Source of the DNA: Myxococcaceae bacterium
Lineage (GTDB): Bacteria > Myxococcota > Myxococcia > Myxococcales > Myxococcaceae
Assembly: GCA_019694575.1 (NCBI GenBank)
Contig: JAIBBR010000045.1
Coordinates: forward strand, 1-36,163
DNA: 36,163 bases
Direction of reading: 5' to 3'
Positions 1 to 36,163 of this stretch are shown piece by piece. Under the pieces are notes generated by a model. It had not been told where the DNA came from. It worked only from the letters and a program-made list of their open reading frames with translations, and did not search any database. A program made the position numbers and the translations under genes. Every line of letters starts with the position of its first letter. The stretch's first letter is position 1.

Positions 1-12
1 GGCGTGCGGCTC

Positions 13-31
13 ACGCGCGCTTCGCGCGCGT
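13..31. repeat. Perfect GC hairpin at left edge
   Basis: Arms ACGCGCGC (13-20) and GCGCGCGT (24-31) are exact reverse complements around a TTC loop. The surrounding 1-86 is low-complexity GC sequence that does not resemble the AbiEii protein that follows, so it may be a short intergenic repeat or the edge of a rearrangement. It could also simply be GC-rich chance structure; only one copy is visible here. Confidence 0.4.
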
Positions 32-86
32 CGCCGCAGCGAGCGAAGCAAGGCCGTGCTCGGCTCTCACGTGGGGTGGGTCGGTT

Positions 87-695
87 TTGGAGAGCGCTCC
101 TGGGTCAATTCAAGAGAGCGTCAAAGGCATCAAGGCAGACGCGGACTACGAGGGCGTGCGCGTGCGCTTCGTTGGCCTGCTCGGCAAAGCGCGCGTTACG
201 ATGCAGATCGATGTTGGGTTCGGTGACGTCGTGACGCCAGGCGCGCAGGACATCTCGTACCCGGCGCTGCTCGACTTCCCCGCACCCGCGCTCTCGGGCT
301 ACCCGCGCGAAACTGTGATCGCCGAGAAGTTTCAAGCGATGGTCTACCTGCGCACGCTGAACAGCCGCATGAAGGACTTCTACGACGTGTGGCTGCTCGC
401 GAGGCAATTCGCCTTCGACGGCCGGGTGCTCGCGAAGGCCATTGCCGCCACCTTCGCCAACCACGAGACCGCCATCGACGTCGAGCCGATCGCCTTCACG
501 CCAGAGTTCACCGAACAGTCATCGACCTTGGCGCAGTGGGCCGCATTTCGAAAGAAGCTTCCGAATACCGAGTGCCCGGAGACGCTCGCCGAGGTCGTGC
601 CGTTCCTCACCCAGTTCCTGCTACCGATCGCACGCGCCTGCGCAGGGGGCGAAAGCTTCGAGCAACGCTGGCCGCCAAGCGGGCCGTGGGCATGA
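87..695 (+). pseudogene. AbiEii/AbiGii-type nucleotidyltransferase, 5'-truncated
   Basis: The translated part matches the C-terminal two thirds of nucleotidyl-transferase AbiEii/AbiGii toxin-family proteins: an IDVGFGD motif, the LDFPAP segment, then YPRETVIAEKFQAMV and NSRMKDFYDVWLL, which are family hallmarks. Full members are about 280-310 residues; only about 200 are present and the N-terminal catalytic GS-x10-DxD part is missing. The frame stays open to base 3, but its 1-86 translation does not look like the family, so this is either a gene broken near base 100 or one cut by unusual upstream sequence. The TTG at 87 is only a formal start with no clear ribosome-binding site. Family members act as toxins in type IV toxin-antitoxin and phage-abortive systems; this copy is probably inactive. 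No AbiEi-like antitoxin gene is visible. GATC density here is much higher than in the core genes, which suggests foreign origin. Confidence 0.7.
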
Positions 696-1017
696 AGGAG
701 ACTCGCGCTCACCCCACCAGCTTCTTAAGCATCGCCATCTCCCGCTCGGGCGTGGCCAGGCGACGTCCCAGCGGCACCTCGTGAACCCGCTTGCACGCTC
801 GTCAACGGTTCGAGCTCCGTGCGGCACCACGCGAGGCCTATTTCGCAGCGCTGGCAAGCACACCCTTGCCATTTCGCACCTGCATTAACTGCCGCTTGGT
901 TCTTGATTACCAACGCCGCGCTGTTCGACATGTCAGAACGCCGCTGGGTGCTTCGACGTTGCGGCAACCATCGACTTGCGGCTGGCGCGCGCCGCTGTGG
1001 CTTAAGCCCGAAGCTGT
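696..1017. other. Gene-free stretch, decayed
   Basis: Apart from the minus-strand remnant at 709-810 I see no convincing gene. The overlapping frames here have no start signals and no recognisable motifs. A short GGTTCGAGCTCC segment near 808-819 resembles a tRNA T-arm but its stem does not pair correctly and no other tRNA arms are present. Confidence 0.5.
709..810 (-). pseudogene. C-terminal protein remnant, unidentified
   Basis: Read on the minus strand, the frame ending at the TGA (709-711) gives about 30 residues ending PEREMAMLKKLVG, preceded by EVPLGRRLAT; upstream an in-frame stop follows after RACKRVH. The composition looks like a genuine protein C-terminus rather than antisense noise, but there is no start or upstream body. 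It is convergent with the AbiEii fragment, and both may be leftovers of one lost accessory region. I do not recognise the family. Confidence 0.25.
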
Positions 1018-1911
1018 TCAGTAAGACCCGGCCGCCGGAGGAGACGCCACGATAGGGCCGACGTGGTACAGGCCAGCGAAGCCTCCCGTTTGTGGCGCAG
1101 TAAGCAACTCGAGCCGCCGTTCCGCAGAAGCGTCGGCGCCTGTCATGGGGGTGATGCCACAACCGACATCGACGCAAATCCATGCTGTGCCTGATTGGTA
1201 AGCCACGTTGAAGGAGCGCACGCTGTGAAAAGTGTCGAGCAGGTATTTTCCAAGCGGCATGTAAGCGCTGTTCCACGGAGCGCCGAGAATGGTTCGGGCA
1301 TGAACGTTGCCCGAGTACACCACGTAAGTACGCGCTGCATCGGCACGAATGGCCTGCTCAATGTTGTTTGCCATCGACTCATCGCGCGGTTTGGGTGGAG
1401 CGTACGCGTCGAAAGCCAGCACCTTGAGGTCCGCGCCTGAGGCATGGAGCACGCGTAGTTTTTCCAGTAGGCCAGCCATCGCCAGGCTGCTGCGGCCGTC
1501 TTGTTGGTCCATCGGGCGCTGCCAGAAGCTGCCTTTCAGAAGCGTCTCGACATCAGCCGGAGTGCCCGCCGAGGCCAGATAGGCGTCGACCGCCACCTGC
1601 TCCTGAGTGGGCATTTCGAGAGCCACCGTGACGGCACCACGCTGCACCAACAGGCAAGCCAAGTCTCCGATGAAGGCGGGCATCTGCGCTGTGCCATGAA
1701 TTTCGCCGAACAGCGTGAGCGAGCCTTCCTCAATCAACTCACTGCCAGGAATGGGGGCCGAACAATCAATCGCCGGCAACGACACTTCGACTGATTCACC
1801 AGCACCCTGAATAGCAGTGCCCGTACGCACAAGACACGCGGCGCAAAGACAGGCAAACGGCACGACGAGAATCAATCGATGAATCATGCGTTCGGTTAGA
1901 CGCCACTTCAC
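1018..1911 (-). CDS. ChaN-like exported (lipo)protein
   Basis: Resembles the ChaN/heme-binding-uptake fold (Pfam Cofac_haem_bdg type): a LFGEIHGTAQ motif near residue 68, followed by VALEMPTQEQ and, later, VVYSGNVHAR. ChaN-family proteins are periplasmic or outer-membrane lipoproteins tied to iron or heme handling; the exact ligand here is unknown. The N-terminus has a hydrophobic segment (LILVVPFACLCAAC) that works as a signal peptide; the cysteine is a plausible but non-canonical lipobox. Two starts are possible, GTG at 1911 and ATG at 1887 (MIHRLIL); the latter gives a cleaner signal peptide, but neither has a good ribosome-binding site. The gene lies downstream of the SUFU gene on the same strand, separated by a 63-bp gap that holds the relic of another gene. 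It may or may not be part of the par operon transcript. Confidence 0.65.
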   Translation of the reverse strand: MKWRLTERMIHRLILVVPFACLCAACLVRTGTAIQGAGESVEVSLPAIDCSAPIPGSELIEEGSLTLFGEIHGTAQMPAFIGDLACLLVQRGAVTVALEMPTQEQVAVDAYLASAGTPADVETLLKGSFWQRPMDQQDGRSSLAMAGLLEKLRVLHASGADLKVLAFDAYAPPKPRDESMANNIEQAIRADAARTYVVYSGNVHARTILGAPWNSAYMPLGKYLLDTFHSVRSFNVAYQSGTAWICVDVGCGITPMTGADASAERRLELLTAPQTGGFAGLYHVGPIVASPPAAGSY

Positions 1912-1931
1912 ACGCGACGCTCAATACGATC

Positions 1932-1974
1932 TTTGCCCTACTCCATCGTGCGGCACACTTCGCCGACAGATTGC
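1932..1974 (-). pseudogene. Relic of a second lipoprotein C-terminus
   Basis: On the minus strand these bases read FKQSVGEVCRTME followed by TAG, closely matching the C-terminus of the lipoprotein at 2535-2987 (VDQAFEACRTME, TAG). At DNA level 1935-1955 is an exact 21-bp copy of 2532-2552, covering the last codons, the stop and a few bases beyond. No upstream body is present because the SUFU gene ends right next to it. This points to an earlier tandem duplication of the lipoprotein (or lipoprotein-SUFU) unit that has since been deleted. Confidence 0.6.
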
Positions 1975-2523
1975 TTAAACAACGCTTTCTCTCTGCAGGT
2001 CAAACACATCAACATCGGCCGCTTCAAGGCGACTCTCTAATTTGTTCCACCCCACGTCACGAACGAAGGCTGCTTCCTTCGGCATCAAGGGCATCAACCA
2101 AACGAATACAGTCGCTGGCGTCGAATCGCTGAGCTCGGCCAAATCATCAGGAAACGCGACGGGCATCGACACATAGAGGTCTTGCGATGTCGCCTGGGGC
2201 GACAGCTTCTCTCCAACAGGAAACACTTCGCCACGAAGCAGCGCTCGGTGCTCGCGCAGAATGCAGTCGGCAACGTGCGCCAACAACGGCGCAAAGCGGT
2301 TCAGTTGACCATCAGCAGGTAACCCGAACAACAGTTCTTGGCGCACCGTTCGACCGTTGCTCATTGCCAAGACATGGTTGCTCAAACCGAGCGTCGCCAG
2401 CGTAACGAGGCCCGGTTGAGGCTGATTTCGAAACAGACACACCTGCAGGCCGGCCGGAGATTCAAACTTCCAGCCGCGCTCAACAAGCCCCAGATGCTTT
2501 TCCAAATGCTCGAGTGCATTCAT
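1975..2523 (-). CDS. SUFU-domain protein
   Basis: 182 residues resembling the bacterial suppressor-of-fused (SUFU) domain: N-terminal MNALEHLEKHLG, central LLFGLPAD, then VFPVGEKLSP, DLYVSMPVAFPDDL and a C-terminal VFVWLMPLMPKEAAFV block. In bacteria this domain is known mainly among immunity proteins of polymorphic toxin systems, and as a general protein-binding domain; no toxin gene is adjacent here. The start was placed at ATG 2523 (27 codons into a longer open frame) because GGAG lies about 12 bp upstream and the protein begins with the conserved helix. It starts 11 bp after the lipoprotein stop, so the two are almost certainly cotranscribed, and through it with the bactofilin and parAB. 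No signal peptide, so it is presumably cytoplasmic. What it does beside chromosome-segregation genes is unknown. Confidence 0.7.
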   Translation of the reverse strand: MNALEHLEKHLGLVERGWKFESPAGLQVCLFRNQPQPGLVTLATLGLSNHVLAMSNGRTVRQELLFGLPADGQLNRFAPLLAHVADCILREHRALLRGEVFPVGEKLSPQATSQDLYVSMPVAFPDDLAELSDSTPATVFVWLMPLMPKEAAFVRDVGWNKLESRLEAADVDVFDLQRESVV

Positions 2524-2534
2524 CACGTGACGCC

Positions 2535-2987
2535 CTACTCCATCGTGCGGCAGGCCTCGAAAGCCTGGTCCACCTCTACGGTCGTCGCCGCGGGAGTCGA
2601 AGCACAACGAAAGACGCTGCTGCCGACGTGGCGAAAACCCAACATTGCCGTTTGCGTCCCACCCTCAGCCACCGGCATGGAGTACTGATAACCAAGAAAG
2701 TCACTACTCGACTCTTTCTTAGTGATTATGACTTTCTGTTCGCTGAAAATCGCGTCGACCGCGGCGACCGTAGGCACCGCCCCGCCGCTCTGCTTTTCCA
2801 AACGCAACACACCATGATCAGGAGGGCCGGCGAGGAGCATGTTCTGCCCCGCCTCTTTCGCCACCCAACCCTTGGGCAAAGCAACCTTCAAGCCCGCCGA
2901 GGGCGAAGGTTTGTCACTTTCATCATGGCAACCGCTCAGCGCGCCCACCACGCAGGCGCACGCGCCGAGGCGCAACAAGCGAATCAC
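2535..2987 (-). CDS. Small lipoprotein in par/bactofilin operon
   Basis: 150 residues with a clear lipoprotein signal: MIRLLRLGACACVVGALSGC, lipobox LSGC with the cysteine at residue 20. The mature part (about 130 residues) contains KVALPKGWVAKE and a C-terminal region ending CRTME; I do not recognise a named domain, although the GW-containing start recalls small periplasmic DcrB/PsbP-like folds. The GTG start overlaps the TGA of the bactofilin gene by four bases, a typical translational-coupling arrangement, so it is made together with that cytoskeletal protein. A relic of a second C-terminus lies at 1932-1974. Envelope attachment next to bactofilin would be a plausible role, but this is inference from position only. 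Confidence 0.75.
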   Translation of the reverse strand: MIRLLRLGACACVVGALSGCHDESDKPSPSAGLKVALPKGWVAKEAGQNMLLAGPPDHGVLRLEKQSGGAVPTVAAVDAIFSEQKVIITKKESSSDFLGYQYSMPVAEGGTQTAMLGFRHVGSSVFRCASTPAATTVEVDQAFEACRTME

Positions 2988-3430
2988 TTCGCGATGGCGA
3001 TCGGCAAACCGGGAGGCTGCACCTGGGCCTTGCCACCCAAGTTCTCCATCTTGCAGTTGCCGTCAAACACCGCGCCGCGCGCCATTTGCAGCGAAGGCGC
3101 TTCAATCGAGCCCTTCACCCGCGCCGTAGCCGAGAGCTCGACTACGCTCGAAGCCTTGATGTTGCCTTCTACCGTTCCGTTCACCACCGCCGTACCGGCG
3201 CTGATTTCGGCCATCACCTTGGCGCGCTCGCCCACCACCAGCTTGTCTTTGGTGGCAATTTGGCCACTGAACTTGCCGTCGATGCGAACTTCACCTTCGA
3301 AGGTCAGCTTGCCTTCGAACTCACTCCCAGGGCCAAGAATGGTGTGCACGTCTCCAACTTTGGTTGACACAACTTCCTCCTTCGAAGCCAACTGTCCCGA
3401 CGCGTCTCGTTTTTCGCTGAACAAAGCCAT
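2984..3430 (-). CDS. bacM: Bactofilin (BacM-like)
   Basis: 148 residues with the bactofilin (polymer-forming) domain: a short disordered N-terminus, then right-handed beta-helix repeats such as TILGPGSEFEGKLTFEGEV, VRIDGKFSG, LVVGERAKVMAEI, VVNGTVEGNI and VKGSIEAPSL. Bactofilins form nucleotide-free filaments used as scaffolds for cell shape and, in Myxococcus, for positioning the ParABS complex. Its place 21 bp downstream of parB is the same as that of bacM in Myxococcus xanthus, which is why that symbol is given; orthology was not tested. A GAGG ribosome-binding site precedes the ATG. Its stop overlaps the start of the lipoprotein gene. The C-terminal tail is proline-rich (VQPPGLP). Confidence 0.9.
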   Translation of the reverse strand: MALFSEKRDASGQLASKEEVVSTKVGDVHTILGPGSEFEGKLTFEGEVRIDGKFSGQIATKDKLVVGERAKVMAEISAGTAVVNGTVEGNIKASSVVELSATARVKGSIEAPSLQMARGAVFDGNCKMENLGGKAQVQPPGLPIAIAK

Positions 3431-3451
3431 GCTGCGTCCTCAAAAAAAGCA

Positions 3452-4345
3452 TCAGCGCCGAATCAGCGCCACGATGCGGTCTAGGTCCTCATAACTGAAG
3501 AATTCGATTCCCAGGACTCCTTTTCCTGCACCCTTCTCTTTCAAGTGCACCCGCGTGCCGAGTTTTCGCTGCAGGTCTTCTATCAGGCGGCGCGCTTCAG
3601 GGCTCGTTCGTGGCGCGCTTTTCTTGCCCGCCTTCGCCAAAGGCCGCGCGTCTTTCACCTGCGCTTCGATTTCACGCACTGACCATTTTTCTTTCACCGC
3701 CGCTTTGGCGAGCACCACCATCTCGCTGGGCTTGGTCACCCCGAGCAACGCACGGCAGTGGCCCATGTCAAGCGCACCTTCAGCGAGCAGCCGCTTCACT
3801 TCGTCAGGCAGGCCGAGCAAACGCAGCGCATTGGCGACCGACGAGCGCTCTTTGCCAACCCGGCTCGCCACTTGCTCTTGGGTCCACCGGCGCTCTTCCA
3901 TCAAACGGCGGTAACCTTCGGCTTCTTCCAGCGGGCTCAAGTCTTGCCGTTGCAGGTTCTCGACCAGCGCCAGCTCGAACGCTTCGGTCTCGGTGGCTTC
4001 GCGCACCAACGCGGGAATTTCTTTCAACCCGGCTCGCGCGGCTGCCCGCCATCGCCGCTCACCCGCGATGAGGCGGTAGTGCTTGCCGTCTTTGCGCACC
4101 AACACCGGCTGCAACACACCTTGATGCTTGAGCGACTGGGCCAACTCATCGAGCGCGTCGTCGTCAAAGTCTCGACGCGGCTGATGGCTGTCAGCCTTGA
4201 TGTCGTCAATCGCGAGCAGGGTGGTACCCGCGCCCGCTTCGACTTCAACCGGCGCATGACGGGCCTCGGCAATCAGGGCTCCCAACCCACGACCCAGGGC
4301 ACGCTTGCGTTCAGCCTGAGGTACGACTTTCAAAATTCCGGCCAT
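3452..4345 (-). CDS. parB: Chromosome-partitioning protein ParB
   Basis: 297 residues, usual for chromosomal ParB. The N-terminus has the KRALGRGLGALI peptide that stimulates ParA ATPase. The CTPase/ParB-N domain carries IKADSHQPRRDFDD, GERRWRAA (about residues 95-102) and ENLQRQDLSPLEEA. The HTH follows (WTQEQVASRVGKERSSVANALRLLGLP) and binds parS; the C-terminal dimerisation segment is at the end (about 255-297). ParB loads at parS as a CTP-dependent sliding clamp and spreads to form the partition complex. Two parS sites lie 1 kb away, upstream of parA, in the same operon. The start ATG at 4345 is 87 bp behind the parA stop; the spacer holds T-rich hairpins on the opposite strand. Confidence 0.97.
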   Translation of the reverse strand: MAGILKVVPQAERKRALGRGLGALIAEARHAPVEVEAGAGTTLLAIDDIKADSHQPRRDFDDDALDELAQSLKHQGVLQPVLVRKDGKHYRLIAGERRWRAAARAGLKEIPALVREATETEAFELALVENLQRQDLSPLEEAEGYRRLMEERRWTQEQVASRVGKERSSVANALRLLGLPDEVKRLLAEGALDMGHCRALLGVTKPSEMVVLAKAAVKEKWSVREIEAQVKDARPLAKAGKKSAPRTSPEARRLIEDLQRKLGTRVHLKEKGAGKGVLGIEFFSYEDLDRIVALIRR

Positions 4346-4369
4346 GGCTCACCACTCAATCGACAAAGT

Positions 4370-4420
4370 GTTTTTTTGATTTACCGAACAAACAACAGAA
4401 GACTGTTTGGTTTTTTTCGC
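4370..4420 (+). terminator. Two T7-tailed hairpins in parA-parB spacer, plus-strand facing
   Basis: AACAG (4394-4398), loop AAGA, CTGTT (4403-4407) is followed after TGG by a run of seven T (4411-4417), the form of a weak intrinsic terminator for plus-strand transcripts. A second T7 run (4371-4377) follows a 4-bp CACT/AGTG stem. No plus-strand gene ends here, so these would stop antisense transcription entering from parB, or are simply A-tracts that bend DNA upstream of parB on its own strand. Confidence 0.3.
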
Positions 4421-4432
4421 ATGGCCGCTCGC

Positions 4433-5230
4433 TTAAGCCACCACCCGCTTGCGTGATGCGCCCCTTTGCCGCTCGCGCTTCATCACCTCTTGCGCCAGCC
4501 CGAGATACGCTTCGCAGCCTTTCGACTTGATGTCATAGAGCAATATCGGCTTACCGAAGCTGGGGCTCTCGGCGAGGCGCACATTGCGTGGCACGACGGT
4601 GTTGAAGACCAGCTCGGGAAATTCGCGGCGCACTTCGTCAGCCACCTGGTGCGCAATGTTGGCGCGGGGCTCAAACATGGTGAGCAATATGCCTTCGAGC
4701 TCAAGCCGGGGGTTCAGGCTCTTCTTCACCCGCTCGATGTTCGACAGCAGCTGGGCCAGGCCTTCCATCGCGTAATACTCGCACTGCAGCGGCACCAGCA
4801 CCGCGTCAGCGGCCGTCAAAGCATTGATGGTGAGCAAGCCCAATGACGGTGGGCAGTCAATGAGCACGTAGTCGTACTTACGGGCTACCTGACTGAGCGC
4901 CTCTTTGAGCCGGTATTCGCGGCGGTCGACACTGACCAGCTCGACTTCGGCCCCGGTCAGGTCGGCGCTGGCCGGCACCACTTCAAGAAAACGCAGCTGG
5001 GTAGGGTGAATGAAGTCTTTGAGGCTGCGCCGCTCAATCAAGACGTCATACATGTCACCCTTCAGCGTGTGCCGCTCCAGCCCCAAGCCACTGCCGGCAT
5101 TGCCCTGCGGGTCCATGTCAATCAACAAGGTTCGGCGTTCGGCCGCGGCCAAGCTGGCAGCCAAGTTGATGGCGGTGGTGGTTTTGCCCACCCCACCTTT
5201 CTGATTGGAAACACAAATGATTCGACCCAT
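4433..5230 (-). CDS. parA: Chromosome-partitioning ATPase ParA
   Basis: 265 residues from ATG 5230, a normal length for chromosomal ParA/Soj. The deviant Walker A box QKGGVGKTTTAINLA starts at residue 10, the A' motif DMDPQGNAGSGLG is near 40, and Walker B-like DYVLIDCPPSLGLLT near 115. ParA dimerises on ATP, binds the nucleoid non-specifically and moves ParB-parS complexes. The open frame continues 43 codons upstream, but that extension translates a parS site (FHVKQ) and lacks family similarity, so the internal ATG is the start. It is first in the parA-parB-bactofilin group, with 207 bp to the rsmG stop where both parS sites lie. Confidence 0.97.
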   Translation of the reverse strand: MGRIICVSNQKGGVGKTTTAINLAASLAAAERRTLLIDMDPQGNAGSGLGLERHTLKGDMYDVLIERRSLKDFIHPTQLRFLEVVPASADLTGAEVELVSVDRREYRLKEALSQVARKYDYVLIDCPPSLGLLTINALTAADAVLVPLQCEYYAMEGLAQLLSNIERVKKSLNPRLELEGILLTMFEPRANIAHQVADEVRREFPELVFNTVVPRNVRLAESPSFGKPILLYDIKSKGCEAYLGLAQEVMKRERQRGASRKRVVA

Positions 5231-5321
5231 GGCGACCCAAGAGACCCGAGAAGCGTGGTCAGGGCAAGTTTGTTTTTGAGCTACCTCTCGCTGCCCGACA
5301 CGATCGACCGCTCGCGCCTTT

Positions 5322-5337
5322 TGTTTCACGTGGAACA
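5322..5337 (+). promoter_or_regulatory. parS: parS site 1
   Basis: TGTTTCACGTGGAACA, a 16-bp near-palindrome differing by one base from the widely conserved parS consensus TGTTTCACGTGAAACA. It lies 92 bp upstream of the parA ATG. ParB is known to nucleate at such sites and spread. Its exact reverse complement occurs at 5382-5397. Confidence 0.93.
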
Positions 5338-5381
5338 AAAGGCTCAAGGCCGCATTCACCCTTCAGCGCTGTCTGGCGAAA

Positions 5382-5397
5382 TGTTCCACGTGAAACA
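5382..5397 (-). promoter_or_regulatory. parS: parS site 2
   Basis: TGTTCCACGTGAAACA on the plus strand, which is exactly parS site 1 read on the other strand. Centre-to-centre spacing is 60 bp, close to whole helical turns, so both sites face the same side of the DNA. It lies 40 bp from the rsmG stop codon. No other CACGTG-centred parS was found in the window by eye. Confidence 0.93.
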
Positions 5398-5437
5398 TGC
5401 CGGCGCTCTTGAACCTACCCACACGGCACGTCAGAGG

Positions 5438-6100
5438 TTACTTTCGGCGCATGAACCGAACGAGCGTGCGGGGGTCACCCGAAAAGGGCAGGGCGAGATG
5501 CTTCACGTCTTGCACCGCAAAGCCGTTCTCCGCACCCAGCTCAGCGAGCTGCCCCTCGAGCCCCACACCCTTACCCATCATCGCCACCACGCTTCCTCCC
5601 GGGCGCACATACGCGGCGGCCAGCGCGAGCCACGGGCCCACGTCCATCAAGGCGCGGCTCACCACCAGGTCAGCGCGGGGCAACTTTTCGCTCTCGGGCT
5701 TTCCCTCGGCGCGGGCATGCACCGCCTTTACGCGCGAGGCCAACCCCAGCATCGCAGCCGCGTGCTTGATGAACCCCACCTTCTTCGCCACCGCGTCAAC
5801 CAACGTCACCTGCAGGCCAGGCACCGCCAACGCCAAGGGAATGCCGGGCAGGCCCGCTCCCGCCCCAAGGTCGAGCACCACCTCGTTGCCCGCAAGCCAC
5901 GGCACCACCGTGAGTGAATCAATGAGGTGCTTTTCAACCACCGCCTCAAGCTGAACAATGGCGGTCAAATTCACCTTCGCGTTCCACCGCAACAATTCTT
6001 GAGCAAACACCACCTGCGCCAGAGCCACTTCTTGTGGCATTTCGACACACAGACGCCTCAAGCCCTCTTGCAACAGCGTTGTTGCGGCTGCGTTATCCAC
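5438..6100 (-). CDS. rsmG: 16S rRNA m7G527 methyltransferase RsmG (GidB)
   Basis: 220 residues, usual length about 210-240. N-terminal helices include RWNAKVNLTAI, followed by the EKHLIDSL motif and the SAM-binding loop VLDLGAGAGLPGIPLA (about residues 73-88), then VVSRAL and the C-terminal strands ending LVRFMRRK. RsmG methylates N7 of G527 in 16S rRNA; its loss gives low-level streptomycin resistance in other bacteria. The start is GTG 6100, which sits inside a perfect DnaA box (6093-6101), so DnaA binding could overlap the translation or transcription start region. It is 129 bp after mnmG, leaving room for its own promoter, and 207 bp before parA. Confidence 0.97.
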   Translation of the reverse strand: MDNAAATTLLQEGLRRLCVEMPQEVALAQVVFAQELLRWNAKVNLTAIVQLEAVVEKHLIDSLTVVPWLAGNEVVLDLGAGAGLPGIPLALAVPGLQVTLVDAVAKKVGFIKHAAAMLGLASRVKAVHARAEGKPESEKLPRADLVVSRALMDVGPWLALAAAYVRPGGSVVAMMGKGVGLEGQLAELGAENGFAVQDVKHLALPFSGDPRTLVRFMRRK

Positions 6101-6101
6101 A
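6093..6101 (+). promoter_or_regulatory. Consensus DnaA box over rsmG start
   Basis: TTATCCACA, a perfect match to the E. coli-type consensus and the only perfect one I found in the window. It covers the GTG start codon of rsmG. A second box with one mismatch, TTTTCCACA, lies at 6176-6184 in the mnmG-rsmG spacer in the same orientation. Together they could let DnaA repress or time the rsmG-parAB transcript, or form an accessory origin element. Confidence 0.7.
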
Positions 6102-6229
6102 GACGTCTCTTTTCGCAGGAGAGGTAAGTAGCCCAGAAGAGGCCCGAATGACCTTTTCGCTGGTTTTTGAACACCTTTTCCACAGGCCCAATGACTCCCT
6201 GCAGCAAAAATGTCTCACCTGGACCACAG

Positions 6230-8044
6230 CTAAACCTTTTCAATCACAGTGCGCTTGAGGTGTATCAACAGCAGGCTCACCGCCGCGGGAGTCATGCCCG
6301 GCAAGCGCTTGGCTTGAGCCACGGTGCTCGGCTTCGACTTTTGCAGCCGCTCTTGAACTTCTGCCGACAGGCCGCGCACTGAAGACCAGACGATATCGTG
6401 GGGAATCGACCAGTGCTCATGCGCGTCAGCGTGACGGCTGGCCATTTCTTCGGCCTGGGCAATGTACCCGGCGTACTTCACCTCGGTTTCGACTTCGTCA
6501 GTCACCGCCACCGGGAGCACCGGGCGCTCGGCGTCTTCACCAGCAAGCGCGGCGTAAGTCACCTCGGGCCGCTTGAGCTTCGACAGCAGGCCGACATTCG
6601 CCAGCCGCGCAACCTCGGCCGACACGCTCTCGCGCTCACGCACGACTTGATTCCACCGTGGCCCGTCGAGCAACCCCACTCGAAACCCGTGCCCGCTCAA
6701 CCGAAACGCCGCATTGCCTTCACGCAATTTCAGCCGGTGCTCAGAGCGCGACGTAAACATGCGAAACGGCTCGTCGACGCCTTTGGTCACCAAGTCGTCA
6801 ACCAACACCGCGGCGTGCGCTTCATGTCGGCCCAACACCAAAGGCGGTGCGCCCTTTACTTTCAAAGCGGCGTTGATGCCCGCCAGCAGCCCCTGCACCG
6901 CGGCCTCTTCGTAGCCCGACGTGCCATTGAGCTGGCCGGCGAAATACAGCCCTTCTACCCGCTGGGTCTCTAACGTCGGCTTGAGCTGTGTCGGTGGTGA
7001 ATAGTCATATTCAACCGCGTAACCAAAGCGTTCGACCTGCACGTCTTCTAAACCCACAATGGAGCGCAAGAAGGCGAGCTGAGCGGCGGCCGGCAGACTG
7101 GTCGACAGCCCCGCCGGGTAAACCAGGTCTGACTGGGGGCCTTCGGGCTCCAAGAAGACAGTGTGTCGAACCTTGTCGGCAAACCGCACCACTTTGTCTT
7201 CGACGCTGGGGCAATAGCGCGGGCCCCGGCCGACAATTTCGCCTTGGTAGAGCGGCGAAAACTTCAGGTTGTCGCGCAAAATGCGGTGGGTGGCTTCATT
7301 GGTGAACGTCAGGTAGCAGTCTACAGGCGCTTTTTGAGGGAAGCCCTTTAAGGGTGTCCAGCGAGAGAACGGGCGAGGGTGGGCATCACCCGGTTGCTTC
7401 TGGCAGCGGCTGAAATCAATCGAGCTTTTGCGCAACCGCGCTGGAGTGCCCGTCTTGAAGCGGCCCAAGACAAAGCCGAGCTCACGCAGCGAACCCGACA
7501 GGCCCGTCGCCGCGGCGTCGCCCAGCCGACCGCCCACTTCTTTTTGGGCGCCCACGTGCATGAGCGCCTGCAAAAAAGTGCCGGTGGTCACCACCACCGC
7601 CGGGGTCACGATTTCGCGGCCGTCAGCCAAACGCGCACCCACCGCGCGGCCCCCTTCAGTCACCAGCGCCGCCACTTCGCCTTCAACCAGCGACAAGCCA
7701 GGCGTGCAATCAAGTTGCTTTTGCATCACCACGGCATATGCATCTCGGTCGCATAACACGCGCGTCGCCCGAACCGCGGGGCCCTTGGAAAGGTTGAGGG
7801 TAATGAAGTGCGTACCCGCTTCGTCGGCCGCGCGCGCCATTTGACCGCCGAGCGCGTCGAGCTCTTTCACCAAGTGACCTTTGGCGGTGCCCCCAATGGC
7901 GGGGTTGCAGCTCATCACCGCGCTGCGCTGGCGGTTCAGCGTCACCGCGATGACGTTCAAGCCCATGCGGGCGGCGGCCAACGCGGCTTCACAGCCAGCG
8001 TGGCCCAAACCAACAATCAACACATCGCAGCGTAAGCTCGACAC
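6230..8044 (-). CDS. mnmG: tRNA U34 carboxymethylaminomethyl-modifying enzyme MnmG (GidA)
   Basis: 604 residues, slightly shorter than the usual 620-630. The N-terminal FAD-binding Rossmann motif is VLIVGLGHAGCEAALAAARMG, followed by MSCNPAIGGTAKGHLVKE, a family signature, and the second signature GPRYCPSVEDKVVRF near the middle. The C-terminal helical region that contacts MnmE ends with QAKRLPGMTPAAVSLLLIHL. With MnmE it installs the cmnm5 group on wobble uridine of several tRNAs using methylene-THF, FAD and GTP. GTG start at 8044, 68 bp downstream of mnmE; cotranscription is likely. Confidence 0.98.
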   Translation of the reverse strand: MSSLRCDVLIVGLGHAGCEAALAAARMGLNVIAVTLNRQRSAVMSCNPAIGGTAKGHLVKELDALGGQMARAADEAGTHFITLNLSKGPAVRATRVLCDRDAYAVVMQKQLDCTPGLSLVEGEVAALVTEGGRAVGARLADGREIVTPAVVVTTGTFLQALMHVGAQKEVGGRLGDAAATGLSGSLRELGFVLGRFKTGTPARLRKSSIDFSRCQKQPGDAHPRPFSRWTPLKGFPQKAPVDCYLTFTNEATHRILRDNLKFSPLYQGEIVGRGPRYCPSVEDKVVRFADKVRHTVFLEPEGPQSDLVYPAGLSTSLPAAAQLAFLRSIVGLEDVQVERFGYAVEYDYSPPTQLKPTLETQRVEGLYFAGQLNGTSGYEEAAVQGLLAGINAALKVKGAPPLVLGRHEAHAAVLVDDLVTKGVDEPFRMFTSRSEHRLKLREGNAAFRLSGHGFRVGLLDGPRWNQVVRERESVSAEVARLANVGLLSKLKRPEVTYAALAGEDAERPVLPVAVTDEVETEVKYAGYIAQAEEMASRHADAHEHWSIPHDIVWSSVRGLSAEVQERLQKSKPSTVAQAKRLPGMTPAAVSLLLIHLKRTVIEKV

Positions 8045-8112
8045 GCGTTTTTCCAGCGAAGGGTTAGACGCGAAAGCTTTGCCATGTGACGCGCCTTCAG
8101 TTCAAGCGTGCG

Positions 8113-9438
8113 TCATTTGCCAATGCAGAACTTCTCGAAAATCGCGTCTAGCAACTCGGTGCTGACGTCGGCGCCCACCACTTCGCCCAGCGCGGCCGAG
8201 GCCAGGCCCACTTCGCCGGCCACCACCTCCAACGTGCTCGAGCGGCTCGCAGTCAGTGCCCGCTCCAATGCCGTTAGCGCGCGGCCGAGCGCTTCTTGGT
8301 GCCGCAAGGAGCTGACCGTCACCGCGGCGGCGACACCTAAGGTCAGCAGCTCGCGAACGCGCTGTTTCAACGACTCGACACCCACGCCGGTGAGCGCACT
8401 GACAGCCAGGCCCGGCGCATTGGCCAAGTCGGCCTTGCTGCGCACTTCGAGCAGCGGCTTGCCTGTCACTTGCGAGCGCCAACGGGCGAGCTCTTCGTCA
8501 TGCGAGCCGGGGGGCACCAACAACACCACGGCGTCAGCTTGTGCCAACGCGGCCTGCGTGCGCTCGATGCCGCGCTGCTCTAACCGGCCAGGGCTGTCGC
8601 GCAGGCCGGCGGTGTCGACCAACGTGACTTTCAAGCCGTCCCATTCCAACTGGGCTTCCAACGCGTCGCGGGTGGTGCCGGGTTCAGCGTCGACCAAGGC
8701 GCGCTCGTCGCCCGCCCACGCATTGAAGAGCGTCGACTTGCCTGCGTTGACCGGGCCGAAGAGCACCACCTTGGCGCCGCGCCGCGCCAGAGCGCCTTGC
8801 TGTACCGAAGCCGCCAGCTCACGCACCGGCGCCAACACCCCATTAATACGTGTCGCCACGTCACCTTCGGCGTCGTCGGCCTCTTCGGGAAAATTGAGCG
8901 CGGCTTCCAAGTCGGTGTGGAGCGCCAAGAGCGCCGCCCGCACGCTTTCGACACGGCGAGAGAGGGCGCCGTTCAGCTGCGCGGCCGCCGCCTGCAAACC
9001 CAGCAATGAATCTGCCGCCACCAAGTCGGCCACCGCTTCAGCGCGGGCCAAGTCGATGCGGCCATTCATGTACGCCCGCCGCGTGAATTCTCCCGCTTCG
9101 GCCAACCGTACGCCGGGAACCGTGGCGAGCCGGCTGACCAACAACGCAAGCAACCGTGGAGCGCCGTGCGCGTGCAGCTCGACGACGTCTTCGCCGGTGT
9201 ACGAGTGGGGTGCCGGAAAATAAATACAGAGGCCGTAATCAACCACCGCGCCGTTCGCATCGGTAAACGCTGCCATCACCGCGGTGCGCGGAGCAGGGGA
9301 GTCGACTGGCTTCTCAATCACGCTCTTCGCCGCGCGCAACGCAAGGGGGCCTGACAACCGCACGATGCCCACGCCGCCCGCAGCGGGGCCGGTGGCGACG
9401 GCGACGATGGTTGCGCTCGAAGGAGACTCCTTATTCAT
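8113..9438 (-). CDS. mnmE: tRNA modification GTPase MnmE (TrmE)
   Basis: 441 residues. N-terminal THF-binding domain begins TIVAVATGPAAGGVGIVRLSG and includes SYTGEDVVELHAHG; helical domain has GEFTRRAYMNGRIDLARAEA; the inserted G domain has G1 GPVNAGKSTLFNAW, G2 EPGTTRD and G3 DTAGLRDS. The G4 motif reads RSKAD instead of NKxD, so guanine recognition has serine in place of asparagine. The C-terminal FCIGK motif with the reactive cysteine is intact. The protein partners MnmG in wobble-uridine modification. ATG start at 9438 has AGGAGAG about 10 bp upstream. It diverges from the OmpA-type gene across 269 bp in which I see no other gene. Confidence 0.98.
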   Translation of the reverse strand: MNKESPSSATIVAVATGPAAGGVGIVRLSGPLALRAAKSVIEKPVDSPAPRTAVMAAFTDANGAVVDYGLCIYFPAPHSYTGEDVVELHAHGAPRLLALLVSRLATVPGVRLAEAGEFTRRAYMNGRIDLARAEAVADLVAADSLLGLQAAAAQLNGALSRRVESVRAALLALHTDLEAALNFPEEADDAEGDVATRINGVLAPVRELAASVQQGALARRGAKVVLFGPVNAGKSTLFNAWAGDERALVDAEPGTTRDALEAQLEWDGLKVTLVDTAGLRDSPGRLEQRGIERTQAALAQADAVVLLVPPGSHDEELARWRSQVTGKPLLEVRSKADLANAPGLAVSALTGVGVESLKQRVRELLTLGVAAAVTVSSLRHQEALGRALTALERALTASRSSTLEVVAGEVGLASAALGEVVGADVSTELLDAIFEKFCIGK

Positions 9439-9707
9439 AGGCGTGGCGCTCTCCTAGCATCACCTTTGGGCAGGGCGAAAACGCACCAAACAGACTTCTT
9501 CGTCGACGCGGCCACCGCCTGCGCTGACGGCTGCACAAGCCATTGCAGCAAAGCGATGAGGCTGCACCCAAACATCGGCACGGGCAGCAACTGCGCACAC
9601 ATTGCTGTTGCGCGATGTTGCACTGACACCCGGCAGTTACTTTGTTGCGATTTTTAAGCGGTGGGCTTTCATGCCGGCATTTCCTTACCCTCACCCCTGG
9701 GCCATCG

Positions 9708-11537
9708 ATGCGTTCGCTTGCACTGCTCTCTGTCTTGACGGCGTCGTTCACCGCATTTGCGCAGCCCGCGCCTTTGCCTGAATTTCAGCTCGAACGGTTT
9801 CGCTTAAACAACGGCTCAGGTACGTCTTACGGCGCTCCTACCGGCGACCAGTTGAACCAAGGGCAATTCTATTTGCTCGCCGCGCTGCACTATGAGCGCA
9901 ACCCGTTGGTGCTCTTTCGTGATGACTCGCGCACCGGCGCCTTGGTGGCGTACCGTATGAGCGCGCACATCGCCGGCAGTGTCGGCCTCACGCCCTGGCT
10001 ACAAGTGGGCGGTGAATTGCCCATTGTCTTAAACCAAGGCGGCAGCGACTTCACACAGTTCGGCATTGAAAGCCCGCAGGCGGCTGGCTTGGGTTCTTTT
10101 TCGCTTGGGGCACGGTTGCTTTTGCTGGCGCAGCAAAACAACGCCGTCGCCCTCAACAAGGCACCCATCGATTTGACCTTCGAGCTCACCACCGCGCTCC
10201 CGTACGGAGTGGGCAAGTCGCTGGCCGTCGAAAGCGGGTGGAACGTTCGACCGGCGCTGTCGTTCGGCCGAGACCTGCATGGGTTTCGACTGGGCGGTGA
10301 AGTGGCCGCTGCGCTTCGCTTTTCTCAGCTCGAGCTTTCGCCCAGTGGCTTGATTGGGCGTGACCGCATTGGCCACCAATTGAACGTGAAGCTGCTCGGC
10401 ACCACCACCGGAGACAGCTGGCGGCTCGAGGGCAGCGCCCATTTGAACATGCCGCTCGCAGGAGCGCAGACGCCGGTGGGCATTGAATTGCTCGTGGGCG
10501 GGCGCATACCCTTGGGCCCTTTGAATTTCTTTTTGCTCGGCGGCCCTGGCTTCGGGCAGCTACCCGGTACGCCCACGTACCGAATTTTGGGCGGCCTCTC
10601 GCTTCAGTACCCCAAGCCCGGCCCCGCGTTGGACATTTGCGCTGAAGGCCAACCGCACACGCCACAAGAATGTCCCGACGCTGACGACGACAAAGACGGC
10701 GTGACGAATTTCGCTGACAAATGCCCGCTGCAGGCTGAAGACAAAGACAATTTCCAAGACGCTGACGGCTGCCCTGAAGCCGACAATGACGAAGACGGCA
10801 TCGCCGACACCAACGACGCGTGCCCGCTGGTGAAAGGCGTGGCCGAGTACAACGGTTGCCCGGTGAAAGACACCGACAGCGACGGCATTGAAGACAAGAA
10901 AGACAAATGCCCCACCGAAGCGGGGCCCCAAGAGCGACAAGGCTGCCCCATTCGTGACCTCGACAAAGACGGCGTCGAAGACCCTGAAGACAAGTGCCCC
11001 ACCGAAGCGGGCCCCAAAGAGCGGCAAGGTTGCCCATTCAAAGACCGCGACAACGACGGCGTTGAAGATGCGGTCGACAATTGCCCCGACGTGGTGGGGG
11101 TGCCCAAGAACCAGGGTTGCCCGTCGACGCAAAAGCAGTTGGTCGAAATCACCCGTGAGAAGCTGGTCATCAAAGACAAGGTGTACTTCGCCACCAACAA
11201 GTCAGCGATTCTGCCCAAGTCGTTCAATCTGCTGAACCAAGTGGGCGCGGTGCTCAAGTCACACCCCGAAATCATGCAGGTGACGGTTGAAGGGCACACC
11301 GACACGGTGGGCAACGCCGACCACAACCGCAAGCTTTCACAAGACCGCGCTGAATCGGTGCGGGCATACCTCATCAAGCAGGGCGTCGCTGCAGAGCGGC
11401 TCAAGGCGGTGGGTTATGGGCCTGATCGCCCCGCCAGCAGCAACGCCACCGCGACCGGCCGCGCCAACAACCGCCGGGTAGAATTCGTCATCGAAAGCGG
11501 CGAGAAAATCGACGTGAAGGTTCAAGACGTACCTTAA
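9708..11537 (+). CDS. OmpA-family outer-membrane protein with TSP3 repeats
   Basis: 609 residues from ATG 9708, chosen because it gives a clean signal peptide, MRSLALLSVLTASFTAFAQP, whereas the open frame continues upstream without one. After cleavage, residues 30-315 are rich in alternating hydrophobic strands (GGRIPLGPLNFFLLGGPGFG, LGGLSLQYPK), consistent with an outer-membrane beta barrel. Residues 322-475 are acidic, Cys-containing thrombospondin type-3 calcium-binding repeats (DxDxDG). The last 125 residues form an OmpA-type peptidoglycan-binding domain with VEGHTDTVGN and GRANNRRVEFVIE. Such proteins tether the outer membrane to the wall. This family organisation is common in Myxococcota and Bacteroidota. 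It is the first gene of a plus-strand block between jag and mnmE, and runs against the expected replication direction from oriC. Confidence 0.9.
   Translation: MRSLALLSVLTASFTAFAQPAPLPEFQLERFRLNNGSGTSYGAPTGDQLNQGQFYLLAALHYERNPLVLFRDDSRTGALVAYRMSAHIAGSVGLTPWLQVGGELPIVLNQGGSDFTQFGIESPQAAGLGSFSLGARLLLLAQQNNAVALNKAPIDLTFELTTALPYGVGKSLAVESGWNVRPALSFGRDLHGFRLGGEVAAALRFSQLELSPSGLIGRDRIGHQLNVKLLGTTTGDSWRLEGSAHLNMPLAGAQTPVGIELLVGGRIPLGPLNFFLLGGPGFGQLPGTPTYRILGGLSLQYPKPGPALDICAEGQPHTPQECPDADDDKDGVTNFADKCPLQAEDKDNFQDADGCPEADNDEDGIADTNDACPLVKGVAEYNGCPVKDTDSDGIEDKKDKCPTEAGPQERQGCPIRDLDKDGVEDPEDKCPTEAGPKERQGCPFKDRDNDGVEDAVDNCPDVVGVPKNQGCPSTQKQLVEITREKLVIKDKVYFATNKSAILPKSFNLLNQVGAVLKSHPEIMQVTVEGHTDTVGNADHNRKLSQDRAESVRAYLIKQGVAAERLKAVGYGPDRPASSNATATGRANNRRVEFVIESGEKIDVKVQDVP
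10671..11127 (+). repeat. TSP3 calcium-binding repeat array
   Basis: Codes for about five Asp-rich repeats with CP and GCP boundaries. Two units of 29 codons are nearly identical at protein and DNA level (CPTEAGPQERQGCP and CPTEAGPKERQGCP, starting near 10909 and 10996), which suggests recent unit duplication. Repeat number may vary between strains. Confidence 0.8.
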
Positions 11538-11655
11538 AAGTCTTCAACCTCTCGATAGTTTTGGGGGGCGCGCTTGAAATTCAGCCCGCCCTCGTCCAAA
11601 TTGTGAAACCCAAGGCCGGCTTGCGCGATGAACCGTGCAAGTGAGTGAAGAACCC

Positions 11656-13272
11656 ATGACTCTGCTCCGCTGCGCGACAATTGCCATCTTGGGTCTTGGC
11701 TTGGCCGCCTGCCCCAAACCCAGGCCTGACGACCCCCAACCGACGGCGTGTGAAGAAGCGGGGCCTCCCAAAGCGACGCCGCTGCGGTTGCTCACCCGCG
11801 CTGAATACCAAAATACGGTGCGGGCATTGCTGGGGGCCGACGCGCCTGACGTGGCGAAAGATTTTCCCAAAGAGCCGTTGGTGTTGGGGTTTGACAACAA
11901 CGCTGACTTGAACCGCGTTACCGCTGAAGGCGCCACCCGCTACTTCGAGGCGGCCGAGACTTTGGCGGCTTGGGCCGTCGCCAAACACAAAGCCCAACTC
12001 GTCTCTTGCGCCGCTGAAGACCTGAACTGCGGCAAAGACTTCATCGCCAAAATGGGCCGCCACATTTTTCGCCGCGCGCTGTCGAGCGACGAGCAGACCC
12101 CTTTCAACACGCTCTTCAGCCAGACGTTGAGCGCCGAAAATTTCGACACCGCAGTCGAATGGACCCTGGCGGCCCTGCTGCAATCGCCGCAGTTTCTCTA
12201 TCGCTTTGAAACGGGAGCGCCCTCTGACAAAGCGCGCACCTACAAACTGTCGGGAAACGAGCTGGCTTCGAAGCTGTCGTACTTCTTGTGGGCTTCGGGC
12301 CCTGACGAAGAGCTGCTCCAGGCGGCCGAGAGCGGCGCATTGGACTCACCCGAAGGGCTGCGCGCCCAAGCCGAGCGCATGCTGAAAGACGCGCGGGCCG
12401 AAGTCAGCTTCGAGCGCTTCTTCGCGCTCTGGCTGAATTTCGACTTAATCAGCTCCACCGAAAAATACGCCACCGCTTTTCCCGACTACACGCCCGACTT
12501 GGCGCAGGCGTGGCGCAGCTCGCTTTCACTCTATATTCGCAACGTGTGGCGCTCTGCGCGGGGCTTCGACGCGCTCTTCACTTCAAACACGCTCTACGCC
12601 AACAACCAAATGGGGCTGTACGGCCCGGCGGTGACGACCCCCGAATTTCAAGCGATGACGATGTCGTCGCAAGAACGCTCGGGCGTGTTGTCGCAGCCGG
12701 GTCTGCTGGCGCGGTTGTCAGCGCCCGACCAAAGCTCTCCCATTCGTCGCGGCATTTTCGTGCTCGACCACGTGCTGTGCCAGCCGCCGCCACCTCCTCC
12801 GGGCAACGCGGCCTTCGTGCCACCTCCGCCGCGCGCCGACGCCACCACCCGCGAACGTTTCGCCCAGCACTCGTCAGACGACAGCTGCGCCCAATGCCAC
12901 CGCTTGATTGACCCGGTGGGCTTCGGCTTCGAGCAGTACGACGGGTTGGGGCGGTTTCGCTCGCAAGAGAACGGCAAAGACGTCGACGCTTCGGGTGCGA
13001 TTGTCACCGCGCGCGAAAAAGGTTTGGCCGGGCCTTTCATGGGCCTTTCTGAATTGAGCCAAAAGCTCGCCGGTAGCCGCCAAGCGCAAGACTGCATGAG
13101 CTCGAATTGGCTGCGTTTCGCCATGGGCCGTGTCGACAGCGCCGACGACTTGTGCAGCTTGCAAAATGTGCAGGCCAAATTCGCCGAAAGCGATGGCGAT
13201 TTTGCCGGGCTGATGCTGGCCATCATCGAGAGCGATTCTTTCCTCTACCGCGCCGCTCCGGAGACGCTATGA
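11656..13272 (+). CDS. DUF1592/DUF1588-type c-heme lipoprotein
   Basis: 538 residues from ATG 11656, which begins a lipoprotein signal MTLLRCATIAILGLGLAAC with lipobox LAAC. Domain order matches the planctomycete-type set: DUF1587 (LTRAEYQNTVRALLG, about 47-61), DUF1595 (GRHIFRRALSSDEQ), DUF1592 (LSGNELASKLSYFLWASGP), DUF1588 (RSGVLSQPGLLARLSAPDQSS and a Pro-rich turn) and DUF1585 near the end (NWLRFAMGR). CAQCH at 411-415 is a c-type heme site in the position usual for the family. The biochemical role of these proteins is unknown; a redox function at the cell surface is plausible. The TGA overlaps the ATG of the next gene (ATGA), as expected for the frequent DUF1592-DUF1552 pair. It follows the OmpA gene by 118 bp. 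Confidence 0.9.
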   Translation: MTLLRCATIAILGLGLAACPKPRPDDPQPTACEEAGPPKATPLRLLTRAEYQNTVRALLGADAPDVAKDFPKEPLVLGFDNNADLNRVTAEGATRYFEAAETLAAWAVAKHKAQLVSCAAEDLNCGKDFIAKMGRHIFRRALSSDEQTPFNTLFSQTLSAENFDTAVEWTLAALLQSPQFLYRFETGAPSDKARTYKLSGNELASKLSYFLWASGPDEELLQAAESGALDSPEGLRAQAERMLKDARAEVSFERFFALWLNFDLISSTEKYATAFPDYTPDLAQAWRSSLSLYIRNVWRSARGFDALFTSNTLYANNQMGLYGPAVTTPEFQAMTMSSQERSGVLSQPGLLARLSAPDQSSPIRRGIFVLDHVLCQPPPPPPGNAAFVPPPPRADATTRERFAQHSSDDSCAQCHRLIDPVGFGFEQYDGLGRFRSQENGKDVDASGAIVTAREKGLAGPFMGLSELSQKLAGSRQAQDCMSSNWLRFAMGRVDSADDLCSLQNVQAKFAESDGDFAGLMLAIIESDSFLYRAAPETL

Positions 13273-14600
13273 GCCGCCGACTTTCGCGCCGCACGGTGCT
13301 GCGCAGCGCTTCGGGGCTGCTCATTGGGTTGCCCTTCTTGCAGTCGCTCGACGCCAAGGCTGCGCCGCCCAACACCAAACGCTTTGTCGCCGTGTACCAC
13401 CCCAACGGCGTACACAGCAGCCAGTGGTTTCCCACCTCCAACGGCTCCGAAGCTGATTTCACGCTGGCACCCAGCCACCAAAGCTTGGCCCGCTTTCGCG
13501 CCAGCGGCCTGTGGTTGGGTGGCCTCAACCTGCAAGTGGGCGTCAGTGGCCCGGGTGAACAGCACCAGCGCGGCTTGGGGGGGTTGCTTACCGGCGCTGG
13601 CCTGCAAGAAGGCGAATTCGTCGGTAACGACGGCACGCGCGCGGGTTGGGCGAACGGCATTTCAGTCGACCAAGAATTGGTGAAGCTGTTGCGCGGCGAC
13701 TCACACGTGGCCAGCCTGCAAATCGGCGTGAAGACCATGGAGCGCGATGTCAGCGGGGTGATGAGCTACGCCGGCCCCGCACAACCGTTGCTGGCACAGA
13801 ACGACCCAGCGCTCACCTTTCGCTCGTTGTTCATGCCCAACATGGGAGGCGGCGGCACCGACACGCCTGAATTGGCGCGGCTGCGGCGCAAGCGAGCCTC
13901 GATTCTCGACACCGTGCAAGAGCAAATCAAAAGCGTCACCAAGCGCGTGGAGCCCCGCGAGCGGTTGAAGCTCGACTCGCACCTCACGTTGATTCGCGAC
14001 TTGGAAAAGCGCGTCACCGCATTGCCGCCTGGCACCGACGCCTGCAGCCCTGCAGAGCCGGCGACGGTAAATTGGAACGCCGAAGCGGCGATGCCCGAGA
14101 CGACCAAGCTGCAGATGGACCTTTTGGCCCTGGCTTTCGCGTGTGACGTCACCCGCGTGGCGACGATTTCGTTCTCTGACGCGAAGAACCACCTGTCGCT
14201 GCCCTTCATCAACATCAACAGCGACGTGCACAACATTTCTCACTTAAGCGACGCAGACCCCAACCGCATGCAACTGGCGCAGCGCGACGAGTGGCAAGCG
14301 CGGCAAGTGGCTTATTTGCTCGAAAAGCTTTCGGGCTCGGTAATGGGCGAGCCGACAATTCTTTCGCAGTCACTGGTTTTCTGGGGCAGTGAATTGTCGA
14401 AGGGCAACACCCACGCGCACGACGACATGCCGTTTCTGCTCTTCGGAGGCGGCACCGGTTTTCGCATGGGCCGTTACCTGCGCTTCAACGGGCTGCCGCA
14501 CAACAATTTGCTGCTCTCGATTCTGCAGGGCTTCGGCGGCAACCACTCAAGCTTCGGCGACGCGCAGTTCTGCACCGGGCCGTTGTCGGGGTTGACGTAA
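13269..14600 (+). CDS. DUF1552 protein, Tat-exported
   Basis: 443 residues starting at ATG 13269 inside the 4-base overlap with the preceding gene. The N-terminus is a twin-arginine signal: SRRLSRRTVLRSASGLLIGLPFLQ, here split as the RR motif SRRTVLR followed by a hydrophobic stretch. The mature part has the DUF1552 features FVAVYHPNGVHSSQWFP, SVDQELVKLL and FWGSELSKGNTHAHDDMPFLL; the SE..HxHDDMP region resembles the alkaline-phosphatase-like fold of the related DUF1501 proteins. Tat export implies folding, perhaps with a metal, before transport. Members nearly always sit next to DUF1592 proteins, but the substrate is unknown. It ends 13 bp before the convergent small gene at 14614. Confidence 0.9.
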   Translation: MSRRLSRRTVLRSASGLLIGLPFLQSLDAKAAPPNTKRFVAVYHPNGVHSSQWFPTSNGSEADFTLAPSHQSLARFRASGLWLGGLNLQVGVSGPGEQHQRGLGGLLTGAGLQEGEFVGNDGTRAGWANGISVDQELVKLLRGDSHVASLQIGVKTMERDVSGVMSYAGPAQPLLAQNDPALTFRSLFMPNMGGGGTDTPELARLRRKRASILDTVQEQIKSVTKRVEPRERLKLDSHLTLIRDLEKRVTALPPGTDACSPAEPATVNWNAEAAMPETTKLQMDLLALAFACDVTRVATISFSDAKNHLSLPFININSDVHNISHLSDADPNRMQLAQRDEWQARQVAYLLEKLSGSVMGEPTILSQSLVFWGSELSKGNTHAHDDMPFLLFGGGTGFRMGRYLRFNGLPHNNLLLSILQGFGGNHSSFGDAQFCTGPLSGLT

Positions 14601-14613
14601 GGCCTGTTCAGCG

Positions 14614-14853
14614 TCAATCGTCGTTGTCGTCGTCGTCACCGTCGGTCGTGCCCGACTTCACCGCTTTCTCGACTTCGGCGCGGTGCGCTTCGATGTACGC
14701 GTCGACCTGTGCATCGGTGAGCTGCAAATCGCGCAGCACTCCGGGGTACACGGCCTTGAAGGTAGCGGCGTTTTCGTTACCCCTCAAAGAGAACGACAGC
14801 TTCAGAATCGCCGCGCCCCACAGCTTTTCTTCGAGCGTCTTGGTCTTGGCCAT
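14614..14853 (-). CDS. Small protein with acidic tail
   Basis: 79 residues; a helical body (KTLEEKLWGAAILKLSFSL, LTDAQVDAYIEAHRAEVEKAV) ends in the strongly acidic GDDDDNDD. No signal peptide or membrane segment. It starts 6 bp after the jag stop, so it belongs to the rpmH-yidC-jag transcript. The protein is not recognised. The acidic tail resembles the DYPDDDE end of the neighbouring Jag-like protein, which may mean both touch the same basic partner or that the tail helps solubility. Confidence 0.65.
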   Translation of the reverse strand: MAKTKTLEEKLWGAAILKLSFSLRGNENAATFKAVYPGVLRDLQLTDAQVDAYIEAHRAEVEKAVKSGTTDGDDDDNDD

Positions 14854-14859
14854 CGCGTC

Positions 14860-15597
14860 TCACTCGTCGTCGTCGGGGTAGTCGGGCATTACCTGCTTCT
14901 TGGGCATGGCCGTCGGCTTGGCGGGCACAAAGAGTACCCGGCGCAAGTAGTCTTCGCCCTCGGCATTGGCGGTAACCCCTTTCACCGAAGCGGTGGCCTT
15001 GAGCAGCCGGGCGCGGTCTTCAACGCCCATCATCGTCACTGCATAGAAGCGGCCCAACTTGGCAGACTTTTCAGCGAGGGTTTTGCCCAGCGCTTCCAGC
15101 ACCGGGTCGGGGGCGACGTCTACCGTGTTTTCGAGCGGCTCACGCTTCGTGGCGCGGGGCGGAGTGCTGGGCCGGGCAGGGGCTTGCGCGGGCGCCTGAC
15201 TTTGGGCCTGGCCGTTGGGGTGGCCATTCTGCTTGGGGGCCCGGGCTTGCGCCGGTGCGGCCTGCGGTGCGGCCACCAGCTTGGGCTCGGGAAAAGCACC
15301 CATGCCGAGCGACACCCAGCGCTTCTCGGTGTTGGGGCGATTGACGACCTTGTTCACCAAGAACTGAATCGAGTCGATGAGGTAATTGCGCTTACCGGGA
15401 GGAGACGCCGGCACCTCTCCCTGAAAATGCACCGCCACCGCGATGCCACCGTCAGCCGCGTCTTGAAAGTCGAGCTTGGCGGGAAAGTCCATCAACTTCA
15501 GAATGTCGGTGAGCAGCTTCTCGACCTGGAGTCGTTTCTCAGCACCCGGCGCAGGCGTTTTCAGCACCGCCGGGGCGTTTGGGGTTACTTCGCTCAT
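14860..15597 (-). CDS. jag: Jag/KhpB-like protein with degenerate motifs
   Basis: 245 residues in the usual jag position behind yidC. Residues about 22-88 follow the type II KH domain of Jag (VEKLLTDILKLMDFPAKLD then YLIDSIQFLVNKVVNR), but the RNA-binding GxxG loop is replaced by VPASPPGKRN. A Pro/Ala/Gln-rich linker covers about 95-150. Residues about 165-228 align with the R3H domain (LGRFYAVTMMGVEDRARLL, then DYLRRVLFVP), yet the RxxxH signature has leucine for histidine. Jag proteins bind RNA and affect envelope synthesis in Gram-positives. With both signatures altered this copy may bind RNA differently or act by protein contact. Assignment rests on position plus weak similarity. It ends in an acidic DYPDDDE. 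Confidence 0.65.
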   Translation of the reverse strand: MSEVTPNAPAVLKTPAPGAEKRLQVEKLLTDILKLMDFPAKLDFQDAADGGIAVAVHFQGEVPASPPGKRNYLIDSIQFLVNKVVNRPNTEKRWVSLGMGAFPEPKLVAAPQAAPAQARAPKQNGHPNGQAQSQAPAQAPARPSTPPRATKREPLENTVDVAPDPVLEALGKTLAEKSAKLGRFYAVTMMGVEDRARLLKATASVKGVTANAEGEDYLRRVLFVPAKPTAMPKKQVMPDYPDDDE

Positions 15598-15724
15598 GAC
15601 GATGCGTGCTCCTCACCTACCCAAGGCTTAGGCCCGAAAGCGCACCCGGGTGTTTCTTGCCGCCCCCCCACTTGAAGAAGCGAAGCGACCGTTCAAACTG
15701 TTTGGCTGATGCTGCGGCGTACCG

Positions 15725-17449
15725 TCAAGTGCTCTTTCTTAGTTTGCCTAATTGGCTCGCCGGTTGGGCGACGCCTTTTTTCTCGAGGTATTTGCGCAGC
15801 GCGTATTGCTGGCCGATGGACAGCAGGTTGTTGGTGAAGATGTAGAGCGCCAAGCCGGCTGGGTAGTTCATCATCATCGCGGTGAAGACAATGGGCATTA
15901 CCCAGGTCATCAACCGGGCTTGCACCGGGTCCACCGTCATTTGTGGCTGCAATTTCTGGGTGATAATCATCGTCACGCCGAGCGCCAGCGGCAAGAGGTA
16001 CGTTGGGTCGGGGTACGTCAAGTCGCGCCAAATGGGCCCGAAGAAGGGCTCCCCGTACAAGTCGTAGCTGGTGCGCAGCGCATAGAAGAGCGCACCCCAA
16101 ATGGGGAACTGCAGCAAGAGCGGCAGGCACCCCTGAATCGGGTTGGCGCCGGTCTCTTGGTACAGCTTCATCGTTTCCATGCCCTGACGTTCACGGTCAT
16201 TGGGAAACTTCTTTTTGATTTCTTCCATGCGCGGGGCGAGCTTCTTCATCGCCTCGGCGCTCACCATGGCTTTGTGGGTCAGTGGGAGCAGCACAATCTT
16301 CGCCACCAGGGTGAGGAAAATAATCGAGAGGCCCCAGTTGCCGGTGAGGCGGTGAAAGAACTTCATCACCCACAGCAAAAGCTTGCAGATGGCGGCCCAC
16401 CAGCCGTAGTCAACGCTGCTTTCAAGCGCGGGGTGCGCAGTGCCCGCGGCGTTCATCGTTTGCAACAGCTCGAAGTCTTTGGGCCCCGCAAAGCCGCCGA
16501 AGCGGTAGGTCTGCTTTTGGCCTGCCGCCAGTTTAATGGGGAAAAACAACTCACTGCCGCGCGCTTCGTGCTCTACCGTGACGGTGCAGCGCCCATCTTG
16601 CGGTTTCTCGATTGGGTACGCCGCGGCGATGAAGTACTGCTGGTCTAACGCCGCGTAGTGGACAGTGCCGTTGAACGACTCGGGCGGCTTCTCGTCGGGG
16701 CGGCGGCGGTGCACCTTGTCAGCCACGCTGCACAGGGCCATTGCCTGGTTGCCAATGCCTCCGAAAAGGCTGGCCGCTTCTTCTTTGGCGGGGTCAATTT
16801 TGCGCCACAGGTGCATGCCCAGTTCACCGCTGGCTTCGGCCGCTGACGTGTTGGTGACGGTGACGTCGATGCCCATGGCGTAGCCGGCCTTGCTGTCCCA
16901 GTGAAACGTCTTTTCCAAAAGCCAGGGGCCCTTCTGCGCGCGAAAGCGCACGGTGTCGAAGGTGGCACCTTCGTCGAGAACTTCGTAGCGCGTGGTGGGC
17001 GGCAACGACTGCTCACCGGTAATCGACACGCTGAAAGGAGGCGGTTTGTTGAGCGCGGGCACCGCCAAGTTCATTTGGGGGCCGGTCTTGGGAGGCTTGC
17101 CAAAGAGCTGTTGGTAGCCTTCGACAATGGTCATTTTCACTTGCTCGCGCTCTTTGACGCCCTTCAAGAGCGCGCTCGAGAGTGAAGCGCCTTCGCTCGA
17201 GAAAGTCAGCGCGGTGTTGTTGCGTTCACGGGTGACTTCGCGCTTCGGCAATTCGACCGGCACCAGGGGGGCATCGCCAGGTTGCAGCACGGCGAGGGTG
17301 CCGGCGTCAGCGCTGACAGCCAGCGGGGCTTCAACCACCCCGGCATCAGCTGAACCGGGCACCGCGGCAGGGGTGGTGAACATCATCCACACCATGACCA
17401 AGGTCATTGAGAGGGTGATGGCCAAAAGCTGGCGTTTTTGAGCGTCCAT
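15725..17449 (-). CDS. yidC: Membrane protein insertase YidC
   Basis: 574 residues, Gram-negative type. TM1 is at the N-terminus (LLAITLSMTLVMVWMMF), followed by a long periplasmic domain (about 30-350). The conserved insertase core then has NWGLSIIFLTLVAKIVLLPL, a cytoplasmic coiled hairpin (MKKLAPRMEEIKKKFPNDR), LPLLLQFPIWGALFYALR and the last TM segments with TWVMPIVFTAMMMNYPAGLALY. The positively charged groove arginine is in the HRLTGNWGL area or nearby. It inserts membrane proteins with or without SecYEG. It follows yidD by 6 bp. A 127-bp gap separates it from jag. Confidence 0.98.
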   Translation of the reverse strand: MDAQKRQLLAITLSMTLVMVWMMFTTPAAVPGSADAGVVEAPLAVSADAGTLAVLQPGDAPLVPVELPKREVTRERNNTALTFSSEGASLSSALLKGVKEREQVKMTIVEGYQQLFGKPPKTGPQMNLAVPALNKPPPFSVSITGEQSLPPTTRYEVLDEGATFDTVRFRAQKGPWLLEKTFHWDSKAGYAMGIDVTVTNTSAAEASGELGMHLWRKIDPAKEEAASLFGGIGNQAMALCSVADKVHRRRPDEKPPESFNGTVHYAALDQQYFIAAAYPIEKPQDGRCTVTVEHEARGSELFFPIKLAAGQKQTYRFGGFAGPKDFELLQTMNAAGTAHPALESSVDYGWWAAICKLLLWVMKFFHRLTGNWGLSIIFLTLVAKIVLLPLTHKAMVSAEAMKKLAPRMEEIKKKFPNDRERQGMETMKLYQETGANPIQGCLPLLLQFPIWGALFYALRTSYDLYGEPFFGPIWRDLTYPDPTYLLPLALGVTMIITQKLQPQMTVDPVQARLMTWVMPIVFTAMMMNYPAGLALYIFTNNLLSIGQQYALRKYLEKKGVAQPASQLGKLRKST

Positions 17450-17455
17450 AGGGGG

Positions 17456-17737
17456 TCAAATTCCTTTAAAGGTTTCGCGCTTGGTGGGCACGGGGTCGAC
17501 CCCACCGGGGTGCAAGGGGTGGCAGCGCAGCAACCGTCGCGCGGCCAAATAAGTGCCCTTGAAGGGGCCGTGTTGTTGAAGCGCGTCGAGCGCATAGCGC
17601 GAACACGTGGGGTAAAAACGGCAGGTGTTGGGAGGCAGCGCGGGCGAAATCGCGAAGCGGTAAAAGCGAATGGGCAACACCAGCACCCACGTCAGCGCGC
17701 TCGACAGCGCGGCGAAAATTGTCTGCCATCGACCCAT
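17456..17737 (-). CDS. yidD: Membrane protein insertion efficiency factor YidD
   Basis: 93 residues, standard size. An N-terminal amphipathic or membrane-associated helix ([18 protein letters not shown]) precedes the Cys-containing core [19 protein letters not shown], then [17 protein letters not shown], the family signature. YidD helps YidC-dependent insertion. ATG start; 51 bp behind rnpA, 6 bp before yidC. Confidence 0.96.
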
Positions 17738-17788
17738 TGCGTTTGGCTCTACCGCCTAGCACACCGGAAAAGAGAGAAGCACGGCCCC

Positions 17789-18178
17789 TTACCCTCGTTG
17801 GCTTTCAGCCTTTGAGGGAACCGCGGCCCGGCGTTTTTTGAGCTCGTGGCCCAATTTGACCATCGCTGCGCCGAGCGCCACGCTGGTCGCTGTTGCAGCC
17901 GGTACTTTTGCAATCACCACCACGTCTAAACCCGTGGGCCATTGCGCCTGTTCCTTACGAAACCACTCGCGCAAGTGCCGGCGCACGCGGTTGCGCACCA
18001 CCGCGCCACCCACTTTGCTTGAAACGGTGAGGCCCAGGCGGGTTTTGCCGGTGCGGTTATCGAGGGCGAGCGCCAACAACAGGTCGCTGTGGACCTTGAG
18101 CCCACGGTCCTGAATGAAAAGAAATTGCCGCCGCTTTCGCAGGCGTGACTCTTTGCGAAAGCGTTGCGTGCGCGACAC
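17789..18178 (-). CDS. rnpA: Ribonuclease P protein component
   Basis: 129 residues. Matches RnpA: N-terminal RLRKRRQFLFIQDRGLKVHSD, LGLTVSSKVGGAVVRNRVRR with the RNR motif that contacts RNase P RNA, then LDVVVIAK and a basic C-terminus. It is the protein cofactor for 5' maturation of tRNA. GTG start at 18178; 45 bp after rpmH in the conserved rpmH-rnpA-yidD-yidC order. Confidence 0.97.
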   Translation of the reverse strand: MSRTQRFRKESRLRKRRQFLFIQDRGLKVHSDLLLALALDNRTGKTRLGLTVSSKVGGAVVRNRVRRHLREWFRKEQAQWPTGLDVVVIAKVPAATATSVALGAAMVKLGHELKKRRAAVPSKAESQRG

Positions 18179-18223
18179 TTTTAAAAAACCGCAGCGAGAA
18201 AGAAATGAAGCGAAGACGTACGG

Positions 18224-18382
18224 CTATTTCTGGTACGCCTTGACGACCAAGCGCTTGCGGCCCTTGAGACGGCGGCGCTTCAGCACCTGGCGACCGGCCT
18301 TGGTTGAATTGCGTTTGCGAAAGCCGTGTGATCGGTTCCGACGAATCTTCGAGGGCTGGTAGGTGGGCTTGCGCTTGGCCAC
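18224..18382 (-). CDS. rpmH: 50S ribosomal protein L34
   Basis: 52 residues read directly from the minus strand: [16 protein letters not shown], then [18 protein letters not shown] and [13 protein letters not shown], ending AYQK. All hallmarks of L34 are there (TYQPS, HGFRKR, GRxVLxRRRxKGRxRL). GTG start at 18382 preceded by AAGGAG eight bases upstream. It has a good minus-strand promoter at 18419-18447 and lies divergent from dnaA across the putative origin. Confidence 0.97.
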
Positions 18383-18418
18383 GGATCGACTCCTTGAGAA
18401 ACTTTAAAAGAGGCGCGG

Positions 18419-18447
18419 CGTTTAACCCTTCTTGGCTAGGCCGTCAA
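18419..18447 (-). promoter_or_regulatory. Sigma-70-type promoter for rpmH
   Basis: On the minus strand TTGACG (18442-18447) is followed, with a 17-bp spacer, by TAAACG (18419-18424). The predicted start is about 30 bp ahead of the rpmH GTG, with the ribosome-binding site in between. The -35 is close to consensus, the -10 weaker. Confidence 0.5.
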
Positions 18448-18498
18448 CGCGGCGTTCGCCAAACCAATTTTGCCCATGCGAAAGATGACCCGTTGTCT

Positions 18499-18582
18499 TG
18501 TTGAAAAGAGCCCCAATGGGCTGTGGGAAACTCTGTGGAGAGTGTTGAAAAGTCGATTTTGAGACTGGGGATATGTGGAAAA
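18499..18582 (-). repeat. Array of five DnaA-like boxes
   Basis: Same-orientation motifs relative to TGTGGATAA: TGTTGAAAA (18499), TGTGGGAAA (18522), TGTGGAGAG (18534), TGTTGAAAA (18543) and TGTGGAAAA (18574). None is perfect; the last differs by one base, the others by two. The two TGTTGAAAAG copies form an exact 10-bp direct repeat. Uniform orientation next to the AT-rich stretch fits a DnaA filament starting array. Confidence 0.6.
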
Positions 18583-18665
18583 GCGCTCGCACCCACCGCT
18601 AAATCATTATTTTGCAAATAACGCACTAGTAGAAAAATGGTTTGTCAGTCTAAAACCGTAAATTC

Positions 18666-18707
18666 GACGAAACACGAGCGACGGTCAAAAAGTTGACGAA
18701 ATGCGAG
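18666..18707 (+). repeat. 13-bp direct repeat between AT-rich stretch and dnaA
   Basis: GACGAAACACGAG (18666-18678) and GACGAAATGCGAG (18695-18707) differ at two positions and start 29 bp apart. They may be binding sites for an origin regulator; no known factor was recognised. Confidence 0.4.
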
Positions 18708-18818
18708 GCCCTTTTTTCGAGACTTCGCGGGTTTGACTTTCAGGCTTGATCAGCGTCATTTCTTTCATGTAGAGAATGCGGCTCCCTTTTTTCTACCCGT
18801 TCTTTTCGAGGAACCCGC

Positions 18819-20168
18819 TTGGCCGCGATTGTGGAGAAAGCCGAAGTCTCCCACAGCCCCCAGATGCTCTGGGAAAGCGCGCTCAGTTCGCTGCGACGCC
18901 AGGGGGTTACTTACCCGGTTACCCAGTTAATGCAGCTGTCGCCGCTGGCGATGAGCAACGGCACGTTTGTGTTGGGAGTGGGCGATCGCTTCTTTCGCGA
19001 TTGGGTAGACGAGAACTATCGTGAGCTCATGGAAGACACGCTCTCGCTGATTGTCGGGGCCACGACCAAAATCGGCTTCGAGATTGTCGAGCAAGTGACG
19101 CACGTGGCGCCCGCGTTGCCGGCGGTTTCAGTGAACAGCATTCGCAGACCGACCCGCTTGAACGACCGCTTTACCTTCGAAACGTACGTAGTGGCCGACT
19201 CGAACCAGTTGCCGGCAGCCGCGGCGCACGCGGTGGCCGACAACCCGGGCCGTTCATACAACCCGCTCTTCATTTACGGCGGCACTGGCTTGGGCAAGAC
19301 GCACCTGCTGCACGCGGTGGGCAATCGCATTCTGGCCAAAGACCCTCAAGCGCGCATCGTCTATCTCTCGTCTGAAGAGTTCACCAACCAGTTCATCGAG
19401 AGCGTGCGTGATCACCGCATGACCGAGTTTCGCAAAAAATTTCGCGAAGAGTGCGATGTGCTGTTGATCGACGACATTCAGTTTTTGGGCAAGAAGCAAG
19501 AAACCCAGAACGAGTTCTTTTACACGTTCAATGCCCTGCACCAGATTGCCAAGGCCATTGTGCTCACCTCTGACACGGTGCCGTCAGACATTCCCGGTCT
19601 TGAAGAACGTCTGCGCTCGCGCTTCACGATGGGTTTGATTACCGACGTGCAAGAGCCGAACTTCGAAATGCGCGTGGCCATTTTGAACAAGAAGGCCACC
19701 GCCGACGGCTTTGAATTGCCCGACAAAGTAGCCAACTTCATTGCCCGTCACGTGCAGAAGAACGTGCGCGAGCTCGAAGGCGCGCTGATTAAACTCTCGG
19801 CCGTACATTCGTTGACACGGCAAGAAGTGACTGAAGACTTCGCCGCGCAGGTGCTCAAAGACATTATTCCTTCGCAGCGCCCACTCGACATGGAGCAAAT
19901 TCAGCGCGAAGTGGCGCGCTTCTACCGGCTCTCAGTCGAAGATTTGAAGGGCGACCGGCGCTTGAAGCACATCGCCCATGCGCGTCAGGTGGCAATGTAC
20001 TTGAGCCGTCACCTCACCAAAGCGTCACTGCCTGAGATTGGTCAGAAGTTCGGTAAAGACCATTCAACCGTTCTGTCTTCGGTTCGCAAAGTAGAGCACC
20101 AGCGCGAGACCGATGAAGCCATCAAGCGTGAGCTCGCTGAAATCACAGTGAAGCTCGGCGTGATGTAA
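18819..20168 (+). CDS. dnaA: Chromosomal replication initiator DnaA
   Basis: 449 residues, normal length. Domain I (1-85), a short domain II linker, then the AAA+ domain III with Walker A GGTGLGKTHLL (about 154-164), Walker B CDVLLIDDIQF and sensor regions; the C-terminal domain IV carries HIAHARQVAMYLSRHLTKAS and the DnaA signature GKDHSTVLSSVRKV, which binds DnaA boxes. The start is TTG 18819, supported by GAGGA nine bases upstream. DnaA-ATP opens oriC. The gene lies between two groups of DnaA-like boxes. dnaN, its usual neighbour, does not follow; a hairpin comes straight after the stop. Confidence 0.99.
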   Translation: MAAIVEKAEVSHSPQMLWESALSSLRRQGVTYPVTQLMQLSPLAMSNGTFVLGVGDRFFRDWVDENYRELMEDTLSLIVGATTKIGFEIVEQVTHVAPALPAVSVNSIRRPTRLNDRFTFETYVVADSNQLPAAAAHAVADNPGRSYNPLFIYGGTGLGKTHLLHAVGNRILAKDPQARIVYLSSEEFTNQFIESVRDHRMTEFRKKFREECDVLLIDDIQFLGKKQETQNEFFYTFNALHQIAKAIVLTSDTVPSDIPGLEERLRSRFTMGLITDVQEPNFEMRVAILNKKATADGFELPDKVANFIARHVQKNVRELEGALIKLSAVHSLTRQEVTEDFAAQVLKDIIPSQRPLDMEQIQREVARFYRLSVEDLKGDRRLKHIAHARQVAMYLSRHLTKASLPEIGQKFGKDHSTVLSSVRKVEHQRETDEAIKRELAEITVKLGVM

Positions 20169-20171
20169 CGC

Positions 20172-20193
20172 GCTTATTCAAATTCGAATAAGC
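20172..20193 (+). terminator. Hairpin just after dnaA
   Basis: GCTTATTC (20172-20179), loop AAATTC, GAATAAGC (20186-20193): a perfect 8-bp stem four bases after the dnaA stop. There is no T-run, so it could be a transcript-stabilising 3' hairpin, an attenuator or an origin element instead of an intrinsic terminator. Confidence 0.4.
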
Positions 20194-20666
20194 AGCCCGC
20201 CTGCACTGTTGAAGTGCGGTGGCTTCGCTCTATCAACGCGCTCAGGCATTGCTCGCCATTGCCGCATTCACCATCACCGCGCTCAGTTTGATGCCCACGC
20301 CTGCTCAGTAGCTCCTTGTGGAAAGCGCTGTGTGTTTCTTCGTGGGTCTTGCTGCCACATGTGGACAAACCACGCATGCAGCGCACAGCTGGCTGAATCG
20401 TTTGGAAAACCCGGCATCTTTCCACAGCGCGAGCATTTGTAAGCGCTTGGCTGATCAACTGCTTTTCGGCTTCTCCACAACTTTTGCGCCACTACTGCTT
20501 TCTCTATTGATTGACCTGAATTCTTTCACACCGTCATTACAGAAGAAGAGCTGTTGAAAACCGTGCCACGAAAAGGCGGAGCACAGGAACTAGAGCACCT
20601 ACACGAAACGATGAGACGATTCGGTTTGGTCGTTCACGCTTAAGCATCAACTTCAGGGAGAAGGTG
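20194..20666. other. Second DnaA-box region downstream of dnaA
   Basis: No gene. It contains four DnaA-like boxes: TGTGGAAAG (20317-20325), TGTGGACAA (20360-20368, one mismatch), CTTTCCACA (20418-20426) and TTCTCCACA (20471-20479, one mismatch), so two in each orientation, plus another TGTTGAAAA near 20552. The stretch 20480-20560 is comparatively AT-rich. This would be the second half of a bipartite origin of the kind known in Bacillus and Helicobacter, where boxes flank dnaA. Confidence 0.5.
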
Positions 20667-22847
20667 ATGCGTCTCATTCTGGCTGTAGCCACGTTGCTGG
20701 TGGCGTCGTCAGGTTGTCGAGAAGAAAAACTCGCGGCGGCGAGCGGGACAGTGGAGCTTTCTCCGACCCACTTCGACTTTGGCTCGGTCTATTCAGGCCA
20801 GTCGAGCACGATTGCGCTGCGAATTCGCAATGACAACCGCTTCACTGTTCCTCTGCAATGGTCGCTGCCCCAAGGGCCGTTTACGGCCTCTGACTTACCG
20901 GCCACCGCTAAAATGGGGCTCACCGAAGTGGTGCTGACCTTCGCGCCGCAAGGCGTGGGGAGCTTCGGAGGGATGATCAGCCTCGTCCCCGAAGGCTTCG
21001 AACCATTGCAAAGCTTTGTTTCAGGCACCGCCGTTGAGACGCCCGTTTGCCCGCAACTCGACGGTTGCACCCGAGCCGTCTTCGACCTTGCTCAAAACAA
21101 ATGCCTTGAAGTTGCACTGCCCGAAGGGAGCAGCTGCCAAGCCGCCACCGCTTGCATCGAAAATGGCGTCTGCGTGGCCGGCCGCTGCGTGGGAAAAGAA
21201 AAGAACTGCGACGATGGCAATGCCTGCACCATCGACGTGTGTAACGCCACGCTGGGTTGTGAGCATCTGCCGCGCCCTCCGTGCCCCGGTGACGGCAAGT
21301 GCGGCGTGGGCGTGTGCAACCCGGCAAATGGCTGTGAATTGGCTCCCGCGGCTGATGGCACCGCTTGCGGCCCGCAACAAACGTGCGACGCGGCGCAAGT
21401 GTGCATCGCCGGTGACTGCGTGGTGAGAGACCCGCCCGATGGTTACGTGTGTGCGCAGGCTTCTCCCTGCCAAGGCGAAGGGCGTTGCGTAGGCTCGGTG
21501 TGCAGCAGACCTGCTCCGTCGGTTTTACAACCCAGCTGGAGCTACGATTCGGTAGGTCCAGTGGCGCCTGACGGCAGCAGCACCGCAGAAGAGCTGCATG
21601 ACTTCGTGCTCGAGCCTTCAGGGGCGATGTCGCTCTCGGGCTTTTTTCGCAGTGCGCCCAAGCTGCGCATCAACACGCCGGAATCGAGCCAGGCCCAAGG
21701 GCCGGTGCGCCGCTGCATGTTGTGGGGCAACCGGTATATTTGCGCTGACTACCCCGCTGAAGTGAATGGCAAGGTGAGCGCGCTCAGCCTCAGCACGGCT
21801 GAAACGGTGTGGACCTTCGATTTGCGCGTGGCCCGGCCTGACCTGAACGCGATGACCCAGTCGCTCTTCATGGCACGCATGGCGGTGATGGGCAGCGACC
21901 GGCTGGCGGCGCTCTTCGAGGCGTACCCAAAAACGGGCTCGGGCTCGACGACGACACAATGCCGCCGCTACTTTTTGGTGGTGCTCAATGCCAAGGGCGA
22001 GTTGATCAGCGCTTCACCCGTGGTCGACCCCGTGCTCGACGAGTGCAACCACCCCCACCCCTATGGCTTTGGCGCTGACGCGATGGGCAACTTGTACATT
22101 TCGTTTTCGCCCACCATCACCCAGCCTGCGCCGTTGGTGCCCGGCTCGCCCACCATGGTGATGAGCTACACGAAAGATGGCATTTTTCGCTGGAAGTTCA
22201 TCGACCACGACTTGAAAGGCGGCGAGCTGGCGGTGGCGGGCGGCTTGCTCTACCCCGAGAACAGCCCCATGGCGGTGTTGAGCGCCACTGGCAAACCGGC
22301 TTTCGCGCTCGATGAAGCTTACGGGCGGGCGGTCATTACCAAAGAACGCACCGTGGTGGCCCCACGGGTGGGCTCAATGAGTGTCAATGGCTATGAGTCA
22401 GGGCTCAACACCCAGCGCTGGTTACACACGCTCAGCGCAGGGCAGTACTTCGTGTCAGACCAAATTCGCTTGGCGCAATGGGCGACCCGTTCGGGCCCGC
22501 GCAGCGTAGCGCTCACCTTCGTGGGTGATTTACTCACCAGCGACTATCAGCTGCATGCCATCGACACCCGCGACGGCAGCGAGGCATTTAGCTGCTCGAT
22601 GAGCTCGCCGTTTCGCACGCCTCCGCAAATGTTCGAAGTCGGTACCGGCATGATGGGCGTGATGGAAGGCTCGAATACCTGCGGCAAGTGCGACCCGCCG
22701 TTCGCTTCGAGCAGCGCCGCGTTTCACACGTTTACGCTGCCGCTCATCGACTTGGCCCAAGAGCCTTGGCTGGGCGCTTTCGGCGGAGCGGGGCACGATC
22801 ACCGTGAAGAAGTGCTCGCGCCCCAGGGTGAACCGGGGCTGCACTAG
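20667..22847 (+). CDS. Large lipoprotein with ASH and Cys-rich repeats
   Basis: 726 residues from ATG 20667, with GGAGAAGG six bases upstream (a GTG lies just before it). Signal MRLILAVATLLVASSGC gives a probable lipid-attached Cys. Residues about 25-120 form an ASH/immunoglobulin-like domain (VELSPTHFDFGSVYSGQSS, typical DUF1573/CDRP style). About 125-285 is Cys-rich with myxobacterial-style repeats (CDDGNACTIDVCN, CGVGVCNPANGCE). The remaining 430 residues look like a beta-propeller or PQQ-type fold (repeated GxxYIS, TKDGIFRWKF, IDTRDGSEAF). Proteins of this layout are abundant on the surface of myxobacteria and mostly unstudied. Its role is unknown; it is co-oriented with dnaA and follows the box region. 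It meets the minus-strand HTH relic at its stop codon. Confidence 0.8.
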   Translation: MRLILAVATLLVASSGCREEKLAAASGTVELSPTHFDFGSVYSGQSSTIALRIRNDNRFTVPLQWSLPQGPFTASDLPATAKMGLTEVVLTFAPQGVGSFGGMISLVPEGFEPLQSFVSGTAVETPVCPQLDGCTRAVFDLAQNKCLEVALPEGSSCQAATACIENGVCVAGRCVGKEKNCDDGNACTIDVCNATLGCEHLPRPPCPGDGKCGVGVCNPANGCELAPAADGTACGPQQTCDAAQVCIAGDCVVRDPPDGYVCAQASPCQGEGRCVGSVCSRPAPSVLQPSWSYDSVGPVAPDGSSTAEELHDFVLEPSGAMSLSGFFRSAPKLRINTPESSQAQGPVRRCMLWGNRYICADYPAEVNGKVSALSLSTAETVWTFDLRVARPDLNAMTQSLFMARMAVMGSDRLAALFEAYPKTGSGSTTTQCRRYFLVVLNAKGELISASPVVDPVLDECNHPHPYGFGADAMGNLYISFSPTITQPAPLVPGSPTMVMSYTKDGIFRWKFIDHDLKGGELAVAGGLLYPENSPMAVLSATGKPAFALDEAYGRAVITKERTVVAPRVGSMSVNGYESGLNTQRWLHTLSAGQYFVSDQIRLAQWATRSGPRSVALTFVGDLLTSDYQLHAIDTRDGSEAFSCSMSSPFRTPPQMFEVGTGMMGVMEGSNTCGKCDPPFASSSAAFHTFTLPLIDLAQEPWLGAFGGAGHDHREEVLAPQGEPGLH

Positions 22848-22849
22848 GG

Positions 22850-23023
22850 CGCGTTCCTGAATGAGAAGAGGCGGTACTCGTTGAACGAGTACGGTTGAAC
22901 GCCGTACGCGGAACCTCCGACCGTGTTTGAAGACACCTGGTAGAGTTGGCCGCGCGCCGCCATCGCGTAGACCGCCTGAGGCGTCGTGCCCAACAAAAGC
23001 GCCGTCTCGACAGCCGTGAGCAA
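22850..23023 (-). pseudogene. Frameshifted excisionase/MerR-like HTH
   Basis: Read on the minus strand from 23023: LLTAVETALLLGTTPQAVYA, then MAARGQL, is a typical winged-HTH of excisionase/MerR-type (LLTxxEAAxLLGxxxxxxYxxxxRGxL). At about 22935-22950 the similarity jumps to the next frame, which continues PGVFKHGRRFRVRRSTVLVQR, again the expected family sequence (PGxxKxGRRxRxRRxxL). One indel therefore splits the gene. No clean start was found (TTG or an upstream codon). This family controls excision of mobile elements or acts as a small regulator; it may mark the end of a former integrated element. It was recognised only by combining frames. Confidence 0.6.
22874..22892. promoter_or_regulatory. 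19-bp palindrome in HTH relic
   Basis: GTACTCGTT-G-AACGAGTAC, nine-base arms that pair perfectly around one base. GTTGAACG in it recurs at 22894-22901. It could be an operator for the adjoining regulator or a recombination site, but it lies within former coding sequence and may be fortuitous. Confidence 0.35.
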
Positions 23024-23105
23024 GGGTCGGTCGCGCGAAGAAGGAATCCTTTCTGCCCATTCAAAAAGTTGCGCGTCCTCGTATGGTAAAGGGTTTCGCA
23101 GAGCG

Positions 23106-24548
23106 ATGAGCTATGATCTGACCGCTGACCCTCAAACTCCCATCGAGCAGGGGCCGATTCGTGCCGCCGTGGCATCGGCGTTTGGCGTGTCGCCTCATGC
23201 TCAACTTTTCTGGCAGCACGAGAACGAATGGGTTCAGGTCGATCTCGAATGTGCCACCGGCGACGGAGACACTCGGGCTGCGGCGGCCCATGAACAACTG
23301 ACTCGCATCAGCATTCATGCGGGGCTTTCGCCGGGGTGGCGCACGTGGAAGAAAATCTTCTCGGTTGCCGAGGCGCTTCACGGCGCGGCTGATTTGAGGG
23401 TGCTCGATCACCAGCGCGGGCAGTACCTTGATGACCTCGAAAATCCCGCCGTCGCGACGCACGTCCCGGGCGCGGTCTGTGGAGAGCTTTCGCGCGAGGG
23501 CCAGTTTCTTTTCGTCGACCCCGAGCGCCTTGACGACCGGCACGTGCATCTCGTTCAGTTGCATGGGGAAACTCCGATACGGTCGATAAGAGTGGAAGGT
23601 GTTCGCCGCGCGACTTTTCTTGAGGGCGGGCCGAGATTTCTCTGCGTTGTCGACGAAAGCGGCTCGGCCCGCGTTGAGGTGCGAGATCCCCAGCGTGCAG
23701 AGCCAGTGGCGGTCTTCGAAGTGGACCGGTTGTTTGCTTACAGACCGCTCGGCCGGTTGCCCGACGGATCAGTTATCGATGGGAAAGGGTATCGCTACGA
23801 TGCCGCAGGCCGGCGGAACCGCCTCGTTCTCACAAGGGGTGACGCACGCGTAGCGCTGACGTCTGACGGTCGAGTCCTCGTTGCATCGGAGCACGACCGC
23901 GCAACGCTTCAGGATCTCCGCAAAAAGCACGTGATCGCCGAGCTGAATGAGCCTCTCGACTCGCCGACATTTTCACCTGACGGGCGAAAGCTAGCTGCAA
24001 GTGCTCGCGGAAAGCGCATCATCATTGTCAACGCGCAGACGGGCAAAGTGTTGCGTGAGCTGAATCGGTGCGGTGACGTCACCTGCCTGTCGTTCGTCGA
24101 TGATAATCTGCTCGCGTCGGGCGCACGTTCGAGTTCCGCCGTTCGACTGTGGGACCTGCGCACGGGGCGTAGCCAATTGTTGAAAGCTCCAGGCGAACCC
24201 CCACTGGGATGGAACTGGCAGTCACTCAAGGTGGCGCCCGTCAACGAGAGCCGGCGTTCTGTACTGGACATTCGAATGCTCGGTCACAACGCTCTGTGCG
24301 TGATGACGAGCGACGGACAGGTGACACTCTGGGACGTCCAGGCCAGGAGGTGGCATCTTATTCTTGGCGTTAGGCCCGACGGTGAATGGCTGATTCTCGC
24401 CGCCGACGGCCGGTGGGACGCTTCAGAGAAGCTCGATCGCATCGGGTGGAAGTGGAACACCGATGCAAGGTCGTACGGGAGATTCTGGTCGCGGGCCGAT
24501 GCCCAACGCTCGCGCACGCCAGGGCTGTTTGCAGATCTCTTGGGCTGA
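23106..24548 (+). CDS. WD40-type beta-propeller protein
   Basis: 480 residues from ATG 23106, where the well-formed protein begins (MSYDLTADPQTPIEQGPIRA); the longer open frame upstream overlaps the HTH relic. The N-terminal 130 residues form a separate domain I do not recognise. From about 140 on there are WD40-like blades (LDSPTFSPDGRKLAASARGK, VRLWDLRTG, VTLWDVQAR, PDGEWLILAADGRWDASE). No signal peptide, so probably cytoplasmic; WD40 proteins scaffold complexes. About nine GATC sites occur in 1.4 kb, far denser than in core genes, and wording of codons also differs slightly, which suggests acquisition by transfer together with the HTH relic. Function unknown. Confidence 0.7.
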   Translation: MSYDLTADPQTPIEQGPIRAAVASAFGVSPHAQLFWQHENEWVQVDLECATGDGDTRAAAAHEQLTRISIHAGLSPGWRTWKKIFSVAEALHGAADLRVLDHQRGQYLDDLENPAVATHVPGAVCGELSREGQFLFVDPERLDDRHVHLVQLHGETPIRSIRVEGVRRATFLEGGPRFLCVVDESGSARVEVRDPQRAEPVAVFEVDRLFAYRPLGRLPDGSVIDGKGYRYDAAGRRNRLVLTRGDARVALTSDGRVLVASEHDRATLQDLRKKHVIAELNEPLDSPTFSPDGRKLAASARGKRIIIVNAQTGKVLRELNRCGDVTCLSFVDDNLLASGARSSSAVRLWDLRTGRSQLLKAPGEPPLGWNWQSLKVAPVNESRRSVLDIRMLGHNALCVMTSDGQVTLWDVQARRWHLILGVRPDGEWLILAADGRWDASEKLDRIGWKWNTDARSYGRFWSRADAQRSRTPGLFADLLG

Positions 24549-24686
24549 AAGAAAAGCTCAGGGCGTCAACAGGGCAGCGTGCTTGTGCAAAGCCCTGAAT
24601 AGCGCAGCGCGATGTGCGAGAAGCTCACATTGCCCGGCAAAACCATTTGGTGCCAATGTTCTTAATTTAGATGTAAAAATGAGCAT

Positions 24687-25838
24687 GTGATTAACAGATT
24701 ATTAGAACGCGCCTTACGGAGTTCGAAAAAGTCGGTCCTGCTGTTGGGGCCGCGTCAGGTCGGTAAGTCGACCTTGATGAAGGCGCTGAACCCTGACCTT
24801 TCCATCAACTTGGCAGATGAAGGGGTCTTCTTTCGCTACTCTGCCGACCCGCGTTCGTTGCGACAAGACCTAGACACTGCTTCTCGCCTCAAGCTGGTGT
24901 TGGTCGACGAAGTGCAGCGGCTGCCAAGCGTGCTCAACACTCTGCAAGCCATCATCGACGAAGGAACGAAGACCAAATTTCTGCTCACCGGTTCAAGTGC
25001 GCGCAAGCTCCGGCGGGGAAATGCGAACCTGCTGCCGGGGCGACTGCTCCATTTTCAAATGGGGCCGCTGGTGAGTGCCGAGCTCGAACACCGTCTCGAC
25101 ACCCGCAAAGCCCTTCGCTTGGGAACGCTCCCCGAAGTCTATCTGGGCAAAGATGAGGGCGCTTCTCTCGCGCTGCTAAACAGTTACGTCGCTTCGTACA
25201 TACGCGAAGAGATAAAGGCCGAAGCGCTGGTGCGAAACCTCGAAGCGTTCACGCGGTTCACGTCATTCGCGTTTCAACAGGCCGGCCAGACCATCGATTA
25301 TTCCAAACTGGCGCGTTCTGCCCGCGTCTCACGGCACGCCTTGTCGCGGTTCTACGAAATCTTCGAAGACACGCTGGTGGGTGAACGGGTCTGGCCATTT
25401 CCTCCGCTGCGCGAACAGGCCGACTTGGTGAAACACCCAAAGTTTTACGTGTTTGACGTGGGCGTTTACAACGCGATGTTGGGCAACTTTGAACCTTCAG
25501 CCGACCGAATCGGCGCTCTTGCTGAGCACCTGATTTTCAGCCAACTGCGGCACGCGTGCTGGGCCAAGAACGTCGCTTGCGAGGTGCATTCTTTTCGCAC
25601 CCGAGGTGGAACAGAAGTCGACTTCATCGCTACGTTGGAACGACAGACGTTTGCGCTCGAGGTCAAGAGCACTGACAACGTCAGCGAAGTCGACGTCGCG
25701 GGGTTGAAGACTTTCTTGAAGCTCTACCCCAAGACCGAAGCGGCGCTGGTGCTTCACCTGGGGGCGCGTTCGTTCAAGGTCAATGGCATCTGGTGTCACC
25801 CCTGGCAGAAGGGGCTGCAGGAAGAAATGGGGTTGTAA
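24687..25838 (+). CDS. AAA-family ATPase with DUF4143 domain
   Basis: 383 residues. Walker A GPRQVGKSTLM starts at about residue 21, Walker B-like LVLVDEVQRLP near 72, sensor-like FLLTGSSARKL near 97 (AAA_14). The C-terminal DUF4143 part has YVFDVGVYNAML, HLIFSQLRHAC, then GTEVDFIATL and FALEVKST, which keep the D..ExK pattern of PD-(D/E)XK-like folds. Such proteins are common single genes in mobile or defence-linked settings; molecular function is not established. GTG start at 24687 overlaps an ATGTGA just behind an AT-rich stretch (24655-24686) that is the likely promoter region. Unlike the WD40 gene, no GATC was seen here. Confidence 0.88.
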   Translation: MINRLLERALRSSKKSVLLLGPRQVGKSTLMKALNPDLSINLADEGVFFRYSADPRSLRQDLDTASRLKLVLVDEVQRLPSVLNTLQAIIDEGTKTKFLLTGSSARKLRRGNANLLPGRLLHFQMGPLVSAELEHRLDTRKALRLGTLPEVYLGKDEGASLALLNSYVASYIREEIKAEALVRNLEAFTRFTSFAFQQAGQTIDYSKLARSARVSRHALSRFYEIFEDTLVGERVWPFPPLREQADLVKHPKFYVFDVGVYNAMLGNFEPSADRIGALAEHLIFSQLRHACWAKNVACEVHSFRTRGGTEVDFIATLERQTFALEVKSTDNVSEVDVAGLKTFLKLYPKTEAALVLHLGARSFKVNGIWCHPWQKGLQEEMGL

Positions 25839-26197
25839 ACCCACTGGATGCGGCTCCAGCGAGCTTTGGGCTCAAGTCCTTCCGTGCCTCGCTTCAAGCG
25901 TCGGCTCCAATGAGAGGTGCCGGGTGGAAGTGCGGCGCTTGATTGCCATTTAGATTTTTGGCTCGGGTGACTGTGCGGCCGCCAAGCTCAAATTCAAATG
26001 TCAGAAACGAGCACATTGCCGCATGCGTCGATGAGAGCAAGGCAGCAACCAGACGCTCGGAGGCGTAAGAAACCCCCTCGTCCCCTCAAAGCCAGAGCAA
26101 GCGGGCAGCGGTTTGTGGGGCAAGCAACCGCGGCATAGGGGCCGATATGGATCGCGTGGGTGTAAAGGCTGCTCGCCACTCCGAAGATTAAAACCCC
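25839..26197. other. Gene-free stretch after the ATPase
   Basis: About 360 bp without a convincing gene. The longest frames (about 60 codons on the minus strand, 25994-26201) are Cys-rich, lack start signals and have no motif I know. One GATC near 26149. It may be the scar of a lost element next to the HTH/WD40/ATPase group, but nothing in it proves this. Confidence 0.4.
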
Positions 26198-26458
26198 TCA
26201 ACTGCTCACTTTGAGCTTGGCGCCCTTCATGAGAGCCGTCATGCGCAAGGTGCGACCGATGAGCTCAACCAAGCCACCGTGCTTCACCAAACCTTCAGAA
26301 ATGTCGAACAGCTCTTGCGCGGTGTAACGGTCACGCACTTGTAAGTTGGCATTAAAGAGCGCGCCCTTCACCAAGGCTTCTGCTTCAGACTGCCCCTTGT
26401 GACGGGCCAGCCGCGCCGTGATGTCTGCGATGACGCTGTCGATTTGCGTTTCGCTCAT
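26198..26458 (-). CDS. Small helical protein of unknown function
   Basis: 86 residues, mostly helical (IDSVIADITARLARHKGQSE, FDISEGLVKHGGLVELIG), no signal or membrane segment and not recognised. Preceded by a very G-rich ribosome-binding site (GGGGGGAA) that lies inside a predicted RNA fold (26463-26540). It lies 109 bp after the kinase at 26568 on the same strand and could be made from that transcript. The good ribosome-binding site and structured leader support it being real. Confidence 0.6.
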   Translation of the reverse strand: MSETQIDSVIADITARLARHKGQSEAEALVKGALFNANLQVRDRYTAQELFDISEGLVKHGGLVELIGRTLRMTALMKGAKLKVSS

Positions 26459-26462
26459 GAAA

Positions 26463-26540
26463 GTGAATTTCCCCCCGAAGGCGACATGGCTTCTAGTCGC
26501 TCTTCATTGCCTGGAAAACCTCCAGTTTCAGGAAATTCAC
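26463..26540 (-). ncRNA. Cloverleaf-like cis-regulatory RNA (predicted)
   Basis: GTGAATTTCC (26463-26472) and GGAAATTCAC (26531-26540) are exact reverse complements and would close a 10-bp helix in the minus-strand transcript. Inside it two further hairpins form: GCGAC (26481-26485) with GTCGC (26496-26500), and CTGGA (26511-26515) with TCCAG (26521-26525). The closing helix contains part of the GGGGGGAA ribosome-binding site of the gene at 26198-26458, so folding should hide it. It resembles no riboswitch I can name; it could be a thermometer, a protein-binding leader or only a transcript-end structure of the kinase gene. Confidence 0.45.
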
Positions 26541-26567
26541 CGCTTGGCAGGGGCCGTGTTGCAGTGG

Positions 26568-28982
26568 CTACAGGTCTTCGAGGTCGACCCGCAGCGACTT
26601 CGTTTCGTTGGCCCGCATTTCAAAGGTCAACGACTTTGATTCTCCGTTGGGGCCTTTGAATTTCAAAGTCTGCTTGCCCACGGGTATGCGCGCCTTCACC
26701 AGCGGGGTGGTGCCCAATTCGCGCCCGTTGTGAATCACCACCACGCCCGAAGGCTCGGTAGCGAGCGTCAAGTCGCCGAACGCCTTGCCGGGTACCACCA
26801 TGTCTTCGAGCTCAGACTCATTGTCGGCGGTCTCGGCTTTTTTCGGTGCGCGTACTTTGCGCACGGGCGCAGGCGCGCTTTTGACGGGGGCCTTCGCCAC
26901 GGGGGGGGTAGCTCCTTCGGTCGGCGGGGGCACCGGCGCCACCGCCGCCGGAGCCGGAGGAGCCACTTCCGCCGCGACGACGGGTACGACTGCTTTTTCT
27001 ACCGGTTTTTCTACCGGGCTCTCTATAGCCTTGGGCGCAGGCTTGGAGCCAAATGCCTTGTTGGGCTGACGCGCCTTGCTCGAGTTGCTGTAGACAGTGG
27101 TGTCGAGCGTGACTTCGGGCGGGTTGGTGGTGCTGCTGAAGAAGCCAATGCGCAGCACCGCCATTATCAACAGCAGCACCGCGAGCACGACGGCGCCCAC
27201 CGCCGCCACCGTCACGGGGTTGAAGCGCGGCTGGTATTGGTGAGTCACCACGTCTGACGCTGTTTTCGGCTCGGCGTCGAGGTGAGAAGGGGTGGCCGGC
27301 TGGGGGGGGAAAGGCAACGCCAGCGTCGTTTTCAAGCCCGGGCTGTCGTCTTCGTCGTCAGGCGTAGGTTCGGTGATTTTCGGCTGTGCGGGCTGGGTGG
27401 GCCGCGCGCCCGGCATTGAAGGCCGTGCCAGGGGCGTGAGCATTTGCGACGAAGGCGGCACCAACACCGGTGACTGGCCATCAGCGGTGATGGCTTCATG
27501 CGCGGGCGAATTGCGCTGAGGGCCCACCGGGCTCACGTCGGCGATGACTGTTTTCACTCCGACGTCATTCTCGTCGTCGTCGAGCAAGTCGTCGCTTGGG
27601 GTTGCAAAGCTCGAAGAGGGGGCGGTGACTTCTTTGGTCGATTCTCCCGCGCTGTAGTTGGCCTGCAGCTGCGGTGGAATGGTGGTCACCACGGGGGTCA
27701 CCAAACGCTCTTGGTTTTGCAGCGCCCGCAACGCCGGAGGGGGTGAAATGCCAGGCGTCGAAGGTTTTTTGTGCAGCGCACCCCCGGGCGCCGGCGTGGC
27801 TTGTCGTGGAAAAGGGGCTGGGTGGCTGGCCACTGGCGGCGGCACCGAAGCGCGTGCAGGCACAGGGGGCGACGGAGCGGGTGGCGCGCTGACCTTGGGC
27901 GGCGGCGTGGCCAAGCGCAGTGGGTTGGCGGGCGGCCGGGTTTGCATCGCGAGCAACTTGTCGATGCGAATTTCGCCCGACGGGTCACCCGAGGCCTGGG
28001 CTTGTTCGATGAGACCGCGGGTCTGCTCGCGGCGGTCAGTGAAATAACGCTGCACCAAATCGCCGATTTGCTCGGGGTGCCACATCATGCCCGCGCCGGC
28101 CTTTTCGATGGCCCGGGCAAATTCGAGCGCGGTACCAAAGCGGTCGTCACGGTGACGACGCAAGGCCTTGAGCACCACGGCGTCGACCGCCGCGGGAATG
28201 AGGCTGTTCTGCTTCGAGGGCGGCGCCACCTCTTCGCGCAGCGCCGCGAGCATGCCTTCTTCGGCGTTTTTGCCGTGAAAAAGCCGCATGCCCGTCAAGC
28301 ACTCGTGCATCACCACACCGAGCGAGAAAATGTCACTGCGCGGGTCGAGCTCTTCGCCGCGAATCTGCTCGGGAGACATGTAGCCGCTGGTACCCTTGAC
28401 CATGCCCACGGTGGTGCGGTGCGCGCCGCCCACGGCTTTGGCGATGCCGAAGTCGAGCAGCTTGGTGGTGCCCTCGTACGTCACCATGATGTTTTTTTCG
28501 GCCACGTCGCGGTGAATCACCACTTTGCGGCGGCCGCGGGGGTCGGTGAAGCTGTGGGCGTAATGCAGGGCCAGGGCGGTGTCGCGCACCGCGGTGAGGG
28601 TGAGCCCGACGGGTATGGGCTCTTTGGCTTGGCGGCAGGCCCGGGCCATTTCAACCAGCGTGCAGCCCTGCACGAATTCCATCGCCAGAAAGAGCGTGCC
28701 TTCGTCGACGTCGAGGTCGAAGACTTGAGCGATGTTGGGGTGGTTGAACGCGGCGGTGGTTTTCGCCTCGTCTAAAAACATGCGTACGAATTCTTCTTCA
28801 CCGCGAATGTCGGGAAGAATCGACTTCAGCACCACGACTTTGCGAAAACCGGCCAAGCCCTTTTGGTACGCGAGAAAAATCTCTGACATGCCGCCCGCCG
28901 ACAAGCGGCACAGCACCTCGTACTTACCCAGAGTTCGGCGATCGAACGCCGAGCTCGGAGCGATGAAGGGAGCGAGAGCCAT
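26568..28982 (-). CDS. Hanks-type Ser/Thr kinase with PEGA domain
   Basis: 804 residues. Kinase domain about 20-290: glycine loop LSAGGMSE, catalytic Lys53 (VVLKSIL), HRDVAEKN (157-164) and DFG (177-179), then MSPEQ; the loop reads HRDVAEKN instead of the usual HRDVSPQN but keeps Asp and Asn. A long Pro-rich, probably disordered linker (about 340-585) leads to one TM helix (about 588-612, VAAVGAVVLAVLLLIMAVL) and a periplasmic part, Lys/Pro/Ala-rich and ending in a PEGA domain (about 740-804, TEPSGVVVIHNGRELGTTPL). Such kinases sense envelope or wall signals and phosphorylate cytoplasmic targets; many exist in myxobacteria. ATG start without a strong ribosome-binding site. It diverges from nothing nearby and precedes the small gene with the folded leader. 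Confidence 0.92.
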   Translation of the reverse strand: MALAPFIAPSSAFDRRTLGKYEVLCRLSAGGMSEIFLAYQKGLAGFRKVVVLKSILPDIRGEEEFVRMFLDEAKTTAAFNHPNIAQVFDLDVDEGTLFLAMEFVQGCTLVEMARACRQAKEPIPVGLTLTAVRDTALALHYAHSFTDPRGRRKVVIHRDVAEKNIMVTYEGTTKLLDFGIAKAVGGAHRTTVGMVKGTSGYMSPEQIRGEELDPRSDIFSLGVVMHECLTGMRLFHGKNAEEGMLAALREEVAPPSKQNSLIPAAVDAVVLKALRRHRDDRFGTALEFARAIEKAGAGMMWHPEQIGDLVQRYFTDRREQTRGLIEQAQASGDPSGEIRIDKLLAMQTRPPANPLRLATPPPKVSAPPAPSPPVPARASVPPPVASHPAPFPRQATPAPGGALHKKPSTPGISPPPALRALQNQERLVTPVVTTIPPQLQANYSAGESTKEVTAPSSSFATPSDDLLDDDENDVGVKTVIADVSPVGPQRNSPAHEAITADGQSPVLVPPSSQMLTPLARPSMPGARPTQPAQPKITEPTPDDEDDSPGLKTTLALPFPPQPATPSHLDAEPKTASDVVTHQYQPRFNPVTVAAVGAVVLAVLLLIMAVLRIGFFSSTTNPPEVTLDTTVYSNSSKARQPNKAFGSKPAPKAIESPVEKPVEKAVVPVVAAEVAPPAPAAVAPVPPPTEGATPPVAKAPVKSAPAPVRKVRAPKKAETADNESELEDMVVPGKAFGDLTLATEPSGVVVIHNGRELGTTPLVKARIPVGKQTLKFKGPNGESKSLTFEMRANETKSLRVDLEDL

Positions 28983-29040
28983 TTCAATAAACTGGCCGTC
29001 ACTTTACACCCCTGGCATCTGAACGCTCGTTTACGGCGGG

Positions 29041-29931
29041 TTAAATGTCGTGCGGTGTACTCCCTGACGATGCGTGGCTGAGCGCCGCGAGCAATACGCC
29101 GGCGATGCACAGGGTGGCTCCGGCCGCCGTAAACACCGTTAATGACTCGTGCAGAAACGCCACCGCCAGTACCCACACCAACACGGGAACCAATTGGGTG
29201 GTGGCGGTACCGACGGCGGTCGAAGTGAATCGCAACGCGTAAGTGAAGAGCAGTTGCGCGCCCATCGACAAAACGCCAATGCCCACCAGTGTGGGAGCGA
29301 CGTCTCGGGTCACGCTTTTCCACGCTGGGCCGGGCGCCAACAGCACCACGGCCAAACCCACGCCACAAAAGGCGATGAAAATGTCTGACGGGTCAGTGGC
29401 TTCATCGCGCAGCGCCTTTACCGTGGTCATCGCCGCGCCGCCCAAAATACCCGAGGCCAACCCAGCCCACGCGGCATGCGACAAATAGAGCGGGCTGTCG
29501 AAAGTGGTTTGCGCTGCCGTCACCATTAAGCCGCCGGCGGTGGCGAACACCAACCCCAGCCCCTGCAACGGCACCGCGCGCTCTTTTAGAAACACCACCG
29601 CGAAAACCGCCGCGTACACCGGTGAAATATAATTGAGCATGGTGGCCGGGCCGACGCCGGCTTTCTCGATGGCGTAAAAGTAAAGAAAGGCCGCGGTGCC
29701 GCCCAAGCCTCCGCGCAACAGCAAAAGCCACGGCTTGCGAAACACCGGCCGTTTGCGCTGCGCGAGGAGCAGCAGGGCGGTACCCAGCAGCCCAATGGTG
29801 AAACGGTAAGCAGAAATTTGCGCCGCGGGCAGCACGCCGGTGAGGGTGCGCGCCAGCACCGCCATGGTCGAAAAGAGAAGCGCCGACAACGCGATGAGCA
29901 ACGTGCCTGGGAGCGGAGGCGTTTCGTTCAC
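29041..29931 (-). CDS. EamA/DMT-family transporter
   Basis: 296 residues from GTG 29931 (a longer open frame overlaps purK and has no similarity). About ten TM helices in two EamA repeats: LIALSALLFSTMAVLARTLT to YAAVFAVVFLKERAVPLQGLG, and GILGGAAMTTVKALRDEA to VLAVAFLHESLTVFTAAGA; the L.ExxxxxxxxG ends are typical. These carriers export amino acids, nucleobases, purine nucleosides or other metabolites. It starts 13 bp after the purK stop, so it is probably translated from the purE-purK transcript, making a purine-related substrate a reasonable guess, though not shown. Confidence 0.88.
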   Translation of the reverse strand: MNETPPLPGTLLIALSALLFSTMAVLARTLTGVLPAAQISAYRFTIGLLGTALLLLAQRKRPVFRKPWLLLLRGGLGGTAAFLYFYAIEKAGVGPATMLNYISPVYAAVFAVVFLKERAVPLQGLGLVFATAGGLMVTAAQTTFDSPLYLSHAAWAGLASGILGGAAMTTVKALRDEATDPSDIFIAFCGVGLAVVLLAPGPAWKSVTRDVAPTLVGIGVLSMGAQLLFTYALRFTSTAVGTATTQLVPVLVWVLAVAFLHESLTVFTAAGATLCIAGVLLAALSHASSGSTPHDI

Positions 29932-29944
29932 GGTGAATGGTTGT

Positions 29945-31096
29945 CTAACGCCGAGCGGTGAGGGCCGCGCGAAAAGCCTGGGAGCGCGCCAGCACTTTTT
30001 CTGATGAATCGCCATGCACCACGAAATGGCCCATTTTGCGTTTGGGCCGCGCTTCGCGCTTGCCGTACAAGAACACGTCGACCACGTCGGGAAAATCGCG
30101 CCAGGCTGAAAGGTCGAGCGCGCCGCCGGCCCGGCCCTGGGCCAGCCACACGTCGCCGAGCAAATTGCCCATTGCCCACGCGCCGGGCCGCAACACGGGT
30201 TGATGCAAGGGCACCTGCGCCAGAATGCGCGCCAACGCGTCGAACTGGCTCAACGAGCACGCTTGCCGTGTCACATGCCCCGAATTGTGGGTGCGCGGCG
30301 CCAGCTCGTTGATGAACAGCTGCTCTTGGCCGTCACGGCCGGTGCCGACGAAGAATTCAACCGTGAGCAGACCCACCACCGCTAACTTGTCGGCCACCGC
30401 GATGGCGGTTTGCAGCGCTTCGTCTTGCCACTTCTGCTCCAACCGCACAGGCAACAGCGTGATGTCGAGCACCGACTGGGCGTGAATGTTTTCAAAAACG
30501 GGAAAAGCGAAGGTACCGCCTTGCCCGTCGCGGGCCACGATGCACGAAAGCTCGCTGCGCAGTTGCAGCGGTTCTTCCAGCACCCAGCCGCCCGGTTGAG
30601 CCAGCGGCAAGGGCGCCGCATCGTCAGGCGTGCGCAGAAAATATTGGCCTTTGCCGTCATAGCCAAACCGCGCCGACTTGATGATGCAGGGCGTGCCGAA
30701 GCGCGTCACAGAGGTCACCAAGTCAGCGCCTTCAGGTACCGGCTGCCAGCCCACGGTGCGAAAACCATGTTGGTTGAGAAACGACTTTTCGCGCATGCGG
30801 TCTTGCGTCGTTTCCAACACGCGCAGTGACGGCACCAGCTTGGGTGCATGCGGCACCAGGGGCCCCACGGGAATGTTTTCTGAGTCGAACGTCACCACGT
30901 CGCAGCGGCGAAACAATTCGGCCACCGCCGAAGCGTGCTCGAACGGCGCCGCGAGCACGTTTTTCACCCGGGCCGCGGCTGGAGATTCAGCATCGGGCTC
31001 GAGCACCAACACGTCGGTGTGCAGCTTGAGCAGGGCTTCTTCGAGCATCAGCCCCAATTGGCCTCCACCCAAAATGCCGACCGAACGGGGGCTCAT
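29945..31096 (-). CDS. purK: N5-carboxyaminoimidazole ribonucleotide synthase PurK
   Basis: 383 residues. Begins [21 protein letters not shown], the PurK signature; ATP-grasp domain has [35 protein letters not shown] and [20 protein letters not shown], then [20 protein letters not shown], also conserved. It converts AIR, bicarbonate and ATP to N5-CAIR in de novo purine synthesis. ATG overlaps the purE stop by four bases. The EamA gene follows by 13 bp. Confidence 0.97.
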
Positions 31097-31575
31097 TTCA
31101 AAGTCGCGGTCGAAGCGAGCGCGGCTTGGGCCTGCGCGTCACGGTGCTCGGCCAGTTTCTGGGCCAAGGCGTTGTCGTGCAGCGCCAACAGGCGTACCGC
31201 GAAGAGCGCGGCGTTGTACGCGCCGGCGGGGCCAATGGCGAAGGTGGCGGTGGGCACTCCCTTGGGCATTTGCACGATAGAAAGCAATGAATCGACGCCG
31301 TGCAACGCGTGTGACAGCACTGGCACGCCAAGCACCGGCAGTGGGGTGAGTGACGACACCATGCCGGGCAAATGAGCGGCACCGCCCGCGCCGGCGATGA
31401 TGACTTTGATGCCGCGCGCCTGCGCACCTTTGGCGTAGGCCACCATTTCTTCGGGTGTGCGGTGGGCGCTCACCACTTTGACTTCATGAGGCACGCCAAA
31501 GCCTGCCAGCAGCTCGGCGGCGGGGCGCATGGTTTCGAAGTCTGATGCGCTGCCCATGATGATGGCGACGGTCAT
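31093..31575 (-). CDS. purE: N5-carboxyaminoimidazole ribonucleotide mutase PurE
   Basis: 160 residues from ATG 31575 ([16 protein letters not shown]; a few codons upstream are open but not conserved). Contains the PurE hallmarks [39 protein letters not shown] and PVLGVPVLS, then [14 protein letters not shown]. It moves the carboxylate of N5-CAIR to give CAIR. It is the first gene of purE-purK-EamA and diverges from the kinase at 31661 over 85 bp; a TATAAA (minus strand, 31586-31591) lies very close to the ATG and may be the -10. Confidence 0.97.
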
Positions 31576-31660
31576 GAGGGTGCCTTTTATAGCCAAACAA
31601 GAGGCCCGCCCGTGCCTTTGTTTGAAGTTGCGCTAAGGGCTCTCTCACAGAGAAAGTCTC

Positions 31661-33205
31661 GTGCCCAAGACGCCTTCGATGCTGGTCGACCCCACACCTT
31701 CTTCGCCCGTGATGTTCGGCGAATACGAGCTCGTTCGGCGTATTGGCGCCGGCGGCATGGGAGAAGTGTTTTTGGCGCGCCATTCTACCGTCAACGGGCG
31801 GCGGGCCTGCGTGGTGAAAAAGGTGTTGCCCAACTTGGTAGAAAACCGGGCCTTCGTGGGGCGGTTTCGCGACGAGTCACGGGTGGTGGTGAAGCTGCAG
31901 CACCCCAACATCGCGCGCGTGTACGCGATGGGCGACTACAGCGGCGAGTACTACCTGACGATGGAATATGTGCAGGGCAAGACAGTGTCGCGCTTTGCCA
32001 AACGCCTGCGCGAGCGCAAGCAGCAAATGCCGCTGGGGCTGATTCTGCTGGTGGGTGAAAAGGTGTGCGAAGGGTTAGAATATGCGCACGAAGCCCAAGA
32101 CGACAACGGCCAGCCGTTGCTTTTGGTGCACCGCGACTTGTCGCCCGCCAACGTGTGCATCAGCTACCGCGGCGAAGTGAAAATCATCGACTTTGGGGCC
32201 GCGCAGTCGACGTTGAAAGAAGAGCAAACCGCGCCGCGCATCGTGATTGGCAACTTGACGTACATGGCGCCCGAGCAAGCGCGCAAGCAACCGGTTGATG
32301 GCCGTGCCGACGTGTACTCGTGCGCGGTGATGCTGTGGGAGCTCTTGGCGTGGCACGCGCTGCCGCAAAAAGGCGACCCGGTTGAACGGTGGCGCCGCGC
32401 GGCGAGCCCTACGTGGGAGGCTCCCTCGATGTATAACAACGCGCTGCACCCCGACGTCGACGCGACAATTATGCGGGCGTTGGGCCGCCACCCCGATGAC
32501 CGGTTTGGGTCGGCGCAAGCCTTTGGTGAAGCGTTGCGTAAGCTGCGCGTGCGCTATTCGCCCCAGAGCGACGAGCGGCAGTTGGGTGAGTTGTTGAGCC
32601 GTGTTTTCAAAGAAGAAAAAGACGTCGAAGACGCGGTGCTGCGTCAACTCGACGGCGCGATTGTGCCGGGGCCGACCGAAAAGCAGAAGCAGTTGATAGT
32701 CGTCCCTCCCAATGCGTTGGCCTTTGAGCACACCGCGGTGTTGGCGCCTGACAATGACGAATTGCTCGCGGTTGAAGAAGAAGTGCGGGTCAGTGAAGAG
32801 ACGACCGCGAGAGGGAGCCTGAAGCGGGCTCGCCGCGATGATGATTCTACCCCGACGATACAAGATGACCCGCGGCTGCCGTTGCTCAAGCCGACCGGCG
32901 TGAAACGGCCCGCCCGTGTCGCGGTGCCGTTGGAGCCGCCTCCGCTTTTGAAGCTAAAAGGTAAAATCAACCCCGCGCGGGTCAGCTTCGGAGTGCAGTT
33001 CACCCAAGAGCCCAGCCATGAGCCGTCATTGGTTGAAGAAATCGAAGCGTCTGAATCAGAGACCCACGAAGAGAGCGCGCGTGATGCGAAAGCCAAGCGC
33101 AAGGCGCGGCGCAAAATTCGCTTCATGGTGATTGCCGGCACTGTTTTCGTAGGAGCCACTGGCCTCGGCTTCTTGGCGATTTGGCTGTGGCTGCTCAACC
33201 AATGA
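31661..33205 (+). CDS. Hanks-type Ser/Thr kinase, C-terminal anchor
   Basis: 514 residues from GTG 31661. Kinase domain about 22-290 with IGAGGMGEVFLAR, catalytic lysine 53 or 54 (VVKKVL), HRDLSPAN (157-164) and DFGAAQ (177-182), followed by MAPEQARK. A charged, probably disordered region (about 330-485) precedes a single TM helix almost at the end (about 490-511, MVIAGTVFVGATGLGFLAIW), so the protein is tail-anchored with no extracellular sensor. The TGA overlaps the folP ATG (ATGA), so the kinase and folate enzyme are translated together. Substrates unknown. Confidence 0.92.
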   Translation: MPKTPSMLVDPTPSSPVMFGEYELVRRIGAGGMGEVFLARHSTVNGRRACVVKKVLPNLVENRAFVGRFRDESRVVVKLQHPNIARVYAMGDYSGEYYLTMEYVQGKTVSRFAKRLRERKQQMPLGLILLVGEKVCEGLEYAHEAQDDNGQPLLLVHRDLSPANVCISYRGEVKIIDFGAAQSTLKEEQTAPRIVIGNLTYMAPEQARKQPVDGRADVYSCAVMLWELLAWHALPQKGDPVERWRRAASPTWEAPSMYNNALHPDVDATIMRALGRHPDDRFGSAQAFGEALRKLRVRYSPQSDERQLGELLSRVFKEEKDVEDAVLRQLDGAIVPGPTEKQKQLIVVPPNALAFEHTAVLAPDNDELLAVEEEVRVSEETTARGSLKRARRDDDSTPTIQDDPRLPLLKPTGVKRPARVAVPLEPPPLLKLKGKINPARVSFGVQFTQEPSHEPSLVEEIEASESETHEESARDAKAKRKARRKIRFMVIAGTVFVGATGLGFLAIWLWLLNQ

Positions 33206-34002
33206 CCGCGCTGGCTGGCATCGTCAATGTGACGCACGACTCGTTTTCTGACGGCGGGCGTTTCGTCACCACCGACGCCGCGATTGCGCAGGGCGAAAAG
33301 CTGCTCGCCGACGGCGCTGACTGGCTGGACATCGGCGCTGAATCGTCAAACCCCAAGGGCCAAGCGGTGAGCGCGGTAGAAGAGCGCGAGCGGTTGTTGC
33401 CAGTGGTGCGTCATTTCGTGGGCCAGGGCGCGAAAGTGTCGGTCGATACGTACAAGCCCGAGGTGATGACCGCGGTGCTGCGTGAAGGCGTGGCCATGGT
33501 GAACGACGTCAACGCGCTGCGTGCCCAAGGCGCGGTTGAAGCGGTGGCGGCGAGCAACGCGCAGGTGGTGTTGATGTTCGCGCGCAACGCGGGGCCGCGT
33601 GCCGAAGTGAAAGAGCAGCCGCATGCACGGTTGATGAACGACATGGTGGCGTTCTTCTCAGAGCGGCTCGCGGTGTTGGAGCGCGCCGGGGTGAAGAAAG
33701 AACGTGTGCTGTTAGACCCGGGCATGGGTTTTTTCTTGGGCGCCACGCCCGAGCCGAGTCTTTTCGTGCTCAAGCACTTGTCGCAGCTCAAGTTGCTCGG
33801 CTGCCGGCTCTATGTGTGCACTTCACGCAAGTCGTTTATCGGCGCGGTGCTGGGTGGTCGGCCTCCGTTGGAGCGTGGCGTGGGCACGGTGGCGAGCGAG
33901 CTGTGGGCGGCGCAGGCAGGAGCTGATGTCGTTCGCACCCATGACGTGAAGGCTGTGCGTGAAGCGCTCACCGTCTGGCGGGCCATTGAGAGGGCGCGGT
34001 AA
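33202..34002 (+). CDS. folP: Dihydropteroate synthase, divergent
   Basis: 266 residues from ATG 33202 in a 4-base overlap with the kinase stop. TIM-barrel DHPS landmarks: GIVNVTHDSFSDGG (the usual P is H), DIGAESSNP in place of GGESTRP, VSVDTYKPEV, NDVNAL, LLDPGMGF, TSRKSFIG and RTHDV. The pterin/phosphate-binding Asn, Asp, Lys, Arg and His are kept, so activity is likely, but the pABA-binding loop (ESSNP) and the loop after strand 5 (FARNAGPR instead of MHxxG) differ clearly. The enzyme joins pABA to the pterin pyrophosphate in folate synthesis and is the sulfonamide target. It may be a paralogue with altered substrate or a distant main-copy folP; no other folate gene is in the window. Confidence 0.85.
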   Translation: MTALAGIVNVTHDSFSDGGRFVTTDAAIAQGEKLLADGADWLDIGAESSNPKGQAVSAVEERERLLPVVRHFVGQGAKVSVDTYKPEVMTAVLREGVAMVNDVNALRAQGAVEAVAASNAQVVLMFARNAGPRAEVKEQPHARLMNDMVAFFSERLAVLERAGVKKERVLLDPGMGFFLGATPEPSLFVLKHLSQLKLLGCRLYVCTSRKSFIGAVLGGRPPLERGVGTVASELWAAQAGADVVRTHDVKAVREALTVWRAIERAR

Positions 34003-34036
34003 ACTCTTTGGCTGTCTTCACTTAGGGGTAACAACC

Positions 34037-34213
34037 ATGATGCACAAAGCCGTTTTCGTGTTGCTGGCTGCGTTCTTGTTCACCAGCGCGCCCAGTTTCG
34101 CGGCAGATTCACAGTGGGTTCACGGCCGCGCCAAAACAGTGAAAGTGCGCAGCTATAAAAAGAAGAGCGGCAAAACCGTGAAGGCGCACAAGCGTGCGAA
34201 GTCAAGAAAATAG
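34037..34213 (+). CDS. Tiny Lys-rich exported protein
   Basis: 58 residues. Signal peptide MMHKAVFVLLAAFLFTSAPS with cleavage near SFAAD leaves about 35 residues, very basic: GRAKTVKVRSYKKKSGKTVK then AHKRAK. The pattern V.xYxKKxGxxVxxHxR matches a motif seen in many small periplasmic proteins (usually VxGYxRKDGTxVxxHxRS); their function is unknown. ATG at 34037 has AGGGGT seven bases upstream. It follows folP by 34 bp. Confidence 0.7.
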   Translation: MMHKAVFVLLAAFLFTSAPSFAADSQWVHGRAKTVKVRSYKKKSGKTVKAHKRAKSRK

Positions 34214-34242
34214 CGTCGTGTCGCCGTCAACCAGGCTGCCCG

Positions 34243-34557
34243 TCAATGGCGAGAAGCCATTTTAGAATTCGATGATGGGTGCGGCCTGTCGGGCAAGCGT
34301 TCGGCGTGCATTGCTTCTGACTTCGGCATCGACAGCAGCGCGCTGAGCAGACTGCCCAGAGGTGAAAAGAACAGCACCAGCGTGGCTGCTGCGACCCACG
34401 CTCCATTTCGCAGCGGCGCTGCCCACAACACGTCGAGCCATTCACGCCACAGCGCGCGCGGGCGTGCTTGCCATGCGGCCATCGCGTTGGGCGCCATTGC
34501 CTCTACCGTTTCTTTGCTGGGAGACAACGTGGTGAAGGCCTGCTGCATCGGTTTCAT
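34243..34557 (-). CDS. One-TM protein behind ECF sigma factor
   Basis: 104 residues; one TM helix at about 53-76 (NGAWVAAATLVLFFSPLGSLL) with an N-terminal cytoplasmic part of about 45 residues (MKPMQQAFTTLSPSKETVEA). The ATG overlaps the stop of the sigma-factor gene (ATGA), the usual place for an anti-sigma factor, and the size and topology fit. It lacks the HxxxCxxC zinc motif of ZAS anti-sigma factors, so this role is an inference from position. Confidence 0.6.
   Translation of the reverse strand: MKPMQQAFTTLSPSKETVEAMAPNAMAAWQARPRALWREWLDVLWAAPLRNGAWVAAATLVLFFSPLGSLLSALLSMPKSEAMHAERLPDRPHPSSNSKMASRH
34245..34264 (+). terminator. Weak terminator behind the small gene
   Basis: AATGGC (34245-34250), loop GAGAA, GCCATT (34256-34261) then TTT-A: a 6-bp stem with only a short T run. 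It lies at the end of the convergent minus-strand gene as well, so its role is uncertain. Confidence 0.3.
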
Positions 34558-35153
34558 GGTTCACTGCCTTTCCATTGCTCGCGTAAATTCGCAGCTTGCC
34601 GTTCACAGATTTTTCGAACGTTGGCGGCGCTGGTGCCCACTGCTTGCGCTACTTCGTCAGCTGACAACTCGGCGCCGAAATAGAGTGAAACCACGCGCCG
34701 GTCTCGTTCAGGCAAAGTGGCCAGCAGTGTGAGCAACGTGCGCCGGCGAATCAGCGCTTCTTCACTCAAGCCGCCAGGCTTCGCTTCGAGCGCGAGGTGG
34801 AGCTGCGCGTCGTCAGTGGCTGTTTCGCGCTTGTTGCCAAGGTGGCGCTTGCGAGCCCGGTTCAGCGCCAGGGTGGCGAGCCAGAGCATGAATGGCTTGC
34901 CCTTTTCAGGCGCGTAACGGTTCAAGTGGCCGAGCGCGTCGATGAAGGTGTCTTGGGTGACGTCTTCAGCTTCGGCCTCGCTGTTACACAAGCCACGCAC
35001 CGCTCGAAACACCCGCGCCACGTGCACGTCGTACAAGCGGCGGGCCGCCCGTGCGTTGCCCACGCGAGCGGCCCTGACCCACTGCTGTATTTCTTCTTCA
35101 CCGGGGTTATTCGCCGGTTCCGACGTGTAGAAGGTGGCGAAGAAAACGAACAT
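34554..35153 (-). CDS. ECF-type RNA polymerase sigma factor
   Basis: 199 residues. Region 2 about 28-100: RAARRLYDVHVARVFRAVRG, then AEDVTQDTFIDALGHL, the core-binding and -10 recognition helices; region 4 about 135-190: LATLPERDRRVVSLYFGAEL and SADEVAQAVGTSAANVRKIC, the -35 HTH. It directs polymerase to a stress or envelope regulon. It starts 5 bp after the membrane-protein gene and is followed by an overlapping one-TM gene that may be its anti-sigma. Myxobacteria carry dozens of such sigma factors; the group cannot be told by eye. Confidence 0.9.
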   Translation of the reverse strand: MFVFFATFYTSEPANNPGEEEIQQWVRAARVGNARAARRLYDVHVARVFRAVRGLCNSEAEAEDVTQDTFIDALGHLNRYAPEKGKPFMLWLATLALNRARKRHLGNKRETATDDAQLHLALEAKPGGLSEEALIRRRTLLTLLATLPERDRRVVSLYFGAELSADEVAQAVGTSAANVRKICERQAANLREQWKGSEP

Positions 35154-35158
35154 CGCCG

Positions 35159-35998
35159 TTACGCCGCCTCTTCAGCGCGGGCATTCAAGAACCCGTGTGT
35201 CCACACTGATGAACGAAAGGTGCCCAGCGCCCCCACGAGCGTGAGCAAAAAAGGAGACGCCAGTGCACCCGCGGTGATGGCCGAGACGAGAATGCTGCCT
35301 CCCAGCGCCCAAATGGCAACGCCCACCGCCGCGAACGGCAACACCACCATCAGCGCCGCCAACACGAAGCCCGCTTGTGCCACCGCCGAGAGCACCAACA
35401 GTTGCAGCGAGTCGATTAAGCGGCCTGATAAATAGGCCCGTGCGCCGCGCCACGATTCGAGCACGCCTTTGTCTTCGAGCACTGCAACGCGCAGGGCAAT
35501 CTCTATCGCCAATGACAAGGTGATGAGCACCGGCACGGCGACCGCGAGAATCGGCAAGGTGATGAGAATGGCGGCTGGCATCGACAGCACGTCGAAAATG
35601 TAAAGAAAGATGGGCACCGCGACGGCCGCGAGGGTGCCGACAATCGCCATGCCGCCCAGCAACTTCACGCCGAGCACTTTGGGAGCCGTCTTCAAGCCGG
35701 CGCGCATCGCTTCGCCGACACGCACGTGGTTGCCGTCGCGTGCGCGTTTCACCGCGCGAATCAACGCGCCTTCGCTCAGCAAGTGCATCACCAGTGCGAG
35801 CAAGCCCAGCAGCGGACCGATGACCAACAGCGGCCCCACCCAGTCGGGCAACTGGGAGGCAGCTTCACTTGCGCGATGACCACCGCTTCTGCTGCCACCG
35901 CCGCCGGCGGCAACAACGAAGAGCCCAAAAAACCACAACGACTTGTGCGTCCACGATGTTTTGAATGACTGCTCAGCCACTTCGAAAATGCGCTTCAT
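35159..35998 (-). CDS. Polytopic membrane protein, DUF-type
   Basis: 279 residues from ATG 35998, chosen because GGAGAA lies six bases upstream (another ATG is at 36010). N-terminal KRIFEVAEQSFKTSWTHKSLWFFGLF, a Gly/Ser/His-rich loop, then about six TM helices (LLVIGPLLGLLALVMHLLSE, ILITLPILAVAVPVLITLSL, VLSAVAQAGFVLAALMVVLP). Resembles uncharacterised YciC/glycerophosphodiesterase-membrane-type proteins. It is the first gene of the ECF operon and is 5 bp before the sigma factor, so it may be a sensor or a target of the response. Confidence 0.75.
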   Translation of the reverse strand: MKRIFEVAEQSFKTSWTHKSLWFFGLFVVAAGGGGSRSGGHRASEAASQLPDWVGPLLVIGPLLGLLALVMHLLSEGALIRAVKRARDGNHVRVGEAMRAGLKTAPKVLGVKLLGGMAIVGTLAAVAVPIFLYIFDVLSMPAAILITLPILAVAVPVLITLSLAIEIALRVAVLEDKGVLESWRGARAYLSGRLIDSLQLLVLSAVAQAGFVLAALMVVLPFAAVGVAIWALGGSILVSAITAGALASPFLLTLVGALGTFRSSVWTHGFLNARAEEAA

Positions 35999-36010
35999 CT
36001 GCTTCTCCAT

Positions 36011-36163
36011 TGGAGCGGCCGACCATTCAGCCGCTTTTGAATGGGCGAATTCACGAGGGGCGCAAAACGTGACAAGGCGCTGCGCTTTTTTGAATTCTAT
36101 TGAAATTCAGTTGGTTAAGAATGATTTGGCCAGTTGCTCCTCAATGCCGGCGAGCCGCGGTTA
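36011..36163. other. Upstream region of the ECF operon
   Basis: No gene within the 153 bp to the edge. On the minus strand TGTCAC (near 36070) and CGTGAA (near 36052) are spaced 13 bp, loosely like an ECF-type promoter that could give autoregulation. AT-rich repeats (GAATTC, TTGAAATTC) lie at 36090-36112. Confidence 0.3.

Follow-up and report, generated by a model that had tools for sequence, protein, structure and literature searches.

The genes for a Ser/Thr protein kinase and for a small protein of 86 aa lie one after the other on the minus strand of a 36,163-nt stretch of DNA from a Myxococcaceae bacterium (the whole stretch is called the window below). The gap of 109 nt between them contains a perfect 10-bp inverted repeat with a spacer of 58 nt, and an original prediction interpreted this region as a structured leader which can hide the ribosome-binding site of the small gene. 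Does such a structure form in the transcript, does it influence translation, and could it have arisen by chance?

Layout of the gap and the predicted fold

The relevant features are listed in the direction of transcription:

26568..28982, minus strand: upstream gene, Ser/Thr protein kinase with a PEGA domain
26531..26540, minus strand: outer stem, 5' arm, GTGAATTTCC (sequence and fold)
26511..26525, minus strand: hairpin 1, CUGGA-GGUUU-UCCAG, 5 pairs (minimum-energy fold)
26493..26507, minus strand: mini-ORF MKSD*, 11 nt after GGAGG
26477..26505, minus strand: hairpin 2, GAAG.GCGAC / GUCGC CUUC, 9 pairs and one bulged base (minimum-energy fold)
26471..26476, minus strand: GGGGGG, candidate ribosome-binding site, ending 12 nt before the ATG
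26463..26472, minus strand: outer stem, 3' arm, GGAAATTCAC, including the final two G of GGGGGG (sequence and fold)
26455..26487, minus strand: mini-ORF MSPSGGNSLS*, 10 codons, its stop overlapping the start of the small gene as ATGA
26198..26458, minus strand: small gene, 86 aa, predicted four-helix protein of no known family

From purK onward the genes are co-directional, with short gaps or overlaps between them. A terminator-like site was not found in the gap and the outer stem is not followed by a T run, which led us to reject a terminator. We infer that the kinase gene and the small gene are cotranscribed. Between the kinase stop codon and the outer stem lie approximately 26 nt, and ribosomes terminating on the kinase gene probably do not reach the stem.

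The minimum-energy fold of the 78 nt from 26463 to 26540 consists of the outer stem enclosing both hairpins. Thus, the predicted 10-bp repeat around two hairpins is present in the sequence as well as in the fold. The two hairpins had been described as having 5 bp each; this is correct for CUGGA/UCCAG, while GCGAC/GUCGC is lengthened by GAAG/CUUC to 9 pairs. Within hairpin 1 lies GGAGGU (26518-26523), which of all sites in the gap best matches the anti-Shine-Dalgarno sequence. The plus strand of the same piece folds similarly, as expected for an inverted repeat. When transcripts of this region were modelled, the closing stem had a mean probability of 0.83-1.0 in 22 of 24 cases, and of only 0.44 and 0.62 in the remaining two.

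Access to the start of the small gene and chance expectation

That the 3' arm contains a part of the ribosome-binding site was borne out: two of the six G are located in the arm, and a third is able to pair by wobble. Across all 24 modelled transcripts the six G have a mean unpaired probability of 0.32-0.38. For positions -20 to -5 relative to the start codon the value is 0.16, which makes this the least open of 14 gene starts compared in the window; the others, putative starts taken from open reading frames, have values of 0.27-0.58. The suggestion that the fold lowers access to the ribosome-binding region is therefore partly supported by the in silico data. The stronger statement that pairing of the arm would block translation goes too far, since the arm comprises just two of the six G, and in many of the modelled contexts the AUG remains open. 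Moreover, a spacing of 12 nt between a G run and the ATG is longer than usual, and GGGGGG may thus be a weak ribosome-binding site in any case.

At the scale of the window the outer repeat alone is unremarkable, since three perfect repeats with arms of 10 bp or more and a spacer of 40-70 nt were observed vs. 1.9 +- 1.6 in dinucleotide shuffles. When the 109-nt gap itself was shuffled, a stem of at least 10 bp was present in 0.45% of the shuffles, and a stem with two inner 5-bp hairpins in 0.005% (1 in 20,000); the nested form was absent from all 60 shuffles of the whole window. The definitions used in these stem and nested-form tests were set post hoc, after the feature had been seen, and the rarity is therefore overstated. 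The folding energy of the 78-nt piece corresponds to z -3.5 (200 shuffles). In a sliding-window scan with 25 shuffles per window, which gives rougher estimates, its z was -3.1 and it ranked approximately 19th among about 1,200 windows of equal length. The gap as a whole does not stand out in folding energy (z -1.1 to -1.6). The statistics support the view that the nested arrangement is unusual for this gap; they do not support the original judgement that it is unlikely by chance when applied to a genome scan.

The family of the small gene and conservation of the leader

Neither Pfam nor NCBIfam contains a family that matches the 86-aa protein. A paralogue with 41% identity is encoded elsewhere in the genome (G000:C159:67020-67277, L051), and 26198-26458 is thus a real gene. 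Its predicted structure is a four-helix protein with a mean pLDDT of 88, based on an alignment of only four sequences, and a fold search of the PDB with this model revealed nothing significant. No close homologues were found in the genome, viral-contig, phage and plasmid collections scanned, and no other genome of the source genus was among the scan results. Distant relatives do exist. A profile built on four sequences, of which two are from the genus g26, detected members in seven genomes of g26, with E values of 1e-25 or better. It also gave one weaker member from a different family of the order (E 7e-8), besides some marginal matches. The gene upstream of the small gene varies: it encodes the PEGA-domain kinase in the window, a protoglobin at the locus of the paralogue and, in the single g26 genome inspected, a PAS-domain protein. 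We note that this small four-helix family, whose members include loci L039-L046, is as a whole absent from Pfam and NCBIfam and is found beside varied genes.

In the g26 genomes there is no leader, because the upstream gene runs up to or into the start of the small gene (mostly an ATGA overlap). In the order-level relative the two genes are about 9 nt apart. The paralogue starts about 31 nt after its neighbour, and upstream of it perfect stems do not exceed 5 bp. One g26 genome (G078, L042) harbours an unrelated, G+C-rich stem of 9 bp inside the upstream coding sequence, with a 3' arm ending just before the start codon and an unremarkable fold (z -1.7). In the other g26 genomes the stem at that place has at most 5-8 bp, showing that the stem of G078 is not conserved even within the genus. 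At the DNA level the gap has no match elsewhere, apart from fragments of 25-30 nt that match the end of the kinase gene. These were rejected as relatives of the gap, because inspection showed that they correspond to the kinase-gene end in unrelated contexts. Judged by sequence comparison, the leader is conserved in none of the relatives found (only 24-41% identical). The paralogue and these distant relatives have the gene and lack the pairing, an outcome that the original prediction itself had named as refuting it.

The leader also has no counterpart among the RNA families of Rfam: no covariance model of Rfam 15 matched it at or above the gathering score, in agreement with the earlier statement that no known riboswitch class fits. 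The only two Rfam matches up to E 10 are outside the leader and on the opposite strand. A tRNA-like cloverleaf was rejected, since none was found by ARAGORN. The element is present in a single copy in the genome, and for this reason a mobile repeat (a MITE or a REP-like, transposon-derived element) was also rejected.

Possible roles of the stem

The reading which we favour, although we put it at slightly less than an even chance, is that of a lineage-specific intercistronic stem which lowers or couples translation of the small gene. On a common transcript of the kinase gene and the small gene, the gap would form a three-way junction closed by a stem of 10-12 bp, the 3' arm of which would cover the downstream edge of the G-rich ribosome-binding region. 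Independent initiation on the small gene would be constantly lowered by this stem, and ribosomes opening it, for example while translating the overlapping mini-ORF MSPSGGNSLS*, would relieve this effect. Neither a ligand nor a regulator is part of the proposal. It is favoured by the probability of the stem, the least open start, the low frequency of such stems in shuffled gaps, the co-directional genes, the lack of a terminator-like site in the gap, and the mini-ORF stop on the start codon. It is weakened by the lack of conservation of the leader, the ordinary energy of the whole gap, the location of most G outside of the arm, the two transcripts with a lower stem probability, and the ease with which an overlapping mini-ORF arises: an overlapping ORF of at least 4 codons was found in 23% of shuffled gaps.

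Both MSPSGGNSLS* and MKSD* may be due to chance. A comparable, CsrA-controlled arrangement is described in PMC5574718 for E. coli iraD: its ribosome-binding site is sequestered in a structure, and its expression requires a short ORF that overlaps the start codon. As described there for iraD, a structure is predicted over the ribosome-binding region in our case, and the stop of a short ORF overlaps the start codon. In contrast to iraD, where coupling was shown experimentally and is CsrA-regulated (PMC5574718), the mini-ORF of the window is predicted, and a CsrA gene was not found in the source genome, which is 99% complete. Control by CsrA was rejected on this basis. MSPSGGNSLS* is a candidate for translational coupling to the small gene, and this is a suggestion only, because the CsrA gene was not found and because of the frequency of overlaps in shuffled gaps. 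An elaborate relay, in which the three-way junction, MKSD* and MSPSGGNSLS* would act together in a lineage-specific leader and the stem would be opened by translating ribosomes upon some signal, appears highly improbable.

The main competitor of an intercistronic stem acting on translation is a functionless inverted repeat which arose by chance in a non-coding gap. We consider this a serious alternative, nearly as likely as a function: about two repeats of such length and spacing are expected per window, about 18 windows fold equally well or better relative to their shuffles, and the element is single-copy and not conserved in the relatives found. Against mere chance speak the rarity of the nested two-hairpin form in gap shuffles and the position at the ribosome-binding region of the least open of the 14 starts. 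Alternatively, the stem could act in mRNA stability or processing by shielding the kinase message from 3' exonucleases, and could thereby set the ratio of the two products. A stable fold starting shortly after the kinase stop codon would suit such a role, but the element has no other copy in the genome, and we regard this explanation as unlikely.

Some riboswitches use a three-way junction to hide a ribosome-binding site, and the general layout found here, a closing stem with two inner hairpins, is the same. This junction, with a part of the ribosome-binding region in its closing stem, would suit a leader that senses a ligand or a protein, be it riboswitch-like or autoregulatory. The element of the gap differs from those riboswitches in having neither family match, conservation nor ligand, and in being single-copy. 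Since it has no Rfam match, the CsrA gene was not found, the relatives have no conserved leader and the downstream gene belongs to no known family, sensing is very improbable, and a riboswitch-like role or a new riboswitch class is unsupported. The element looks ordinary, because it is single-copy, not common to the related genes, and nothing shows sensing.

If real, the intercistronic stem would be a further case of an operon-internal structure tuning the translation of a downstream gene, a principle that is well known. It would mainly help to understand a small protein family, so far unstudied, which is located next to different genes.

Elsewhere in the window, and separate from the leader, a longer perfect inverted repeat with 16-bp arms and a 44-nt spacer is located at 5322-5397. 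Further, the open reading frame at 20664-22847 (727 aa) matches the Dictyostelium CTDC repeat and a HYDIN-like Ig domain, both weakly.
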